From assembly GCA_902789555.1 (NCBI GenBank), contig CADAOF010000003.1, forward strand, positions 62,001-126,000: a stretch of DNA of 64,000 bases, given 5' to 3'. The number at the start of each line of letters is the position of its first letter. Position 1 is the first letter of the stretch. Positions 1-64,000 of this stretch are shown piece by piece. The DNA is from an uncultured Lachnospiraceae bacterium (GTDB lineage: Bacteria > Bacillota > Clostridia > Lachnospirales > Lachnospiraceae). The notes below the pieces were generated by a model. The model saw only the letters and a program-made list of their open reading frames with translations. It was not told the DNA's origin and ran no database searches. A program made the position numbers and the translations under genes.

Positions 1-626
1 GCGTCTACGTCCCGTTCTGGCTCTATGACAGCAATCCTTCAGGCGAGATCGTCTTTAACGGCAGCGTGGACCGTACCTACCGCGACGGCGACTACGTGGT
101 CACCGAGCATCAGAATTACGAGCTCTACCGGAACATTAAGATGAGCTTCCGCGACATCCCGACCGATGCGAGCGAACGCATGGAAGACGCGCTGATGGAT
201 TCCCTTGAGCCCTTTGATTTCAAGGCGCTGAAGGCCTTTAATACCGATTACCTGGCAGGATACGTGGCCGACCGCTGGGATAAGAACGCGAAAGAAATGA
301 AGGCCAGAACGGACCGCCGCGTGCTCAACAGCACGCTGACGATCGCGATGGGCCGCGCGACGACGGGCTTCTCCGACGTGACTCTGCACGACCGTTCGCG
401 GCTCGACATGTCGAATTCCACGGCGCGCTTCGTGCTGCTGCCGGTGTACGTCTTCGACGTGAAGTGGAACGGTGAAAAGTACAGTTTCGCGGTGAACGGA
501 CAGACCGGCAAGGTCGTCGGTACGCTTCCCGAAGACGCTGCGCTCAAGAGAAAGTACTTCTGGAAATGGGCGGCCATCGGTGCCGCCGTGATCATGGCGG
601 CCAACTGGCTGCTGTTCCTGCAGTAG
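1..626 (+). CDS. C-terminal part of a zinc-ribbon/TFIIB-type membrane protein (5' truncated)
   Basis: The frame is open from the first bases, so the gene begins outside the window; the GTG at 66 is internal. What remains is about 207 residues. A beta-rich soluble part opens with YVPFWLYD, followed by a membrane helix near the C-terminus (WAAIGAAVIMAANWLLFL). This matches the C-terminal half of Firmicute proteins annotated as TFIIB-type zinc-ribbon containing. In those the metal-binding ribbon is at the missing N-terminus, so I cannot confirm it here. The gene is followed after 12 bases by a TPM-domain gene, a pairing I recall from related Clostridia. Function is unknown; a membrane-anchored quality-control or scaffolding role is only a guess. 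Confidence 0.7.
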   Translation, partial: VYVPFWLYDSNPSGEIVFNGSVDRTYRDGDYVVTEHQNYELYRNIKMSFRDIPTDASERMEDALMDSLEPFDFKALKAFNTDYLAGYVADRWDKNAKEMKARTDRRVLNSTLTIAMGRATTGFSDVTLHDRSRLDMSNSTARFVLLPVYVFDVKWNGEKYSFAVNGQTGKVVGTLPEDAALKRKYFWKWAAIGAAVIMAANWLLFLQ

Positions 627-638
627 GAGGTGAGAGCG

Positions 639-2036
639 ATGCGTAAGAAACTCTGGATGATCCTTCTTCTGGCGGCTGTGCTTCTCGTCCCTGCAGGCAG
701 GGCGAAGGCAGATGCGCCGCTTCTCGTCAGTCCCGCTCCGGGGGCAGTCTCGGACAAGCCGGCCTGGTATCCCGAAAGCACCGTTGGCTTCCAGTTCTAT
801 AACGACGCTGATGCGCCGCGCGTCGTGGATACGGCGGATATCTTCACCGATGAAGAAGAAGCCGTGATCCTGAAGGCGATCGCAGAACAGTCCGCCCGCG
901 GAAACGCGGACATCGTGGTCGTCACGGACGATAACGCCTACGGCATGAGCCATCAGGAATATGCCGACGATTTCTACGATTACAACGGCTACGGCTTCGG
1001 ACCCGGCCGGGACGGCATCGTGCTCTTCATCTGCATGGAGCCGGGCAACCGCGGCTGGTGGACGAGTGTCACGGGACGTCTGGTCCCTGCGACCGGAGAC
1101 GGCCCCGTGCGCTACACGGAAGCCGTTGCCAACCAGCTGGACGACGCACTTTACGGCGACATGGTCGCCGGACGCTATGCCGAAGGCGTCACCGACTGGG
1201 TCCGCAACGTCGGGACCTGGCTGACCTACGGCGTTCCGTTTGCCCCGATCTGGTATCCGACCGTGGAAGAGCAGGCAGGCTGGGTACGCGAGAGAAACGC
1301 GGATGCGCCGCGGATCTCCGATACGGCAGGCTGGTTCTCCAAGAGCGAAGCGAAGTCGCTGGAGGAAAAGGCGGCTGCCCTGTCCGAACGTTACGGCGTG
1401 GACGTCATCATCCACACGGGACGCAGCGACTGCGGCATGGGGAAGGAAGCCTATGCGAAGGCCTTCTATCAGTACGGCGGCTACGGCCTCTTCAATGATT
1501 ACAGCGGCGTGCTGCTGGTGATGCTGTCGGGTGAGACCGGCGGCTATGCGCTCTATACCGAGGGCGACGTTCCTTCCGTGCTGAAGGATGAAGACTCGGT
1601 CACCCGTCTGCTTGAGATGAGTGAGAACGACGCGTATAAGGCGGACAGTGCCGCGGCGGGCTGCGAGAGCTATCTGAAGCTGCTCGACAAGGCACTGAAG
1701 AGCAACAAGGTGCCGCACAGCACGGGCAGCTGGATCATGAGCGGTGTCTTCGCGGCGCTCGCCGGCCTTCTTTCCGGCGGTGTTTCCCGCGGCAGCGCGG
1801 CCGCCAGCATGAAGACGGTCCGGACCGCTTTCGACTCCAATGACTATCTGGTCGACGGCAGCTTCCAGGTGGTGAACAGCTACGACAAGTTCATCGACGT
1901 CACGACGACGAGGGTCTACAGCCCGCCGTCGCAGAATAAGAGCAACGGCTCCGGCAGCAGCGGCTCTTCCGACTACAGCGGCGGCCACGTCTCGTCCTCC
2001 GGCACCTCGCATGCCGGCAGCGGCAGAAAGTTCTGA
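639..2036 (+). CDS. Secreted/membrane protein with two TPM domains
   Basis: The protein has 465 residues. I place the start at the ATG at 639 because AGGAGG lies at 625-630, eight bases upstream; the in-frame GTG at 630 lies inside that site. A signal peptide covers about residues 1-24. Two TPM (TLP18.3/Psb32/MOLO-1) domains follow. The first begins VVDTADIFTDEEE and contains ADIVVVTDDNAYG; the second begins RISDTAGWFSKSE and contains VDVIIHTG. A hydrophobic segment (IMSGVFAALAGLLSGGVS) comes after them, then a Ser/Gly-rich tail ending SGRKF. TPM domains act outside the membrane and are linked to phosphatase activity or membrane-protein maintenance. The tandem copy is less usual than a single one. 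It is probably co-transcribed with the preceding gene. Confidence 0.85.
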   Translation: MRKKLWMILLLAAVLLVPAGRAKADAPLLVSPAPGAVSDKPAWYPESTVGFQFYNDADAPRVVDTADIFTDEEEAVILKAIAEQSARGNADIVVVTDDNAYGMSHQEYADDFYDYNGYGFGPGRDGIVLFICMEPGNRGWWTSVTGRLVPATGDGPVRYTEAVANQLDDALYGDMVAGRYAEGVTDWVRNVGTWLTYGVPFAPIWYPTVEEQAGWVRERNADAPRISDTAGWFSKSEAKSLEEKAAALSERYGVDVIIHTGRSDCGMGKEAYAKAFYQYGGYGLFNDYSGVLLVMLSGETGGYALYTEGDVPSVLKDEDSVTRLLEMSENDAYKADSAAAGCESYLKLLDKALKSNKVPHSTGSWIMSGVFAALAGLLSGGVSRGSAAASMKTVRTAFDSNDYLVDGSFQVVNSYDKFIDVTTTRVYSPPSQNKSNGSGSSGSSDYSGGHVSSSGTSHAGSGRKF

Positions 2037-2063
2037 CCGCGGATCCCAGGGAGAAACTGATTC

Positions 2064-3722
2064 ATGATCGAGATCACATACAATAACGGAAAAAAACTGG
2101 AAGTTCCCGTGGGTACTTCCTACCTTGCGATGGCTGAACGGGTCCAGCCGGAATTCGAACACCGCATCGTCCTGGCCAAGGTACGGGGCAAACTGAAGGA
2201 GCTGTTCAAGACCGTCTCCGACAACGAAGAGGTGCAGTTCATCACGGCCGCCGAACGCGACGGCATGCTGACGTATGAGCGCAGCATGCTGATGCTGCTG
2301 GGCAAAGCGATCCACGACCTGTCCGCGACCCGTGAAGAAGAGCAGTTCCTGGTCAAGTTTTCCGTCATTAACGGCTACTACGTCGAGTTCAGGGACAGGC
2401 GCCCGGTGACGGCAGAATATGCTGCCCGCCTTACCGAGCGCATGAATGCGCTGGCTGCAGCCGACCTGCCGATTCGGAAGAAGAGCGTCCGTGTCGACGT
2501 CGCCAGGAAGTATTTCCGCGAGATCGGCATGCAGGACAAGGACGACCTGCTGCGCTTCCGCCGCAGTTCCACGGTCAATCTTTACAGCATCGAAGACTAC
2601 GTCGACTATTTCTACGGCTTTACCGTGCCTTCGACCGGGTACCTGAAATATTTCGAGGTGGTCCCTTACGAAGCCGGCATGGCACTTCTGATGCCGAAGC
2701 AGGCGGCACCGGAGACCGTGGAGCCTCTGCTGCCGCAGCCCAAGCTGTTTAACGTGCTTCAGGATACTTCCGACTGGTGTGAAGAAATGGACATGGACAC
2801 CGTCGGCGCGATCAACCAGAAGATCGCGAAGGGAGAGATCGCCGACATGATCCTGATGGCGGAAGCCAGGCAGGAGATGAAGATCGCCGCCATCGCCACG
2901 ATGATCGCCGAGAGGCCTTCGGTCAAGTGCGTGATGATCGCCGGCCCGTCCTCTTCGGGCAAGACGAGTTTCTCGCACCGGCTGTCCGTACAGCTGCGCG
3001 GTCTGGGCCTCCGCCCGCATCCCATCGAGGTGGACAATTACTTCGTCAGCCGAGACCGGACGCCGCGCGATGAGAACGGCGAATACGACTTCGAGTCGAT
3101 CAAGGCGGTGGACACCGAGCTGTTCAACAAGGACATGCTGGGGCTGCTGGCCGGGGAGGAAGTCCAGCTGCCGACTTTCAATTTCAAGGCCGGCATGCCG
3201 GAGTACAAGGGAAATTCCCTTAAGCTCGGTCCGAACGACATCCTGGTCATTGAGGGCATCCACTGCCTGAACGAAGAACTGAGCTACCGGATCCCGGCGG
3301 ATCAGAAGTTCAAAATCTACATTTCCGCGCTGACCACGATCAATATCGACGAGCACAACCGGATCCCGACCTCCGACGGCCGCCTGATCCGCCGTATGGT
3401 GCGCGACGCGCGGACAAGAGGCTATTCGGCAGAGGATACGATTGCCCGCTGGGCAAGCGTACGGCACGGTGAACACAAGAACATCTTCCCGTACCAGGAG
3501 AGCGCAGACGTGGTCTTCAACTCCTCACTGGTCTATGAGCTTTCGGTGCTGAAATCCTATGCGGAGCAGCTGCTCTTCGGGATCGCCGAGGACTCGCCGG
3601 CCTTTTCGGAAGCGACCCGCCTGCTGCGTTTCTTCAATTACTTCCTGGCGACGGATTCCACGCAGGTGCCGCAGAACTCTCTTCTCAAGGAATTCATCGG
3701 GGGAAGCATCTTCCACGTGTAA
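2064..3722 (+). CDS. Nucleoside (uridine-type) kinase with N-terminal TGS and ThrRS-like domains
   Basis: The protein has 552 residues and starts at the ATG at 2064. Residues about 1-60 form a TGS ubiquitin-like domain as in threonyl-tRNA synthetase. About 65-250 resemble the ThrRS second additional domain. The C-terminal half is a uridine kinase/phosphoribulokinase P-loop domain with Walker A GPSSSGKTS near residue 294 and the substrate-side EVDNYFVSRDRTPRDENG. The expected reaction is NTP-dependent phosphorylation of a nucleoside, probably uridine or cytidine. The fusion is a known Firmicute family simply called nucleoside kinase. Its substrate and the role of the tRNA-synthetase-like half are unsettled. 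It lies 27 bases after the TPM gene and ends at a strong hairpin. Confidence 0.88.
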   Translation: MIEITYNNGKKLEVPVGTSYLAMAERVQPEFEHRIVLAKVRGKLKELFKTVSDNEEVQFITAAERDGMLTYERSMLMLLGKAIHDLSATREEEQFLVKFSVINGYYVEFRDRRPVTAEYAARLTERMNALAAADLPIRKKSVRVDVARKYFREIGMQDKDDLLRFRRSSTVNLYSIEDYVDYFYGFTVPSTGYLKYFEVVPYEAGMALLMPKQAAPETVEPLLPQPKLFNVLQDTSDWCEEMDMDTVGAINQKIAKGEIADMILMAEARQEMKIAAIATMIAERPSVKCVMIAGPSSSGKTSFSHRLSVQLRGLGLRPHPIEVDNYFVSRDRTPRDENGEYDFESIKAVDTELFNKDMLGLLAGEEVQLPTFNFKAGMPEYKGNSLKLGPNDILVIEGIHCLNEELSYRIPADQKFKIYISALTTINIDEHNRIPTSDGRLIRRMVRDARTRGYSAEDTIARWASVRHGEHKNIFPYQESADVVFNSSLVYELSVLKSYAEQLLFGIAEDSPAFSEATRLLRFFNYFLATDSTQVPQNSLLKEFIGGSIFHV

Positions 3723-3736
3723 GCCGATCGGCGCGA

Positions 3737-3770
3737 AAAAACGGACCGCCCGCGGGCGGTCCGTTTTCTT
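3737..3770. terminator. Bidirectional intrinsic terminator
   Basis: A GC-rich inverted repeat centred at about 3751 (ACGGACCGCCC / GGGCGGTCCGT) is flanked by an A-run on the left and TTTT on the right. It can terminate both the nucleoside kinase gene (plus strand) and the opposing LytTR gene (minus strand). Confidence 0.85.
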
Positions 3771-3784
3771 GTATGAAGAGGCTG

Positions 3785-4591
3785 TCAGGGCCTTCTGTGG
3801 TTTTCGGCCCAGTTGTTCAGCATCCGTTTGAAGGCGGTGTATTTCTTCTCCGGAACGGGGAGAACCGTCCCGTCGGACAGCGTCAGTGAAAAACGCTTCA
3901 GGCTGCGCACGTAGAAGGGGTTCACCAGGTAGGAGGCATGGCAGCGCAGGAGGCAGTCGCCGTAGCGTTCGGCAAGGCTCGTTACCTTGTCCAGGCAGGG
4001 AATGACCTTGTTTTCGGTATGGATCAGGCTGTGATGGCTGCTGTCCGTACTTTCGATATAGATGACGCTGTCAGCATCCAGATAGTGCGATTCGTCCTTC
4101 ATTCCGCGGACCAGGATGCGCTTCGGCAGCTCTGCGGTCTTCGTCCGCGCAGGAAGCTCATCGAAGGGAAAACGGCTCCCCTCACTGGAGAAGGTGTTCG
4201 AGATCATGATCATGGTCAGGCGCGGAACAGATTCTTCTTCGTCGTTGGTCTGGAGCCTTTGCTCTTCCCAGGCGAGAAGCGTGCGCTGCCGGCTGACGAC
4301 GGAGGTCCCTTCCGGCAGATGGGCAAGGATGTCGTAGAACAGGACGATGTTCATGCCTTTCTTGCCGACAGGGGAGATCTGTGTGGACATGTTGCCAAGG
4401 GTATAGACGATCTTTTCCTGCCATCCCTGCATGATGCTGCAAAGCACGTCCTTGCCGCGCAGGAACTGGCCGTCCCGTGGGCCGAGCCAGAGAACATTTT
4501 CACTCAGATGCTCGATCAGAGGTTCGGGGGTGCCGTCAAAGAACTGGCTGACGACTTCGAGGGAGAGTGCGGAGATTTCTTTCTGCTTCAT
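3785..4591 (-). CDS. LytTR-domain transcriptional regulator with N-terminal SnoaL/NTF2-like domain
   Basis: The protein has 268 residues. The C-terminal LytTR DNA-binding domain spans about residues 158-262 (VIYIESTDSSHHSLIHT, LLRCHASYLVNPFYV, LPVPEKKY). The N-terminal 135 residues are not a receiver domain. Their pattern (LIEHLSENVLWLGPRDGQF then an alternating beta-strand region) resembles a SnoaL/NTF2-like cone fold, which could bind a small ligand. It therefore looks like a one-component regulator rather than the output half of a two-component system. No kinase gene is adjacent. A promoter lies upstream on the minus strand. The target genes are unknown. Confidence 0.82.
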   Translation of the reverse strand: MKQKEISALSLEVVSQFFDGTPEPLIEHLSENVLWLGPRDGQFLRGKDVLCSIMQGWQEKIVYTLGNMSTQISPVGKKGMNIVLFYDILAHLPEGTSVVSRQRTLLAWEEQRLQTNDEEESVPRLTMIMISNTFSSEGSRFPFDELPARTKTAELPKRILVRGMKDESHYLDADSVIYIESTDSSHHSLIHTENKVIPCLDKVTSLAERYGDCLLRCHASYLVNPFYVRSLKRFSLTLSDGTVLPVPEKKYTAFKRMLNNWAENHRRP

Positions 4592-4648
4592 GGTGCTTAA
4601 GCATCCCTTCTAAAGAACTGAAGAGCGCGGAAACCGCTGAATGCCTGC

Positions 4649-4677
4649 AGTATACACGAAATACAGGGGCTTGGCAA
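4649..4677 (-). promoter_or_regulatory. Sigma-A promoter of the LytTR gene
   Basis: Read on the minus strand, TTGCCA (4672-4677) and TATACT (4649-4654) are separated by 17 bases. They lie about 60 bases upstream of the LytTR start. Confidence 0.7.
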
Positions 4678-4782
4678 GCGTTTTTGAACTATTCGAAGTG
4701 AAATTACGATTAAGAAAATCAGGTTTTGGGTTTCCGAAGACAGGATCCGGGGGCTGCGGGGACCTGTCCGGCGATTTGTTCC

Positions 4783-4811
4783 TTGAAATCCGCGGCTTTT
4801 CATGATATATA
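4783..4811 (+). promoter_or_regulatory. Promoter of rnpB
   Basis: TTGAAA (4783-4788) and TATATA (4806-4811) have a 17-base spacer. They predict a transcription start near 4818, exactly where the RNase P RNA helix P1 begins. Confidence 0.75.
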
Positions 4812-4818
4812 TGGGACT

Positions 4819-5165
4819 GCGGAGCAGGGCGGATGATCGCGGGGCCTTCGGGCCGTGAGGAAAGTCCGGGCTTCACAGGGCAGGATGCCGGATAACGTCC
4901 GGCGGAGGCGACTCCCGGGAAAGCGCCACAGAGAACAGACCGCCGCTTTGCCTTACGGCAAAGCGGTAAGGGTGAAACGGCAGTGTAAGAGACTACCGCT
5001 CCGGCAGCAATGCAGGAGGCAGGGCAAGCCCCATCCGAAGCAAGACCAAACAGAAGGCATAAGGCGGCCCGTCTGCCTTCGGGTAGGTCGCTTGAGCCGT
5101 CCGGCAACGGGCGGTCTAGACAGATGATCATCCGCGACAGAACCCGGCTTACAGCCCTGCTCCGC
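4819..5165 (+). ncRNA. rnpB: RNase P RNA (type A-like)
   Basis: The catalytic RNA of RNase P, about 347 nt, removes 5' leaders from tRNA precursors. Helix P1 is formed by GCGGAGCAGGGC (4819-4830) and its exact complement at 5154-5165. The conserved core is present: GTGAGGAAAGTCCGGGC starting at 4855, the CACAGA segment near 4927, AGGGTGAAACGGCAGTGTAA at 4968, and ACAGAACCCGGCTTAC near 5137. Several internal GC-rich hairpins occur, one capped by TTCG at 5088. A promoter sits just upstream. The end immediately abuts the next gene's ribosome binding site. Confidence 0.96.
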
Positions 5166-5181
5166 CTTGAAAGGAAAAAAC

Positions 5182-5460
5182 ATGGGACGTGTCCTTAACC
5201 ATCTGAATACGGTGCTGAACGCGGTATTCATCGTGTCGGCAGCCGGCGCCGCCGTGTTCGCGGTCCTGTGCCTTGTCAAGGGACCGACGCTGCATTACGC
5301 CCCTTATGTTCTTGCATTCTGCGCAGTGTATTATCTGGGAACGGCGGTAAAAGTCCTTGCGGACGGCGGCCGGCACAGCGCCGGGAAGGGGCTTGGCCTG
5401 CTGCTTTTGGTGCTTGTTCTCGCTGCACTGACAGTTATCACGTACGGGAGTGTCGCATGA
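5182..5460 (+). CDS. Small three-helix membrane protein of unknown function
   Basis: The protein has 92 residues, counted from the ATG at 5182, which has AAAGGA six bases upstream. An in-frame TTG at 5167 is less likely because it overlaps the RNase P RNA end and this ribosome binding site. Three hydrophobic segments are visible: about 10-33, 40-58 and 70-90, the last rich in Leu and Val. No catalytic motif is seen. Its stop codon overlaps the birA start (ATGA at 5457-5460), so the two are translationally coupled. I do not recognise the family. Confidence 0.65.
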   Translation: MGRVLNHLNTVLNAVFIVSAAGAAVFAVLCLVKGPTLHYAPYVLAFCAVYYLGTAVKVLADGGRHSAGKGLGLLLLVLVLAALTVITYGSVA

Positions 5461-6260
5461 TCGATCCTGAACGTCTGAAAATCGCATGGGAGGCGGCCGT
5501 ATGCCGCGGACATGAGGAAGGCACGGGCCTTCCGTTTTTTGAAGCGTGGGACGTGCTGCCGTCGACGAACGACCGCGCGGCAAAGCTCGCTGCGGACGGT
5601 GCGCCCGATTTTACCATGGTGACGGCAGACCGGCAGACAGCCGGCAAGGGAAGGCGCGGGCGCGTCTGGGAGACCCCGGCGGACAGCAGCATCGCCATGA
5701 GCCTGGTACTGCGGCCGAAGGTGGATCTTTCCGCACTGTCGGAACTGACCATCCTTGCCGGGATCGCGGTCGCCCGCTGCCTGAAGATGCTCGGCGCAGA
5801 GCCGAAGATCAAGTGGCCGAATGACATCCGGCTTAAGGACAGGAAGGTCTGCGGGATCCTGGCAGAGACGAAACTGAAGAACGGCGCTGCGGACCATGTC
5901 ATTCTCGGCATCGGGATCAACGTGACGAAGGCGGCTTATTCGAGAGAGGTTGCCGAAGTCGCCGTCAGTCTGGAGGAAGCCGGCGTCACGGCCGTGCGCG
6001 AAGACCTGATGGCGGGGATCACCGCCGAAATGATGAAGCTTATCGCCGCCTGGGAAAAGACGGGAAATGTTTCCTTTATAGCAGAAGAATATGAAGCGTC
6101 AATGGAGTGGAAAGGTAAAAATTGCCGCGTGATCGCTGCAGACGGCAGTTTTACCGAAGGAACACCCCTGGGCATTGCCGCGGACGGCACCCTTCGTTTT
6201 CTTACGGAAAACGGCGAGCGGCACGTCACCGCCGGCGAGGTCAGCCTGCGCCGCGGATGA
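5457..6260 (+). CDS. birA: Biotin--[acetyl-CoA-carboxylase] ligase
   Basis: The protein has 267 residues. The start at 5457 overlaps the upstream stop. The same frame is open further upstream, but that part is out of phase with, and covered by, the small membrane protein gene. The catalytic core is clear: the biotinyl-AMP-binding segment TAGKGRRGRVW near residues 59-69, the active-site lysine region KWPNDI, then KVCGILAE and the C-terminal SH3-like cap. It attaches biotin to the carrier domains of carboxylases. The N-terminal winged-helix domain of bifunctional BirA is absent, so it should not act as a biotin operon repressor. Confidence 0.93.
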   Translation: MIDPERLKIAWEAAVCRGHEEGTGLPFFEAWDVLPSTNDRAAKLAADGAPDFTMVTADRQTAGKGRRGRVWETPADSSIAMSLVLRPKVDLSALSELTILAGIAVARCLKMLGAEPKIKWPNDIRLKDRKVCGILAETKLKNGAADHVILGIGINVTKAAYSREVAEVAVSLEEAGVTAVREDLMAGITAEMMKLIAAWEKTGNVSFIAEEYEASMEWKGKNCRVIAADGSFTEGTPLGIAADGTLRFLTENGERHVTAGEVSLRRG

Positions 6261-6296
6261 CTTATTTATTCCTTAAGGAAAAGTTTCAAAAACCCC

Positions 6297-6325
6297 TTGC
6301 ATTTCCGCGCGGGGCATGTTAAAGT
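6297..6325 (+). promoter_or_regulatory. Promoter of rpsF-ssb-rpsR
   Basis: TTGCAT (6297-6302) and TAAAGT (6320-6325) are separated by 17 bases. The leader of about 65 bases contains a CCTTGCTTTCCCGGACAGGGAAGG-region hairpin. Such leaders can carry an S6:S18 binding site in Firmicutes, but I cannot establish that here. Confidence 0.55.
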
Positions 6326-6397
6326 ATATCGCTGTGACATATCACGATCCTTGCTTTCCCGGACAGGGAAGGCCAAAGTCCAAAAGGAGGTAATAGC

Positions 6398-6688
6398 ATG
6401 AGTAAGTACGAATTAGCCGTTGTTCTCAGTGCTGCCATCGATGACGAAGCGAGGTCCGCGACTCTTGACAGAGTGAAGGATTACGTGGAGAAGGCCGGCG
6501 GCAGCATCACCAACGTAGACGACTGGGGAAAGAAGAAGCTTGCGTACGACATCCAGAAGATGAGCGAAGCTTACTACTACTTCATCCAGTTCGAAGCTGA
6601 GACCGACGCTCCCGGTGAGATCGAATCCAACGTTCGTCTCATGGAGTCGGTCATTCGTTTCCTTTGCATCAAGAAGGACGAAGACTGA
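6398..6688 (+). CDS. rpsF: 30S ribosomal protein S6
   Basis: The protein has 96 residues, which is normal for S6. A strong AAAGGAGG lies ahead of the ATG. The core begins YELAVVLSAAIDDE and contains the family segment DDWGKKKLAYDIQKMSEAYY. It binds the central domain of 16S rRNA together with S18 and is the first gene of the classical rpsF-ssb-rpsR operon. It ends with acidic KKDED, which is common in Firmicutes. Confidence 0.97.
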   Translation: MSKYELAVVLSAAIDDEARSATLDRVKDYVEKAGGSITNVDDWGKKKLAYDIQKMSEAYYYFIQFEAETDAPGEIESNVRLMESVIRFLCIKKDED

Positions 6689-6702
6689 GAAAAGAGGTAA
6701 TC

Positions 6703-7152
6703 ATGAACAAAGTTATTTTGATGGGCCGTCTGACGAGAGATCCGGAAGTTCGCTACTCTAACGGAGATAATGCCACCGCCATCGCCCGCTTCTCCATCGC
6801 CGTCGACCGCCGCTTCAAGCGCGGAAATGACGGACAGGACGCGGATTTCTTCAACTGCACCGCTTTCGGAAAACAGGGTGAGTTCGTGGAGAAGTACCTG
6901 AAGAAGGGCACCAAGATCCTTCTGTCGGGCCGTATCCAGAACGACAATTACACCAACCGTGACGGTCAGAAGGTTTCTTCCGTGCAGATCATTGCCGAAG
7001 AGATCGAATTTGCCGAGAGCAAGAACTCCGGTTCCGGCTCCGGCGCCCCGCAGAGCTACAACGCTCCCGCGGAGGGAAGCCGCCCCGCTGCTGACGGATT
7101 CATGAACATTCCGGACAGCATCGACAGCGAGGAGCTTCCGTTTAATTTCTAA
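6703..7152 (+). CDS. ssb: Single-stranded DNA-binding protein
   Basis: The protein has 149 residues, with the start at the ATG at 6703 ([18 protein letters not shown]) and GAGG upstream. An OB-fold covers residues 1-105, followed by a Ser/Gly/Pro-rich linker. The C-terminal tip reads [11 protein letters not shown] normally recruits repair and replication partners through an acidic tip ending in Pro-Phe; here two residues follow the Pro-Phe. This is the chromosomal replication SSB, judged by its position between rpsF and rpsR. Confidence 0.96.
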
Positions 7153-7168
7153 ACAGGAGGGTATTACG

Positions 7169-7429
7169 ATGGCTTTCAATAGAACCGATAAGAGCGATGC
7201 GCCCAAGAAGCACATGCCGATCCGCAGAAAGAAAAAAGTCTGCACGTTCTGCGGCGTGGAGGGTGAAGTCGATTACAAGGATGTCGCCAGGCTGAAAAAG
7301 TACATCTCCGAGCGCGGCAAGATCCTGCCCCGCCGGGTGACCGGTACCTGCGCGAAGCATCAGCGTGCTCTTACGACCGCTGTGAAGCGCGCCCGCAACC
7401 TTGCGCTTCTGCCTTATTCCATGGACTGA
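7169..7429 (+). CDS. rpsR: 30S ribosomal protein S18
   Basis: The protein has 86 residues. The S18 core is evident: [19 protein letters not shown], then the RRVTG(T)CAKHQR motif. CTFCGVEG near residues 26-33 gives a cysteine-containing N-terminal segment typical of one class of bacterial S18. It partners S6 on 16S rRNA. Spacing to ssb is 16 bases, and the operon ends at a hairpin 12 bases downstream. Confidence 0.97.
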
Positions 7430-7440
7430 AGGCAAAACTG

Positions 7441-7470
7441 ATCCGGACCGGATTACGGTCCGGATTTTTT
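7441..7470 (+). terminator. Intrinsic terminator after rpsR
   Basis: The stem ATCCGGACCG / CGGTCCGGAT encloses a short GATTA loop and is followed by a T-run at 7465-7470. Confidence 0.9.
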
Positions 7471-7490
7471 GTAAGAAAGAAGGGACTGTC

Positions 7491-7814
7491 ATGGACGGAA
7501 AAGTCTTATGCGGCGCGAGCGCCGAGCAGCTCAAATATTATTTCAATCCGGAGTTTGCCCGTCTGCCGGAGACTGTCCGGCAGGAACTGCACGACATCAC
7601 GGTGGTCATGGCCGACCGCATCGGCGCGACCTTCCTGATGGTCTTTGCCGGCGACGGATCGCTTCGTCTTGAGATCGTTCCGGACGAAGCGGACTTCGGC
7701 TACGACGAGATCGAGGCCGAACTGCAGATCCGCGCCCTGCAGCGCGAAAAAGAAGAACTTTTCACGCAGCTGGAGGCATTTTATCAGGCCTTTTTCACGG
7801 AGGACGGAGAGTAA
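7491..7814 (+). CDS. DUF6145-like conserved protein
   Basis: The protein has 107 residues, counted from the ATG at 7491. A longer in-frame reading into the upstream terminator and rpsR is excluded because it would translate the hairpin. The sequence contains QLKYYFNPEFARLPETVRQEL, a central acidic VPDEADFGYDEIEAELQI and a C-terminal helix (KEELFTQLEAFYQAFF). Its size and position immediately before dusB match what I recall of the Lachnospiraceae DUF6145 family. No function is known. Its stop codon directly abuts the dusB start, so the two are probably co-translated. Confidence 0.7.
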   Translation: MDGKVLCGASAEQLKYYFNPEFARLPETVRQELHDITVVMADRIGATFLMVFAGDGSLRLEIVPDEADFGYDEIEAELQIRALQREKEELFTQLEAFYQAFFTEDGE

Positions 7815-8771
7815 ATGCACCTCGGAGAACTGACACTCGATCATCCGGTCTTCATCGCACCGATGGCCGGCGTGACGGACAAGGCCTTCCGGGAGATCTG
7901 CTTTGACTGCGGTGCGGACGCGGCGGTGACGGAGATGGTCAGCGCTAAGGCGCTGTACTATGGGAACCGCGGAACGGAGACGCTCCTTCAGCGTGCCGCG
8001 AATGAGAAACTCCTGGCTGTCCAGATCTTCGGCCGCGATCCGGAGATCATGGCGGACATGGCGCTTGCGCTCGAAGACCGCTTCGACTGGATCGACGTCA
8101 ACATGGGCTGTCCCATGCCGAAGATCGTGAACAACGGCGAAGGCTCGGCGCTCATGAAGGAGCCGGAACTGGCCGCAGAGATCATCCGCACCATGGCGAA
8201 GAAACTGCATAAGCCCGTGACCGTAAAGCTCCGCAGGGGCTTCGCGGCAGGAGAGGAGACGGCTCCGGAACTGGCGAAGCGCCTTGAGGACGCCGGCTGC
8301 GCGATGCTGACCGTTCACGGCCGCACCCGCGAGGATTACTATGCGGGAAAAGCCGACTGGGAGGTCATCCGCAAGGTGAAGGAAGCGGTGAGCATCCCGG
8401 TCATCGGGAACGGGGACGTCGACGGCCCGGAGAGTGCGCAGGCCATCCGCGAACGGACCGGCTGCGACGGCGTGATGATCGGGCGGGCGCTCCGGGGAAG
8501 ACCCTGGATCCTGGCGGAAGTTTCGGCAGCGCTCCGCGGTGAGTCCGTACCGGCCGCACCGTCGCGCGAAGAGACCGTAAGGATCATCCGCCGGCACGCG
8601 GAAGCCGAGGTACTGGAAAAGGGCGAACACGTCGGCTGGCAGGAGATGAGAAAACATCTCGCCTGGTATGCTGCCGGTTTCCCGGGCGCCGCAGCGCTCC
8701 GGAAAGAAGCGAACGTGCTGTCGTCAAAAGACGGCCTAGAAAAATGGCTGGGAGCCTTCCTGAAGGCTTGA
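7815..8771 (+). CDS. dusB: tRNA-dihydrouridine synthase
   Basis: The protein has 318 residues. It is an FMN-dependent TIM-barrel enzyme that reduces uridines in tRNA D-loops using NADPH. The diagnostic start IAPMAGVTDKAFREIC, the catalytic-cysteine motif NMGCPMPKIV near residue 97, LTVHGRTREDYYAGKADW and the phosphate-binding GNGDV are all present. The family C-terminal helical domain ends the protein. The stop codon TGA sits inside the -35 box of the greA promoter. Confidence 0.95.
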   Translation: MHLGELTLDHPVFIAPMAGVTDKAFREICFDCGADAAVTEMVSAKALYYGNRGTETLLQRAANEKLLAVQIFGRDPEIMADMALALEDRFDWIDVNMGCPMPKIVNNGEGSALMKEPELAAEIIRTMAKKLHKPVTVKLRRGFAAGEETAPELAKRLEDAGCAMLTVHGRTREDYYAGKADWEVIRKVKEAVSIPVIGNGDVDGPESAQAIRERTGCDGVMIGRALRGRPWILAEVSAALRGESVPAAPSREETVRIIRRHAEAEVLEKGEHVGWQEMRKHLAWYAAGFPGAAALRKEANVLSSKDGLEKWLGAFLKA

Positions 8772-8796
8772 CAGACGTAATGCGGCAGAGTATAAT
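8768..8796 (+). promoter_or_regulatory. Consensus sigma-A promoter of greA
   Basis: TTGACA (8768-8773) and TATAAT (8791-8796), 17 bases apart, match the consensus at every position. The -35 box overlaps the dusB stop codon. Confidence 0.92.
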
Positions 8797-8861
8797 CTTG
8801 CCGTTCGCGGAGCATATTCCGCATTCCCGGGGCTTTTTCCGGGAGAGAAAGGGTGTATACA

Positions 8862-9338
8862 ATGGCAGAAAAGAAGATCCTGACCCGTTCCGGGTATGAG
8901 AAATTAGAGAACGAGCTCAACGACCTGACCGTGAATCAGCGCAAGGAGATCGCGCAGAAGATCAAGGAGGCCCGCGAGCAGGGTGACCTTTCCGAAAACG
9001 CCGAATACGACGCCGCGAAGGAAGAACAGCGCAACATTGAAGCCCGTATCGCCGAACTGGAAACGATCCTGAAGAACGTCGAGATCGTTGAGGAAGAAGA
9101 ACTTTCCTTCGACCGCGTGAACATCGGCTGCCTCGTCACCGTCCAGGAAAAGAAGTCCAAGAAGAACATGGTCTTCCACATGGTCGGTTCGACCGAAGCG
9201 AATTCCATGACCGGCAAGATCTCGAACGAGTCCCCGATCGGCAGCGCCCTCATGGGCCACAAGAAGGGTGAGACCGTCGTAGTGCTGGCTCCAGTGGGCG
9301 AGATCACCTACAAGATCGTCAAGATCGAAAAAGCCTGA
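8862..9338 (+). CDS. greA: Transcription elongation factor GreA
   Basis: The protein has 158 residues, counted from the ATG at 8862; a GTG at 8853 overlaps the ribosome binding site and is less likely. The N-terminal coiled coil carries the signature IKEAREQGDLSENAEYDAAKEEQ, whose acidic tip rescues backtracked RNA polymerase. The C-terminal FKBP-like domain follows from about residue 80 and includes PIGSALMGHKKGE. It has its own consensus promoter and downstream terminator, so it is monocistronic here. Confidence 0.97.
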   Translation: MAEKKILTRSGYEKLENELNDLTVNQRKEIAQKIKEAREQGDLSENAEYDAAKEEQRNIEARIAELETILKNVEIVEEEELSFDRVNIGCLVTVQEKKSKKNMVFHMVGSTEANSMTGKISNESPIGSALMGHKKGETVVVLAPVGEITYKIVKIEKA

Positions 9339-9351
9339 AAAATGCGGGCGG

Positions 9352-9392
9352 AAAGCGCCGCGTTCCCGGAAAGGGGATGCGGCGCTTTTGCG
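9352..9392 (+). terminator. Terminator after greA
   Basis: The inverted repeat AAAGCGCCGC / GCGGCGCTTT (9352-9361 and 9379-9388) is followed by a short T-run. Confidence 0.75.
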
Positions 9393-9428
9393 TTGCCGGA
9401 AGGTTTCACAGACATTTCAAAAAATAGT

Positions 9429-9458
9429 TTGCCGCTGTTTGCGATCATATGGTATAAT
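9429..9458 (+). promoter_or_regulatory. Promoter of the cdaA operon
   Basis: TATAAT at 9453-9458 is preceded by an extended TG, with TTGCCG at 9429-9434 (spacer 18). It lies 56 bases upstream of the first gene of the operon. Confidence 0.7.
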
Positions 9459-9514
9459 GGCTACAACCATAACTATGACCACGGCTCCGCAGGGAACAGG
9501 GGAAAGGAGGCGGC

Positions 9515-9925
9515 ATGCTGCGGCAGGACAAAGTCATTTTAATGACGAGGCTTGCGATGGAAGAGAAGACCAGAACGCGCTGGCATTTCATTACCGGCAG
9601 CTTCTGGTTTGACGACTATGCTGCCAAGGAACTCTGGGAATCGTTCTTTGCCATCACCTTTGCCTACGGGCTCACGGTGCTGCTGGGGCTGGTCGCCTAC
9701 GGCGACAGCTGGACCGTCAGTTATCACATTGCCGACGCGGTGGCGCTCGGAAAGAAACTGCTCGACATCTGGCTGGTCCTTCTGGCCTTCGGCATGCTGA
9801 TCTGTCTCCTGGTGCATGTTGCCGTGTACCGTGAAGCGTTCCGCAAGCGGCAGCGCGTGGAAAAATATCTGCGCCGTCTGCGTGCGATCTACGAAGCAGA
9901 GGAAGAAGGTGCGCAGGATGAATGA
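9515..9925 (+). CDS. Two-helix membrane protein at the head of the cdaA operon, unknown
   Basis: The protein has 136 residues, with a strong AAAGGAGG site. Two hydrophobic segments are visible: about 45-65 (AITFAYGLTVLLGLVAYG) and 85-108 (IWLVLLAFGMLICLLVHVAVY). Basic and acidic cytoplasmic tails follow (RKRQRVEKYLRRLRAIYEAEEE). The gene overlaps the next one by eight bases. No family is recognised. Its place directly ahead of the cyclic-di-AMP synthase genes suggests, but does not show, a link to that pathway or to the envelope. Confidence 0.6.
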   Translation: MLRQDKVILMTRLAMEEKTRTRWHFITGSFWFDDYAAKELWESFFAITFAYGLTVLLGLVAYGDSWTVSYHIADAVALGKKLLDIWLVLLAFGMLICLLVHVAVYREAFRKRQRVEKYLRRLRAIYEAEEEGAQDE

Positions 9926-10871
9926 TCTCATGCAGCGCCTGCAGACCTGGCGCCTTTACGGACAGCGTATCCTGGCCGCCGGCGACCCTTACGTTGTCAT
10001 GGCTGCGAAAGCTGCCTCGGCGCTTACCGTACTGCTCAGTGTCAACGCGGCCTTCCCCTACCGGGCGGTCCTTTCCCGGGGCCTGATCGTTGCCGCGGTC
10101 TCGCTTCTTTGCAGCATCCTCCCTTGGACGTACATCACGGTGTTCGGTGCCGTTTTCTTACTGGGCCAGCTGAGCGCCCTGTCGCTCGAAGCCTTCGTAT
10201 TCGTTCTGGTGATCGCAGTCATTCTGGCTGTTCTGTCATACGTCACGCTGCCCGGCTGCGGCATCCTGCTGGCTCTCCTTCCGGTCCTTCTCAGCTGGAA
10301 GATCCCGACTGCGGCGGTACTGCTCGCAGGCCTGTTCGGCGGGGTCACGGCCTTCGTCTCCGTCGCCGGAGGAACGGCAGTCTATTACGTGCTCAGGCTG
10401 ATCGCGGATAACGCCGCCGTCCTGTCCGGAGCGGAAACCGTGACGGCGTCCGGCGAGACCGTTTCCACGCTGGTCCAGCGGTTTCTGCTGCTGGTGAAGG
10501 GTGTGCTCGGCCATGAGGAAATGCTGGCTGCGGTCCTGGTTTTCAGCCTGACGACCCTGCTAGTGCATCTTCTCAGCCGCGCTGACGTGGACTACGCGCG
10601 CCTGATCGCCGTAGGCGCAGGAACCGTTTTCTGCCCTGCGCTGATGCTGGCGGCTTCGCGCCTGACAGATGTCCGGATCCCGGCGGGAACGGTGATCCTC
10701 AGTGCCTTCGTCGGGCTCCTCGTGACCCTGGCCGCCCTGTTCCTCACCGTCAGCCCGGACTATCCTCATACGGAAAAAGTCCGCTTTGAAGATGACGATT
10801 ACTACTACTTTGTTAAAGCCGTGCCCAAGATCAAGCTTCCGGAAGAGCAGGCAGAGAAAGGAGAGGATTAA
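9918..10871 (+). CDS. Polytopic membrane protein upstream of cdaA, unknown
   Basis: The protein has 317 residues from the ATG at 9918, which lies inside the end of the preceding gene. I count about eight to ten hydrophobic segments between residues 25 and 290. A short soluble tail carries acidic FEDDDYYYFVKAVPKIKLPEE. No transporter signature or catalytic motif is apparent. The stop codon is immediately followed by the cdaA ATG, so expression is tightly coupled to diadenylate cyclase. A role in osmolyte or envelope homeostasis would fit c-di-AMP biology but is only inference. Confidence 0.6.
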   Translation: MNDLMQRLQTWRLYGQRILAAGDPYVVMAAKAASALTVLLSVNAAFPYRAVLSRGLIVAAVSLLCSILPWTYITVFGAVFLLGQLSALSLEAFVFVLVIAVILAVLSYVTLPGCGILLALLPVLLSWKIPTAAVLLAGLFGGVTAFVSVAGGTAVYYVLRLIADNAAVLSGAETVTASGETVSTLVQRFLLLVKGVLGHEEMLAAVLVFSLTTLLVHLLSRADVDYARLIAVGAGTVFCPALMLAASRLTDVRIPAGTVILSAFVGLLVTLAALFLTVSPDYPHTEKVRFEDDDYYYFVKAVPKIKLPEEQAEKGED

Positions 10872-11879
10872 ATGCCGCAACTGTTCTCCAATCTGATTCG
10901 GTATTTCAGGACGATGCAGATCGCCCCTAAAAATATAATCGAGATCGCCGTGCTGGCGTTTCTGATCTACCATCTGCTGCGGTGGGTAAGGAATACTCGG
11001 ACCTGGTTCCTCCTGAAGGGGATCGGCCTGCTGCTTTTATTCGTTTTCCTGGTCAATATTCTGGAACTGAACGTACTGACCTACATTGCCGGAGAGACAC
11101 TGAGCGTTCTCCTCATTGCACTGCTGGTCATATTCGCTCCCGAACTCAGGCAGGCTCTGGAGCAGATCGGGCAGAGCAATTTCTTTTCCCGCCTGTTCGG
11201 GACCGCAAGGCTGCGCAGCAACGCGCTTCATACCAAGGAGATCACCGGCGAGCTGGTCAAGGCCTCTTTCGCCATGGGGAAGAACCGCACCGGCGCCCTC
11301 ATCGTCATCGAGAGGGAGATCCGCCTGGATGAATACGTCAAGACCGGCATTCCGGTGGACGGCGTGGTCTCCAGCGCTCTGCTCATCAACATTTTCGAGA
11401 AAAATACGCCGCTGCACGACGGCGCCGTGATCATGCGGGGCGGCCGTGTCGTGGCAGCCACCTGTTATCTCCCTCTGTCGACCAACATGGAAATCAATAA
11501 ATCCTACGGGACCAGACACCGCGCGGCCATCGGCATCAGCGAAGTCACGGACAGCCTTACGATCGTGGTCTCGGAAGAGACCGGCGCGGTCTCCCTGGCC
11601 GTCGGCGGTACTTTAAAGCACGCTCTGACTCCCGAACAGCTCCGCCGCGAGCTTGAGATCATGGAAGAGAAGGACGAGAAGGAAACGGAAGGCACTTCCC
11701 TGATCGGCCGTCTGATCGCCGCCGGAAAGAACGGGATCAAGGGGACGCAGACGGAGAAGCAGCCCCTCGAACGGGGCCGCAAGCGCGGCAGACACCGCCG
11801 GAAAAATGCCGGATCCGTCCCGAAACAGGAGATAGTTCAGGCAGAAAACGGAAAGGAGGCGGACGGCAATGAAGTTTAA
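10872..11879 (+). CDS. cdaA: Membrane diadenylate cyclase CdaA
   Basis: The protein has 335 residues and makes c-di-AMP from two ATP at the membrane. Three transmembrane helices occupy the first 85 residues or so. The DAC (DisA_N) domain follows, with the catalytic DGA in NTPLHDGAVIMRGG and the ATP-binding RHR in GTRHRAAIG. The tail beyond about residue 275 is longer than usual and strongly basic (GRKRGRHRRKN). It overlaps cdaR by 11 bases. CdaR is its known membrane partner and modulator. Confidence 0.95.
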   Translation: MPQLFSNLIRYFRTMQIAPKNIIEIAVLAFLIYHLLRWVRNTRTWFLLKGIGLLLLFVFLVNILELNVLTYIAGETLSVLLIALLVIFAPELRQALEQIGQSNFFSRLFGTARLRSNALHTKEITGELVKASFAMGKNRTGALIVIEREIRLDEYVKTGIPVDGVVSSALLINIFEKNTPLHDGAVIMRGGRVVAATCYLPLSTNMEINKSYGTRHRAAIGISEVTDSLTIVVSEETGAVSLAVGGTLKHALTPEQLRRELEIMEEKDEKETEGTSLIGRLIAAGKNGIKGTQTEKQPLERGRKRGRHRRKNAGSVPKQEIVQAENGKEADGNEV

Positions 11880-13158
11880 GAATCTGTTCAATGACTGGAA
11901 ACTGAAACTGCTGTCTGTCGTTCTGGCCATAGTGGCATGGGTGGTCATCCTTGGTTTTGTGGATCCGACGCTGAACAGGACCATCGCGAACGTTCCGATC
12001 ACGGTCACAAACGAAGACATCTTCTCCGAAGCCGGAAAGTCCTATACGGTCGACGGCAGGCTTTACACTTCAGTCCGGGTGAGCGGACCCACTTCAGTCG
12101 TGCGGAACCTGACGGCAGGCGATTTTACCGCTACCGCCGATCTGGCGCAGATGTACGACGTGACGGGTCAGGTGCCGCTCACGCTGACCTGCACCGCACG
12201 CGGCGCCTCCTCCATTACCTACTCACTGGTGACGGCCTCGCTGAAGATCAAGATCGAGGACGTTCTTTCGAAACGCTTTGCCGTTCAGGTGGATAAGGAG
12301 GGAGAGGTCGCAGACGGATACCTCATCGGCTCTGTCACGGCAGCTCCCGAATACATCACGGTCAAAGCACCGGAATCAGTCATCGAAAGAATCGCCGAAG
12401 TGCGCGTCTCGGTCGATCTGAACGGCCTCACGGACAATGCTTCCTTTGTCTGCACGCCGCATTACTACAGTACGGTCGGCGCTGAACTGGATCTCGGAAT
12501 AGCCGATGAGACCGTCGTCAGCCATAACGAAGTGCACGTTGATGTCGAGATCCTGACCATGAAGACCGTCCCTGTGGTCATCAACGTCGCCGGACAGGAT
12601 GAAGTGGCGTCCGGATACCGCTATACCGGCGCGCAGCAGTCCGTTTCGGCCGTCAAGGTCCGGGGGCTTCGCAGCCGTCTGGCGGCACTCACTTCGGTCA
12701 CCATTCCCGATGCGGATCTGTCCGTCGCGGGCGCGTCCGAGGACGTAAACGTTGAGATCGCGCTGTCACGGTACCTGCCGGAAGGCATTGAACTGGTAGA
12801 TGGCGAAGATCCGGTCCTGACGGTCATCCTTCAGGTGGCACCGCTGATCGTGAAGACCTGCGATGTCGAGACCGTCACGCTGAACGGAAAGAATCCCAAC
12901 TACGAATACGTTCTCCGCAACATGCCGCTGCACATCCAGCTGCGGGCACTTGAGGAGGATTTCAAGGGCATTACGGAGCAGCACATCGCAGCACTGCTGG
13001 ACGTCGCGGGTTACGGCCCCGGCGAGTACAGCCTGCCGGTGACGATCGAACTGGATGACAGCGTGTTTGAGATGCTGGGCGCCGCGCGTCTCAGCCTCAG
13101 CATCGTCGATCCGAGCGCGAAAGGAACTCCGGCGGAAACAGAGGATGTTGACGAATGA
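11869..13158 (+). CDS. cdaR: YbbR-domain regulator of CdaA
   Basis: The protein has 429 residues. An N-terminal transmembrane helix ([18 protein letters not shown]) is followed by about four extracytoplasmic YbbR repeats, seen for example at [30 protein letters not shown] and [15 protein letters not shown]. CdaR proteins bind the membrane part of CdaA outside the cell and tune its activity. A typical glmM gene does not follow; dtd does instead, overlapping by four bases (ATGA at 13155). Confidence 0.92.
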
Positions 13159-13601
13159 AAGCAGTCATCCAGCGCGTATCGCATGCCGCAGTCAGCGTGG
13201 ACGGCAGGACCGAAGGCAGTATCGGCAGAGGTTTCCTGATCCTTCTCGGCGTGACGCACGGCGATACGGAGGCACAGGCGGAAAAACTTGCCAAGAAGAT
13301 CTGCGGCCTGCGGATCTTCCCTGATGAAAACGGAAAGACGAATCTCTCACTGAAAGATGTCGGCGGAGAACTGCTGGTCATTTCGCAGTTCACGCTTTAC
13401 GCGGACTGCCATAAAGGCTACCGCCCGAGTTTCATTCAGGCGGCGGAACCGGGAGAGGCAAACCGGCTGTACGAATACTTTACCGGGCTCTGCCGGCAGG
13501 AGATCGAAAAGGTGGATACCGGGGTATTCGGGGCACACATGAAGGTCGAACTGGAAAACGACGGTCCCTTCACGCTGGTGCTGGAAGAACTGCCGGGATA
13601 A
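13155..13601 (+). CDS. dtd: D-aminoacyl-tRNA deacylase
   Basis: The protein has 148 residues, the normal length. It hydrolyses D-amino acids (and Gly) mischarged on tRNA. The characteristic start [17 protein letters not shown], the active-site SQFTLYAD segment and the C-terminal NDGPFT (Gly-Pro motif, usually NGPVT) are all visible. It is translationally coupled to cdaR. Confidence 0.95.
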
Positions 13602-13618
13602 TACGGAAGGAACGGTTT

Positions 13619-14221
13619 ATGATCGCCTATATCAAAGGCATTTTTGAAGAACTGACGGAGGACGGGATCGTGGTGGAAGCCGGCGGCGTCGGCTACGGGA
13701 TCACGGTCCCGCCGTCTCTGGCCGGTGAACTGACCTTCGGCGAAGAAGTGAAGATCTACACCTATTTCCAGGTCGCCGAGGACATGCAGAAGCTGTACGG
13801 TTTCGCGAACCGCGAAGACCGGCGCGTTTTCACGATGCTTCTCAAGGTGAGCGGGATCGGACCGAAGCTGGCCATGAGCATCATGAGCGCCGTTCCGACC
13901 GACGAACTGAAACTGGCCGTGGTTACGGGAGACGTAAAGACCCTGTCCCGCGCGCCGGGTCTGGGGAAGAAGACGGCGGAAAAGCTGATCCTGGAACTGA
14001 AGGATTCCTTCGATGCCGCCGAGGTGATCACCGGAGGCAGAGCGCCGCAGAGCGCGCCGCTCGTCCTGGATGACGCCTTCTCGGAAGCGGCGCAGGCGCT
14101 GATGGCTCTGGGCTACAGCTCTTCGGAAGCGATGAAGGCGGTCCGGCAGGTGGAAGCGCGGGAAGGTATCACGGTAGACGACGTGCTGCAGGAAGCCTTC
14201 CGGCATCTGGCGGCATTTTAA
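13619..14221 (+). CDS. ruvA: Holliday junction branch migration protein RuvA
   Basis: The protein has 200 residues. Domain I begins MIAYIKGIFEEL. The paired helix-hairpin-helix region contains LLKVSGIGPKLAMSIMS and RAPGLGKKTAEKLILELKD. The C-terminal UBA-like domain III (EAAQALMALGYSSSEAMKAV) contacts RuvB. It forms the tetrameric platform that holds four-way junctions during recombination. It is followed by ruvB after nine bases. Confidence 0.97.
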   Translation: MIAYIKGIFEELTEDGIVVEAGGVGYGITVPPSLAGELTFGEEVKIYTYFQVAEDMQKLYGFANREDRRVFTMLLKVSGIGPKLAMSIMSAVPTDELKLAVVTGDVKTLSRAPGLGKKTAEKLILELKDSFDAAEVITGGRAPQSAPLVLDDAFSEAAQALMALGYSSSEAMKAVRQVEAREGITVDDVLQEAFRHLAAF

Positions 14222-14230
14222 GAGGTGTCT

Positions 14231-15268
14231 ATGGAACGAAGAACGATCACGACCAAACGTCTGCCGGAGGAGGAAAAACTCGAACTTTCGCTGCGGCCGC
14301 AGACGCTTGAGGAATATATCGGACAGGAAGAACTGAAGGCGACCCTGAAGGTCTATATTGAGGCGGCAAGGCGCCGCGGGGAGCCGCTGGACCACATCCT
14401 GTTCTACGGCCCGCCCGGTCTCGGCAAGACGACCCTTGCCGGGATCATCGCCAACGAGATGGGGGCGAAGATCAAGGTGACCTCCGGTCCTGCGATCGAA
14501 CGTCCCGGCGACCTCGTTGCGGTGCTTTCCGGCATGAAACCCGGCGACGTGCTGTTCATTGACGAGATCCACCGCCTGAACCGCCAGGTGGAGGAGGTGC
14601 TTTATCCGGCCATGGAAGATTTCACGGTCGATATCGTGCTCGGCAAGGAAAGCGGCGCGCGTTCCATGCGCTACAAGCTGCCGCCGTTCACCCTCGTGGG
14701 GGCAACGACCCGGGCCGGCATGCTGACGGCACCGCTCAGAGACCGTTTCGGCGTGGTGCACCGCCTGGAATTCTACCGTCCCGAGGAACTGAAGACCATC
14801 GTTCTGCGTTCGGCAAAAGTGCTTGGCGTGGAGATCGAAGAAGAGGGGGCTGCAGAGATCGCACGCCGCTCACGCGGCACGCCGCGTCTGGCCAACCGCT
14901 TCCTGAAGCGGGTCCGCGACTTCGCCGAGGTGAAGTACGACGGCCGCATCACGAAGGCTGTGGCCGACGAGACCCTGAAGCTCCTGCAGGTCGACGAACT
15001 GGGACTTGACCGAACCGACAGGATGTTTCTGCGCCTGATCATCGAAAACTACGCCGGCGGCCCGGTGGGGCTGGAAACGCTCTCCGCGGCCATGGGTGAA
15101 GACTCCGGAACCATGGAGGACGTCTGCGAGCCCTACCTGCTGCAGAACGGTTTCATCAAACGCACGCCGCGCGGACGCACGGTCACTGAGAAGGCTTACC
15201 GGCATCTCGGCATCCCGGTCCCGGCCGGAAACACGGCGGCGCCGGAGCAGCTCTCGCTGTTCGACTGA
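14231..15268 (+). CDS. ruvB: Holliday junction helicase RuvB
   Basis: The protein has 345 residues from the ATG at 14231, with AAGAGG upstream; a GTG at 14225 lies in that site. The AAA+ motor shows the early motif [15 protein letters not shown], Walker [10 protein letters not shown], Walker B DEIHRL, sensor 1 GATTRAG and the C-terminal winged helix ([13 protein letters not shown]). It drives branch migration with RuvA. It is the last gene of the long operon that starts at 9515. Confidence 0.97.
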
Positions 15269-15321
15269 GGACGTTCAGGAGAGCCGCCGAAGCACTGATA
15301 CATCAGACATACCGCTATATC

Positions 15322-15362
15322 TTGGGGACAGAACGGAATAATTTCCGTTCTGCTCCCAATTT
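15322..15362 (+). terminator. Long near-perfect hairpin after ruvB (terminator-like)
   Basis: The arms 15322-15338 and 15343-15359 pair over 17 positions with one mismatch and one wobble around a TAAT loop. The tail is only TTTA, so termination would be imperfect. It lies just upstream of the zapA promoter. Confidence 0.55.
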
Positions 15363-15376
15363 ATGGGATTTCACTC

Positions 15377-15405
15377 TTGTCATTTGCCGGACATCGCCTT
15401 ATAAT
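15377..15405 (+). promoter_or_regulatory. Strong promoter of zapA
   Basis: TTGTCA (15377-15382) and TATAAT (15400-15405) have a 17-base spacer, one mismatch from consensus. Confidence 0.85.
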
Positions 15406-15437
15406 ATATCTGTTAATGAGACAGCCGGAGGCGTGTT

Positions 15438-15758
15438 ATGGCAGACAAGATTTTTACGGATGTTAATCTGATGGGAAAGACGTACCGTCTGGGCGGCTAC
15501 GAGGACGAGGCATATCTGCAGCGCGTGGCGACCTACGTGAACGGCAAGTGGACCGAACTTCGCGGCACCTCGGGCTTTCTGCGCCAGAAACCGGAGATGC
15601 AGCAGGTCATGCTGGCCCTGAATCTCGCGGATGACTATTTCAAGTCTCAGGAAAAGGTCGAGGAACTGAAAGCAAGACAGGAGATGCTGGAGCGCAGCAT
15701 CTACGAACTGAAACACGAACTGGTCTCGCGCCGTCTGACGGAGCAGGATCAGCCGTGA
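15438..15758 (+). CDS. zapA: Cell division protein ZapA
   Basis: The protein has 106 residues. The ZapA fold starts with a short beta hairpin (FTDVNLMGKTYRLGGYEDEAYLQ is the family pattern). A long C-terminal coiled coil follows (residues about 60-100, KSQEKVEELKARQEMLERS). ZapA bundles FtsZ filaments and stabilises the Z ring at mid-cell. It is transcribed alone from a strong promoter. Confidence 0.92.
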   Translation: MADKIFTDVNLMGKTYRLGGYEDEAYLQRVATYVNGKWTELRGTSGFLRQKPEMQQVMLALNLADDYFKSQEKVEELKARQEMLERSIYELKHELVSRRLTEQDQP

Positions 15759-15780
15759 CGGCATTTTTTGCCGACACGAA

Positions 15781-15817
15781 AAGCATGAGCCTCTGCCTGC
15801 AGCAGGGGCTCATGCTT
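15781..15817. repeat. 16-bp inverted repeat between zapA and the DUF1287 gene
   Basis: Arms 15781-15796 and 15802-15817 are complementary except for one wobble, with a five-base loop. There is no T-run after the right arm. The right arm's last bases are part of the predicted -35 box of the next gene. It may act as a weak terminator or transcript stabiliser. Confidence 0.6.
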
Positions 15818-15844
15818 GCATAATGTACCGTTATATGCTAAACT
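15816..15844 (+). promoter_or_regulatory. Promoter of the DUF1287 gene
   Basis: TTGCAT (15816-15821) and TAAACT (15839-15844), 17 bases apart, lie upstream of a small CGTGCC-TTCG-GGCACG hairpin in the leader. Confidence 0.5.
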
Positions 15845-15880
15845 ATCCTGCGTGCCTTCGGGCACGCTGTGAGGAAATCT

Positions 15881-16843
15881 ATGAGCAATCAGAAGAAAAA
15901 TTCGATATGGTGGCTGAAACCGCTGCTGGCAGTGCTGGGGGCCCTGCTCCTGCTGTTTGTCGGCGTAAAGATCAGCACGGTCATCTGGGACAGGTATCTT
16001 GACCCGGAAAGAACAACGGAAAGCAGTGCCGTGTCCGGACTGACGCTGCCGGAATTCAATCCCGGTTCCGTCATGACCTCTGCGGAGCAGACGCCCGGAA
16101 GCCTTCCGGAAACGACGTCCGCACCGGAGACGGAGACCTCCTCGGACGCGCACGAGACGGACACGGAATATACCGGCGAGCTGCAGGTGCCCTACACCCG
16201 CGCGCCGGGGAAGATCATCCTGACGAACAAGGACTTCAACATTCCGGAATATAAGAGCCCGCACGACGCCAACGGCGACGGGATCGACGACCAGACCCAG
16301 TTCGTGCTCGGCGCGAAGGAATTCCTGGCGCAGGATCCGCAGTATAAGAGCAGCGCCTACTATAAGGGCGGATATCCTTTCCCGGATGCCCAGGGCGTTC
16401 TCTACGGCGTCTGCACCGACGTGATCGCGTTTGCCTTTAAGGCGGCCGGCTACGATCTCAAGGCACTGATCGATGCCGACATGGCGGCGCATCCCGAGAC
16501 CTACATCCGCGTCACCGAGAACTTCGACCCGAACATCAATTTCCGCCGCGTGCGGAATCAGTTCTGCTTCTTCAAGAATCATGCAGTCAGCCTGACGACC
16601 GATCCGTACGATTATAAGGAATGGCAGCCGGGCGACATCGTGGTGACCGGTGACCCCGCGTCTCATGCGCATATCTGCATGGTTTCCACGCGCCGCGCCG
16701 AAGACGGCGTTCCCTACGTGCTGCAGCTGGCATCGACGGGACAGAGCCTTTTCGAAGAAGATTATCTGACGACCTGCCAGTTCAGCACCGTTTCGAAGCC
16801 GATCTACGCGCATTTCCGCTACGACGGGTTTAACGGAGAATAA
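15881..16843 (+). CDS. DUF1287-family membrane-anchored extracytoplasmic protein
   Basis: The protein has 320 residues from the ATG at 15881; an in-frame GTG at 15869 lies within the ribosome binding region. An N-terminal signal anchor (PLLAVLGALLLLFVGVKIST) is followed by a low-complexity Thr/Ser/Glu linker to about residue 100. The DUF1287 domain then includes GVCTDVIAFAFKAAGYDLKALIDADM, WQPGDIVV and a late His (ASHAHICMVS). The Cys-Asp and His arrangement resembles NlpC/P60-like papain-fold hydrolases, so a cell-wall amidase or peptidase activity is plausible but not proven. Confidence 0.82.
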   Translation: MSNQKKNSIWWLKPLLAVLGALLLLFVGVKISTVIWDRYLDPERTTESSAVSGLTLPEFNPGSVMTSAEQTPGSLPETTSAPETETSSDAHETDTEYTGELQVPYTRAPGKIILTNKDFNIPEYKSPHDANGDGIDDQTQFVLGAKEFLAQDPQYKSSAYYKGGYPFPDAQGVLYGVCTDVIAFAFKAAGYDLKALIDADMAAHPETYIRVTENFDPNINFRRVRNQFCFFKNHAVSLTTDPYDYKEWQPGDIVVTGDPASHAHICMVSTRRAEDGVPYVLQLASTGQSLFEEDYLTTCQFSTVSKPIYAHFRYDGFNGE

Positions 16844-16888
16844 CGGCCGGCAGAGAAGCAATGCATTCATTTTTGCAGACTGAAAGCA

Positions 16889-16934
16889 CAGAAAGCGCGG
16901 CCATCCCCGGGATGACGGCGCTTTCTGCCGTTTT
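16889..16934 (+). terminator. Terminator-like hairpin before the Nudix gene
   Basis: CAGAAAGCGC (16889-16898) and GCGCTTTCTG (16918-16927) are exact complements. A TTTT follows at 16931. Confidence 0.6.
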
Positions 16935-16961
16935 CCGGACGGATGCGTCCGAGGAGAGAGA

Positions 16962-17432
16962 ATGATCAACACGACGCTTTGCTACATTTCCCGGGGCGAT
17001 GAGTACCTGATGCTTCACCGGGTAAAGAAGGAAAACGACCTGAACCGCGACAAATGGATCGGTTTCGGCGGCAAACTCGAGGAAAACGAGAGCCCCGAGG
17101 AGGGAATCCTCCGCGAGGTGAAGGAAGAAACAGGTCTCACGCTGACTGACTTGCAGTACCGCGGGATCGTGACCTTCGTGAGCGACCGCTATGAAGGCGA
17201 ATATATGCATCTTTTCACGGCAGAGCGCTTCGAAGGAGAACTTCTGGACTGTGACGAGGGTGAGATCGCCTGGATCCGGAAGGCGGATTTCGCGGCGCTC
17301 CCCCAGTGGGAAGGTGACCGTATCTTCCTGAAACTGCTGGAAGACGGCGCAGGGTTTTTCTCCCTGAAGCTGTGCTATGAAGGCGACCGGCTGGTCGAGG
17401 CCGTGCTGGACGGAAAGGAGATCCTGAAATGA
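16962..17432 (+). CDS. Nudix hydrolase (MutT-like, 8-oxo-dGTP diphosphatase type)
   Basis: The protein has 156 residues. The complete Nudix box runs from GGKLEENESPEEG to REVKEETGL near residues 38-60, with all the metal-binding glutamates. This type cleaves nucleoside diphosphates linked to another group and is often annotated as an 8-oxo-dGTP diphosphatase. Its true substrate cannot be told from sequence. The start codon is preceded by GGAGAGAG. The stop overlaps the next start (ATGA at 17429). Confidence 0.9.
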   Translation: MINTTLCYISRGDEYLMLHRVKKENDLNRDKWIGFGGKLEENESPEEGILREVKEETGLTLTDLQYRGIVTFVSDRYEGEYMHLFTAERFEGELLDCDEGEIAWIRKADFAALPQWEGDRIFLKLLEDGAGFFSLKLCYEGDRLVEAVLDGKEILK

Positions 17433-18007
17433 TCATTTATCTGGTGCGGCACGGACAGACGGACTGGAACGCCCGGAAGATCGTGCAGGGAGTCACCGAC
17501 ATTCCCCTGAATGAAACAGGCCTTGCGCAGGCAGCCCGTGCAAGGGACCTGATGAAGGACGTCCCCATCGACATCATTTATTCCTCCCCGCTCGTACGGG
17601 CTTACCGGACCGCGGAGATCATCAACGAATGCCACGGCGTTCCCATCATTACCGAGCCGCGCATCCGGGAACGCAATTACGGCATGTATGAGGCCGCGGG
17701 CTATGAGGAATACCCCGGCGTCGAGTACTGGGACTACGACAAGAACAAACGCTTTCCCGGTGCGGAAACGGTACGGGAGGTCTTTGCGCGGGTCTACGAA
17801 TGCCTCGACGACATCCGCCGGAAGCATCCCGGAAAGAGCGTGATGCTGGCGATGCACGGCGGCGCGGCGCGGGCGGTCCACGTCTACTTTAACGGGTTCC
17901 CGAAGGACGGGACCCTGAAATCCCTTGTTACGCCGAACGCAGAGCCGGTCCGCTTCGAGATCGCGGACGACGCGCCGGCGCACACCCCGGTCCCCGAGCA
18001 CGTCTGA
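17429..18007 (+). CDS. Histidine phosphatase (phosphoglycerate mutase-like) family
   Basis: The protein has 192 residues. The phosphoacceptor motif RHGQTDWN is at residues 7-14. The second-half acid/base segment IRERNYGMYEAAG and the late catalytic histidine MHGGAAR complete the active site. Members are broad phosphatases, for example in cobalamin or nucleotide metabolism. It is coupled to the Nudix gene by a four-base overlap, which hints at a role in nucleotide clean-up. Confidence 0.88.
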   Translation: MIIYLVRHGQTDWNARKIVQGVTDIPLNETGLAQAARARDLMKDVPIDIIYSSPLVRAYRTAEIINECHGVPIITEPRIRERNYGMYEAAGYEEYPGVEYWDYDKNKRFPGAETVREVFARVYECLDDIRRKHPGKSVMLAMHGGAARAVHVYFNGFPKDGTLKSLVTPNAEPVRFEIADDAPAHTPVPEHV

Positions 18008-18061
18008 CAGGGCAGTGCGTACGGAAAAGGAAAACGCCACAGAGCAGGAAAGGAGCTTGCA

Positions 18062-19306
18062 ATGAACAGGAAACAGGTGAGACAGATCCTGAAGGACACG
18101 GATTACATCCATACGAGCGGCACGCCGGAGGAACTGAAGGCGGCAAAGTATCTGCAGGAAGCCTGCGAAAAACTGGGTGCGCCTGCGCATCTGGAAGCCT
18201 TCCCGGTGGACATGGCAGAGGTTAAGGCGGCTTCCCTGACGGTAACGCTCCCGGGCGGCGGAAAACGCGATATTCCCTGCAAGGGCTACAAGCTCTGCGG
18301 CAGCGGAGAGGTCGCGGCGCCGTTCCTGTATCTTCCGGATACGGACCCGGCTTCGCTCGCGAAGGCGAAAGGCTGCATCGTGATGCTTGATACCGGGATC
18401 GGTTTCTACACCTACCGGGATCTTCTGGATGGCGGCGTGAAGGGGATCGTTACCTATGACGGCAACGTGAACTTCTCGGACCGCGACATCGATCATAAGG
18501 AACTGCGGCCTTACGTGGTCGGCGATCTGCCGAAGCTGCCCGCGGTCAGCATCAACGCGAAGGATGCGTTCGAACTGGTAAAGAGCGGCGTGACGGCGGC
18601 AGAGATCCGCGTAGAACAGAAGGAATTCAAGGGGGAATCCCACGACGTGGTCGCGGAACTGCCCGGCGAAACGGATGAATGGATCATCCTGACGGCGCAC
18701 TATGACACGACGCCCCTTTCCCGCGGTTCCTACGACAACATGAGCGGCTGCATCGGCCTCCTGGCGGTGATCGATGCGCTGCACGGCGTGAAACATCGCT
18801 ACGGCCTGCGCTTCGTTTTCTGCGGAAGCGAAGAACGCGGCCTCTTAGGCTCGAAAGCCTACGCGGCCGCGCATGAGGACGAACTCCCGAAGGTCGTTCT
18901 GAATATCAATCTGGACATGATCGGCACCTATATGGGCCGCTTCATTGCACGGGTGAGCGCCGAGGAAGGCCTCATGCAGTACATCCGCTACTTTGCCTCG
19001 ATCCGGGGCTTCGGCATCAAGGCTTCAATGGGCGTGTATTCCAGCGATTCCACACCCTTTGCCGACAAAGGCGTGCCTGCCCTGTCCTTCGCGAGACTGG
19101 CCGGCGGAAACATGGCTCCCATCCACAACCGCTACGATACGCCCGCGGTGCTTTCGGACAAGCAGATCCTCGAGGACTGCGCTTTCATCACCGCTTTCAC
19201 GAAGGAAATGGCTGACGCGGTCAAATGCCCCGTGAAGCGCGAGATCCCCGAAAAGGTGAAGAAGGAACTCGACGAATACCTGGGCAGAAAGCGGAGAGAG
19301 GACTGA
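18062..19306 (+). CDS. M28-family metallopeptidase
   Basis: The protein has 414 residues and no signal peptide, so it is probably cytoplasmic. The co-catalytic zinc ligands are visible in order: His and Asp of LTAHYDTTPLS, Asp of SYDNMSGCIG, the catalytic Glu pair in GSEERGLLGS, Asp of NINLDMIG and the late His of IHNRYDT. Residues about 95-185 form the PA-type insert. The likely activity is aminopeptidase. GGAAAGGAG precedes the ATG. It ends three bases from the opposing gene, with no clear terminator between. Confidence 0.9.
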   Translation: MNRKQVRQILKDTDYIHTSGTPEELKAAKYLQEACEKLGAPAHLEAFPVDMAEVKAASLTVTLPGGGKRDIPCKGYKLCGSGEVAAPFLYLPDTDPASLAKAKGCIVMLDTGIGFYTYRDLLDGGVKGIVTYDGNVNFSDRDIDHKELRPYVVGDLPKLPAVSINAKDAFELVKSGVTAAEIRVEQKEFKGESHDVVAELPGETDEWIILTAHYDTTPLSRGSYDNMSGCIGLLAVIDALHGVKHRYGLRFVFCGSEERGLLGSKAYAAAHEDELPKVVLNINLDMIGTYMGRFIARVSAEEGLMQYIRYFASIRGFGIKASMGVYSSDSTPFADKGVPALSFARLAGGNMAPIHNRYDTPAVLSDKQILEDCAFITAFTKEMADAVKCPVKREIPEKVKKELDEYLGRKRRED

Positions 19307-19309
19307 TCG

Positions 19310-20662
19310 TTAAGCGGCCGTTCCCAGGAAGGCAAGTACGCAGAGCGTGCCGGCGGAGAGCATCAGCCAGGGCTTAAAGGTCTTCTTCCCGGAGATGAGG
19401 TGGATCCCCCAGGCAAGGCAGGCCGCAGCCAGTACCCCGACGAGCCACAGACTCTGGATCCGCTTGGGCGTCCAGCCGAGGTCGGAAACGTAGAGGATGA
19501 TCTTGGACGCGGCGATCATGGCAAACAGCAGGCTTTCAAACAGAAGCAGCAGGCAGCAGAACTTCAGCAGCCTGCTGTTATTTGTGTCTTTTTCACTCAT
19601 GCGGGTGACGAGCCACAGCAGGGCGAAGTTGATCGCCATGACGCGGCAGAGCTCGAAGAAGCCTTCGCGGGCATAGCGGGAGACGATGAAGCCTTCCGGC
19701 AGGGTGTGCGTGAAGGCCCCGAGGAAGTAGCTGGTCTGCAGGGCAAAGAAGGCGATGTAAAGTGCGGAAAACAGCAGGATGACGGCTGCCCAGAAACCGG
19801 CCGGGACGCGGCGGATCGCCGCAAGGAAGCGCTCTGAGGCATTCTTCTCGCGGCTGAGGAATTCTTCTTCCGTACGGACGGAGCCGCCGATGAGGCCGAA
19901 AATGTAAGCGCCGACGGGCAGGCTGCAGAGCACGTAAACGATGACTTCTTCGTCGGGCTCCAGGTGCCGCAGGATCCGGTCAAGGGACTGTGCGAAGTTG
20001 CTGTCCGCCTGCATGAGCAGCCCGGCAGCCGCGGCAAAAAGCGCGACGGCAAGCAGGACGGCGAGGGCAGTCCACAGGAGGCTCGCACCTTTCCGCGAGC
20101 GCTTCATCCAGCGGCCGATACCGTGAAAGACGCAGCGGATCCGCAGGAAAAAGTGCCGGAAGGGAATGATGATGAGCCCGTTCGTACCGTCGACGGGAAG
20201 GAAACGGCTGCTTTCGCCTTCGAGAAGCTTCCCGCTGTGCGAAAGCGTCCACCAGATGAGGCAGGCGTGAATGAGGAGGAAGAGCTGGGACTCGTCCCAG
20301 ACGCCGTGCAGGTTGAACGTAAACGCGGCGACCAATGCGGTAAAGCAGGCAAGCCAGAACCACGATTCGGCGCTTTTTTTCTTCCCTCGGTTCAGAATGA
20401 GGACCGCGCATGCAGCAAACACCGCGACAGGGAGGACCCGCCACAGGACGAAGGTCCTCTCCGGATATCCGAGGTCGTTAAACCACAGCAGTACATAGAA
20501 GTAGGCGGCAGCGTAGGAGAGGAACGCGAACGCGATCTCCGTGCTGCTTGCTGCAAAGGGCTTTTTATCCGGCACTGACGGTACCGGCGCGAAGCGGTCC
20601 GGTGCCGTATTTACGGTCTGATCCGTATTGTTAATGATGTTTTCATTCATGACTTCATTCAT
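19310..20662 (-). CDS. DUF4153/DUF4173-like polytopic membrane protein
   Basis: The protein has 450 residues from the ATG at 20662, which has AAGGAGA upstream; the in-frame region above it runs into the preceding gene's stop. About ten hydrophobic segments are present. The C-terminal signature (NNSRLLKFCCLLL, then YVSDLGWTPKRIQSLW) is what I recall for DUF4153/DUF4173 proteins. It is the third gene of a minus-strand operon behind an XRE regulator and a DUF2975 protein. Function is unknown. Confidence 0.7.
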   Translation of the reverse strand: MNEVMNENIINNTDQTVNTAPDRFAPVPSVPDKKPFAASSTEIAFAFLSYAAAYFYVLLWFNDLGYPERTFVLWRVLPVAVFAACAVLILNRGKKKSAESWFWLACFTALVAAFTFNLHGVWDESQLFLLIHACLIWWTLSHSGKLLEGESSRFLPVDGTNGLIIIPFRHFFLRIRCVFHGIGRWMKRSRKGASLLWTALAVLLAVALFAAAAGLLMQADSNFAQSLDRILRHLEPDEEVIVYVLCSLPVGAYIFGLIGGSVRTEEEFLSREKNASERFLAAIRRVPAGFWAAVILLFSALYIAFFALQTSYFLGAFTHTLPEGFIVSRYAREGFFELCRVMAINFALLWLVTRMSEKDTNNSRLLKFCCLLLLFESLLFAMIAASKIILYVSDLGWTPKRIQSLWLVGVLAAACLAWGIHLISGKKTFKPWLMLSAGTLCVLAFLGTAA

Positions 20663-20682
20663 GACGATCTCCTTCCCGCAGC

Positions 20683-20886
20683 TCATTCTTTGTATTCCAG
20701 GATATCGCCCGGCTGGCACTGCAGTTCGCGGCAAAGTGCCATGAGCGTTGAAAAACGGATCGCTTTTGCCTTGCCGTTCTTCAGGATCGACAGATTGGCC
20801 GGGGTGATCCCGACCCGCTCCGCCAGTTCGCCCGAGGAGATCTTGCGCTTTGCCATCATGACGTCGAGGTTTACGATAATGTCCAT
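20683..20886 (-). CDS. Small XRE-family transcriptional regulator (YozG-like)
   Basis: The protein has 67 residues and consists almost entirely of one helix-turn-helix: ISSGELAERVGITPANLSIL is the HTH and LCRELQCQPGDILEY the family C-terminus. Proteins of this kind pair with DUF2975 membrane proteins (YoaS/YozG in Bacillus). It lies ten bases after the DUF2975 gene. It probably represses its own operon through the TTATCGAA boxes at the promoter. Confidence 0.93.
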   Translation of the reverse strand: MDIIVNLDVMMAKRKISSGELAERVGITPANLSILKNGKAKAIRFSTLMALCRELQCQPGDILEYKE

Positions 20887-20896
20887 CGGAGACCTC

Positions 20897-21376
20897 CTAG
20901 ATCGTCAGGTCCAGCTCATCCTTCATGCGGATGGCGGCTTCGAAACTGTTCTTGACGATGCGGACGATGAGCGCCATGAAAGCGGCGGCGAGCGCCGGCA
21001 CGAACATGCCCGGATAGAAGAAGGTTCCGGCGAGGCAGACGGCGGCTGCGCCTACGCAGGCCCAGGAGGCGATGCGCATGTGCCGGACCGTACCGGCCTC
21101 AAAGACCCGGTTTTTCCGGAAGCAGATGAGGATCATGCGCAGTTCACAGAGGGCGATCCAGGCAGGGACGCTGAACAGCAGCCAGAAAACGGTCAGGAGA
21201 GGCGTTTCCGCGTCTGCGGCAATTCTGCCGTATGTTTCAGACAGAAACGGCGCTTCTCCCGTAAGCTGCCCGATCAGGTATGCGGCCGCCGCAGCGTCGC
21301 TTGCGAGCAGCAAGAGGGCGAAAAGCCAGACACAGACAAAGGAAAGCACGATGCTTTTGTCCTGATTCCAGTTCAT
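20897..21376 (-). CDS. DUF2975 membrane protein
   Basis: The protein has 159 residues from the ATG at 21376, with GGGAGG upstream. Four hydrophobic segments are present at about 12-36, 62-82, 100-120 and 124-145. The C-terminus reads FEAAIRMKDELDLTI, the usual end of DUF2975 proteins, which carry an immunity-like or stress-related role of uncertain nature. It is the first gene of the operon with the XRE regulator. Confidence 0.85.
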   Translation of the reverse strand: MNWNQDKSIVLSFVCVWLFALLLLASDAAAAAYLIGQLTGEAPFLSETYGRIAADAETPLLTVFWLLFSVPAWIALCELRMILICFRKNRVFEAGTVRHMRIASWACVGAAAVCLAGTFFYPGMFVPALAAAFMALIVRIVKNSFEAAIRMKDELDLTI

Positions 21377-21434
21377 GAAAAGACCTCCCGGCCGGGATCG
21401 CCGCAGGGCTGCGGCTTTTCTTCGGCCAGGAGGC

Positions 21435-21488
21435 AGTGTAGCATGATGCATTATCGAATGTCAAGTAAAATTTATCGAAAAACGATAT
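21435..21488 (-). promoter_or_regulatory. Promoter and probable operator of the DUF2975-XRE operon
   Basis: On the minus strand TTGACA (21459-21464) and TACACT (21435-21440) are 18 bases apart. Two identical TTATCGAA boxes (21451-21458 and 21472-21479) flank the -35 box at a 21-base spacing. The second forms an inverted repeat with CGATAT (to 21488). This layout suits repression by a dimeric HTH protein. Confidence 0.7.
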
Positions 21489-21497
21489 GAACCGTTC

Positions 21498-22139
21498 TCA
21501 GACGATCGTCAGAAGATCTTCCGGCTTCTGGATGATGTATTTTGCCCCTGCGCCTTCCAGTTCCTCCCGGCTGCCGTAGCCGTAGAGGACGCCGCAGCAG
21601 TCGATGCCGGCAAGACGGGCGCCGAGGACGTCATTGTCGCGGTCGCCGACCATCAGTACGCAGCTTCTGTCCGCCGCGCCGAGTTCCTTCAGCGCCAGTT
21701 CGATGATGTCATTCTTTTCGGAACGGCTCTCATCCAGGGTCGCACCGGCAACAAAGGAAAAATAATCTGCCCAGCCGAAGTGCTGCAGGATGTCTTCGGC
21801 CATGGAAGTCGGCTTTCCGGTCGCCGCAGCCAGGATCTTTCCGCGCGCCTTCAGGGTGCGGAGCGTCTCCTCCATGCCTTCGTAAGGGGTATTCATGTAG
21901 ATCGCGCCGGCCAGGTAATCCTCACGGTAATACGCGAGCGCCTGCGCCGCCTGCTCGCGGGTGAAACCGTAGAAGCGCATGTAGGCGGGGATCATCGGCG
22001 GACCGACGAAGCGCCGGAGCGCTTCCTCGCTTTCTCCGGTGATGCCGAATTTTGCCAGGGCGTAACGGACGGAATGCATGATCCCGGGACCGGAGTCCGA
22101 GAGCGTGCCGTCAAGGTCGAATAAGATGATGTCGTACAT
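21498..22139 (-). CDS. HAD-family hydrolase (phosphoglycolate phosphatase-like)
   Basis: The protein has 213 residues. HAD motif I FDLDGTLSDSG carries the nucleophile Asp. Motif II is likely AAATGKPT, motif III the Lys near KPTSM or EKND, and motif IV MVGDRDNDVLGA. The cap between residues 15 and 85 is of the C1 helical type, as in Gph. It could act on phosphoglycolate or other small phosphoesters. A GAGGAGG site precedes the start. Confidence 0.88.
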   Translation of the reverse strand: MYDIILFDLDGTLSDSGPGIMHSVRYALAKFGITGESEEALRRFVGPPMIPAYMRFYGFTREQAAQALAYYREDYLAGAIYMNTPYEGMEETLRTLKARGKILAAATGKPTSMAEDILQHFGWADYFSFVAGATLDESRSEKNDIIELALKELGAADRSCVLMVGDRDNDVLGARLAGIDCCGVLYGYGSREELEGAGAKYIIQKPEDLLTIV

Positions 22140-22207
22140 GATGCCTCCTCAGCTGCCCTTTGCGGTCCTGCTGTTTCGGAGCGGATGCCCGCGGACCGGA
22201 CGGAACC

Positions 22208-22236
22208 ATCATAGCAGATCCTTTGCCGTTTGTCAT
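22208..22236 (-). promoter_or_regulatory. Promoter of the HAD hydrolase gene
   Basis: On the minus strand ATGACA (22231-22236) and TATGAT (22208-22213) have a 17-base spacer and an extended TG. Confidence 0.6.
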
Positions 22237-22270
22237 TCGGAACCCGCGGACGACGCGGAAAAAGAATTCC

Positions 22271-22299
22271 TTGACGGCGCCATGCGGCTAAATTAAAAT
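22271..22299 (+). promoter_or_regulatory. Promoter of the HD-RyR / SLOG-SLATT operon
   Basis: TTGACG (22271-22276) and TAAAAT (22294-22299) are 17 bases apart, about 90 bases upstream of the first gene. The rest of the 250-base gap between the divergent genes shows no further ORF. Confidence 0.7.
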
Positions 22300-22389
22300 G
22301 AAATCGCAGAACAGCCGTACAGCTGGATCGTACGGAAGAAAGACAAGGCGCGGATCCTGACGTTCAGGACCGGATGAGGAGACGGCATC

Positions 22390-24420
22390 ATGGCATATAC
22401 CGCATTGGAGCAGATGAGAAAAGTGAACAGGCAGCGTTTCGGCTCGGACGTCGGACCGTTTGAACCGGCTCTTTACGGTGCGGAAAGAACGGGGAATGAC
22501 CTCAGATCCGCAGCGCTGCGTTTTCTGCATGAGCGCTGCGAAGGCCTCCGCTTCTCGCCTGAAAAGACCGAGGAGGAAGTGCGGACCGGACGGTATCTGG
22601 GCACGGCGGCTTCACGGAATCAGATCCCGTATGACATGCAGATGGACATCGACCGCCTCTGCCTCGAGCGCGAATTGGAAAACTTCATCGCATCCGGTGT
22701 CGCAGAGGACGCATACACCGTCTATTACAGCTTTTTACGGATGTTCGTGGGGACCTACGGGCAGTCAAGCAAGATGATCGAACTGCTGTCCGAATTTGAA
22801 TCGAACGCGAGCACGCTCCTGATGAAGCACCGTGACCATTATTCGCACTCGGTCTACGTGTTTGCGCTCGGCCTTGCGATCTACGAAACGAACGAGAAGT
22901 TCCGCAGGACCTTCCAGACTTTCTACGGCTTTGTGCCCGGACAGGACGAACATCCTGCCGCGGCATTCTTTCTCGAGTTCTGGGGACTGACGGCGCTCTT
23001 CCATGACATCGGCTATCCGTTTGAGATCCCGTTTGAACAGGTGATGGCTTATTTTGAAGTCGACCGGAGACAGCGCGGCAAGGGCAGCCTGTTCCTGGCT
23101 TATCATGATCTCGACTGCCTCTCCGGCATGAGCAGCAAAGCGAAAGAGCACTTTGCGGATCTGTTCGGCCGTCCGTTCGATTCCGTCGAAGCACTGCTGG
23201 CTTACGGGATCGAAAAGCGCCTCGGCGCAGCATACGGCGTGTCGGAGGAAGACCTCTTCGATACGATCCGCAGCAAGCCGACCGAACCGGACCGTTTCGG
23301 CTATTTCATGGATCACGCCTATTTCAGCGCTGCGAGACTTTATCAGGAACTTGCCGAGGTGCTCGGCGAGGAACGGATCACCGAAGCACACGTCGATGCG
23401 CTGACGGCGATCATGCTGCACAACAGCATGTTCAAGTTTTCGATCGCCTTTTACAAGGACAATGAGAAGCGCAGGGCGCCGCTGAAGGCGGAACTGCACC
23501 CGTTAGCCTACCTTCTGATGCTCTGCGACGAACTGCAGTGCTGGGACCGCACCGCCTACGGCAGAAACTCACGGATCGAGCTGCATCCGATGGATGCGGA
23601 GTTCGATTTCGGCCGGGGCATGATCCACGTGCTGTACTGCTTTGATGCCGAGGAATCCGAAAAAATCGGCCGGTACGAAGCGGATTACCGCGCCTGGGAA
23701 CAGAACGGTTCCGCCGGCGAGCCGCCCCGGCTGAAGGCATACAGTGACATGGCGGAGAAGGAGCAGCGCTTTCGCACGGATATTGAAAAGATCGTCGATC
23801 TTTCCGGCTATCCGCTGTTCGTCACGACGTTCATGCGAACTGCAGACAGAAAGAGCAAGCACACGTATCTTTCCGGCAGCAGCTTCCTGCACATGTACGA
23901 TTTTGCCGTGGCGATCAACGGACGCTACCGGTACGAAGGGAGAGAAGAGGAGATCCCGGCGGAACAGCTCGAGCGCGATTTCGATGAGATGTCCCTGGAA
24001 TATCAGCTGAGCAACATCAATCAGGTCAAGAGCTTTGCGAAATATCTGAACGCGATCGGCTGTTTCTATACGGACCGTCCCGTCGACTTTGAGATGCTCC
24101 GCGCGTTTACCGAAGAGCAGTGCGCCGTGTTTGCACCGATGGAACATGCCCGCTGGCTCCGTGCGCACCGCGCAATGGGCTGGACGGCGGGAGATCTTTA
24201 CGAGACCGCCGCCGCGGATGAAGGGACGGACCGCTCCGCGCTGCGGGAACAGATGCGCCAGCACAAACTGTGCATAAACGGCGATTTCGGCGAACTCGAG
24301 ATCGCGCGGCATTATCTGCAGCTGTCCGAAGCGGACCAGGGCAAGGACTGGAAGCCGTTCAACTCCATGCTGAAGCTGATCCGCAAGTTCGACGGACTGC
24401 GGATCTATAAACTTGACTGA
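22390..24420 (+). CDS. HD phosphohydrolase with C-terminal RyR-like domain
   Basis: The protein has 676 residues and is soluble. A metal-dependent HD domain is suggested by H150/H153 (KHRDHYSH), the H205-D206 pair in ALFHDIGYPFE, H309, H344 (AIMLHN) and D380 (LMLCDELQCWDR). HD enzymes cleave phosphoester bonds, often of nucleotides. The last 95 residues or so resemble a RyR domain: MEHARWLRAHRAMGWTAGD, then an acidic spacer and DWKPFNSMLKLIRKFDGL. RyR domains are thought to bind ligands in bacterial conflict systems. It is followed after 13 bases by the SLOG-SLATT gene. The domain assignment is from recalled patterns; the exact substrate is unknown. Confidence 0.72.
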   Translation: MAYTALEQMRKVNRQRFGSDVGPFEPALYGAERTGNDLRSAALRFLHERCEGLRFSPEKTEEEVRTGRYLGTAASRNQIPYDMQMDIDRLCLERELENFIASGVAEDAYTVYYSFLRMFVGTYGQSSKMIELLSEFESNASTLLMKHRDHYSHSVYVFALGLAIYETNEKFRRTFQTFYGFVPGQDEHPAAAFFLEFWGLTALFHDIGYPFEIPFEQVMAYFEVDRRQRGKGSLFLAYHDLDCLSGMSSKAKEHFADLFGRPFDSVEALLAYGIEKRLGAAYGVSEEDLFDTIRSKPTEPDRFGYFMDHAYFSAARLYQELAEVLGEERITEAHVDALTAIMLHNSMFKFSIAFYKDNEKRRAPLKAELHPLAYLLMLCDELQCWDRTAYGRNSRIELHPMDAEFDFGRGMIHVLYCFDAEESEKIGRYEADYRAWEQNGSAGEPPRLKAYSDMAEKEQRFRTDIEKIVDLSGYPLFVTTFMRTADRKSKHTYLSGSSFLHMYDFAVAINGRYRYEGREEEIPAEQLERDFDEMSLEYQLSNINQVKSFAKYLNAIGCFYTDRPVDFEMLRAFTEEQCAVFAPMEHARWLRAHRAMGWTAGDLYETAAADEGTDRSALREQMRQHKLCINGDFGELEIARHYLQLSEADQGKDWKPFNSMLKLIRKFDGLRIYKLD

Positions 24421-24433
24421 AAAAGGAGACGGT

Positions 24434-26029
24434 ATGGCACTGCAGGATACAGTCCCGATCGTCGTCGGCGTGACGGGGCATCGGGACATTCGGACCGAAG
24501 ACCGTGAAAGGCTCGGCCGCGCCGTTGAGAAACAACTTCTGGCACTCCGCGAAAAATGCCCGCACTCCCGGATCGTCATGCTGAACAGTCTTGCAGCAGG
24601 CGCAGATCAGCTTTGCGCGGAAGCCGCGCGCAAACTCTCGATCCCGCTGATCGCTGTGCTGCCGATGGCCCGGGAGGAGTACGAGAAAGTCTTTTCCGGG
24701 GAGCAACTGCTGCATTTCCGGACCCTCTGCAGCGCGGCAGAAGAGTGCTTTACCGCACCCGAAACGGAGGAGGCACCGCCTTCGCCGGACAGGGATTTTA
24801 CCTACCGACAGGCCGGCATCTACATCGCGTCGCATGCGCACGTGCTGCTGGCACTATGGGACGGAAAAGAATCGGCCCCGTCGCACTGCGGTACCGCCGA
24901 AACCGTACGCTTTGCTCTGGAGGGCGCGTACGAACCGAAAAATGCGATCCCGCTGGGAGGAAGCTGTCCCGTATGGCACGTTCAGACACCGCGAACGGGT
25001 ACGGAAGATGCTGCGGACGCGGGGATGCTGCGCTTCCTCGGCGACGAAGCAGCCTTTGAAGAAGTTCTTGCCCGTACCGATGAATTCAACAAACTTTCCG
25101 CAGAGGAAGCTCTGCCGCAGAACGGTCTGCTGCCTGCAGAGCGTGAAGCGGACGAATGCCTGGACAGAACGGAGGCGCTGTACGCAAAAGCGGATGCTCT
25201 GAGCATCCGCTTTGCGGGACAGTACCGGAGGCTGCTGGCTGCGCTCGCCGTGGTCAGCACGGTCATTACGGTCGCGTTCCTGCTCTACGATGAGGCGGAA
25301 CTGCACTGGATGATCCTTGTCTGCGGGGCCATGCTGCTCCTTGCCTTTTTCCTGCGGCGGCGCGAAATGCGCGCTGCCTCGCACCGGCGCTATCTGGAAT
25401 ACCGGATGCTCGCGGAGGGACTGCGGGTACAGGCACTGCTGCGCTATGCCGGAAGCAGCGGATCCGCTGCGGAGATCCTTCCGTGGTCAGCAAAGACCGA
25501 GGCCGGATGGGTCGTCTGTGCGCTGAAGACCTGCGTCATCGCCGGCAGGCCAGCAGCCGTTCACCGCATACGGGACGTATGGGTGGATCAGCAGCGAAGG
25601 TACCATCAGGAGGTGATTGGACGCTCGAGGCGCGCGTACGAAGGGAGCGAACGGATCGTCGGCATTGCCCTGCGGATCAGCATTCTGCTTTATCTGGCCG
25701 TACTGGCCTTTGAGATCATCTGGGGTGGCCTGCTGCCGTTTTCCCGCAGCATATCCGCAGCGGAAACGTACCGTACGCTGTCCAAACTCATCCTCGGCAG
25801 CATATCGGCGGGGGCGCTGTTCATTTCAAATTATTACGGCCGCCTCTCGCTTTCGCGGGTGACATCCGACCATGCCAAAATGGAACGCTTTTACCGGGAA
25901 GCCCTGGAGCGCATCGACCGTTACGGCGAGACCCCCGCTCTGCTTCTTCTCATCGCCCGCGAGGAACTGATCGAGAACGGAAACTGGTGTTCCTACCAGC
26001 GCGACAATACGGCTGACTTCAATCTGTAA
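24434..26029 (+). CDS. SLOG sensor fused to SLATT-like transmembrane effector
   Basis: The protein has 531 residues from the ATG at 24434, with AAGGAG upstream. Residues about 5-210 form a Rossmann-like SLOG domain with VGVTGHRDI at 11-19, LAAGADQL at 53-60 and GTAETVRFAL near 153. A helical linker beginning ALYAKADALSIRFAGQYRR leads to a close pair of membrane helices at about 260-305. A second helix pair lies near 420-482, each followed by a charged helix. This matches the SLOG plus SLATT layout proposed as a nucleotide-gated membrane effector. The second 2TM block makes it longer than a simple SLATT protein. Confidence 0.72.
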   Translation: MALQDTVPIVVGVTGHRDIRTEDRERLGRAVEKQLLALREKCPHSRIVMLNSLAAGADQLCAEAARKLSIPLIAVLPMAREEYEKVFSGEQLLHFRTLCSAAEECFTAPETEEAPPSPDRDFTYRQAGIYIASHAHVLLALWDGKESAPSHCGTAETVRFALEGAYEPKNAIPLGGSCPVWHVQTPRTGTEDAADAGMLRFLGDEAAFEEVLARTDEFNKLSAEEALPQNGLLPAEREADECLDRTEALYAKADALSIRFAGQYRRLLAALAVVSTVITVAFLLYDEAELHWMILVCGAMLLLAFFLRRREMRAASHRRYLEYRMLAEGLRVQALLRYAGSSGSAAEILPWSAKTEAGWVVCALKTCVIAGRPAAVHRIRDVWVDQQRRYHQEVIGRSRRAYEGSERIVGIALRISILLYLAVLAFEIIWGGLLPFSRSISAAETYRTLSKLILGSISAGALFISNYYGRLSLSRVTSDHAKMERFYREALERIDRYGETPALLLLIAREELIENGNWCSYQRDNTADFNL

Positions 26030-26049
26030 CGTTTTGAGATAAATACGAT

Positions 26050-26086
26050 AAAAGCCCCGTCCGCAGCCGCGGACGGGGCTTTTTCG
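26050..26086. terminator. Bidirectional terminator between the SLOG-SLATT and TIR genes
   Basis: A 15-base GC-rich stem (AAAGCCCCGTCCGC and its complement) surrounds a tiny loop near 26066. It is preceded by A residues and followed by TTTTT, serving both convergent genes. Confidence 0.9.
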
Positions 26087-26097
26087 TGCCGAAGAGA

Positions 26098-28842
26098 TCA
26101 TTTCGTGCCCGCGGCGAACGTGCGCAGGCGTTCGACCAGCACGTCTTCATCGGCAAACAGATCCCCGATCACATAAGAACCTGATTCCGTCCTGCCGACT
26201 GCATATGCGCCGTCCTCGGAGAACGTTGCTTCCGCGAACGGTTCATCGGCGTGCATGGAGAAGAGCAGCCGGCAGCCGTCGTTCAGGTCGAAGACGTCGA
26301 TCTTCGTCTTTCCTTCGCACAGCGCTGTCATCAGGGAGGCGTCCGTATTGAAGGAGAAGGCCGAATACTGTGTTTCGTTCTTCCAGATCTTCTCCACGGA
26401 CTTCGTCTTCAAGTTGTAGACCATCATGCGGGTGTCCATGTCGATTGCGATCAGGCGGTCTTCCGTGATCGCCAGGGTGTTGATGTAGGTGTACAGCTGG
26501 CCGACCGTATCTCGGACCTGGCCGTCTCCCTGTGTATCGAACAGTTCGACGGTACCGTCCGGATACGCGATCGCGGCGGTGCTTCCGTCCCGTGAGAAAG
26601 CCATTTTGGACGGATAGTCCTTATAGAAATTTGTTTGCTTAAACGTCGGTGAGAGTTCGTGCAGACCGAAGAGCGTAACGCATTCGACGGCCCGCTGCGC
26701 CTGGTACGGTTCCATGAGCGTTCCGGAAAAACTGTCTGCTGCCGTAACTGACGAGAGCTTCGGCAGGCTGTAGAAATTGATTACGCCGTCGTAGCGGGAG
26801 CCAAGCACCATGCTGTCCATCGGAACGATGCCGTTGTAATTCGTCCCCTCCGCCGATTCGATGAGTTCGGGGGCCCAGGTATCGGTGTTGATGATGAACA
26901 TCGCTTCGTTGGTCATAAGAAGGTGCTTTCCGTCGGAAGAGAAGGAGATCGACGGCGTATAGCTGGTATCGTCGATGTTCGCCGTCAGGATCCCGGCATT
27001 CGTTCTGGCATCGGAAATGTACAGCTTCGGACCGAAGGTGTAAGCAAAAAGCGTGGAGTCCGGTGAGTAGACCGGCTGCGACGGCATGGCCCAGGATTCT
27101 TCGCTTTCGACATAATCGATGAAGAGCATGTTTCCGGTATCCACGTCCCATCCGGCAATGACATGGTACATTGAGAGGAGGCACAGGGTCTTTCCGTCCG
27201 GCGAGAGGGCCCACTTATCCGCAAAAGTCCCCGGCATCTTGCAGCTCGGATCGTTCGGAAGCGCCGGAATGAACAGGCGTTTCCCCTCGCCGTCCAGTAC
27301 GATGACAGCGATCTCGCCGGCCTTGCCGGTGAGGACGATGCGGTCCCGGTCCGGCGAGACCAGCATCTGCATGGCGTAACCGTCTGCGACATTCGTGAAG
27401 ATCTTATCCAGAGGCGCATCCATCAGACGTGAGAGGAAATTGTTGTTCGGATCGTAATCGTCCATCTGCGTCCCGACGGTATAGAACAACTTTTCGCTGC
27501 CGTCATCGCCGACCAGCAGAAACTTATCCGCATCCTGCAGAAGGAGCGTCCCGCTGTCTTTCCAGAAACAGACGTTGAGGATCTCGTAGGGCTGATTTGC
27601 TTTACTCGTGTAGCGGAAGGCTTCCGATCCGTCTTCCGTGTTCCAGACCTGGACGAAGCGGCCGTAATCGCAGTCAGCCAGAAAACGAGTTCCGTCTTCG
27701 GAGAAGTGCGGATACATCATGATCGCGTTGTCCGCGGATACGGTATACAGGATCTCGTTGTTCGCCAGATCGACCATGGCGATCGAGTTATTGTTGACCA
27801 CACCGACCGCCCGCGTGCCGTCCGGCGACGGCTCAATGTAAAGCAGCTGCATGTTCTGGTTGTTGAAACTGGAGACGACCGAGAACGGTTCGATGTACAT
27901 CGTGCGGCGCATCACGGCCAGAAGCTCGTCGCGGCGCATTCCCTCGTTCTGCTCGCTGATGTCCAGGGCGTCCGCGAGGATCCTTGCTGCTTCGCGCCTT
28001 TCTCCCTTGTCGAGGGCAGCCCGTGCACGCTCCATCCGTTCACCGAGATCGTTCCGGACCGCGTTTTTGCGTTCCTCTTCAGCACGGCGCTGTTCCTCCT
28101 CGGCACGGCGCTGTTCCTCTGCGGCGCGGCTTTGTTCCTCTTCAGCCAGCCTTGAATGCTCTGCCGCGATGCTTGCCTGCGCCTCCGCCTCGCGCTTCAG
28201 TGCTTCATTTCGCCTGTGATTAACGATCAGGAAAATAGTAAGTGCCGCAGCCGCGGCAAGGACCGCCGAACTGACAGCCGCGGTGATGCGGATCTTTCGC
28301 TGTCTTGCACGGCGCTTCAGATCGTCGAAGCCCAGCCCGAGCATCGGTGCGAGAATGCGCAGTTTTTCATTTTTCAGCTTAGCGAGACTCTTTGCGGATG
28401 TTTCGGCGCGCACGTCGCCGGCCAGGGGCTCGAGTTCTTCTTTTGTCCCGTCGGCGTTTTCGATAAAACGGATCATTTCCGGGAAACTGTCCTGAGGTTC
28501 ACCCTCGACAAGCACGGTCAGGACGCGGTCGTGCCCCTTGTGTTCGATGAAATACTCAAGTTCCCTAAGGCACCATTTGCTTTCGAGATAGCGCGGCGAA
28601 CAGATCGCGATGAACCATTCGCTCCGGTCCAGTGCTGCCTCGATGTCCGCCCCGAGATCCGATGACAAAGGCAGTTCTTCCTGGTCGCGGAATACCTTGC
28701 CCATGCGCTTTTTGCCTGTTTGTTTGCGGACGCTTCCGGGGATCCCGTAGGTCTCGATCGCCGTATGCAGTGCCTTCGCGATCTCCTGGTCAGGCGACTG
28801 GTGCCGGTAACTGATAAACGCGCAGTAGGATCGCTGTTCCAT
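26098..28842 (-). CDS. TIR-transmembrane-coiled coil-beta propeller protein
   Basis: The protein has 914 residues. The TIR domain covers about 1-155: YCAFISYRHQS opens it, DRSEWFIAICSPRYLESKWC follows, and E94 in WCLRELEYF is at the position of the catalytic glutamate of NAD-cleaving TIRs. A membrane helix at about 186-208 (AVLAAAAALTIFLIV) is followed by a Glu/Arg/Ala-rich coiled coil to about 265. A WD40-like propeller then fills about 320-890, with repeats such as PSPDGTRAVGV, FSEDGTRFLA, LSPDGKTLCL and FSRDGSTAAIA. TIRs act as NADases or nucleotide-signal makers in immunity. It converges on the SLOG-SLATT operon. Confidence 0.85.
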   Translation of the reverse strand: MEQRSYCAFISYRHQSPDQEIAKALHTAIETYGIPGSVRKQTGKKRMGKVFRDQEELPLSSDLGADIEAALDRSEWFIAICSPRYLESKWCLRELEYFIEHKGHDRVLTVLVEGEPQDSFPEMIRFIENADGTKEELEPLAGDVRAETSAKSLAKLKNEKLRILAPMLGLGFDDLKRRARQRKIRITAAVSSAVLAAAAALTIFLIVNHRRNEALKREAEAQASIAAEHSRLAEEEQSRAAEEQRRAEEEQRRAEEERKNAVRNDLGERMERARAALDKGERREAARILADALDISEQNEGMRRDELLAVMRRTMYIEPFSVVSSFNNQNMQLLYIEPSPDGTRAVGVVNNNSIAMVDLANNEILYTVSADNAIMMYPHFSEDGTRFLADCDYGRFVQVWNTEDGSEAFRYTSKANQPYEILNVCFWKDSGTLLLQDADKFLLVGDDGSEKLFYTVGTQMDDYDPNNNFLSRLMDAPLDKIFTNVADGYAMQMLVSPDRDRIVLTGKAGEIAVIVLDGEGKRLFIPALPNDPSCKMPGTFADKWALSPDGKTLCLLSMYHVIAGWDVDTGNMLFIDYVESEESWAMPSQPVYSPDSTLFAYTFGPKLYISDARTNAGILTANIDDTSYTPSISFSSDGKHLLMTNEAMFIINTDTWAPELIESAEGTNYNGIVPMDSMVLGSRYDGVINFYSLPKLSSVTAADSFSGTLMEPYQAQRAVECVTLFGLHELSPTFKQTNFYKDYPSKMAFSRDGSTAAIAYPDGTVELFDTQGDGQVRDTVGQLYTYINTLAITEDRLIAIDMDTRMMVYNLKTKSVEKIWKNETQYSAFSFNTDASLMTALCEGKTKIDVFDLNDGCRLLFSMHADEPFAEATFSEDGAYAVGRTESGSYVIGDLFADEDVLVERLRTFAAGTK

Positions 28843-28864
28843 ATTGATCTGCCTCCTTGTCGTT

Positions 28865-28890
28865 GTTAAAATAATGTTATCATAGATTTT
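28865..28890 (-). promoter_or_regulatory. Likely promoter of the TIR gene
   Basis: On the minus strand a TATGAT box is followed by AACATTATTTTAAC and an AAGGAGG site. TTGGTG lies about 16 bases further upstream, a weak -35. The region is AT-rich compared with its surroundings. Confidence 0.45.
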
Positions 28891-28904
28891 TCCTGTAATC
28901 CACC

Positions 28905-28945
28905 AAAAAAAATAAAACGCGCCCGTAAAACGGACGCGTTTTGCC
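28905..28945 (-). terminator. Terminator of the two-gene zinc-ribbon operon
   Basis: Read on the minus strand, AAAACGCG(T)CCG and CGG(G)CGCGTTTT form a stem followed by a run of eight T residues. Confidence 0.85.
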
Positions 28946-28966
28946 TGTTTCAGAGGCGGTTCGGGA

Positions 28967-29419
28967 TCAGCTCAGCAGTTTGAACTTTCCGATGACGGGC
29001 AGTTCCTGTGCCTTGCCGTTCACGACGTTGACGATGCCGATGATCGCCAGGGCGAACACGACGACGCCGCAAAGCCAGCCGATCACGGGGATCCAGGAGA
29101 TGGCTGCAACGATAAGGCCGAGGATCAGGAGGGTCAGGCCCTGGTTCAGGTGATACTTCACGAAGGGGGATTCCTTTGCCGTAAGGAAGGGGATCAGCCA
29201 GAGAATGCCCAGATAGCAGAGGACAGCCATCACCTTGTTGTTATTGATGTCGGCTGCGCTGTAATTCGCCGTGGTATCGGGCGTATCGGCCAGTTTCTTC
29301 AGATCTTCGGTAAAGTCGGTCTTGGAAGCGGATTTTTCTCCGTCGATCCTGGCACCGCAGTTCGGGCAGAACGTCGTGCCGTCTTCCAGTTTGGTTCCGC
29401 ATTTGGGACAGAATGCCAT
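28967..29419 (-). CDS. Zinc-ribbon membrane protein (DUF4870/Tic20-like)
   Basis: The protein has 150 residues. An N-terminal zinc ribbon has paired CxxC motifs (FCPKCGTKL and FCPNCGARI). After a polar linker, KVMAVLCYLGILWLIPFL and then KYHLNQGLTLLILGL mark a DUF4870-type membrane domain with three to four helices. Such proteins are common in gut Clostridia and have no assigned function. It follows a second zinc-ribbon membrane gene after 25 bases. Confidence 0.85.
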   Translation of the reverse strand: MAFCPKCGTKLEDGTTFCPNCGARIDGEKSASKTDFTEDLKKLADTPDTTANYSAADINNNKVMAVLCYLGILWLIPFLTAKESPFVKYHLNQGLTLLILGLIVAAISWIPVIGWLCGVVVFALAIIGIVNVVNGKAQELPVIGKFKLLS

Positions 29420-29444
29420 TTTTTTAGTCTCCTTTCAATAAGCG

Positions 29445-30002
29445 TCAATTCCCGAAAGGAAATGCGTTTCTGATGCTGTCGATGATTGCCCGCCAGTCGA
29501 TCTCGGCGCCGGCCGCCTTCAGGGCGATCCTGGCGACGATCCAAAGCGCGATCGCGGTGATCAGGGCAACGATGACCCATACGATGTGGGCACGGGCAAA
29601 GTTGCGAAGATTTTTGTTCTTTACGGCGCAGGCAAAGACCAGCATGGCGATGAAGCCGACGACGGGAACGGCGAAGAGCAGCATGAGCCAGAAATAGCCG
29701 GCGGTGCTGATCTCTTTCGAGCGTTTCTCGGGTTCCGCAGCCGGTACGGGGACGGGAGCCGGGACAGGCGGTGCAGTCTGCCGGACCTGCTCGGGCCTTA
29801 CGGTCTCAGGCTGCGGCCTTACGGGCTCGGGCTCGGGTCCGGGGCCCGCAGGTTCGGATAAAATATCTTCCTGCAGTTCGGGACGGATCTCCGGTGCGGG
29901 CGTTTCCTCCGCCGCGGGAGCGCCGAAGGGTGTCCCGCATTCCGGACAGAAAACGGCGTCGTCTTCAAGCGTCGCGCCGCAGTTCGTACAGAATTTGGAC
30001 AT
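29445..30002 (-). CDS. Zinc-ribbon membrane protein with proline-rich linker
   Basis: The protein has 185 residues from the ATG at 30002, with GGAG upstream. The zinc ribbon has FCTNCGATL and FCPECGTPF. Residues about 30-95 are a Pro/Glu/Val low-complexity linker. Two hydrophobic segments follow (YFWLMLLFAVPVVGFIAMLVFACAV-type and a second near 150). No enzymatic motif is seen. It forms a likely operon with the ribbon protein downstream. Confidence 0.8.
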   Translation of the reverse strand: MSKFCTNCGATLEDDAVFCPECGTPFGAPAAEETPAPEIRPELQEDILSEPAGPGPEPEPVRPQPETVRPEQVRQTAPPVPAPVPVPAAEPEKRSKEISTAGYFWLMLLFAVPVVGFIAMLVFACAVKNKNLRNFARAHIVWVIVALITAIALWIVARIALKAAGAEIDWRAIIDSIRNAFPFGN

Positions 30003-30024
30003 GAGAGTTCTCCTTTCCCGGGGC

Positions 30025-31650
30025 TCAGTCTTCGGTCCCGGCATTGTAGACCATGCGCTTCATGGCCATGATGTCGTCCGCCAGGTATTCGTCATAGGTC
30101 GTGATCTTGTCGATGATCCTGCCCTGGATGATCTCAATGATGCGGTTTGCGGTGGTCTGGACGATCTGATGGTCGCGGGAGGTGAAGAGGATCACGCCCG
30201 GGAATCTGATCATACCGTTGTTGAGTGCGGTGATCGATTCCATGTCCAGATGGTTGGTCGGCTCGTCGAAGATCAGGACGTTCGCGCCGCTGATCATCAT
30301 CTTCGAGAACATGCAGCGCACGCGCTCGCCCCCGGAAAGGACCGTCAGCTTCTTCACGCCGTCGTCACCGGCGAAGAGCATGCGGCCGAGGAAGCCGCGG
30401 ACATAGGTCATGTCCTTGACGGGAGAGTAGCCGGTCAGCCATTCGGTGATGGTAAGGTCGGCCTTGAACTCGTCGGAACTGTCCTTCGGGAAGTAGGCGC
30501 GGCTCGTGGTGACGCCCCATTTGTAGGAACCGCTGTCGGGTTCCATCTCGCCCATGAGGATCTGGAAGAGCACGGTCTTGGCAAATTCGTCGGCGCCCAC
30601 GAAGGCGACCTTGTCGTCATGCCGCAGTACGAAACTGATATCGTCCAGGATCTTCACGCCCTGGATGGACTTGCTGAGGTGCTTCACTTCCAGCACCTCG
30701 TTGCCGATCGTGCGGTCGGGACGGAAATCGATGTAGGGGTACTTGCGGCTCGAAGGGCGGATGTCGTCCAGCTGGATCTTTTCCAGGGCACGCTTTCTTG
30801 AGGTCGCCTGCTTGGATTTCGAGGCGTTCGCGGAGAAGCGCTGGATGAATTCCTGCAGTTCCTTGATCTGTTCCTCTTTCTTCTTGTTGGCTTCCTTCAT
30901 CTGGCGCACGCGTAGCTGGCTGGATTCGTACCAGAAATCGTAGTTGCCGGCGTAGAGCTGGATCTTGTTGTAGTCGATGTCCGCGATCATGGTGCAGACC
31001 TTGTTGAGGAAATAGCGGTCATGAGAGACGACGATCACGGTGTTCTCGAAATTGATCAGGAATTCCTCGAGCCAGGCGATGGCGGCGAGGTCCAGATGGT
31101 TGGTCGGCTCGTCCATGAGCAGGATGTCGGGGTTGCCGAAGAGCGCCTGGGCGAGCAGGACTTTCACCTTCTCGGCGCCGGAGAGCTCGCTCATCATCTT
31201 CTCGTGCAGCTCCGGCTCGATGCCGAGGCCGTTCAGGAGGGTCGCCGCATCGGACTCGGCCTCCCAGCCGTTCATGGAGGCAAATTCGGCTTCCAGCTCG
31301 CTTGCGCGGATGCCGTCCTCCTCGGTGAAGTCCTCCTTCATGTAGAGGGCGTCCTTCTCCTTCATGACTTCGAAAAGCCGCGGGTTGCCGAGCATGACGG
31401 TTTCCAGGACCTGGTGTGCGTCATAGGCATTGTGGTCCTGCTTCAGGATGCTGATGCGTTCGCCGGGCGTGACGAACACGTCCCCCTTGGACGGCTCCAG
31501 TTCGCCGGTGAGGACGCGCAGGAAGGTGGACTTGCCGGCGCCGTTCGCCCCGATGATGCCGTAGCATTCGCCGGGGACGAATTTGACGTTGACGTCTTCG
31601 AAAAGCGGTACTTTGCCGAACCGCACGGTAACATTGCTGACAGTGATCAT
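30025..31650 (-). CDS. ABC-F family ATPase (YkpA/YbiT-like)
   Basis: The protein has 541 residues from the ATG at 31650 (GGAG upstream). It has two ABC domains and no membrane segment, so it belongs to the ribosome-associated ABC-F group. The first domain has Walker A GANGAGKST and signature LSGAEKVKV. The P-site linker is the charged helix around EANKKKEEQIKEL. The second domain has signature LSGGERVRC and a degenerate Walker A, GADEFAKT; I recall similar degenerate loops in YkpA relatives. ABC-F factors act on stalled ribosomes or give antibiotic protection. This one looks housekeeping. Confidence 0.92.
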   Translation of the reverse strand: MITVSNVTVRFGKVPLFEDVNVKFVPGECYGIIGANGAGKSTFLRVLTGELEPSKGDVFVTPGERISILKQDHNAYDAHQVLETVMLGNPRLFEVMKEKDALYMKEDFTEEDGIRASELEAEFASMNGWEAESDAATLLNGLGIEPELHEKMMSELSGAEKVKVLLAQALFGNPDILLMDEPTNHLDLAAIAWLEEFLINFENTVIVVSHDRYFLNKVCTMIADIDYNKIQLYAGNYDFWYESSQLRVRQMKEANKKKEEQIKELQEFIQRFSANASKSKQATSRKRALEKIQLDDIRPSSRKYPYIDFRPDRTIGNEVLEVKHLSKSIQGVKILDDISFVLRHDDKVAFVGADEFAKTVLFQILMGEMEPDSGSYKWGVTTSRAYFPKDSSDEFKADLTITEWLTGYSPVKDMTYVRGFLGRMLFAGDDGVKKLTVLSGGERVRCMFSKMMISGANVLIFDEPTNHLDMESITALNNGMIRFPGVILFTSRDHQIVQTTANRIIEIIQGRIIDKITTYDEYLADDIMAMKRMVYNAGTED

Positions 31651-31754
31651 AAGTCTCCTCAATCAATACACATAATCCCTTATATTTTCTCATAAATCCC
31701 GGAAAAATCAAGATGGAAAAGCGCGGCGGGGCCTAATTTTTGCACTGTGTTTCG

Positions 31755-31783
31755 TTGACTTGACTGCGTGCCTGTGCTACCAT
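31755..31783 (+). promoter_or_regulatory. Promoter of the Na/Pi cotransporter gene
   Basis: TTGACT (31755-31760) and TACCAT (31778-31783) have a 17-base spacer. The leader is about 40 bases. No Pho box is evident. Confidence 0.6.
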
Positions 31784-31830
31784 ATATTGGGTCATATCCG
31801 GATGGCTGATACTTGAAAATGAGGTTCGAA

Positions 31831-33465
31831 ATGGATCTGAAGACAGTATTGTCCTTTTTCGGCGGCATCGGGCTTTTCCTGTACGGCATGTCCGTCATGT
31901 CGACAGGACTGAAAAACGCCGCCGGCGATAAACTGAAGATCATTCTGGAAAAGGTAGCCGGGAAACGTATCACGGCTATCCTGGTCGGTATTCTGGTGAC
32001 CATGCTGATCCAGAGCTCGTCGGCCACGGACATGATGGTGATCGGCTTCGTGGACTCAGCCCTGATGAACTTGTCCCAGGCGATCGGCGTGATCATGGGG
32101 GCGAACATCGGTACCACGGTCACGGCGCAGATCACGGCTTTTGATCTGGCGAGCTACGCGCCCTTCCTGCTCTTTGCCGGCTGCATCGTTGCCCTGTTCG
32201 TGAAGAACACGACCGCTCAGAATATCGGTAAGGTGGTCCTCGGCTTCGGCATGCTTTTCGTCGGCATCGGGATCCTGAAGAGCGCCATCAAGGTGCTTGC
32301 GGACAGCGCGGCCTTCGTAAAGGCCCTGACCTTCCTGGAGCATCCGGCGGTCTGTATCCTGTTCGGCATTCTGTTTACGGCACTGCTGCAGAGTTCTTCC
32401 TCTTCGATCGTCATCTTCCAGGCTTTTGCCGTGGAGGGGATGCTGAGTTATGAGGAGTGCGTATTCCTGATCATCGGTGCAGCGATCGGTTCGGTGACGC
32501 CGAACCTGCTCGCGTCGCTTACGACCGGCCGGAACGGCAAGCGGACGGCCCTGCTCAATCTGTTTTTCAACCTGATCCGGGGCGCCATGCTGACTTTGAT
32601 CGTCCTGCTCATCCCGGCGGTGCCGAGGTTTATTCAAAGCCTGTCGCCCGGAGACGTCGCCCGCCAGGTCGCGAATACCCACACGGTCTTTGCCGTTTTC
32701 GCGGTGCTGGTCATCAGCCCCTTCGCGGACCGGATCGTGAAGCTGACGGAGAAGACGGTTCCGCTCCGGGAAAGCGAGCAGCAGACCCTGGAGGACCGGC
32801 GGCTCGTGTATCTCGCAAACATCAGCACCAAGACCATCCCTGCGGTGGCCATGAGCCAGGCAAAACTCGAGACCGTCCGGATGGGCGGGATCGCTGCCGG
32901 CAACCTGAAGACTGCTGTCCGCTATTTCTTCGATCCGTCGCAGACAGAACTGTTTGACCAGGTAGAGGAAACGGAAGAGACGGTCGACTGGCTGAACAAG
33001 GCGATCGAAGACCGGATGGTGGAACTCAGGACCATGCCGATGTCGGATAAGGACGTGTTCCGCCTGTCCCGACTGATCCTGGTGGTCTCCAATTTCGAGC
33101 GGATCAGCGACCATGCGGAAAACATCATTGAGTTCGCGGCGAAGATGAAATCTGCGAAGGCGGTCCTTTCGGAGACTGCCGTGGCGGAACTGAAGACGCT
33201 CGCCGACGCGGTGATCGACAACCTGGACCGCGCGATGGAGGTCTTCAAAGAGGAACGCTTCGAACTGCTGGAGGAGACGAAGGCAAAGGAGCAGGAGATC
33301 GACGACATGCAGGAGCGCTTCATTGCGAACCACGTCAGCCGGCTGATGACCTCAGCCTGCGACCCGCTCGGCGGCGTTATCTTTACGGACATGTGCACGG
33401 ACCTCGAGCGCTGCGGCGACCAGGCCATGAACATTGCCGAGGCACTCGTGAGAGATCAGGCCTGA
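31831..33465 (+). CDS. Na+/phosphate cotransporter with C-terminal PhoU-like domain
   Basis: The protein has 544 residues from the ATG at 31831 (GAGG upstream). The two inverted PF02690-type repeats carry the QSSS signatures: LIQSSSATDMMVIGF and LLQSSSSSIVIFQAF. About nine helices end near residue 310. A cytoplasmic helical PhoU-like domain follows (about 340-540), with VSNFERISDHAENIIEFA and a late CTDLERCGDQAMNIAE. It should import phosphate with Na+, or control Pi flux, under PhoU-type feedback. Confidence 0.92.
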   Translation: MDLKTVLSFFGGIGLFLYGMSVMSTGLKNAAGDKLKIILEKVAGKRITAILVGILVTMLIQSSSATDMMVIGFVDSALMNLSQAIGVIMGANIGTTVTAQITAFDLASYAPFLLFAGCIVALFVKNTTAQNIGKVVLGFGMLFVGIGILKSAIKVLADSAAFVKALTFLEHPAVCILFGILFTALLQSSSSSIVIFQAFAVEGMLSYEECVFLIIGAAIGSVTPNLLASLTTGRNGKRTALLNLFFNLIRGAMLTLIVLLIPAVPRFIQSLSPGDVARQVANTHTVFAVFAVLVISPFADRIVKLTEKTVPLRESEQQTLEDRRLVYLANISTKTIPAVAMSQAKLETVRMGGIAAGNLKTAVRYFFDPSQTELFDQVEETEETVDWLNKAIEDRMVELRTMPMSDKDVFRLSRLILVVSNFERISDHAENIIEFAAKMKSAKAVLSETAVAELKTLADAVIDNLDRAMEVFKEERFELLEETKAKEQEIDDMQERFIANHVSRLMTSACDPLGGVIFTDMCTDLERCGDQAMNIAEALVRDQA

Positions 33466-33533
33466 CCGCCTGAAACGGACAAAAAACGAATCCGCTCCGG
33501 CGGAAGACGAAAACATACGGAAGAGGCAAAGCA

Positions 33534-35114
33534 TTGTCAATTACGGAAGAAATCAAGAGACGGCGGACCTTCGCCATCATATCCCACCCCGACGCCGGCA
33601 AGACCACGCTCACGGAAAAATTCCTGCTCTACGGCGGCGCCATCAACCTGGCCGGTTCCGTTAAAGGCCGGAAGACCGCGCGCCACGCCGTGTCCGACTG
33701 GATGGAGATCGAAAAGGAGAGAGGCATTTCGGTGACCTCCTCGGTGCTCCAGTTCCAGTACGACGGGAAATGCGTCAACATCCTCGACACGCCCGGACAC
33801 CAGGACTTCTCGGAAGATACTTACCGGACACTCATGGCGGCGGACTCCGCGGTCATGGTCATCGACGGCAGCAAGGGCGTCGAGGCGCAGACCATCAAGC
33901 TCTTCAAGGTCTGCGTGATGCGGCACATTCCGATCTTTACCTTCATCAACAAGATGGACCGTGAGGCGAAGGATCCCTTCGAGCTGCTGGACGACATCGA
34001 ACACGTGCTGGGCATCGCGACCTGCCCGGTGAGCTGGCCGCTCGGTTCCGGCAAGTCCTTCAAGGGTATTTACGAACGCGACCGGAAGGTGATCACTACC
34101 TTTACCGCGGCGGACGCCGGACAGCACGAGATCGCTTCCGAGACGCTGGATCCGGACGCGCCTTCGACCCGGGAAAAGGTCGGCGGCCCGGCCATGGACC
34201 AGTTGGCGGAGGATCTGGAACTCCTGGATGCCGTAGCCGAACTGGACATGGACGAGGTCCTCGGCGGGCGGCTCAGCCCGGTATTCTTCGGCTCGGCGCT
34301 CACGAACTTCGGCGTGCAGAACTTCCTGGAGCATTTCCTCGCAATGGCACCCTGCCCCGGACCGCGCGCGGCCGATACGCATGTGGTGGAACCGGAGGAA
34401 CCCTTCTCAGCCTTCGTCTTCAAGATCCAGGCCAACATGAACAAGGCGCACCGCGACCGCATCGCCTTCCTGCGCATCGTATCCGGAAAGTACACGGCCG
34501 GCATGGAAGTGAACCACGTGCAGGGCGGCCGGAAGATCCGCCTGTCCCAGTCCACCCAGATGATGGCGCAGGAGCGCACGATCGTGGAGGAAGCCTGGGC
34601 GGGCGACATCATCGGCGTTTTCGATCCGGGGATCTTCTCCATCGGCGATACGCTGACGGAAAGCGATGACATTTTCTGCTACGAGGGCATCCCGACCTTC
34701 GCGCCGGAGCACTTCGCGAGGCTCCGCCAGGTCGATACCATGAAGCGCAAGCAGTTCCTGAAGGGCGTGATGCAGATCGCCCAGGAAGGCGCCATCCAGA
34801 TCTTCCAGGAGATGCGCGGCGGCATGGAGGAGATCATCGTCGGCGTGGTGGGCGTGCTGCAGTTCGACGTGCTCATGTTCCGCCTGAAGAACGAATACAA
34901 CGTGGAAGCCGGGCTGGACATGCTGCCCTATGAATACATCCGCTGGATCGTGAGCGATACCGACCCGGCGAAGATCTCCGGCACTTCCGACATGAAGTGC
35001 GTGACTGACCTTAAAGGGCGGCCGCTCCTGCTCTTTGCCAACAGCTGGAGCCCCGGCATGGTGCTGGACCGCAACCCCGGACTGAAACTCGAAGAATTTG
35101 GGAGGAATACGTAA
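33534..35114 (+). CDS. prfC: Peptide chain release factor 3
   Basis: The protein has 526 residues with a TTG start at 33534, supported by AAGAGG eight bases before it. The GTPase motifs are ISHPDAGKTTLTEK (G1), LDTPGHQDFSEDTYR (G3) and NKMDR (G4). The RF3-specific segment KGRKTARHAVSDWMEIEKERGISV is present. It recycles RF1/RF2 from terminating ribosomes. It abuts nrdR exactly, forming an operon with nrdR and yqeG. Confidence 0.96.
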   Translation: MSITEEIKRRRTFAIISHPDAGKTTLTEKFLLYGGAINLAGSVKGRKTARHAVSDWMEIEKERGISVTSSVLQFQYDGKCVNILDTPGHQDFSEDTYRTLMAADSAVMVIDGSKGVEAQTIKLFKVCVMRHIPIFTFINKMDREAKDPFELLDDIEHVLGIATCPVSWPLGSGKSFKGIYERDRKVITTFTAADAGQHEIASETLDPDAPSTREKVGGPAMDQLAEDLELLDAVAELDMDEVLGGRLSPVFFGSALTNFGVQNFLEHFLAMAPCPGPRAADTHVVEPEEPFSAFVFKIQANMNKAHRDRIAFLRIVSGKYTAGMEVNHVQGGRKIRLSQSTQMMAQERTIVEEAWAGDIIGVFDPGIFSIGDTLTESDDIFCYEGIPTFAPEHFARLRQVDTMKRKQFLKGVMQIAQEGAIQIFQEMRGGMEEIIVGVVGVLQFDVLMFRLKNEYNVEAGLDMLPYEYIRWIVSDTDPAKISGTSDMKCVTDLKGRPLLLFANSWSPGMVLDRNPGLKLEEFGRNT

Positions 35115-35564
35115 ATGAAATGCCCCTTTTGCAGCGCGGAAGATACGAAAGTTATCGATTCCCGTCCCGCCGAAGGCACGATCAGAAGACGCCGCCAGTG
35201 CGAAAAATGCGGCAAGCGCTTTACGACCTATGAACGTGTGGAAGTGATCCCGCTCATGGTGATCAAGAAGGACGGCGTGCGCGAGGAATTCGACCGCTCG
35301 AAGATCGAAAAGGGCATTTTCCGTGCCTGCCACAAGCGCCCGGTACCCGTCGACCGGATCACCGGCCTCGTGGACGATATCGAGAACGAGCTGATTGGGA
35401 GCGGAGAGAAGGAGATCCCGTCGAACGTGATCGGCGAGATGGTCATGAACAAGCTGGCGGCCCTGGACGGCGTCGCCTACGTCCGCTTTGCTTCGGTCTA
35501 CCGCGAATTCAAGGACCTGGATACTCTGCTCGAAGAGATCAACAAGCTGGCGCATAAGAAATGA
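35115..35564 (+). CDS. nrdR: Transcriptional repressor NrdR
   Basis: The protein has 149 residues. The N-terminal zinc ribbon has MKCPFCSAEDTKVIDSR and CEKCGKRFTTYER, with all four cysteines. An ATP-cone follows from about residue 48 (MVIKKDGVREEFDRSKI). NrdR binds NrdR boxes and represses ribonucleotide reductase genes according to the ATP/dATP ratio. No NrdR box was seen nearby, as expected, since no nrd gene is in the window. Confidence 0.97.
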   Translation: MKCPFCSAEDTKVIDSRPAEGTIRRRRQCEKCGKRFTTYERVEVIPLMVIKKDGVREEFDRSKIEKGIFRACHKRPVPVDRITGLVDDIENELIGSGEKEIPSNVIGEMVMNKLAALDGVAYVRFASVYREFKDLDTLLEEINKLAHKK

Positions 35565-36076
35565 ACGGCCCGCTTCACCTGTTTTATCCGACGGAATATG
35601 TCTCCGGGATCGCTGAGATCACGCCGGAGTGGCTTTCCGCGCGCGGGGCGAAAGGCGTCGTCTTTGATATCGACAACACCGTGGTCCCGCAGGACGCGCC
35701 GGCAGACGAGGCGGCAAGACGCTATTTCGAGAAACTGCACGCGGCAGGGATAAAGACCTTCGTGGTCTCAAACAATGCGGAGCCGCGGGTAAAGGCCTTT
35801 GCCGAGGCGGTCGGCTGCGGCTACTGCCATAAGGCAAAAAAGCCGTCGCGAAGAGGGTATCTCGCGGCGATCCGGGGCATGCACCTCAGACGCAGGGAAG
35901 TGGTCGTCGTGGGCGACCAGCTTTTTACGGACATCTGGGGCGCGAACCGCTCGCGCATCCGGAGCGTGCTCGTCGCACCTCTCGAACCGAAAAAAGACAC
36001 GGCCGGCGTACGCCTCAAACGGCCTTTCGAGAAGATCGTTTTCGGCTTCTGGAAAAGACGCCAAAAAAATAGTTGA
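35561..36076 (+). CDS. yqeG: YqeG-family HAD-IIIA phosphatase
   Basis: The protein has 171 residues. Motif I VFDIDNTVVPQ has the nucleophile Asp; VVSNNAEPRV is motif II, KAKKPS the Lys region, and VVVGDQLFTDIWGANR motif IV. The family is related to phosphatidylglycerophosphatase GEP4. It overlaps nrdR by four bases. The efp promoter's -35 box begins inside its stop region. Confidence 0.92.
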   Translation: MNGPLHLFYPTEYVSGIAEITPEWLSARGAKGVVFDIDNTVVPQDAPADEAARRYFEKLHAAGIKTFVVSNNAEPRVKAFAEAVGCGYCHKAKKPSRRGYLAAIRGMHLRRREVVVVGDQLFTDIWGANRSRIRSVLVAPLEPKKDTAGVRLKRPFEKIVFGFWKRRQKNS

Positions 36077-36101
36077 AATCGGCGTTTTTATCGCATATAA
36101 T
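36073..36101 (+). promoter_or_regulatory. Promoter of efp
   Basis: TTGAAA (36073-36078) and a perfect TATAAT (36096-36101) are 17 bases apart. Confidence 0.85.
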
Positions 36102-36175
36102 ATTGCAGGAAAATCAGACAACCGGCGCCGCAGGGCGCATCGAAAGAAAACCCTACAGACTTCAGGAGGAACTTT

Positions 36176-36733
36176 ATGGTATCAGCAGGTGATTTCAAGA
36201 ACGGCATTACGATCGAATATGAGGACGGCGTCTGGCAGATCATTGAATTCCAGCACGTCAAACCCGGCAAGGGCGCTGCCTTTGTCCGCACCAAACTGAA
36301 AAACATCATCAGCGGCGGCGTCGTGGAAACTTCCTTCCGCCCGACCGACCGTTTCGAAAACGCCATCATCGACCGCAAGGACATGCAGTATCTGTACAAC
36401 GACGGCGATTTCTACTACTTCATGGACAATGAGACCTTCGAACAGGTCGCGCTGACGAAAGATCAGATCGGCGACACGCTGAAGTTCGTGAAGGAAAACG
36501 AGATCTGCAAGCTCTGCTCCTACAAGGGGAACGTCTTCTCCGTGGAACCGCCTCTCTTCGTGGAACTGGAGATCACCGACACCGAACCCGGCTTCAAGGG
36601 CAACACCGCGACCGGCGCCACCAAGCCCGCCATCGTGGAGACCGGCGCGCAGATCGCCGTTCCGCTGTTCGTGAACCAGGGCGACCGCGTACGCATCGAC
36701 ACCCGTACCGGCGAATACATGCAGAGAGCGTAA
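36176..36733 (+). CDS. efp: Elongation factor P
   Basis: The protein has 185 residues, full length. Domain I carries the modifiable loop [14 protein letters not shown], with Lys at the usual position near residue 32. The C-terminal OB domain ends with [20 protein letters not shown] relieves ribosome stalling at polyproline. The start is supported by AGGAGG. The gene is monocistronic, with its own promoter and terminator. Confidence 0.97.
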
Positions 36734-36770
36734 GATTCGCAGAGCTGCCGCAGAGACTTGCGGCGCACAA

Positions 36771-36800
36771 AAAACGGAAGGCAAATGCCTTCCGTTTTTT
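36771..36800 (+). terminator. Terminator of efp
   Basis: An A-run, the stem ACGGAAGGCA / TGCCTTCCGT, and a T-run to 36800 form a compact intrinsic terminator. Confidence 0.92.
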
Positions 36801-36808
36801 GTTTTTAT

Positions 36809-36860
36809 GTCATCCTGAGACGCGGAGCGGCGAAGGATCCTTCACTTCGCTCAGGATGAC
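36809..36860. repeat. GTCATCCTGAG-type intergenic repeat, copy 1
   Basis: A 52-base element is bounded by the inverted ends GTCATCCTGAG and CTCAGGATGAC, with GAAGGATCCTTC near its middle. A second copy with the same ends and a diverged centre is at 43231-43283. Confidence 0.8.
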
Positions 36861-36895
36861 AGGAGAGTGGGTCAGGAGAGTGTGACAAGGAATGC

Positions 36896-38068
<1,173 letters not shown>

Positions 38069-38079
38069 GCTAAGCTCCT

Positions 38080-39192
38080 TTATTTGTTTTCAAAGTCGAA
38101 ATGATACGGCAGGTTAAAGCGGTCTCTGAGACCGATGAGTTCCTTCTGGATGGATTCGCCCACCGGAACGCCCTTGTCTTTTCTGTCCTGCCAGGCTTCC
38201 CATTCCTTTTCGCCGGCGGTGTAGATGCGGTCTGCGCCAGGGGCCTTTTCGGAATTCCGGAGGCCGCGCAGGATCTCGCCGGTCGTATGCTTAAAGGTGT
38301 CCAGACCCATGAAGAATTCGGGGTTGATGACGAAGAAGAAGTGGCCGAGGCGGTACATGCGGTTCGTGCCGTCGGGGTTCTTCCCGGAAAGCTCCTTCAT
38401 GAAGGGACCGCCGCAGAGCGCCGCGGAGAGGATCTCCACGATGGTGGTGAAGCCGTAGCCCTTGTAGCCGCCGGTCGCTTCGCCGAGGCCGCCGATGGAA
38501 AGAAGAGCGCACTTACCGGCGCGCATGTCCTTTAGGATCTGGCCGGAATCGGTCATGGTGCCGCCGTCCTTTGTGACGACGAGGCCGGCAGGAGTCTCTT
38601 TGCCGCTTCTTTCGTAGAACTCGATCTTGCCGTTCTGGACGATGCTCGTCGCACAGTCGAAGTTGAAGGGGAAGTCCTCATCGGTCGGCATGGTGAAGGT
38701 GAAGGGGTTCGTTCCCATCATCGGCTCCACGCCCCAGGTCGGCGCCACGGAAGGGCGGGCGTTGGTCCCGGAAATGCCGATCATGCCGGCCTTCTCCGCC
38801 ATGGTGGTCCAGTAACCGGCGATGCCGTAGTGGGTGGAATTCATGATGGCGCCGCCGGCCATGCCGTAGACTTTCGCCTTTTCAATCAGCTTTTCCATCA
38901 TGTGATAGCTTGCCACCATGCCCATGCCGTTGTTCGCGTCCATGACGACGGTAGTGGGGGTCTCTTTCAGAATGTCGATCTTCGTGACCGGCAGCAGAGT
39001 GCCGTTGTCGATGCGGTCCAGATAGATCGGCTTAAAACGGTTGCAGCCGTGGCTTTCGATGCCGCGGCGGTCCGATTCCAGAAGCACGTCGGCGCAGATC
39101 TTCGCGTCCTCCTCCGGCACGCCGTAGGCCTTGAACACGTCGATCATGAAGTTGTTCATGAGTTCCCAGGAAACATAGGGTCTGGTTTCCAT
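38080..39192 (-). CDS. Ldh2/MDH2-family malate/L-lactate dehydrogenase
   Basis: The protein has 370 residues from the ATG at 39192 (AAGGAGG upstream). It belongs to the Ldh_2 family, which is unrelated to classical LDH. The N-terminal helix FKAYGVPEEDAKICADVLLESDRRGIESHG is typical, with the conserved His in SHG. The nucleotide-binding part contains GGAIMNSTHYGIAGYW and MMGTNPFTFTMPT. It interconverts a 2-hydroxy acid (malate, lactate or a relative) with its keto acid using NAD(P). Pairing with malic enzyme suggests malate/C4-acid metabolism. Confidence 0.9.
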   Translation of the reverse strand: METRPYVSWELMNNFMIDVFKAYGVPEEDAKICADVLLESDRRGIESHGCNRFKPIYLDRIDNGTLLPVTKIDILKETPTTVVMDANNGMGMVASYHMMEKLIEKAKVYGMAGGAIMNSTHYGIAGYWTTMAEKAGMIGISGTNARPSVAPTWGVEPMMGTNPFTFTMPTDEDFPFNFDCATSIVQNGKIEFYERSGKETPAGLVVTKDGGTMTDSGQILKDMRAGKCALLSIGGLGEATGGYKGYGFTTIVEILSAALCGGPFMKELSGKNPDGTNRMYRLGHFFFVINPEFFMGLDTFKHTTGEILRGLRNSEKAPGADRIYTAGEKEWEAWQDRKDKGVPVGESIQKELIGLRDRFNLPYHFDFENK

Positions 39193-39242
39193 TTTAACCT
39201 CCTTGAAGAAGGCAGGACGCACCTGCCTGATTTTCCGCAGAT

Positions 39243-39271
39243 ACTTTACTCCTTTTCCCGCTGCTTTTCAA
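39243..39271 (-). promoter_or_regulatory. Promoter of the Ldh2-malic enzyme operon
   Basis: On the minus strand TTGAAA (39266-39271) and TAAAGT (39243-39248) are separated by 17 bases. Confidence 0.7.
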
Positions 39272-39363
39272 GAAGGAGATGCGGAAAAAGACCTGCTTGC
39301 AGTAAAAAAACCTTCGAAAGGCGCGATTTCTTAAATTTTCGTAAATTAATAGGAAGAAAGTTC

Positions 39364-39391
39364 TTTACAGATCTTCGAAAAAGAGTAAAAT
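39364..39391 (+). promoter_or_regulatory. Promoter of the DUF975-like gene
   Basis: TTTACA (39364-39369) and TAAAAT (39386-39391) have a 16-base spacer. The rest of the 250-base divergent region is AT-rich with no further gene. Confidence 0.5.
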
Positions 39392-39442
39392 TGTTTCAGG
39401 GTCAGATGACCCGCAACCCTTATCCCGAGAGGAGAAGAAAAA

Positions 39443-40213
39443 ATGATCAAAACCATTTATCAAAGAGCGATTGCCGTTCTGATGAAGAAGCCGATCCGTC
39501 TGTGGGCCATCGGTCTTCTCGGCGCCGTGCTGGTTGGTTTTTTAAGCTTGCTTGGCGGATTCGTTCCGATCATCGGCATCATCCTGACGACGCCGGCTGA
39601 AATCGGTCTGCTGCTCGTCTATCTGCACGGCTACCGCGGCGAGGAGGTCTACTCCGCCCAACTGCTGGAAGTCTATGAGAAGAAGGATGACACCTGGAAA
39701 CGCCTCGTGATCGGCATGCTGTGGAAGGACCTGTGGGTCTTCATCTGGGCGCTGATCCCGATCGCCGGCATCGTCCTTGCCATTATCAAGTCCTATCAGT
39801 ACCGCCTGACCCCTTACATCCTGGCGCAGGAACCTGAAGTGAAGCCCACCGACGCCATCAGACTGTCCAAGGAACGCACCAAGGGCTACGTCGGCGCGAT
39901 GTTCGGCGCGGACTTCCTGCCTTACCTGGCCGTCAGCATCGTCGCCATGATCCTGGCCGCGCTTGCCCGCATCAAGTACATCGGCTGGTTGTTCGGCATC
40001 GTGCTGTTCGTCGTGGTCCTGGCCTGCGCGCTGTTCATGAGACTGTTCCTCGGCCTCGTCGGCGCAGCGTTCTATGAAGAACTGATGCACCCGACCATGC
40101 CCGCTCCCGGCGCACAGGCCGGCGGCGAGAAGGTGTTCTGCCCGCAGTGCGGTGCTGCCGTTGATAAGGGCACCGCGTTCTGCCCGAGCTGCGGCGCGAA
40201 GATCGAACAGTAA
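39443..40213 (+). CDS. DUF975-like membrane protein with C-terminal zinc ribbon
   Basis: The protein has 256 residues and about five hydrophobic segments. The middle resembles DUF975 proteins: FIWALIPIAGIVLAIIKSYQY, then LTPYILAQEP and IRLSKERTKGY. Unlike the neighbouring ribbon proteins, the zinc ribbon is at the C-terminus (FCPQCGAAV and FCPSCGAKI). DUF975 proteins have no assigned function. It is followed by a terminator. Confidence 0.78.
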   Translation: MIKTIYQRAIAVLMKKPIRLWAIGLLGAVLVGFLSLLGGFVPIIGIILTTPAEIGLLLVYLHGYRGEEVYSAQLLEVYEKKDDTWKRLVIGMLWKDLWVFIWALIPIAGIVLAIIKSYQYRLTPYILAQEPEVKPTDAIRLSKERTKGYVGAMFGADFLPYLAVSIVAMILAALARIKYIGWLFGIVLFVVVLACALFMRLFLGLVGAAFYEELMHPTMPAPGAQAGGEKVFCPQCGAAVDKGTAFCPSCGAKIEQ

Positions 40214-40255
40214 AACACCCGCTGTCACGGTGAAAACCGCGTGTGATGCATGCGG

Positions 40256-40293
40256 AAAAGAGCTGCAGGAGATCCCCTGCGGCTCTTTTTTCT
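40256..40293 (+). terminator. Terminator after the DUF975-like gene
   Basis: An AAGAGCTGCAGG-type stem pairs with CCTGCGGCTCTT across a short loop, and a T-run follows. Confidence 0.8.
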
Positions 40294-40315
40294 TGCGGCA
40301 GAGCGGCTTTGGTGC

Positions 40316-40321
40316 TATACT
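40316..40321 (+). promoter_or_regulatory. Extended -10 promoter of the esterase operon
   Basis: TATACT at 40316-40321 is preceded by TG one base upstream. The -35 (TTGCGG, 17 bases upstream) is weak. Confidence 0.55.
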
Positions 40322-40345
40322 TAATCAGTTAGAAAGGAGCTTCGT

Positions 40346-41245
40346 ATGCCGCGTATCCCAGACAGCATGATCCCCATCCTCCGCGAGAGAATGATGAAGA
40401 TGAAGCAGGCGCCCGAGCCGGATCCTGTGGAAACGGAACGGAAACTGATGAATTTTGCCGGCGCCGCGATGCGGAATCTTCTGCGGAAGGGAACAACGCG
40501 GAAAGTGATCCCGCTCGAGCACTGCAGGGCGGCGCTGCTTGTCCCGAAAACGGTTTCCTGCGAGGGTGCGGTCATGTATCTCCACGGCGGCGGCTACTGC
40601 ACCGGCGACCTGGACTATGCCAGTCTCTACGGCGAAGTCCTGGCTTCGGACACCGGCGCGGTCACCTTCTGCCCGGCTTACCGCCTGGCGCCGGAGGAAC
40701 CCTATCCGGCGGCGCTTGACGACGCACTCGAAGCTTACGAATGGATCCTGAACGCGTATCCCGGAAAGCCCGTCTCGCTGATCGGTGAGTCTGCGGGAGG
40801 CGGCCTCTGCTATGCGCTCGCCGTGAAACTGAAGGAGAAGGGGCTCCCGCTCCCGGCCGGGATCGCGGCGCTTTCGCCATGGACCGACCTTACGCTTTCC
40901 GGAGACTCCTACGTATATAACCGGGAGGCTGACCCGTCGCTGACCGCGGAAAAACTGGCCGTTTTCGCTGCCGATTACTGCGCTGGGACCGACCCTTCGG
41001 ATCCCTTCGTCTCGCCGCTTTTCGCTGACCTCCGGGGCCTTCCGGAAAGCCTGATTTTCGCGGGTGGGGACGAGATCCTTTTGGACGATGCCGTCCGGAT
41101 GAAGGCGGCACTTGAAGCTGCCGGCTGTCAGGCGGAACTGACCGTCGCAGACGGCCTGTGGCATGCGTATGTTCTGTACGGACTGAAGGCAAGAGAAGCG
41201 GATTCCGAGAGGATCCGGGACTTCTTAAGGAGCAGATCGCAATGA
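40346..41245 (+). CDS. Alpha/beta hydrolase, hormone-sensitive-lipase-type esterase
   Basis: The protein has 299 residues. The oxyanion-hole motif YLHGGGYCTGD, nucleophile elbow LIGESAGGGL and late His in LWHAYVLY define the HSL (family IV) carboxylesterases. The acid is probably the Asp in the DPFVSPL segment. The substrate would be short-chain esters. It overlaps the next gene by four bases, and the two probably act in one acyl-ester pathway. Confidence 0.9.
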   Translation: MPRIPDSMIPILRERMMKMKQAPEPDPVETERKLMNFAGAAMRNLLRKGTTRKVIPLEHCRAALLVPKTVSCEGAVMYLHGGGYCTGDLDYASLYGEVLASDTGAVTFCPAYRLAPEEPYPAALDDALEAYEWILNAYPGKPVSLIGESAGGGLCYALAVKLKEKGLPLPAGIAALSPWTDLTLSGDSYVYNREADPSLTAEKLAVFAADYCAGTDPSDPFVSPLFADLRGLPESLIFAGGDEILLDDAVRMKAALEAAGCQAELTVADGLWHAYVLYGLKAREADSERIRDFLRSRSQ

Positions 41246-42507
41246 GACCCTGGATGCGTCTTGACAATGCGGCGCTGATCTTTCCCGCGACCCAGAACAG
41301 CCGCTGGGTCAACACTTTCCGCCTTTCCGCGGACCTTGCGGAAACGGTGGATCCCGCCCTTCTCGGGCAGGCGGTGAGGGACCTGATGCCGCGCTTTCCG
41401 ACGGTATACGTCAGACTCGGCAGAGGGCTCTTCTGGTATTACCTGCAGGCGGTGGACAAGGCGCCGGACGTCATTCCCGAGTACGCCTATCCCCTGACCC
41501 ACATGAGCCGCCGCGAGCAGAAACGCTGCTGCTTCCGCGTGCTTTATCATGAAAACCGAATCGCTGTTGAGTTCTTCCACGCGATAACAGACGGGACTGG
41601 CGGTGAAATTTTCCTGAAATCCCTTGTGGCACGTTATCTTGAACTCCGTTATGGGGTACCGGTGGAAACGGTATTCGGCATCCGGGACCGGCGGGACGCA
41701 CCGACAGCCGAAGAACGCCGGGATGCTTTCCAGACTTATACCGGCGACTTCCCCATGAGCCGCCGCGAAGATACGGTCTACCGCCTTTTCGGAACGCCTG
41801 ATGCGACCGGCTTCATGCACGTCATTACGGGGATCGTCCCGACCGGCGAACTCATCCGGAAGGCAAGAGAGTACGGCGCGACGGTGACGGGCTTCCTTGC
41901 CGCAGTCATGTTGAAGACCATCATCGGCATGCAGGAAGGCCACGTCCGAAGAGAGAAGCGCCGCCCCGTCAAGGTTACGATCCCGATCAACCTCCGGAAG
42001 GTCTTCGGCGCAGATACGCTCCGCAATTTTGCCCTGGTCCTCAACATCGGCGTCGACCCGCGTCTCAAGGACTATTCGCTGGCAGACCTCTGCCGCGAGT
42101 ACCGGCACCAGATGGACCTGGAAAATACGCCGGAAAGGATGGCGGCGCGCATTGCCGCGAACGTGCTTCCCGCCCGGAACAAACTGCTGCGCATCGCCCC
42201 GCTCTTCATCAAGAACATCGCCATGCGGAGCGTCTACAACCGCTGCGGGGAACGGAAGGGCTGCATCAACATCTCGAACCTCGGCAGCATTGGCCTGCCG
42301 GAAGGGATGCGGCCTTACGTCACCCGGGTCGATTTCATGATCGGCGTGCAGCTCAGCTACCCGAACAACTGCTCGGTGGCCAGCTGCGGCGACGTCACCA
42401 CCATCAACATGATCCGGAACATCCGGGAGACCGAACTCGAGCGCCGTTTCTTTTCGGAACTCGTCCGGCTCGGGATCCCCGTGTCCGTGGAATCCAACGA
42501 TCCCTGA
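41242..42507 (+). CDS. Condensation-domain-like acyltransferase (alcohol acetyltransferase type)
   Basis: The protein has 421 residues from the ATG at 41242 (AAGGAG upstream, overlapping the esterase stop). The catalytic motif HxxxDG appears as FFHAITDGTGG near residue 113. Later TIPINLRKVFGADTLRNF and the C-terminal FMIGVQLSYPN fit the condensation/WES/PapA fold. Members move acyl groups from CoA or carrier proteins to alcohols. Co-occurrence with an esterase and a DUF6320 protein recurs in Clostridia as I recall, but the product is unknown. Confidence 0.8.
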   Translation: MRPWMRLDNAALIFPATQNSRWVNTFRLSADLAETVDPALLGQAVRDLMPRFPTVYVRLGRGLFWYYLQAVDKAPDVIPEYAYPLTHMSRREQKRCCFRVLYHENRIAVEFFHAITDGTGGEIFLKSLVARYLELRYGVPVETVFGIRDRRDAPTAEERRDAFQTYTGDFPMSRREDTVYRLFGTPDATGFMHVITGIVPTGELIRKAREYGATVTGFLAAVMLKTIIGMQEGHVRREKRRPVKVTIPINLRKVFGADTLRNFALVLNIGVDPRLKDYSLADLCREYRHQMDLENTPERMAARIAANVLPARNKLLRIAPLFIKNIAMRSVYNRCGERKGCINISNLGSIGLPEGMRPYVTRVDFMIGVQLSYPNNCSVASCGDVTTINMIRNIRETELERRFFSELVRLGIPVSVESNDP

Positions 42508-42525
42508 GCGAAAGGAGGAAGAGCC

Positions 42526-43221
42526 ATGTACTGCGTAAAATGCGGCGTGTCGCTGGAAGAAGGCGCGGCCGAATGCCCGCTCTGCGGAACGCCGGTCTGG
42601 AATCCGGAAAACAGGGAGAGGAACACGCACTACAATGCCGACCTGTACCCGGAACCTGAAAAAAGCGGGAAATATACCCTGCTCACGGTCATCACCCTGG
42701 TGATGCTCGGGACGGCACTCGGCTGCCTCATTGCCTGTCTGGCGGTCTACGAACGCATGGCCTGGTCGGGGTACGTGGTCATCGGCGAAGCGTTCCTCTA
42801 CGTGACGCTGGTGCTGCCGTTCTGGTTCAGACGCTATTATCCGGCCGTCTTCATTCCCTTAAGCTTTCTTGCGCTCGGCGGATATCTGGTATATATCAAT
42901 GCGGCAACGGGCGGACACTGGTTCCTGCCGTTCGCTTTTCCGGTGACCGGCATGACGTTCATCGTTACTTACCTCGGTACGGGGATCGCGCTGCTGCGCT
43001 TTAAGCCCCGTACGAAGCTGAGGCTCATCGGCCTTTTATTCATCCTGATCGGCGGCTTCACGATGCTGCTGGAATTCTTTCTGCATATCACCTTCAAGGT
43101 CAGGATGTTCAATTGGTCACTCTATTCCGCAGGCTTTTTCGGACTGATCGGCGCGTTCCTATTCGCCTCGTCGCTGATCAAGCCGCTGCGCCGTGCGATG
43201 TATAAGAAACTGTTCATCTGA
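42526..43221 (+). CDS. DUF6320-like zinc-ribbon membrane protein
   Basis: The protein has 231 residues. An N-terminal zinc ribbon has YCVKCGVSL and CPLCGTPVW, a tyrosine-rich linker follows (HYNADLYPEPEKSGKY), and six hydrophobic segments fill about 52-220. The layout matches what I recall as DUF6320, usually next to acyltransferase genes as here. It is possibly a partner or membrane anchor of the acyltransferase. Spacing to the preceding gene is 18 bases. Confidence 0.75.
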   Translation: MYCVKCGVSLEEGAAECPLCGTPVWNPENRERNTHYNADLYPEPEKSGKYTLLTVITLVMLGTALGCLIACLAVYERMAWSGYVVIGEAFLYVTLVLPFWFRRYYPAVFIPLSFLALGGYLVYINAATGGHWFLPFAFPVTGMTFIVTYLGTGIALLRFKPRTKLRLIGLLFILIGGFTMLLEFFLHITFKVRMFNWSLYSAGFFGLIGAFLFASSLIKPLRRAMYKKLFI

Positions 43222-43230
43222 CAGGAAAAC

Positions 43231-43283
43231 GTCATCCTGTACGGCGGGGGAAGATCCTTCGTCACTGCGCTCCTCAGGATGAC
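43231..43283. repeat. GTCATCCTGAG-type intergenic repeat, copy 2
   Basis: This has the same outer inverted ends as the element at 36809-36860 (GTCATCCTG at the left, CTCAGGATGAC at the right) and an internal AAGATCCTTCGTCACTGCGC. The centre has diverged. Confidence 0.75.
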
Positions 43284-43325
43284 AGGGAAGAGGCGCTCCT
43301 TACGGCCTCTGAAAGGAAGAGATCC

Positions 43326-44105
43326 ATGAACACACAGGAAGCATTCAGAAAAGGTCTGGAAACGATCCGCAGGCTTGCCGGGGAAAACGGCGGCGCCGTC
43401 ACGGTGTCCGAGATCCTGCAGGCTTTCCCGGGCGTTGATCTGGACGAAGATCAGATCGGCGAGATCTACGATTATCTGGAACGGGAGAACATCACGCTGA
43501 AGGACTACGTCCCGCACGACACGCGCACGCTCGACCTTTCCGGCGAAGAAGAGGAAGACGCGGAACTTTCGGAGGAGGACCGGAAGATGCTCGACTTCTA
43601 CCTGGAAGATCTGGAGGCGGTCCTGCCGCTGGCCCAGGGTGAGATCGAAGCGCTTGCGGAAAAACTGACCGGCGGCGATGAAGACGCGCGGGATGCCGCG
43701 CGCACGCGCCTTACCGAAGGAAATCTTCATTACGCGGTCATCCTCGCCCGTGAGTTTGCCGGGAAGGGCGTCCCGCTCATCGACCTCATCCAGGAGACGA
43801 ACCTCAGCCTGATGGAGAGCCTTGACGCCTACGGCGCGGGTGACGGCGACCTCGAGGATTTCCTGGAGAAAGGCGCGCGGAAGACCCTTCGGGCTCTCGT
43901 GAAGGAAGAAGAGGGCTTTGCCCGTATGCAGGAAGACATGACGAACGCCGCGAACCGCGTGCTGGAGGCGGTGAAGGAGCAGGAGGCCGCGGAAGGCCGC
44001 GCTCTTTCCGCCGAAGAACTCGCGGAGCGCCTCGGCATGCCGGTCTCCCGGGTGGAAGCGGTGCTGAAGGAATCCGCGAAGGCCATCAGGAACGCGGAGA
44101 AGTAG
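43326..44105 (+). CDS. Sigma-70-like protein lacking region 4
   Basis: The protein has 259 residues. The N-terminus resembles sigma region 1.1 (VSEILQAFPGVDLDEDQIGEIYDYLERENI). An acidic spacer follows, then a region 2.1-2.2-like stretch (LTEGNLHYAVILAREFAGKG and LIDLIQETNLSLMESLDAY). A region 3-like HTH ends the protein (LSAEELAERLGMPVSRVEAVL). The aromatic, DNA-melting part of region 2 is degenerate and region 4, which reads the -35 box, is absent. It may bind RNA polymerase without normal promoter recognition. Length is well below a primary sigma factor. No frameshift is visible. Confidence 0.75.
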   Translation: MNTQEAFRKGLETIRRLAGENGGAVTVSEILQAFPGVDLDEDQIGEIYDYLERENITLKDYVPHDTRTLDLSGEEEEDAELSEEDRKMLDFYLEDLEAVLPLAQGEIEALAEKLTGGDEDARDAARTRLTEGNLHYAVILAREFAGKGVPLIDLIQETNLSLMESLDAYGAGDGDLEDFLEKGARKTLRALVKEEEGFARMQEDMTNAANRVLEAVKEQEAAEGRALSAEELAERLGMPVSRVEAVLKESAKAIRNAEK

Positions 44106-44219
44106 GCAGGGCGTACCGCTTTCCGCGCTTTTTCGGAAGTGCTTGAATTGTTAATCGAAACGCGGACGAGACCTAAGATTCTTAAGTGCTTTCTTATATC
44201 CCGCCGCGGCGTTTTGTGC

Positions 44220-44225
44220 TAAAAT
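44220..44225 (+). promoter_or_regulatory. Extended -10 element of ppdK
   Basis: TGTGCTAAAAT contains an extended -10 (TAAAAT at 44220-44225). No good -35 is seen at 17 bases. The leader is about 50 bases and ends in AGGAGGA. Confidence 0.5.
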
Positions 44226-44279
44226 ATTCGCGTTAAAAATGTATCACATTGACTCACTATCACTTAGGAGGAATTTTAC

Positions 44280-47141
44280 ATGAAGAAATGGGTGTATCTG
44301 TTCTCGGAAGGCAACGCCAAGATGCGCAACCTTCTGGGCGGCAAAGGCGCCAACCTGGCCGAAATGTCCAACATCGGCCTTCCCGTGCCGCAGGGCTTTA
44401 CCATCACCACCGAAGCCTGCACGCAGTACTATGAAGACGGCCGTCAGATCAACGACGAGATCATGGGACAGGTCATGGAATACGTGGCCAAGATGGAAGA
44501 GATCAACGGCAAGAAGTTCGGCGACCTGGAGAACCCTCTGCTGGTGTCCGTGCGCTCCGGCGCCCGCGCGTCCATGCCCGGCATGATGGATACCATCCTG
44601 AACCTCGGCCTGAACGACGAAGTCGTTGCGGCAATGATCGCGAAGAACCCCGATCCGAAGTTCGAACGTTTCGTTTACGACTCCTACCGCCGCTTCATCC
44701 AGATGTTCTCTGACGTCGTCATGGAAGTCGGCAAGAAGTATTTCGAGCAGCTCATCGACAAGATGAAAGAAGAACGCGGCGTGCACTTTGACGTGGAACT
44801 GACCGCGGCCGACCTGAAGGAACTGGCCGAACAGTTCAAGGCCGAATACAAGAGCCAGCTGGGCGAAGATTTCCCGTCCGACCCGGTCGTGCAGCTTAAG
44901 GAAGCCATCCGTGCGGTGTTCCGCAGCTGGGACAACCCCCGTGCGAACGTCTACCGCCGCGACAACGACATCCCTTATTCCTGGGGCACTGCCGTCAACG
45001 TCATGCCGATGGTCTTCGGCAACCTGAATGATAACTCCGGTACCGGCGTCGCCTTCACCCGCGATCCCGCGACCGGCGAGAAGAAGCTCATGGGCGAGTT
45101 CCTGACCAACGCGCAGGGCGAAGACGTCGTGGCCGGCGTCCGCACTCCCATGCCCATCAGCGAAATGGAAGAGAAGTTCCCGCAGGCTTACGAGGAATTC
45201 ATCAAGGTCTGCGACCTGCTGGAGAACCACTATCACGACATGCAGGACATGGAGTTCACCGTTGAGAACGGCAAGCTCTACATGCTGCAGTGCCGCAACG
45301 GCAAGCGCACCGCTCCCGCCGCCCTGAAGATCGCCTGCGATCTGGTGGACGAGGGCATGAAGACCGAACAGGAAGCCGTCCTGATGATCGATCCGCGCAA
45401 CCTGGACACCCTGCTGCATCCGCAGTTCGACGCAGCTGCCCTGAAGGCAGCGACGCCGCTCGGCAAGGGCCTCGGCGCCTCTCCCGGCGCTGCCTGCGGC
45501 AAGGTTGTTTTCAACGCCGATGACGCCGTTGCCTGGAAGGAACGCGGCGAGAAGGTCGTTCTGGTCCGTCTGGAGACCTCCCCTGAGGACATCACCGGCA
45601 TGAAGGCTGCGCAGGGCATCCTGACCGTGCGCGGCGGCATGACCAGCCACGCGGCCGTCGTTGCCCGCGGCATGGGCAAGTGCTGCGTTTCCGGCTGCAC
45701 CGCCATCAACATGGATGAAGAGAACAAGTGCTTCACCCTCGGCGGACAGGAATTCCACGAAGGCGACTGCATCTCCATCGACGGTTCCACCGGCAACATC
45801 TACAGCGGTCTGATTCCGACCGTGGATGCTTCGATCGCCGGCGAATTCGGCCGTGTCATGGCCTGGGCTGACAAGTATCGCCGTCTGGGCGTCAGAACCA
45901 ACGCGGATACCCCGCAGGATGCGCAGAAGGCCCGCGAGCTCGGCGCGGAAGGCATCGGCCTGTGCCGCACGGAGCACATGTTCTTCGAAGAAAACCGTAT
46001 CGCGGCATTCCGTGAAATGATCTGCTCCGACACGGTGGAAGAAAGAGAAAAAGCGCTGGAGAAGATCCTGCCTTATCAGCAGAGCGACTTCGAAGGCATT
46101 TACGAAGCCATGGAAGGCTGCCCCGTGACGATCCGTTTCCTGGATCCGCCGCTTCACGAATTCCTGCCTACCGAAGAGGATGATATCCGCAAGCTGGCGG
46201 ATGCCCAGGGCAAGACCGTGGAACAGATCAAGGCCATCATTGCCTCCCTGCACGAGTTCAACCCGATGATGGGCCACCGCGGCTGCCGTCTGGCCGTCAC
46301 CTATCCGGAGATCGCGGTCATGCAGACCAAGGCGGTCATCCGCGCAGCGATCAACGTCCAGAAGAAGCACCCCGAATGGACCATGCGTCCCGAGATCATG
46401 ATCCCGCTTGTCGGCGACGTGGCCGAGCTCAAGTACGTCAAGAACTTTGTCGTCGAGACGGCTGACGCCGAGATCGCGGCTGCCGGCGTGGACATGAAGT
46501 ACATGGTCGGTACCATGATCGAGATCCCTCGTGCGGCGCTCACTGCTGACGAGATCGCGAAGGAAGCGGAATTCTTCTCCTTCGGCACCAACGATCTGAC
46601 CCAGATGACCTTCGGCTTCTCCCGTGACGATGCGGGCAAGTTCCTCAGCTCCTACTACGAGAAGAAGATCTACGAGAACGATCCGTTTGCCAAGATCGAC
46701 CAGAACGGCGTCGGCAAGCTGGTCAAGATGGCTGCGAAGCTCGGCCGCGAGACCCGTCCGGATCTGCACCTCGGCGTGTGCGGCGAGCACGGCGGCGATC
46801 CTTCGTCCGTGGAATTCTTCCACAAGGCCGGCATGGATTACGTCTCCTGCAGCCCGTTCCGTGTTCCGATCGCGAGACTGGCCGCTGCCCAGGCTGCGAT
46901 CACGGCCGAGAAGGAAGCGGCTGAGAAGGTCGATCTGAAGGCGAAAGCCGAGGACGTCAAGGCCGATCTGAACGATAAGCTCGAGACCGCGAAGGCCGCT
47001 CTGAAGGAAGCTTCCGAGAAGTACCGCGCCATCGCCGCCGACAAGGCCGATGACCTGAAGGACGTTGCCGCTGCGGCATGGAAGAGCCTTAAGGCCGGCT
47101 GGGAAGAAGCCAAGAAGACCTTTGACGAAGAAAAGAAATAA
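44280..47141 (+). CDS. ppdK: Pyruvate, phosphate dikinase with a long helical C-terminal tail
   Basis: The protein has 953 residues; the family norm is about 875. The ATP-grasp part starts WVYLFSEGNAKMRNLLGGKGANLAEM. The swivelling phospho-His lies in GGMTSHAAVVARGMGK, and the PEP/pyruvate barrel ends with GVCGEHGGDPSSVEFF and PFRVPIARLAAAQAAI. It interconverts pyruvate, ATP and Pi with PEP, AMP and PPi. In anaerobes it runs glycolysis with PPi or makes PEP. The last 79 residues or so are an added Ala/Lys/Glu-rich helix-forming segment. Codon use is highly uniform, suggesting strong expression. Confidence 0.96.
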   Translation: MKKWVYLFSEGNAKMRNLLGGKGANLAEMSNIGLPVPQGFTITTEACTQYYEDGRQINDEIMGQVMEYVAKMEEINGKKFGDLENPLLVSVRSGARASMPGMMDTILNLGLNDEVVAAMIAKNPDPKFERFVYDSYRRFIQMFSDVVMEVGKKYFEQLIDKMKEERGVHFDVELTAADLKELAEQFKAEYKSQLGEDFPSDPVVQLKEAIRAVFRSWDNPRANVYRRDNDIPYSWGTAVNVMPMVFGNLNDNSGTGVAFTRDPATGEKKLMGEFLTNAQGEDVVAGVRTPMPISEMEEKFPQAYEEFIKVCDLLENHYHDMQDMEFTVENGKLYMLQCRNGKRTAPAALKIACDLVDEGMKTEQEAVLMIDPRNLDTLLHPQFDAAALKAATPLGKGLGASPGAACGKVVFNADDAVAWKERGEKVVLVRLETSPEDITGMKAAQGILTVRGGMTSHAAVVARGMGKCCVSGCTAINMDEENKCFTLGGQEFHEGDCISIDGSTGNIYSGLIPTVDASIAGEFGRVMAWADKYRRLGVRTNADTPQDAQKARELGAEGIGLCRTEHMFFEENRIAAFREMICSDTVEEREKALEKILPYQQSDFEGIYEAMEGCPVTIRFLDPPLHEFLPTEEDDIRKLADAQGKTVEQIKAIIASLHEFNPMMGHRGCRLAVTYPEIAVMQTKAVIRAAINVQKKHPEWTMRPEIMIPLVGDVAELKYVKNFVVETADAEIAAAGVDMKYMVGTMIEIPRAALTADEIAKEAEFFSFGTNDLTQMTFGFSRDDAGKFLSSYYEKKIYENDPFAKIDQNGVGKLVKMAAKLGRETRPDLHLGVCGEHGGDPSSVEFFHKAGMDYVSCSPFRVPIARLAAAQAAITAEKEAAEKVDLKAKAEDVKADLNDKLETAKAALKEASEKYRAIAADKADDLKDVAAAAWKSLKAGWEEAKKTFDEEKK

Positions 47142-47164
47142 TGCGGAATAAGCTTCCGTACCGT

Positions 47165-47207
47165 AAGGGACCGTTCCCGCCTGAAAAGGCCGGGGACGGT
47201 CCCTTTT
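47165..47207 (+). terminator. Terminator of ppdK
   Basis: A long stem (AAGGGACCGTTCCCGCC with GGCCGGGGACGGTCCCTT) is followed by TTTT. Confidence 0.88.
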
Positions 47208-47262
47208 CCGTTTCAGAAGCGGAGACGGCTGTTTTCCTGTAGGAAAATGCGGCAGGGTATGT

Positions 47263-47268
47263 TATAAT
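47263..47268 (+). promoter_or_regulatory. Extended -10 promoter of the 47297 gene
   Basis: A perfect TATAAT at 47263-47268 is preceded by TG one base upstream. The -35 is weak. Confidence 0.6.
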
Positions 47269-47296
47269 AAATCAATTAAAGCAAAGGAGGTTCGGC

Positions 47297-48076
47297 ATGG
47301 AACGATTCAGAAAACTGAGCAACTTTCAGAAACTGCTGCTGATCGCACAGGCGGTCATGGTACTTGTTTTCAGCGTGCTCTATGCGGTAACGGTCCGGCG
47401 GGAAGGTTTCGCCTATGAGGACGGCCTCCTCATGCGCTCAGAGGAGAACGGCGATATCCTCTGGTCAGGTACCGTGGGCGGCCGGAACGCAGTCTTCACC
47501 GTGCATCCGGACAGGACCGTGGAATACCGGGTCGGGGACAGTTCCTACGGTCCTTATGAAGTCAGGGAGGATCCGTCTGCCGCGCCAAAGGGACACGCAC
47601 TGAGCGCGTCCATGACCGGCATCGAAATATACCGCGGAGAAACACGCCTCTTCCGCGGAGGTCTTCTGCACCAGCATGATGAAAAAGGTTCCATCAGCCT
47701 TTACCGTGAAGATGGGATGCCGGAATTCGAACTGCAGATAAGTGCGCCGGGAGCCGTGATCATACATCAGAAAGGGGAGATCACGTATTACAAGGAGCCC
47801 GGTCCGTATGCGATCGCGCAGCTTGTTTACGGTCCGCCGCTCTGGCATTACGGGAACCTGAGTTTCTGGGTGGGAGGAATGATCATCTGCCTTATGACTG
47901 CGCTTGCCGTGTTCTTCTGGGAAGATATTTTCCGCTGGAATCTGAAAAGATCATTCCGCAATGCGGAAGGCGTGGAACCGTCAGAACTTCTGATCGCGTC
48001 GCGCTCGCTGTCCTGGAGCGCGATGACGCTGGCGGCGCTGTTCCTTTTCATCTTCGGCCTGCGGCAGATGGCGTGA
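47297..48076 (+). CDS. Membrane protein of unknown function
   Basis: The protein has 259 residues with an AAAGGAGG site. An N-terminal helix (LLLIAQAVMVLVFSVLYAV) is followed by a beta-rich extracytoplasmic stretch of about 140 residues (FTVHPDRTVEYRVGDSSYGPYEV). Two further helices lie near 190-212 and 238-256. No catalytic motif is recognised. It stands alone behind its own promoter, so context gives no clue. Confidence 0.65.
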   Translation: MERFRKLSNFQKLLLIAQAVMVLVFSVLYAVTVRREGFAYEDGLLMRSEENGDILWSGTVGGRNAVFTVHPDRTVEYRVGDSSYGPYEVREDPSAAPKGHALSASMTGIEIYRGETRLFRGGLLHQHDEKGSISLYREDGMPEFELQISAPGAVIIHQKGEITYYKEPGPYAIAQLVYGPPLWHYGNLSFWVGGMIICLMTALAVFFWEDIFRWNLKRSFRNAEGVEPSELLIASRSLSWSAMTLAALFLFIFGLRQMA

Positions 48077-48172
48077 CGACATGCTGCTGTCATACCGCAG
48101 TACCGTGGATGAGATCTGACCTGCGGCGGATGACAAATGAGCCGGAAAGACCGGCTTAACGGAGGAAGTACG

Positions 48173-49018
48173 ATGCTTTGGAATGCGAAAAACGGACAGG
48201 CGGACGTCGGAAACGGAACGATGAGTTACGTTTCCTTCGGGCGCGGTGCGCGGCCTTTCGTCATTCTGCCGGGGCTGTCCGACGGCCTCGCGACCGTGAA
48301 GGGCAAAGCCCAGATGCTGGCGGGACCCTACCGGCGCTTTTTCGATCAGTATACCGTTTACATGTTCAGCCGGCGGGATGATCTGCCGGAAGAATATTCG
48401 ATCCGCGAAATGGCTGCCGACCAGGCCATTGCCATGAGGCGGCTAGGCCTTGAGGGCGCTGCCGTCATGGGCGTTTCCGAGGGCGGAATGATCGCTCAGT
48501 ACCTGGCGATCGACCACCCGGATCTGGTGAGCCGGCTGGTCCTTGCCGTCACGGCGCCGCGGGCGGAGGACCTTACGAAAGAGCGTCTTGCCTGCTGGAT
48601 GAAGCTTGCGCAGGAAGGAAAGCATAAGGCGCTGATGATCGACACGGCGGAAAACAGCTATTCACCGGCTTATCTGCGGAAATTCAGGACGAGCTACGCG
48701 GTCATCGGCCTTATCGGAAAGCCGTCCGACCGGTACCGCCGCTTCCTTACGAACGCCCGCGCGATCCTTTCTTTCGACGCGTCGGAGGAACTGAAAAAAA
48801 TCACCTGCCCGGTGCTCATCATCGGGGGCGCGGACGATAAGATCGTCGGGATCGAAGCCTCGCATGAGCTGCAGCGGCAGATCGCAGGCAGCGAGCTGTT
48901 CGTATACGGGAAACTCGGGCACGCCGCCTACGAGGAAGCAAAGGACTTCAACAAACGCGTTTTTGACTTTCTGGAGAAAACGATTCCCGCGGCGGCGGAT
49001 CAGGGAGAAAAGGTATGA
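48173..49018 (+). CDS. Alpha/beta hydrolase
   Basis: The protein has 281 residues from the ATG at 48173, with GGAGGA seven bases upstream. The oxyanion region FVILPGLSDG, nucleophile elbow VMGVSEGGMIAQYLA, acid region VLIIGGADDKIVG and late His in GKLGHAAYEEAKDF form a complete triad. It resembles the esterase/haloperoxidase-like family. It starts a run of overlapping genes to 50024. A small AGCCGG/CCGGCT hairpin lies just upstream of its ribosome binding site. Confidence 0.88.
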   Translation: MLWNAKNGQADVGNGTMSYVSFGRGARPFVILPGLSDGLATVKGKAQMLAGPYRRFFDQYTVYMFSRRDDLPEEYSIREMAADQAIAMRRLGLEGAAVMGVSEGGMIAQYLAIDHPDLVSRLVLAVTAPRAEDLTKERLACWMKLAQEGKHKALMIDTAENSYSPAYLRKFRTSYAVIGLIGKPSDRYRRFLTNARAILSFDASEELKKITCPVLIIGGADDKIVGIEASHELQRQIAGSELFVYGKLGHAAYEEAKDFNKRVFDFLEKTIPAAADQGEKV

Positions 49019-49371
49019 ACATTCAGATCTTCGGGACGAAAAAGAGCGCGGATACGCGCAAGGCGGAGCGCTGGTTCAAGGAGCGCCGCATCCGCTTCCA
49101 GGCGGTGGACCTTGCGGAAAAGGGCCTTTCCAAAGGCGAATTCCAGAAGGTCGCGCAGACGGTCGGCGGGCTCGACGCCATGATCGATCCGGACTGCAGG
49201 GATAAGGATCTGCTCGCGCTCATCAAATATATCGCTGCGGAAGACAGGCTGCAGAAGGTGCTGGAAAACCAGGCCGTGCTGAAACAGCCCGTTGTCCGGA
49301 ACGGCAGCAAGGCCACCGTCGGCTATCAGCCGGAGGTGTGGAAAAGCTGGGAACAGGAAGAAAAGCAATGA
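49015..49371 (+). CDS. ArsC/Spx-family thioredoxin-fold protein without the N-terminal cysteine
   Basis: The protein has 118 residues. The fold is clear (MNIQIFGTKKSADTRKAERWFKERRI is the family start, and LKQPVVRNGSKATVGYQPEVWK the end). Relatives carry a redox-active cysteine where this protein has Ser (KKSADT). It may therefore be unable to act as an arsenate reductase and could instead be a regulator or binding protein. It overlaps both neighbours by four bases. Confidence 0.85.
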   Translation: MNIQIFGTKKSADTRKAERWFKERRIRFQAVDLAEKGLSKGEFQKVAQTVGGLDAMIDPDCRDKDLLALIKYIAAEDRLQKVLENQAVLKQPVVRNGSKATVGYQPEVWKSWEQEEKQ

Positions 49372-50024
49372 AAGAACTGAAAACGAACGGGATCACGTTC
49401 ATCGACGCCGTGCCGGGAGGAGACGGCTCGTGGTACTATGGCCTCAGCTTCGATCAGGGCGACCTGTACGAGGCAGAGGAGATCTTTAAGGACGGCCGAG
49501 AAGTACGGGGCAGGGAATTCTGCCTGATCAGCTTCCCGGAGGGAGAGGTCTTCCGGCCGCTTCAAAAGCGCACGGGCGCCTATCCCGCGGAGGCCGTGTA
49601 CGAAAACGGCAAGATATGGTTCCCGGAAGCTGATTTCCCGGCAGGCCTCATCCGGATCTTTGCCTTCGACTGTGAAAGCCATGAGACGGAGACCGCGGCG
49701 GAGATCCCTCTTTCTGCCGTGAAGGACTGCTACAACCTGCAGCTGCACGTCCGCCCGCTTTGCTTATCGCGCCAGGGCGGCGCTGACGGACTGTTTGAGA
49801 TCGTCTGGCCGGAAAAAGCCGCTTTTCCTCTTGATCCGCACGAGAGTTTCTTCCTGCGGGACGGCGGGAAACTCTATTTCAACCGCTGGGACGAAGAGGG
49901 GGAAGGCGACGGGTACCGCTACTGGGAAGAGACTGTCGTGAGGGACCTTAAGGGGAATATCCTCGAAGTCCTTCCGGGTGACGTGCGGCTCATGCCGGAC
50001 GGCGAGATCTGGCACCTTGGCTGA
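49368..50024 (+). CDS. Conserved hypothetical protein
   Basis: The protein has 218 residues from the ATG at 49368, which overlaps the upstream stop. It is soluble, acidic and rich in aromatic beta-strand patterns (GSWYYGLSFDQGDLYEAEEIF, VYENGKIWFPEADFP, DGEIWHLG). No cysteine pairs or catalytic motif stand out. I do not recognise the family. It is translationally coupled to the ArsC-like gene. Confidence 0.6.
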   Translation: MKELKTNGITFIDAVPGGDGSWYYGLSFDQGDLYEAEEIFKDGREVRGREFCLISFPEGEVFRPLQKRTGAYPAEAVYENGKIWFPEADFPAGLIRIFAFDCESHETETAAEIPLSAVKDCYNLQLHVRPLCLSRQGGADGLFEIVWPEKAAFPLDPHESFFLRDGGKLYFNRWDEEGEGDGYRYWEETVVRDLKGNILEVLPGDVRLMPDGEIWHLG

Positions 50025-50043
50025 ACCTGCAAGGAGAGAAACG

Positions 50044-50646
50044 ATGGATGCACGTGAATTCTTAGACATCCTGCACGTGGCGGAGCGGCTTAAAGATACG
50101 CCGCGCCACTGCACCACTTCGAAGAGACGCACCGAGAGCGTTGCCGAACACAGCTGGCGCATCTCGCTCATGGCCTTCCTGCTGAGGCGCGAGTTCCCCG
50201 AACTGGACATCGACCGGGTCGTGGACATGTGCCTGATCCACGATCTCGGCGAATGCTTTACCGGGGATATTCCGACCTTCCTGAAGACCGACGCCGACCG
50301 GGATACGGAGGACAGCCTGCTCGCGAGATGGGTAAGGACGCTCCCGCCCGAAGTCTCGGCGGAAATGGCCGGCCTGTACGCCGAAATGGACGCCCAGGAA
50401 ACGCCCGAGGCGAAGCTGTATAAGTCGCTGGACAAGCTCGAAGCCGTCATCCAGCACAACGAATCGCCCCTTGATACCTGGGAGCCGCATGAGTACGAAC
50501 TGAACAAAAAGTATGCGTTCGATACCGTGAGCTGGTCGTCCTGGCTGACCGCGCTCCGCCGGGAGATCCTCGCGGATACCCTGGAAAAGATCGCCACTGA
50601 GGGCGGTGAGGCCGAAGGCAGTGCGGACGCGCCTGCCGGAAACTGA
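50044..50646 (+). CDS. HD-domain phosphohydrolase (YfbR/HDDC2-like)
   Basis: The protein has 200 residues from the ATG at 50044. The metal-binding set is H in VAEHSWRISLMA, HD in CLIHDLGECFTGD and the late D in SLDKLEAVIQHNE. YfbR/HDDC2 relatives are 5'-deoxynucleotidases acting on dNMPs. The next-but-two gene is also a 5'(3')-deoxyribonucleotidase-type protein, so nucleotide salvage may be the shared theme. Confidence 0.88.
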   Translation: MDAREFLDILHVAERLKDTPRHCTTSKRRTESVAEHSWRISLMAFLLRREFPELDIDRVVDMCLIHDLGECFTGDIPTFLKTDADRDTEDSLLARWVRTLPPEVSAEMAGLYAEMDAQETPEAKLYKSLDKLEAVIQHNESPLDTWEPHEYELNKKYAFDTVSWSSWLTALRREILADTLEKIATEGGEAEGSADAPAGN

Positions 50647-50659
50647 AAAGGAGAGGATC

Positions 50660-51625
50660 ATGGCTTTTTCGGATAAGCTGAACGGCTTCTGGGAGGAAGG
50701 ATACCACTATTATCTGGAATTCCGCGATGAGAAGATGACGCTGCGCCGCTACGACCGCGTGATCGAACTGGAGACGAACATCAGCTACGACGCGGCAGCG
50801 ATGGAGCGCGGGGAAAGCGTCGTCATCACGCCTGAAAACGACCGCATCTCGAGCGGCCTTACGGGCAACATGATGCGCGAGATCCACGAGATCCGTTTTG
50901 AGGACGGCATCATCCATCTGACGCTGCACGACTATGCTGACGAATACCTGCCCTACACCCTGAAAAAGACGGAGCGCGGTCCCTTCGACCATATCGTGAT
51001 CCGCGACGATGAATTCCTGGATAGCCTTCAGGGAGTCTGGAAGGAGTGGGGCGCGAAGAGCGGAGGAAACGACCTCGTCATCAGGGGAAACCACCTAAAG
51101 TGGGGCATCTGGGGCGAAGACGATTTCCATGTGATCAGCTACAACTATGACGGCCGGTACGATCCGGACCGCGTGTATCTGGTACCGGAGGACTTAACGC
51201 GCGACAGCTTCAGGGGCTTTACGAAGTTTGACGTGAAGCCGGACATGCTGATCACGACCATGATGGTGTGCGACATGAGCATGCCGTCGACGGTCTTTGC
51301 CCGGGAAAACATGCTGGATAAGATCGCGGTCCCCGAATCGGCCAAAAGGGCGCCGCGGAACACGATGATGGCTCCCGGTACCGGCGGGTCGATGACTATG
51401 GGCATGGGCAGCATCTTCGGCATGGGCATGATGCCGCAGCCGGACATCCGTCCAATGGGAACGCCTGAACCGGAACCTCATCCTGCTCCCGCGCCCGGCC
51501 TGGCCGCGAAACAGGGACCGACCATTCTGGATGACGGCAGTACCTTCTGCCCCGACTGCGGGACGAAACTGGAAGCGCCCATTCCGAAATTCTGCTGGAA
51601 CTGCGGCACCCGCATTAGGAAGTAA
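50660..51625 (+). CDS. Hypothetical protein with C-terminal zinc ribbon
   Basis: The protein has 321 residues from the ATG at 50660 (AAGGAGAGG upstream). Residues about 1-215 are two similar beta-rich halves. A Met/Gly-rich stretch (GSMTMGMGSIFGMGMMPQP) and a Pro-rich linker follow. A zinc ribbon (FCPDCGTKL and FCWNCGTRI) ends the protein. No membrane helix is seen, unlike the other ribbon proteins here. Function is unknown. Confidence 0.65.
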   Translation: MAFSDKLNGFWEEGYHYYLEFRDEKMTLRRYDRVIELETNISYDAAAMERGESVVITPENDRISSGLTGNMMREIHEIRFEDGIIHLTLHDYADEYLPYTLKKTERGPFDHIVIRDDEFLDSLQGVWKEWGAKSGGNDLVIRGNHLKWGIWGEDDFHVISYNYDGRYDPDRVYLVPEDLTRDSFRGFTKFDVKPDMLITTMMVCDMSMPSTVFARENMLDKIAVPESAKRAPRNTMMAPGTGGSMTMGMGSIFGMGMMPQPDIRPMGTPEPEPHPAPAPGLAAKQGPTILDDGSTFCPDCGTKLEAPIPKFCWNCGTRIRK

Positions 51626-51628
51626 GCG

Positions 51629-52312
51629 ATGATCGGCGATCTTTGCATCCGAACGAAGAAGGACCTGACCGACGCCGTGGAGGCGTACGGCTTCCTTCCG
51701 CTGTTTGCGAACTCCGTTCCCGGCTTCTCCGTGGAGGAGCACGCCGTCCCGGAGATCTGGTATTCTCCGGGCAGCGACGACTGGCCGGTCTGGGAATGGA
51801 AAGGACCGGTGATCCGCGAAAGCGGCTGCGCCTACGGCAAGTTCTTCGAAAAGAAGGCCGTCTTCATCAGCCGGGAATGGTTCCCGGACTTCGCGAACTT
51901 CCGGCGGGACGGCTACGATTTCGACGCCCGCTGGGATGACGGCCTTGCTTCCTACGCGGATAAGGACCTGTATGAACTGCTGGAAGCAAACGCCCCCGTC
52001 GTTTCTACCGGCCTGAAGCGGCTCGGCGGTTACGGAAAGGGCGGACGGAAGGGCTTTGAGACCGTCATCACGCGCCTTCAGGCGCAGGGCTATGTCCTGA
52101 TCAGTGACTTCGTCTACGCGAGAAGCAGGGACGGGAACACCTACGGCTGGGGCCTGTCGCAGTATTCGACGCCGGAACGCTTTTTCGGCCCTTCCTTCCG
52201 GGAATCGGTCTACGTACGCACGCCCGAAGAATCTTACGAACGCATTCTGCGGCACCTCCGGACGGTCCTGCCTGAGGCCGATGAGAGACTCATCCGGAAG
52301 ATCCTGAAATAA
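51629..52312 (+). CDS. AlkZ-related uncharacterised protein
   Basis: The protein has 227 residues. Features are AVEAYGFLPLFANSVPGFSVEEH, WPVWEWKGPVIRESGCAYGKFF and a C-terminal winged-helix-like part (LLEANAPVVSTGLKRLGGYG then FETVITRLQAQGYVLIS). This resembles Clostridial proteins I recall as AlkZ-related, that is, sharing the winged-helix pattern of the DNA glycosylase family, without evidence of glycosylase activity. It starts three bases after the preceding stop. Confidence 0.6.
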   Translation: MIGDLCIRTKKDLTDAVEAYGFLPLFANSVPGFSVEEHAVPEIWYSPGSDDWPVWEWKGPVIRESGCAYGKFFEKKAVFISREWFPDFANFRRDGYDFDARWDDGLASYADKDLYELLEANAPVVSTGLKRLGGYGKGGRKGFETVITRLQAQGYVLISDFVYARSRDGNTYGWGLSQYSTPERFFGPSFRESVYVRTPEESYERILRHLRTVLPEADERLIRKILK

Positions 52313-52327
52313 GAGAGGAAACAGACC

Positions 52328-52888
52328 ATGACGATCCTTGTGGACATGGACGATACGATAGAGCAGCTGCTGAAGGAATGGATCCGCAGCGTGAATGAAA
52401 AGTTCGGGCGTTCTGCAGCGGTCGACGAAGTGAAAAGCTGGAACGTGGCGGCAGTCTACCCGGGGCTTTCCTGGGAAGATGTCTACATGGTCACGGTCGA
52501 ACCCGGTTTCTGGGGCAGGGTGGAGCCCATCCCCGGCGCTGCCGAAGGTTTGAAAAAACTGATGGACAGAGGACACGACGTCATGATCGTGACCGCGACC
52601 TACTATGAATCGGTGCCGGAAAAGATGCGGGACTTGCTGTTTAAGTATTTCCCCTTCCTCAGCTGGGACCAGGTGATCATCACCTCGAGGAAGCAGATGA
52701 TCAAGGGCGACGTCCTGATCGACGACGGCGTCCACAACCTTGAGGGCGGTGATTACGCGAAGATCCTGGTGACGGCGCCGCACAACGTTGACTACGATGC
52801 CGAAGCGAACGGCATGATCCGGGTGAAGGACTGGGATGAGATCCTGAGCGCCGTCGAAACGCTGGAGAGAAATGCGGCGGAAGCGTGA
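52328..52888 (+). CDS. 5'(3')-deoxyribonucleotidase-type HAD protein
   Basis: The protein has 186 residues. Motif I VDMDDTIEQLLKEW holds the nucleophile and acid Asp residues. VTATYYESVPEK is motif II and LIDDGVHNLEGG motif IV. The short cap fits the NT5C family, which dephosphorylates deoxynucleoside monophosphates. It sits 15 bases after the AlkZ-related gene in a compact cluster. Confidence 0.88.
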   Translation: MTILVDMDDTIEQLLKEWIRSVNEKFGRSAAVDEVKSWNVAAVYPGLSWEDVYMVTVEPGFWGRVEPIPGAAEGLKKLMDRGHDVMIVTATYYESVPEKMRDLLFKYFPFLSWDQVIITSRKQMIKGDVLIDDGVHNLEGGDYAKILVTAPHNVDYDAEANGMIRVKDWDEILSAVETLERNAAEA

Positions 52889-52958
52889 TGCGGGAAGAAC
52901 ATCAGCTGAAGCAGAAAGATCTCTACGGCGGTTCTGCCGTATTCAGGAGGAGATGAAC

Positions 52959-53294
52959 ATGAAAGAATTTCTTACGCAGCACCTCGAACTCGTGCTTGCA
53001 GCAGCCGCTGTATGCGTTTTCGCCATTGCAGTAGTGAGATTGCTCAGGAAGGCCAAACGCATCGACAGGGAAGGCCTCGTCGCCGACGCGGTCGTCTCCG
53101 GTTTCAGGGAGTCCTACGACTCGGAGACCCACAGCCGGTCCTACACGACCATGGTCAGATTTACGGACCGGGACGGTGTGGTGCGCGAATGCCCGATGGC
53201 CATTTCGTCGGAGATCAAATACGAAGTGGGACAGGAACTCCGCATCAAATATCTGCCGGGCGAATACAAAATGGTTCGCGAAGTGAAGGAGTGA
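52959..53294 (+). CDS. Small DUF3592-like membrane protein
   Basis: The protein has 111 residues. The ATG at 52959 is chosen because AGGAGG (52945-52950) is eight bases upstream; the ATG at 52953 is too close. One membrane helix (LELVLAAAAVCVFAIAVVRLL) is followed by a beta-strand domain (ADAVVSGFRESYDSE, YTTMVRFTDRDG, LRIKYLPGEYKMVRE) typical of DUF3592. Function is unknown. Confidence 0.75.
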   Translation: MKEFLTQHLELVLAAAAVCVFAIAVVRLLRKAKRIDREGLVADAVVSGFRESYDSETHSRSYTTMVRFTDRDGVVRECPMAISSEIKYEVGQELRIKYLPGEYKMVREVKE

Positions 53295-53321
53295 GCCGGC
53301 TGATTTTGCGGGAGGTGAGTG

Positions 53322-54731
53322 ATGACTGAGAAGGCGGGCAGGGCCCCGGCGGACAGAGAGAAGATATTTGCCGACATGCCGGTCGGCAGGGCTCTCTATG
53401 CCATGGCGGCGCCTACGGTCATCAGTCAGCTCATCAACCTGATCTACAACATGGTTGACGCCTTCTACATCGGGCGGACCGGCGACCCCTACAAGATGGC
53501 TGCCACGACCATTACCATCTCGCTCATGATGCTGAACGTCGCATTCGGCAACCTCTTCGGGATCGGCGGCGGGAGCCTCATTGCCCGTCTGATGGGGCTG
53601 GGCAGGCATGACGAGGCGAAAGCGGTCAGCAGCTTTGCTGTCTGCGCGACGCTGGTGACAGCAGTTCTTTATGCCGCGGCGGTCGGCCTGTTCCGGGAAC
53701 CGCTCCTGCGCTTTCTCGGCGCGTCCGACGCAACGATCGGCTATGCCTCGAGCTATGCGACGATCGTCCTCGTGATCGGGCTGCTGCCGATGATGCTGTC
53801 GCAGGTGCTCGCGCATCTGCTGCGGAACGTCGGCTGCGCAAAGGAGGCGAGCATCGGCCTGTCGGGCGGCGGGATCCTCAACATGATCCTGGACCCGCTG
53901 TTCATGTTCGTGATCCTGCCGAAGGGGATGGAAGTGACCGGTGCGGCGGCCGCGACGGCGCTTTCCAACTTCTGTGCCTGCTTTTACCTGCTCAGCGTTT
54001 ACCGCAGGGCTGCAAAAGACGCGCCGCTCAGCCTGCGCCCGGCCGATGCCCGCAGCGTGAGTCCGGAGAACCGGCGGAGCATCTTCGCGGTCGGGCTTCC
54101 CTCCGCGATCCAGCTGGCACTGTTCGATCTCGCCAATATCTGCGCGAACAAACTGGCCGCGGCACACAGTGACCTGGTGCTGGCCGGCCTCGGCATCGTC
54201 ATGAAGATCGAGCGGATCCCCAACGCCGTCAACATCGGCATCTGCCAGGGCATGATGCCGATCGTGGCTTACAACTATTCCTCCGGCAACCACGCGCGCA
54301 TGCATGAAACGATGCGCAAGGCGAGGCTGTACGGCCTTCTGATCGCAGGGGCGAGCATTGCCCTGCTGGAGATCTTCGCCAGACCGGTCTCTCAGCTGTT
54401 CCTGAGCACCTCGGCAGGTGACACTGCGGCAGCCGTCACGACACTCGGCTTTGCGGCACTGTTCCTCAGGATCCGTGCCATTGCCTCACCCGGCCAGTTT
54501 CTCTGCTATAACTCCTCGTTTTCCATGCAGGCGATCGGCAGCGGCAGTGCGCCGCTCCTTCTGGCATGCATCCGGGAACTGCTCATGTACGTTCCGCTCA
54601 TGTTTCTGCTGGACGGCCTGTTCGGTGAGATCGGCCTTGCGGCAGCGCTTCCGGCGGGAGAGTGGCTGACTGCGGTCTTCGCGGTCATCCTGCTGCGGCG
54701 GGTACTGCGCAGGAAAGCCGTACAGGCTTGA
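53322..54731 (+). CDS. MATE-family efflux transporter
   Basis: The protein has 469 residues and about 12 helices. GGAGG lies six bases before the ATG at 53322. MATE features are MAAPTVISQLINLIYNMVDAFYIGRTG at the N-terminus, NLFGIGGGSLIARLMGLG, and in the second half GICQGMMPIVAYNYSSGNHARM. It exports drugs or metabolites with Na+ or H+. The stop codon lies inside the -35 box of the NiCo-riboswitch promoter downstream. Confidence 0.95.
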   Translation: MTEKAGRAPADREKIFADMPVGRALYAMAAPTVISQLINLIYNMVDAFYIGRTGDPYKMAATTITISLMMLNVAFGNLFGIGGGSLIARLMGLGRHDEAKAVSSFAVCATLVTAVLYAAAVGLFREPLLRFLGASDATIGYASSYATIVLVIGLLPMMLSQVLAHLLRNVGCAKEASIGLSGGGILNMILDPLFMFVILPKGMEVTGAAAATALSNFCACFYLLSVYRRAAKDAPLSLRPADARSVSPENRRSIFAVGLPSAIQLALFDLANICANKLAAAHSDLVLAGLGIVMKIERIPNAVNIGICQGMMPIVAYNYSSGNHARMHETMRKARLYGLLIAGASIALLEIFARPVSQLFLSTSAGDTAAAVTTLGFAALFLRIRAIASPGQFLCYNSSFSMQAIGSGSAPLLLACIRELLMYVPLMFLLDGLFGEIGLAAALPAGEWLTAVFAVILLRRVLRRKAVQA

Positions 54732-54757
54732 CATCATCCGCAGGATAGTGATACATT
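54728..54757 (+). promoter_or_regulatory. Promoter of the riboswitch-controlled CDF gene
   Basis: TTGACA (54728-54733) overlaps the MATE stop codon. TACATT (54752-54757) follows after 18 bases, with an extended TG. Confidence 0.75.
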
Positions 54758-54764
54758 CATCCGT

Positions 54765-54872
54765 GTACAGACTGAACAGGCGCGGCCTGAGGCCGCAGCC
54801 GGGCCCGTGGCAGTGGAGAAGATCCGCAGGACAGCAGTTACAGAAAGGACTGCAGTCCTGCGGTCTTTTATT
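54765..54872 (+). promoter_or_regulatory. NiCo riboswitch (czcD motif) with overlapping terminator
   Basis: CTGAACAGGC (54772-54781) is followed by P2 (GCGGCC/GGCCGC), the conserved AGCCGGGC (54797-54804), GGCA, P4 (GTGGA/TCCGC) and AGGACAG, closed by P1 ACTG/CAGT. This matches the Ni/Co-sensing RNA class in order and spelling. The 3' part of the aptamer (54824-54838) is also the left arm of a 15-base terminator stem whose right arm is 54849-54863, followed by TCTTTTATT. Metal binding should therefore prevent termination and turn on the efflux gene. Confidence 0.9.
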
Positions 54873-54897
54873 ACAGGATTCAGGAGGATCGCCGCCG

Positions 54898-55782
54898 GTG
54901 AAAAAGGAATCATCGTTTGAAGCCGTGGCAACACGGGTCTCAGGTGTCAGTATCGTCGTTAATCTGCTGTTGGCAGCGTTCAAGTTCGCGGCCGGCGTGA
55001 TCGGGCGTTCCGGCGCCATGATCAGTGACGCCGTGCATTCGTCGTCAGACGTGTTCGGGAGCCTCATCGTCATCGTGGGCGTCAGGATGTCCGAGAAGGC
55101 ATCGGACAAGGATCATCCCTACGGCCACGAGCGGATGGAGTGTGTGGCTTCGCTCATCCTTGCGGGGATCCTGGCCGCCGCGGGCTTTTCGATCGGAAAG
55201 GAAGCCGTAACGAGCGTGGTGACCCGCAGTTATGAAACAGCCGCCGCGCCAGGCCTCGTTGCGCTCATCGCCGCTGCAGTCTCGATCGCGGTCAAGGAAG
55301 GCATGTTCTGGTACACGCGGAACAATGCCGTAAGGATCCGCTCAAGCGCCCTGAAAGCAGAGGCCTGGCATCACCGTTCCGACGCTTTGTCCTCCGTCGG
55401 TGCCCTGATCGGCATCGGCGGGGCGCGGCTCGGCGCGGGGATCCTGGAGCCGGCCGCCAGCATCGTCATCTGCCTCTTCATTCTGAAGGTCGCCGTCGAC
55501 ATCTTCCGCGAAGCAGTCGATAACATGGTCGACCATGCCTGTGACGCGGAAACGGAGAGCGCGATCAGGCGCAGCGCTTCGGAAGAGGAAGGCGTCGTAC
55601 GCGTCGACAGGCTGCGCACGCGCCAGTTCGGCCGCCGCGTCTATGTCGACATCGAGATCGCCGCGGACGGGGATCTTTCCCTCCGTGCGGCACATGACAT
55701 CGCGCAGCGGGTCCATGACACGATCGAACAGCGTTTTCCCGAGGTCAAGCACATCATGGTGCACGTGAACCCTTCGGACTGA
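54898..55782 (+). CDS. Cation diffusion facilitator (Ni/Co efflux predicted)
   Basis: The protein has 294 residues with a GTG start at 54898, ten bases after AGGAGG. An upstream in-frame ATG at 54748 is excluded because it lies in the riboswitch. Six helices carry the metal sites in MISDAVHSSSDVFGS and AWHHRSDALSSVGAL. The C-terminal cytoplasmic domain (VDRLRTRQFGRRVYVDIEI ending KHIMVHVNP) is normal. The NiCo riboswitch ahead of it predicts Ni2+/Co2+ export rather than Zn2+. Confidence 0.93.
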   Translation: MKKESSFEAVATRVSGVSIVVNLLLAAFKFAAGVIGRSGAMISDAVHSSSDVFGSLIVIVGVRMSEKASDKDHPYGHERMECVASLILAGILAAAGFSIGKEAVTSVVTRSYETAAAPGLVALIAAAVSIAVKEGMFWYTRNNAVRIRSSALKAEAWHHRSDALSSVGALIGIGGARLGAGILEPAASIVICLFILKVAVDIFREAVDNMVDHACDAETESAIRRSASEEEGVVRVDRLRTRQFGRRVYVDIEIAADGDLSLRAAHDIAQRVHDTIEQRFPEVKHIMVHVNPSD

Positions 55783-55853
55783 ACCTTTCGGAACGGGACG
55801 CCATCTTCGGCCTGCCGGCGTCGACTGCTGAAAAAACAGCGGAATCTGAAAAA

Positions 55854-55883
55854 AGAAGCAGCTGGATTTTCCCGGCTGCTTCT
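55854..55883. repeat. Hairpin overlapping the gtrA promoter
   Basis: Arms 55854-55865 and 55872-55883 pair over 12 positions. An A-rich stretch precedes it. It may terminate the CDF transcript, while its right arm touches the extended -10 of gtrA. Confidence 0.6.
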
Positions 55884-55885
55884 GC

Positions 55886-55891
55886 TATAAT
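55886..55891 (+). promoter_or_regulatory. TATAAT box of gtrA, only seven bases before the start codon
   Basis: A perfect TATAAT (55886-55891) with an extended TG sits so close to the ATG at 55899 that the transcript should start at or next to the start codon. Confidence 0.7.
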
Positions 55892-55898
55892 ATTTGCC

Positions 55899-56354
55899 AT
55901 GAAAATTTTTGAGAACAAAAACTGCCGCGAAATCATCCGTTACCTGATCGTGGGCGTTCTGACGACCGTCGTCAGCCTTGGCACGTATTACGGCCTGACG
56001 CTGACGGTGCTGGATCCGGATAATGCCGTCCAGCTGCAGATCGCCAACGTTCTGTCGTGGATCGCGGCGGTGACTTTTGCTTATTTCGCCAACCGGAAAT
56101 ACGTTTTCCGCAGTGAGAACAGAAACGTGCTGCAGGAAGCGGCGGCGTTTTTCGCTTCGCGGATCGGAACGCTGCTCATGGATATGGGCATCATGTTTGT
56201 CGGTGTTACGCTTCTCGGTTTCAGCGATAAGATCATGAAACTTGCGGTCCAGGTCGCGGTCACGGTCGCCAACTATGTTTTCAGCAAGCTGATGGTGTTC
56301 AGAAAGAAGCCGGAGGACCCGGCGGACAGCGGACAAGACAGAGAAAAGCCGTAA
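55899..56354 (+). CDS. GtrA-family membrane protein
   Basis: The protein has 151 residues and four helices. Family features are REIIRYLIVGVLTTVVSLGTYYGL, then WIAAVTFAYFANRKYVFRS and the C-terminal ANYVFSKLMVFRKK. GtrA proteins are proposed flippases or helpers for polyprenyl-linked sugars in cell-envelope glycosylation. No Shine-Dalgarno sequence precedes the ATG, and the start matches family N-termini, so it may be translated leaderless. It lies 14 bases before the PP2C gene. Confidence 0.9.
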   Translation: MKIFENKNCREIIRYLIVGVLTTVVSLGTYYGLTLTVLDPDNAVQLQIANVLSWIAAVTFAYFANRKYVFRSENRNVLQEAAAFFASRIGTLLMDMGIMFVGVTLLGFSDKIMKLAVQVAVTVANYVFSKLMVFRKKPEDPADSGQDREKP

Positions 56355-56368
56355 GAGGAAGTGCAGTC

Positions 56369-58537
56369 ATGAATAATAAGAAATTCCGGCCTCTCCGTTC
56401 CAAGATCACATTCACGATCATCATCGTGGTCATCCTTTCGCTGCTCGGCATCGGAGCGGTCTTCCTGATCAATACGAACCGGGTCTCCAAGACGCTGATC
56501 AATTCCAATAAGCAGATGTCTCAGACTTCGCGCTCCATGTCCTTCGAGTCAATGGAGAAGCTGACGCGCGTCCGCCTGCAGGAAGTGGCTGAGGATAAGG
56601 CCGAACTGGCTGACCGCATGTTCTATGAATTCGAACGGGCTGTGCGCATGGCGGCTTCGGCTGCAGAGAAGCTTTACGAAGATCCGGAAAGCTATCCGGA
56701 ACGGGATATTGCCGAACCTGACCCGGCCAATGACGGCACTCTGACGCTGCAGGTCCTTTACGCTTCCGACACCGATCCGAAGGACGAGGAAATCGTCCGG
56801 GAAGTCCGGCTGCTCGGCAATCTGCAGGAACTGCTCTACGCGATCAACGCCAACGACGACAGCATCGCGTCCAACTATTTTGCCTCGGAGACAGGCATCA
56901 TGGTTCAGGCGGACTACATCTCCGCGAAAAAGTTTGACGCGCAGGGCAAGCTGATGCCGCTGGATGCCAAGGACAGACCCTGGTACATCGGAGCAAAGGA
57001 GACCGGTGACGTGTATCTGACTCCGGTCACGCGTGACCTGCACACGCCGCAGATGGGGGTCATGTGCGGTGTTCCGGTCTACCATGACGGAAAACTCATG
57101 GGCGTTGCCGGCGCCGGCATGTATTTGGACCTCCTGAGCCGCATGATCGAAAACGTCGATCTCGGCGACAAGGGAAACATCTGTATCGTCAACGACCTGG
57201 GCAGGATCCTTTTTTCCAACCTGAAAACGGGTTCGCTCTCGGTCGAGGAGAGCACCACGGATCTCCGTTATTCTTCGAATGAGGACCTTCGTTCACTGGT
57301 GAAGGAAGCGCTGAACGGCGAAGAGGGCGTGAAGCAGCTGCTTCTCGACGGTGCGCAGTGCTATGCTGCCTACGCACCGATGAAAACGGTAGGCTGGTCG
57401 GTCTTTGTCGTCCTGGCAAAGGATGAAGTCGATGCGCCGACGGCAGCGCTGCAGAAGGACCTTGACCGGATCGCCGCCGCTTCGGAAGAGGAAGCGGACG
57501 GGCAGGCCAGAAGAGCGGTCCTTATCTTCATCACCGTGATCGCCGCGGCGCTCTGCGTTGCCGCCGTTGTCTCTCTCATCCTTTCGAACCGCATCGTGCG
57601 GCCGATCCGGCAGCTGACGGATGAAGTCGGCAGGGTAAAGGGAGAAGACCTTGATTTCAAGTGGGAAACGGATACCGGTGATGAGACCCAGCTGCTGGCC
57701 GAAGCCTTCCAGTCTCTGACGGGACGCATGAAGACTTACGTCAGCGACATTGAAAAGATCACTGCGGAAAAGGAACGTATCGGGACGGAACTGGAACTGG
57801 CGACAAGGATCCAGGCGGACATGCTGCCCGGAATTTTCCCGGCCTTCCCGGATCGGAAGGATTTTGATATCTACGCCTCCATGACGCCTGCGAAGGAAGT
57901 CGGCGGCGATTTCTACGATTTCTTCCTGCTCGACAAAAATCATCTGGCGCTGGTCATAGCCGATGTTTCGGGCAAGGGGGTCCCTGCAGCCCTGTTCATG
58001 ATGGGGTCCATGATCCTGATCCGGAATGAAGTTAAGAACGGCCTCAGTCCCGCAAACGTGCTGCGGCGGATCAACGATCAGATCTGCAGCGGCAATCGGG
58101 AAGACATGTTCATTACGGTCTGGCTGGGGATCCTGGATCTTTCGACCGGAAAACTGACGGCGGCAAATGCGGGACACGAGTATCCGGCGCTGAAACAGCC
58201 GGACGGAAGTTTCGAACTGATCAAGGATCCGCACGGCTTCGTGATCGGCGGGCTGCCCGACGAGAGTTACACGGAATATGAGTGGCAGCTGAGGCCCGGC
58301 GCGAAGATCTTCGTCTATACCGACGGCGTTCCCGAGGCCGGCGAGTCCCGCTCCGCGCTTTACGGAACGGATCGGATGATGGAAGCCCTCCGCACGGCGG
58401 AAAACGAGAGCCCGGAGAAGATCCTGGCAGCCGTGGACGCCTCCGTGCGGGAATATGTGGGCAACGCCCCTCAGTTCGACGACGTAACCATGCTCTGCGT
58501 GGAATACAAGGGGCAGGAGACGGACCGCAGGGAATGA
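56369..58537 (+). CDS. Membrane Cache-HAMP-PP2C (SpoIIE/RsbU-type) serine phosphatase
   Basis: The protein has 722 residues. A first helix (IIIVVILSLLGIGAVFLI) is followed by an extracytoplasmic dCache-like sensor to about 380 (MVQADYISAKKFD, PWYIGAKETGDVYLTPV, GKGNICIVND-type). A second helix (ITVIAAALCVAAVVSLILSN), HAMP, a short coiled coil (LELATRIQADMLP) and the PP2C domain follow. The PP2C metal-binding residues are in GGDFYDFF, VIADVSGKGVPAALFM and FVYTDGVPEA. Such enzymes dephosphorylate anti-anti-sigma factors; no such partner gene is adjacent. Confidence 0.92.
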   Translation: MNNKKFRPLRSKITFTIIIVVILSLLGIGAVFLINTNRVSKTLINSNKQMSQTSRSMSFESMEKLTRVRLQEVAEDKAELADRMFYEFERAVRMAASAAEKLYEDPESYPERDIAEPDPANDGTLTLQVLYASDTDPKDEEIVREVRLLGNLQELLYAINANDDSIASNYFASETGIMVQADYISAKKFDAQGKLMPLDAKDRPWYIGAKETGDVYLTPVTRDLHTPQMGVMCGVPVYHDGKLMGVAGAGMYLDLLSRMIENVDLGDKGNICIVNDLGRILFSNLKTGSLSVEESTTDLRYSSNEDLRSLVKEALNGEEGVKQLLLDGAQCYAAYAPMKTVGWSVFVVLAKDEVDAPTAALQKDLDRIAAASEEEADGQARRAVLIFITVIAAALCVAAVVSLILSNRIVRPIRQLTDEVGRVKGEDLDFKWETDTGDETQLLAEAFQSLTGRMKTYVSDIEKITAEKERIGTELELATRIQADMLPGIFPAFPDRKDFDIYASMTPAKEVGGDFYDFFLLDKNHLALVIADVSGKGVPAALFMMGSMILIRNEVKNGLSPANVLRRINDQICSGNREDMFITVWLGILDLSTGKLTAANAGHEYPALKQPDGSFELIKDPHGFVIGGLPDESYTEYEWQLRPGAKIFVYTDGVPEAGESRSALYGTDRMMEALRTAENESPEKILAAVDASVREYVGNAPQFDDVTMLCVEYKGQETDRRE

Positions 58538-58585
58538 GAGGCCGCTTCGCATCGGCTGAATGTGGCGCCTGCAGAAACGGCGGCA

Positions 58586-58627
58586 TGAAAAAAGCGGAGC
58601 ATCCTGACGGATGCCCCGCTTTTTTTT
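58586..58627. terminator. Bidirectional terminator
   Basis: An A-run, the stem AAAGCGG-CATCC / GGATG-CCGCTTT with small bulges, and a T-run lie between the convergent PP2C and ABC transporter genes. Confidence 0.88.
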
Positions 58628-58630
58628 GTG

Positions 58631-59425
58631 CTACGACAGCAGTACCGCGTCGGTCTCTTCCTGTGTGCCCGCCAGGGCGGCGAAGCGGTCAAGAAGTTCC
58701 CGCTTGGTCAGTTTTTTCTTTTCTTCTCCGGCAATGTCCAAAATGATCTTTCCTTCGTTCATCATGATGAGACGGTTTCCGTGATTGATCGCGTCACGCA
58801 TGTTGTGGGTGATCATCATGCAGGTGAGGCCGTTTTCCGCAACGATGCGGTCCGAAAGATCGAGGACCTTGGCGGCGGTCGCCGGGTCAAGTGCTGCGGT
58901 GTGCTCGTCCAGGAGCAGCAGCTGCGGTCTTTTCAGTGAAGCCATGAGCAGAGTCAGCGCCTGACGCTGTCCGCCGGAGAGCAGACCCACCTTGGATGTC
59001 ATGCGTTCTTCGAGACCCAGTCCGAGTTCCTTTAGCTTTTCGTGATAGGCATCTTTCTCCTCGCGGGAAATGCCCCATTTCAGGCTGCGCCGCTCGCCGC
59101 GCCTTGCGGCTAACGCGAGGTTCTCGTCGATCTGCATGGTCGGCGCCGTGCCCATCATCGGATCCTGGAAGACCCGGCCGATGAAGGCCGCGCGTTTGTG
59201 CTCCGGCAGGTTTGTCACGTCCCGGCCGCCGATGAGGATGCGGCCGGCATCGACGGGGAAGGTACCGGCGACGGCATTCAGGAGCGTCGATTTGCCGGCG
59301 CCGTTGCCGCCGATGACCGTCAGAAAAGCCCCTTCCTTCAAATGAAGATCCAGCCCGGCAAGAGCCTTCTTTTCATTGACGGTGCCGGGGTTGAAAGTCT
59401 TGGAAAGATGCTCGATCCTCAGCAT
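58631..59425 (-). CDS. ABC transporter ATP-binding protein (TrpZ-like)
   Basis: The protein has 264 residues. Walker A GGNGAGKSTLLNA, signature LSGGQRQAL, Walker B LLLDEHTAALDP and switch His MMITHNMRDA are complete. Unusually, the residue after the Walker B Asp-Glu is His. It overlaps the permease gene by seven bases and powers the importer encoded with the two genes upstream. Confidence 0.92.
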   Translation of the reverse strand: MLRIEHLSKTFNPGTVNEKKALAGLDLHLKEGAFLTVIGGNGAGKSTLLNAVAGTFPVDAGRILIGGRDVTNLPEHKRAAFIGRVFQDPMMGTAPTMQIDENLALAARRGERRSLKWGISREEKDAYHEKLKELGLGLEERMTSKVGLLSGGQRQALTLLMASLKRPQLLLLDEHTAALDPATAAKVLDLSDRIVAENGLTCMMITHNMRDAINHGNRLIMMNEGKIILDIAGEEKKKLTKRELLDRFAALAGTQEETDAVLLS

Positions 59426-60351
59426 GCGGCACCTCCTTCCTTATCAGCCTTCGCACGCGGACGGACCTTCCCCTTCCAGTACGGGATCGCCAGGAAGATC
59501 GCCACGGTCACGGCGGTGAGGAGCTTCAGGTCGTTCGTGTTCAGACCCATCTGCAGTACGACCTGGAGCACCAGATAGTACACGATGGCACCGATCGAGA
59601 CGGCGAGGAGCTTCAGCGCAAAATTGACGAAGAACTTGCCGAAAATGACCTCGCCGATGATGACGGCAGCGAGACCGATCACGATGCCGCCGCGGCCCAT
59701 GTTGACGTCTGCCGAACCCTGATACTGGGCAAGCAGCGCGCCGGAAAAAGCGACCAGACCGTTCGAGAGCATCAGCCCGAGGACGATGTTTCCGCGGGTA
59801 TCGATGCCTTGTGCACGGGCCATCGCAGGATTTGCGCCGGTCGCACGGATCGAAGAGCCTTTTTCCGTGCCGAAGAACCAGTACAGAGCAGCGATCACGA
59901 AGACCGTGATCAGCAGCAGGAGCGGCAGCGGGTTTTTCAGCGACAGTTCACGAACGAAACGCTGCGAGACCGTCAGATCGTACTTGTCCACGCTCAGCGC
60001 CTGGTTGGCCTTGCTGCCCATGATCCGCAGGTTGATCGAATACAGGGCAAGCTGCGTGAGAATGCCGGACAGGATGGCCGGAATGCCGCAGCGGGTGTGC
60101 AGAAGGCCTGTGATCAGACCGCACAGAAGCCCCACGGCAAAGGCGATGAGCAGGGCGGTCACGTGGCTGACGCCGGCGCGGATCAGCATGACGGCCGTCG
60201 CACCGCCGGCAGCGAGGGTCCCGTCGACGGTCAGGTCGGCGACGTCCAGGACGCGGAAGGTGATGTATACGCCGATCGCCATGATGCCCCAGATGAGACC
60301 CTGGGCAATGGCGCCGGGCAGAGAATTCAGGAGGGAGGAGAAGAATGTCAT
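59419..60351 (-). CDS. ABC transporter permease (TrpY-like)
   Basis: The protein has 310 residues from the ATG at 60351, with GAGGTG upstream; a GTG at 60357 is an alternative. About eight to nine helices are present. The start region (QGLIWGIMAIGVYITFRVLDVADLTVDGT) and the EAA-like GANPAMARAQGIDT are characteristic of the branched-chain/TrpY-type permeases. It probably forms a homodimer with the ATPase. Confidence 0.9.
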   Translation of the reverse strand: MTFFSSLLNSLPGAIAQGLIWGIMAIGVYITFRVLDVADLTVDGTLAAGGATAVMLIRAGVSHVTALLIAFAVGLLCGLITGLLHTRCGIPAILSGILTQLALYSINLRIMGSKANQALSVDKYDLTVSQRFVRELSLKNPLPLLLLITVFVIAALYWFFGTEKGSSIRATGANPAMARAQGIDTRGNIVLGLMLSNGLVAFSGALLAQYQGSADVNMGRGGIVIGLAAVIIGEVIFGKFFVNFALKLLAVSIGAIVYYLVLQVVLQMGLNTNDLKLLTAVTVAIFLAIPYWKGKVRPRAKADKEGGAAC

Positions 60352-60382
60352 GAACACACCTCAGACGTCAGGATCTTTCGGG

Positions 60383-61360
60383 TCACTGTGCGATGGCTTC
60401 GTAGCCTTCGGGCACGGTCAGGCCCAGCGCGTCGCAGTTCGCCTTGTTGTATTTCTTGGAAGCGGTCGTGTATTCGACGGGCATCTTGGAGATGTCGGCT
60501 TCGCCCTTCAGGATGCGCGCGGCCATCTGACCGGTCGTCACGCCCAGGTCGTAGTAGCTGATGGACAGGGTGCAGACACCGCAGCCGGCGCAGATGCCTT
60601 CTTCGCCGCAGACGGCCGGGACCTTCGCGGGCAGGAGGATGTTGGCAATGGATTCGGCGTTGTTGGCAGCGGTATTGTCAGTCGGAATGTAGATGACGTC
60701 GCTGGAATCCGCGGCCTTCTGCGTCACGGCGGCAAGGTCGTTGGTGTCGGTAAAGGCAAATTCCGTGCAGGTAAAGCCCATTCCGGTGAGGGCCTTGCCG
60801 ACTTCGTCAACCTGGTAGCGGGAATTGGCTTCGGCGGAGCAGAAGAGCAGACCGACGTTCTTCGCGTCCGGGAACCATTCCCTGACCATCGCGGCCTGCG
60901 CCTGAAGATCGGCCAGATCGGAGGTGCCGGAGATGTTCCTGCCGACAGTACCGTTAAAATCGGCAATGTCCAGAGCTACGCCGTAGGCAGTGACCGAAGT
61001 TCCGAGGATCGGAATGTCGGAAGTGGCGGAAGCAGCAGCCGTCAGGGCCGGCGTCGCGTTGGCCATGATCAGGTCGACCTTGGACGAAACGAAGCCGTTG
61101 ATGATCGTCGCACAGTTGGCGGGCTCGCCCGAGGCGTTTTTCTCTTCGAATTTCACGCGGCCGGGAAGTTCTTTCTCGAGAGCGTCGCGGAAACCTTTGG
61201 TTGCGGCGTCAAGGGCGACGTGCTGGACAAACTGACAGATGCCGACGGTAAAGGTCTTTTCTTCGGCCGGAGCTGCCGTGGTGCCGGCGGGCTGGGCGCC
61301 GCAGGCGCAGAGCAGAGCGGCGAGAATGATTGCGGTAAGGGTACGGGTCAGTTTTTTCAT
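60383..61360 (-). CDS. Substrate-binding lipoprotein (ABC_sub_bind, TrpX-like)
   Basis: The protein has 325 residues. The lipoprotein signal ends ALLCACG, with Cys20 as the likely lipidation site. The mature part begins FTVGICQFVQHVALDAATKGFRDAL, the hallmark of PF04392 binding proteins such as TrpX. SAEANSRYQVDEV and IYIPTDNTAANN line the usual ligand cleft. Relatives bind tryptophan or tyrosine; the ligand here is not certain. It is the first gene of the three-gene operon. Confidence 0.9.
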   Translation of the reverse strand: MKKLTRTLTAIILAALLCACGAQPAGTTAAPAEEKTFTVGICQFVQHVALDAATKGFRDALEKELPGRVKFEEKNASGEPANCATIINGFVSSKVDLIMANATPALTAAASATSDIPILGTSVTAYGVALDIADFNGTVGRNISGTSDLADLQAQAAMVREWFPDAKNVGLLFCSAEANSRYQVDEVGKALTGMGFTCTEFAFTDTNDLAAVTQKAADSSDVIYIPTDNTAANNAESIANILLPAKVPAVCGEEGICAGCGVCTLSISYYDLGVTTGQMAARILKGEADISKMPVEYTTASKKYNKANCDALGLTVPEGYEAIAQ

Positions 61361-61450
61361 GATGGAACTCCTTCTAAAAACAAATGCGGAAAGAGGCGGC
61401 AGGATGCTTGGGTTCCGTATGCCGTTCTTTCCACGTTCGATGACTTTTAC

Positions 61451-61479
61451 ACTTTAAACCTTTAAAGTCTTGAAGTCAA
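61451..61479 (-). promoter_or_regulatory. Promoter of the TrpXYZ-type operon with palindromes
   Basis: On the minus strand TTGACT (61474-61479) and TAAAGT (61451-61456) are 17 bases apart. TTTAAACCTTTAAA (61453-61466) and CTTGAAGTCAAG (61469-61480) are inverted repeats lying over the -10 side and the -35 box, so a repressor could bind here. No T-box is seen in the leader of about 85 bases. Confidence 0.65.
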
Positions 61480-61560
61480 GTGCTTTTTGCAAAAAATATA
61501 AAAAAATATTCCGGTGTGCTGCTTTTGATCGGCGGGGTGGATTTTTCCGCGCATTTATGC

Positions 61561-61566
61561 TAAGAT
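61561..61566 (+). promoter_or_regulatory. Extended -10 of the PIN-like gene
   Basis: TGCTAAGAT contains a -10 (TAAGAT, 61561-61566) with TG. The -35 is unclear. A GGAGG site precedes the ATG. Confidence 0.45.
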
Positions 61567-61599
61567 AGCCGCGTCGTCGAAAAAGAATTTGGAGGATTT

Positions 61600-62649
61600 A
61601 TGAGCAAGATCTATTATTTTGTCGACTACGAGAACGTTCATGAAGCGGGCATTACCGGCATGAACAAACTTCCGAAGGACAGCGAGGTCCATTTGTTCTA
61701 TTCGCAGAATGCGAACAAGCTGAATCTGGATCTGCTGCGCTTCGTGAAGGCAAAGGTACGGGTCCACAAGGTCAAGCCCGGCAAGCAGTCCCTGGACATG
61801 CAGATGGTGAGTTATCTGGGCTACTGCATCGGCGATGAGGACAAGGAAGGTACTTTCATCCTGGTATCGAAAGACACCGATTACGCGAACACGGTGCTGT
61901 TCTGGCAGGAGGAAGGCGTGGAGGTCAAGGTCCAGCCGGCCATCCTGGAAGAAAAGAACGCAGAAGGCATGGAACGCGCGCTGCGGTCGGTGAAGATCAC
62001 GCGCCGGGGCAGAAGAGGCGGCAGAAAGACCGCTGCTGCCGTACAGGAGGCCCCAACGGAAGAGATGAAGGCGGAAGCCCGCGCCGCGGAACCGGTCCCT
62101 GAGCCGTCAGCTGTGATCAGGGAGGAAGTCTCCGCGGAAACGCCGGCGGAAATGCCTGCACCGCTGGCCGAAGAGCCCGCGAAGGAGGAGAAGAAGACCT
62201 CCCGCCGGGGCAGACGGGGCGGACGCGGCCGGAAGTCCCAGACGGAAGCCGCTCCTGCGGAAACCGCGAAAGAGGCTGAGGCGGAAATTCCCGCAAAGGA
62301 AGAGAAGCCGGTCCTGAAGGAGGAGAAAGCCGAGGCAAAACCTCCCGTGCAGAACAAGGCGGTCCTGGCCGAACCGGCCAAGGTGACGGTCACGGTTCAC
62401 GACGTCCCCATGGTGACCCACGCGGTCGCGCCGCAGCCGAAGCCGGAAAAGACGACGTCGTCCCGCGTGCAGGCAGCGCTTGCCGAGAAAAAGGCGGATG
62501 CAGCGGTGGCGCGCAAGGTCGCATCCATCGTCCAGAAGCATGAAGGTGCGAAAAACAGCCGCCAGGCGGTTTATCTGGAGATCCGCAAGACCTTCGGGCA
62601 GAAGATGGGCGTCGATCTGTATAACCAGATTAAGCCGCTACTGCGGTAA
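61600..62649 (+). CDS. PIN/NYN-like domain protein with basic Arg-Gly repeats
   Basis: The protein has 349 residues. Residues 1-120 form a PIN-like domain with acidic catalytic candidates in YYFVDYENVHEAG, SLDMQMVSYLGYCIGDED and VSKDTDYANTV. Two near-identical basic patches follow (TRRGRRGGRKT and SRRGRRGGRGRK), embedded in a long Ala/Glu/Pro/Lys low-complexity region. A C-terminal helical domain of about 55 residues ends the protein (ARKVASIVQKHE and LYNQIKPLLR). It is probably an RNA-acting nuclease with disordered RNA-binding segments; the target is unknown. Confidence 0.78.
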   Translation: MSKIYYFVDYENVHEAGITGMNKLPKDSEVHLFYSQNANKLNLDLLRFVKAKVRVHKVKPGKQSLDMQMVSYLGYCIGDEDKEGTFILVSKDTDYANTVLFWQEEGVEVKVQPAILEEKNAEGMERALRSVKITRRGRRGGRKTAAAVQEAPTEEMKAEARAAEPVPEPSAVIREEVSAETPAEMPAPLAEEPAKEEKKTSRRGRRGGRGRKSQTEAAPAETAKEAEAEIPAKEEKPVLKEEKAEAKPPVQNKAVLAEPAKVTVTVHDVPMVTHAVAPQPKPEKTTSSRVQAALAEKKADAAVARKVASIVQKHEGAKNSRQAVYLEIRKTFGQKMGVDLYNQIKPLLR

Positions 62650-62683
62650 GAACGCCGCCGGAGAAAAGACCCGTGAAAACGCA

Positions 62684-62722
62684 AAAAGAGAACGCATCCT
62701 TCGGGATGCGCTCTCTTTGTTT
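62684..62722. terminator. Bidirectional terminator
   Basis: AAAGAG(A)ACGCATCC and GGATGCG(C)TCTCTTT pair around a TTCG tetraloop, flanked by A and T residues. It lies between the convergent PIN-like and csp genes. Confidence 0.88.
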
Positions 62723-62774
62723 CGGGCAGCCATGCCCGGCCTGCAGTGCCGTATCGGTTATTGTACAGCGGACA

Positions 62775-62972
62775 TCATAATTTCACGACGTTGACAGCCT
62801 GCGGTCCTTTTTCACTTTCAACCACTTCGAATTCGACGGGGGCGCCTTCTTCGAGGGACTTGAAGCCCTCCATGTTGATCCCGCTGTAGTGGACAAAAAC
62901 GTCCTTGCCGCTTTCGTCACAGATGAAACCGAAGCCTTTCTGGTTGTTGAACCACTTAACAGTGCCTTTCAT
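62775..62972 (-). CDS. csp: Cold-shock-domain protein
   Basis: The protein has 65 residues, a complete CspA-type OB fold. RNP1 appears as KGFGFICDE and RNP2 as VFVHYSGI. It binds single-stranded RNA/DNA as a chaperone. The leader is about 45 bases, shorter than the classic cold-inducible cspA leader, so it may be a constitutive family member. Confidence 0.96.
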
Positions 62973-63023
62973 TGTTCCTCCCGTGTTTCCCGAGTTGATT
63001 CTTCCGTTCGGAAAACCTTATCA

Positions 63024-63052
63024 ATAATATCACCAAGCGGAAAATAAGTAAA
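63024..63052 (-). promoter_or_regulatory. Promoter of csp
   Basis: On the minus strand TTTACT (63047-63052) and TATTAT (63024-63029) have a 17-base spacer. Confidence 0.65.
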
Positions 63053-63129
63053 GCATTTCGGGATAGAATTCAAAAATGACTTTAAAATACTCAAATTTAA
63101 CTTTTTTCGGCTGCTGCTGCGGAATGGCT

Positions 63130-63159
63130 TTGACACGGGATGCACATTTGTGATAAATT
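63130..63159 (+). promoter_or_regulatory. Promoter of tmcAL
   Basis: TTGACA (63130-63135) and TAAATT (63154-63159) have an 18-base spacer and an extended TG. AGGAGG lies at about 63170. Confidence 0.7.
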
Positions 63160-63184
63160 TCGGATAAACAGGAGGAACGGGCCC

Positions 63185-64000
63185 ATGACGAGAATTGTCG
63201 GCATCACCGCGGAGTACGATCCGTTTCACGCAGGGCATGCCTACCATATTGAAGAAACGAAGCGCATGACCGGCGCGGAAGGCGTCATCTGCGTGATGAG
63301 CGGGTCTTTCGTGCAGCGCGGAGAACCTGCGTTCCTTGATAAGTACGCGCGGGCGGAAGCAGCCGTCCGGGGCGGCGCCGACCTGGTGCTGGAACTGCCT
63401 CCCCGCTTTGCGGCAGCGAGCGCGGAAGGTTTTGCACGGGGCGCGGTCGGTCTCCTTGCTGCCTGCGGCTGCGTGACGGATCTTTCCTTCGGCGCGGAGA
63501 CGGATGATCTTGTGCTCCTGCAGAAGACGGCAGAAGCACTTTCGGAGGAAACACTTGCGGCGGACGCGAAAAGGTTCATGAAGGAAGGAAAGTCCTACGC
63601 TGCGGCGCTTGCTGCGGCGCTCGCTGTCCGTGATCCTGCAATGGCAGCGGTCATCGCCTCTCCCAACAACATGCTTGCCGTGGAATACCTGAAAGCCCTG
63701 AAGACCGTAAGCGGTGCGGCCGGCATGAGGCCGCTTGCGGTGAAGCGGATCGGCGCAGACTATCACGACGAAGCATACCTGACGGAAGGCTCTGCTGCCG
63801 GACCGGTATCCTTCCCTTCCGCGTCTTCCGTCCGCAAAGCCGTCCGGGACGGCCGGTACGCCGGAACGGAAGACTATTCCCTCGCGCTCACTCCCGAGGC
63901 GATGGCTGCCCCGCTTGCGGCCAAGCTCCGGACCCTCGTCTACACCGGCGCGGACCTTACGGAATATGAAGACGTTTCACCGGACCTCGCAGCGCGCATC
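63185..64000 (+). CDS. tmcAL: tRNA(Met) cytidine acetate ligase (3' end outside window)
   Basis: There are 272 codons in the window with no stop; the full protein should be about 390-420 residues. The nucleotidyltransferase start VGITAEYDPFHAGHAYHI (HxGH-type), CVMSGSFVQRGEPAFLDKYARAE, ADLVLELP and SPNNMLAVEYLKAL identify the YlbM/TmcAL family. It activates acetate with ATP to make N4-acetylcytidine at position 34 of elongator tRNA-Met. Confidence 0.93.
   Translation, partial: MTRIVGITAEYDPFHAGHAYHIEETKRMTGAEGVICVMSGSFVQRGEPAFLDKYARAEAAVRGGADLVLELPPRFAAASAEGFARGAVGLLAACGCVTDLSFGAETDDLVLLQKTAEALSEETLAADAKRFMKEGKSYAAALAAALAVRDPAMAAVIASPNNMLAVEYLKALKTVSGAAGMRPLAVKRIGADYHDEAYLTEGSAAGPVSFPSASSVRKAVRDGRYAGTEDYSLALTPEAMAAPLAAKLRTLVYTGADLTEYEDVSPDLAARI

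Follow-up and report, generated by a model that had tools for sequence, protein, structure and literature searches.

We find that three adjoining genes in a 64,000-nucleotide stretch of DNA from an uncultured Lachnospiraceae bacterium (the whole stretch is called the window below) form what is probably, at a rough probability of 0.55, a Thoeris-like nucleotide-signalling cassette. Its presence varies from genome to genome, whole or in pieces, and in it a TIR protein (P0003) would provide the signal and a SLOG-SLATT membrane protein (P0002) and an HD-RyR protein (P0001) would respond to it. The cassette looks like an undescribed virus-defence circuit.

Results

The three large genes expected by the original prediction do lie side by side, as three adjoining long open reading frames at 22390-28842 that encode an HD-RyR protein, a SLOG-SLATT-like protein and a convergent TIR-TM-WD40 protein (Table 1). 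P0002 starts at an ATG behind AAGGAG, 13 bp past the stop codon of P0001, and this gap, together with a gene order kept in relatives, suggests that the two genes share one transcript. A shared promoter had been placed at 22271, but promoter-like sites there are not above chance (3 in the region versus 2.8 expected). The gene for P0003 is convergent and stands outside the run of the other two. The terminator proposed for the convergent genes was borne out as a perfect 15-bp inverted repeat, a hairpin that the terminator scan places on the minus strand. No terminal repeats of a transposable unit border the cassette. PADLOC gave no convincing defence match on ten neighbouring genes, where its matches were generic ATPase models on an ABC-F gene and PDC-S07, a candidate model, on a NUDIX-like gene.

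Table 1. Features of the cassette and its borders (window positions; strand as + or -)
Feature	Positions	Strand	Basis or size
HAD phosphatase gene, left border outside cassette	21498-22139	-	named by sequence resemblance
HD-RyR protein P0001	22390-24420	+	ORF, 676 aa
HD phosphohydrolase-like region of P0001, aa 146-390	22825-23559	+	conserved residues
C-terminal RyR domain of P0001, aa 570-676	24097-24417	+	profile evidence from family, conservation
SLOG-SLATT-like membrane protein P0002	24434-26029	+	ORF, 531 aa
SLOG domain of P0002, about aa 8-200, motif GVTGHR	24455-25033	+	Foldseek, PF10686 in family
Two long helical membrane hairpins of P0002, aa 241-531, SLATT/DUF4231-like	25154-26026	+	PF14015 in family, model
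Palindromic terminator between convergent genes	26050-26083		15-bp arms, 100% complementary
TIR-TM-WD40 propeller protein P0003	26098-28842	-	ORF, 914 aa
WD40-like propeller region of P0003, about aa 310-905	26128-27915	-	Pfam beta-propeller models
Single predicted TM helix of P0003, aa 189-207	28222-28278	-	hydropathy
TIR domain of P0003, aa 4-130	28453-28833	-	PF13676 E 1e-14
Zinc-ribbon gene, right border outside cassette	28967-29419	-	named by resemblance

The search with P0001 found 373 relatives, of which the best 80 were kept, so that the 81 HD-RyR loci and sequences analysed are biased to near relatives. In the HD region, residues H150, H153, H205-D206, D308-H309, H344, H370 and D380 are kept in 81/81 (H153 in 80/81), and the metal-ligand pattern of the HD superfamily, H...HD...D, is invariant in these near-family sequences. 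Judged by this conservation, the metal centre is apparently intact. P0001 alone matched neither HD nor RyR in Pfam, the Pfam HD model was matched by 1/40 near-family alignment members, and a fold search with the predicted model (mean pLDDT 82.5) returned nothing significant, with weak matches to PPX, HD-GYP Bd1817 and PDE2A. No PADLOC model matched P0001, even with the limit at E 1, nor any of the 40 near-family members with the limit at E 0.01.

The RyR domain was detected through its family. PF02026 was matched by 15/40 near-family alignment members (best 2e-5) and by 3/6 of a more diverse set (best 1.4e-17), the profile of the diverse set reached ryanodine-receptor PDB chains at 4e-24, and near-family tails compared with canonical RyR tails in hhalign gave 98.4%; a profile of near relatives only reached RyR3 at just E 0.09. 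The domain is related to animal calcium channels, the ryanodine receptors, and the closest characterised RyR protein found is the phage protein RyDEP. According to the available portion of a preprint of May 2026, RyDEP binds cADPR and acts on it through residues H75, W78, H100 and D117 (PMC13232231). The counterparts of these residues in P0001, matched via intermediates by motif alignment, are H586, W589, H625 and D653, which are kept in 81, 81, 78 and 80 of the 81 near-family sequences. The near-family pocket is a candidate signal-binding site, its residues matching the RyDEP cADPR binders. At the third position, His gives way to Ser or Thr in 5/6 short distant HD-RyR tails aligned, and one locus (L040) has Asn in place of Asp. 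A K+ channel encoded in the same genome also bears a RyR domain, in which all four ligand residues stand at RyDEP spacing.

For P0002, the AlphaFold model (mean pLDDT 86.5) predicts a YpsA-like SLOG fold. Its best Foldseek match in the PDB, and the only one below E 0.001, was Bacillus subtilis YpsA (2nx2, E 6.2e-5, probability 1.00); ShosA and DprA matched the SLOG domain at E 0.003-0.03, again with probability 1.00. By sequence, P0002 alone scored E 0.0032 against PF10686, weaker than the Pfam cut-off, and 10/20 members of its alignment matched this model (best 7.1e-6). Helices are predicted at residues 241-288, 293-338 (one break), 380-429 and 443-497 (one break). Against PF14015/DUF4231 the single sequence narrowly missed the cut-off (E 9.7e-5), as it missed that of NCBIfam SLATT_3 (E 0.017), and 13/20 alignment members matched PF14015/DUF4231; our confidence in assigning the hairpins to SLATT is moderate. 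ShosA, a defence protein listed by PADLOC, matched 5/20 SLOG-SLATT alignment members (best 8.6e-4).

In P0003, Glu94 lies in SKWCLRELE, at what we take to be the catalytic position of TIR, and is kept in 12/12 distinct members of the TIR-propeller family. A TM helix was detected in 10/12 of these, its N-side being richer in K and R in 10/10, and this count suggests that the TIR side is cytosolic; the propeller is presumed to be the sensor. The PADLOC candidate-defence model PDC-S66 covers part of the TIR region (6.2e-6). The domain calls made beforehand for the three proteins held for TIR on the single sequence, for SLOG and RyR through family profiles (and, for SLOG, one fold search), for HD through conserved residues, and moderately for SLATT; the single-sequence scores of P0001 and P0002 were weak or nil.

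A TIR or TIR-like gene adjoins HD-RyR in 42 of the 81 loci versus 10.2 expected, with 8 of the 42 resting solely on cluster c3, TIR-like LRR proteins of 1000-1290 aa whose label is one of resemblance (Pfam TIR absent in one scanned, TIR profile matching 2/25). Any such gene was present in 59/81 loci and was directly adjacent in 42 of those 59. SLATT adjoins HD-RyR in 21 loci versus 4.9 expected, that is, in 21 of the 29 loci having SLATT. Nearly all adjacent genes share the strand of HD-RyR (39/42 TIR, 20/21 SLATT), mostly across short gaps; In 18 loci SLATT lies directly downstream with the same orientation, 17 with a gap under 100. Of the genes around HD-RyR, the fraction that are TIR is 0.199 within 2 kb and drops to 0.006 at 8-10 kb. 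That the three genes are neighbours by mere chance is consistent with the coincidence of HD-RyR and TIR-propeller in only 1/150 family genomes, but these adjacency counts, the distance gradient and the rearranged recurrences described below led us to reject it as extremely improbable.

The arrangements vary. One locus (L118) strings all three genes together in a single run, in the order TIR-propeller, HD-RyR, SLOG-SLATT, four (L152, L153, L206, L207) have HD-RyR followed by TIR, and three have TIR-propeller followed by SLOG-SLATT and lack HD-RyR (L204 and L205, at 28-35% identity, and L189). TIR-propeller and SLOG-SLATT, without the third gene, are neighbours in two species from another family. 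The TIR partner of HD-RyR is exchangeable, being a TIR-propeller, a TIR-TM-LRR set or a TIR-TIR-TPR protein. A DUF4062 protein is perhaps another substitute; among the loci searched, DUF4062-like proteins occurred only in L040 (Pfam) and L113 (similarity). The membrane partner is a SLOG-SLATT protein, a SLATT protein without SLOG or a TM-Rossmann-RyR protein, and SLOG is absent or degenerate in some SLATT partners. Among 44 well-flanked loci, 20 have TIR and HD-RyR with no membrane sensor detected nearby and 4 have neither TIR nor SLATT (L040, L050, L081, L112); a 93-aa "membrane RyR" ORF of L040 was excluded from the count, and L110 was tallied as having neither in the neighbourhood count despite a short phmmer match to P0003. 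No TIR gene was seen beside HD-RyR in the stretches available for L151 (20 kb), L036 (12 kb) and the short contigs L122, L197 and L155.

Across 150 family genomes, HD-RyR occurred in 7, P0002 in 5 (2 being short SLOG-only matches) and matches to P0003 in 18, and the single genome in which HD-RyR and P0003 coincide is that of the window, whose host is related to rumen species. Among 16 congeneric genomes, 5 have HD-RyR and 13 have TIR-propeller relatives, 8 of these without HD-RyR. The cassette site holds the trio in three genomes (G000, G545, G550), the pair only in G540 and nothing in G536, where the HAD phosphatase and zinc-ribbon genes are 51 bp apart; in G545 it has additional inserted genes. 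Four loci of the sample (L041, L042, L051, L057) are contigs of congeners G545, G540, G541 and G550 and add no independent evidence. Plasmid carriage gave no match, and the matches among viral records were two, an unannotated human-gut entry of 8.3 kb labelled phage (37.7%) and an IMG/VR contig (61%). Variable presence between close relatives is thus shown by the empty site of a same-genus genome, and the partnership of TIR with a SLOG-membrane protein recurs as a pair elsewhere (L204, L205, L189). Linkage beyond the window held, in that HD-RyR is linked to TIR and to SLATT; its coincidence with TIR-propeller is confined to 1/150 family genomes.

Discussion

Burroughs et al. reportedly described SLOG/SLATT/RyR/TIR conflict networks in 2015, with a domain vocabulary and a predicted nucleotide logic like those of the cassette. 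Thoeris resembles it in setting TIR protein(s) beside a nucleotide-binding-domain protein, in the SLOG fold and, in the TM-macro type, in a membrane domain; P0003 carries the TIR domain of type I (PF13676). In contrast, the putative effector here is a SLOG domain with two membrane hairpins instead of SIR2-SLOG or TM-macro, an extra HD-RyR gene is present, and the TIR, which a TM helix joins to a propeller, scores poorly against ThsB models (E 0.14 in Pfam, 0.0015 in PADLOC). SIR2, as in type I ThsA, was absent from the Pfam matches of P0002 and 20 alignment members, macro (type II) from those of the trio and the P0002 alignment members, and DUF4062 (Swarozyc) from those of the trio. RyDEP shares the PF02026 domain with matching ligand residues H, W, H and D, but in the part of the preprint available it is a phage evasion protein, whereas in P0001 a bacterial RyR domain follows a large HD enzyme at the C-terminal end and has TIR neighbours (PMC13232231). 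Clover, as excerpts of its description present it, likewise has a nucleotide-ligand-governed HD-domain enzyme in defence, but its partner is a nucleotidyltransferase instead of TIR, and CloA has the HE dyad of dNTPases (PMC12265719). In pairs from Firmicute phages TIR also adjoins a SLATT membrane protein; the sections of that paper available to us describe no SLOG fusion or HD-RyR (PMC9503650), and "RyR" appears 0 times in its text.

In the cassette, the propeller of P0003 would detect a trigger, and its TIR domain, given the conserved Glu, may convert NAD+ to an ADP-ribose-type signal. The SLOG domain of P0002 would bind this signal and the hairpins would then open or disrupt the membrane, by analogy with SLATT predictions and with ThsA SIR2-SLOG, whose SLOG carries a 3'cADPR pocket according to the portion of the source available (PMC11204291). 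HD-RyR would bind the same signal through its RyR pocket and couple binding to the HD metal centre. NAD+ use, pore formation and phage defence by the cassette are thus putative activities. We put at about even odds that HD-RyR is a signal-responsive enzyme and a second effector, and rank this above a dedicated off-switch; an effector role fits because 20/44 well-flanked loci have TIR and HD-RyR with no membrane sensor detected.

As an off-switch, in line with the signal-removing role that the original prediction gave it, HD-RyR would protect uninfected cells, its RyR domain capturing and perhaps cleaving leaked cADPR-type signal and its HD domain completing the breakdown. Its pocket resembles a phage cADPR glycosidase and sponge family: in the preprint, as far as its text was available, RyDEP cleaves 2'/3'cADPR and relatives sequester them, but other phage homologues tested did not degrade the signals (PMC13232231). 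The counterparts of the RyDEP catalytic dyad H/D are the residues kept in 81 and 80 of 81 near-family sequences, and 18 loci have HD-RyR immediately upstream of a SLATT gene of the same strand. However, TIR and SLOG-SLATT pairs lacking HD-RyR exist (L204, L205), and the 20 loci with no detected membrane effector would leave little to switch off, unless the TIR protein itself kills. We regard this role as possible but somewhat improbable.

It is doubtful that two independent systems, HD-RyR with TIR and TIR-propeller with SLOG-SLATT, merely share a hotspot. Each pair is found lacking the third gene and extra genes are inserted at the site in G545, yet HD-RyR and SLATT are adjacent across short gaps in many loci (the 17 above) and L118 unites all three. 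Less likely still is a non-immune stress- or NAD-metabolism signalling module controlling ion flux and nucleotide turnover. The RyR-bearing K+ channel of the same genome and the ten neighbours without convincing PADLOC match agree with such a module, but patchy presence, the empty site and swapped TIR modules speak against it; patchiness, empty sites and module swapping are usual for conflict systems.

Beyond the Thoeris-like cassette, we offer one broader and tentative idea, which we think unlikely, namely that bacterial RyR domains are host receptors for TIR-made cADPR-type signals within a modular network. One signal would be read by either SLOG or RyR, and the exchangeable outputs would include the HD enzyme, the SLATT pore, the TM-Rossmann-RyR protein and the K+ channel with RyR. 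Its TIR proteins would resemble receptors, prediction placing the sensor (propeller or LRR) on the outer side of the membrane and TIR on the inner. Were this true, prokaryotes would have in this network a counterpart of ryanodine receptors regulated by cADPR and of Toll-like receptors.

In the available part of the 2026 preprint, phage RyR-domain proteins bind TIR-made cADPR isomers and one cleaves them (PMC13232231). In the cassette it is the bacterium that has the RyR domain, joined in one protein to an HD enzyme that is apparently intact and linked genetically to TIR genes. This provides a defined system for asking if RyR domains act as receptors of immune signals, and if cADPR sensing by the RyR channels of animals has a bacterial root. 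With its SLOG domain and membrane hairpins, P0002 would add a third type to the Thoeris-type effectors SIR2-SLOG and TM-macro.

Results

All three large genes of the original prediction were found side by side as long ORFs, in a genome of 2.26 Mb of which the window is C3:62001-126000. The HD-RyR gene (P0001) and the SLOG-SLATT-like gene (P0002) lie 13 bp apart, with AAGGAG preceding the P0002 ATG. The predicted shared terminator of the convergent P0002 and P0003 was likewise recovered, as a palindrome with perfect 15-bp arms at 26050-26083. The shared promoter proposed at 22271 had to be abandoned, since the promoter-like site there was not above chance expectation.

Coordinates of the three cassette genes in the window
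Gene	Product	Position	Strand	Basis
P0001	HD-RyR	22390-24420	+	long ORF
P0002	SLOG-SLATT-like	24434-26029	+	long ORF
P0003	TIR-TM-propeller	26098-28842	-	long ORF

The domains were identified at family level. P0001 alone matched neither RyR nor HD in Pfam, and Foldseek gave no significant fold match for it. Among its relatives, Pfam RyR was found in 15/40 near-family members and 3/6 of a diverse set; the profile of the diverse set reached ryanodine-receptor chains at 4e-24, and near-family tails aligned with canonical RyR tails at 98.4% (hhalign). Besides the lack of a fold match, it counts against these assignments that the near-family profile reached RyR3 in the PDB at 0.09 only and that Pfam HD was found in only 1/40 near-family members. 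In the P0001 family alignment, H150, H205, D206, D308, H309, H344, H370 and D380 were conserved in 81/81 sequences and H153 in 80/81, a pattern that would be expected of an active HD metal site. For P0002, single-sequence Pfam scores were weak (YAcAr SLOG, 0.0032; DUF4231, 9.7e-5), SLOG and DUF4231 matched 10/20 and 13/20 members of the family alignment, and the predicted structure (pLDDT 86.5) matched YpsA (E 6.2e-5, probability 1.00) and, more weakly, ShosA and DprA.

P0003 carries a clear TIR domain (PF13676, 1e-14), a single predicted TM helix (aa 189-207) and WD40-like propellers (Pfam). Glu occupies what we take to be the catalytic position of TIR NADases in 12/12 distinct TIR-propeller family members, in 70/92 rows over all TIR domains aligned from the loci, and in 29/48 TIR rows of neighbour cluster c2, many short members of which look degenerate. 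In a simple count made with no topology predictor, K/R were richer on the N-side of the first TM helix in 10/10 TIR-propellers and, among TM-bearing proteins, in 25/38 c2 TIR, 19/22 TIR-like LRR and 6/6 kinase-LRR proteins, which suggests that the sensor part is placed outside the cell.

The RyR pocket is also conserved in the P0001 family (H586 and W589, 81/81; H625, 78/81; D653, 80/81). According to the available portion of a preprint on the phage protein RyDEP (PMC13232231), H75, W78, H100 and D117 bind 2'/3'cADPR, with H75/D117 as the catalytic dyad; 6/8 homologues tested bound the signals, and those besides RyDEP did not degrade them. On that portion, the RyR ligand residues therefore predict binding better than cleavage. 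The correspondence with P0001 was drawn by motif via intermediates (e.g. the L039, L150 and L206 tails), not by structural superposition, and near-family tails have insertions between the matched residues. Of six short distant HD-RyR tails, L040 alone keeps His at the third position (the other five have Ser/Thr), and Asn replaces Asp in L040; the complete H, W, H, D set is therefore a near-family feature.

Other RyR-bearing proteins were encountered. Two adjacent genes lie beyond the window in the same genome (L150, G000:C3, ~136.8-140.3 kb; 6827-8704 and 8711-10279). The first encodes a TM-Rossmann-like protein with an RyR-like tail (EHLRW) and no Pfam match; the second, a K+ channel that has the TVGYG filter and matches Ion_trans_2 at 1.8e-14. 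The channel's C-terminal RyR domain scores above cut-off (2.1e-7) and holds all four residues at RyDEP spacing (H, +3, +25, +42). RyR-part matches in short ORFs (~97-129 aa) of other class genomes (L127, L129, L131, L140, L141, L143, L144, L149) are possibly stand-alone RyR proteins.

One contig-collection scan yielded 373 HD-RyR relatives. The best 80 of these belong to uncultured Clostridia, Erysipelotrichia and relatives, many in records named after ruminant gut samples. We compared 81 loci: 75 of these 80, after removal of one duplicate and of four in which HD-RyR had no gene model, 5 of 7 further genome stretches, and the window. Of the 81 loci, 59 carried TIR or a TIR-like LRR (58 by TIR profile alone) and 29 carried SLATT. 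Linkage beyond the window was borne out: TIR or TIR-like genes adjoined HD-RyR in 42 loci, where a gene picked at random from these loci would be expected to do so in 10.2, and SLATT in 21 vs 4.9, on the same strand in 39/42 and 20/21 cases, respectively. The TIR fraction of genes fell from 0.199 at <=2 kb from HD-RyR to 0.006 at 8-10 kb. Among the 44 loci flanked by 7.5 kb or more on each side, 37 had TIR, 20 SLATT, 17 both and 4 neither; 20/44 had TIR with no membrane sensor found.

The order of the genes varied. All three form one run in L118, in the order TIR-propeller, HD-RyR, SLOG-SLATT; TIR-propeller lies directly upstream of HD-RyR in L054, L056, L058 and L059, and HD-RyR is followed by a TIR gene in L152, L153, L206 and L207. 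The third gene encodes a TM-Rossmann-RyR protein in L206 and L035, and in L066, L096 and L100 the gene directly downstream of HD-RyR encodes a short SLATT protein (310-327 aa) that lacks the TGHR motif. In L204 and L205, from two congeneric species of a different family, TIR-propeller abuts or overlaps SLOG-SLATT (identities 28-35%); neither genome had an HD-RyR match, and one, G312, had a weak RyR-only match. The same pair occurs in L189, with no HD-RyR match in a genome 83% complete, on a contig that starts at the TIR gene. HD-RyR stood without a TIR gene in the stretches seen of L036 (12 kb) and L151 (20 kb) and in the short contigs L122, L197 and L155.

Further neighbours of HD-RyR were noted. 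A recurrent ordered set (L034, L044, L063, L083 and others) comprises a degenerate-TIR short protein (~278 aa), a TIR-TM-LRR (~388 aa) and a TM-LRR (1000-1290 aa). Another recurrent neighbour of the cassette is c7 (~572 aa), a protein kinase-TM-LRR with the layout of a receptor kinase, whose single scanned member matched Pkinase at 3.4e-27; its gene, accompanied by a small upstream gene, lies upstream of HD-RyR or near it in L063, L073, L079 and L115. DUF4062-type proteins, described as TIR-like NADases in the accessible text of PMC13174449, are encoded near HD-RyR in L040 (5781-9524) and L113 (cluster c63). L038 (G123:C17, 8474-9205) holds, near a contig end, a broken copy of HD-RyR that carries an in-frame stop.

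Presence varied between close relatives: HD-RyR occurred in 5/16 genomes of the genus, and in G536 the two flanking genes are 51 bp apart with nothing between. At this flanking site G540 holds the pair only, and G545 and G550 the trio; in G541 HD-RyR adjoins a different TIR gene. In G545 extra genes are inserted beside the trio: small genes and a regulator pair resembling BlaI/BlaR lie between the zinc-ribbon and TIR-propeller genes (L192, 4088-7886), and the site acts as a hotspot for insertions. Among 150 family genomes, HD-RyR was found in 7, P0002 in 5 (two being short SLOG matches) and P0003 in 18, mainly by its N-terminal part once the window's own gene is set aside; HD-RyR and P0003 co-occurred only in the window's own genome. 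P0002 was found in 4 of 391 class genomes (one weak and short), and near HD-RyR profile matches in 7 of 392 order genomes, strongly in 4.

Discussion

Our literature search found no paper on bacterial HD-RyR with TIR; most subscription journals lie outside its coverage, so an earlier mention is possible. The available part of PMC9503650 predicts SLOG as ADPR sensor and SLATT as effector, and 'RyR' does not occur in it.

We propose that the propeller would sense a trigger, upon which TIR, by putative NAD+ chemistry, would make an ADP-ribose-type signal. SLOG of P0002 would read this signal and the membrane hairpins would act, presumably as a pore, while HD-RyR would likewise bind the signal. 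We favour HD-RyR as a signal-responsive enzyme, at a probability of about one half, because many TIR and HD-RyR loci lack a detected membrane partner. The same loci speak against HD-RyR as an off-switch, a tentative reading to which we give roughly a one-in-three chance.

In the accessible part of PMC11204291, the Thoeris effectors named are SIR2-SLOG and TM-macro. As the cassette fits neither of these, we do not class it as Thoeris; with its putative immune function, it may work like Thoeris.
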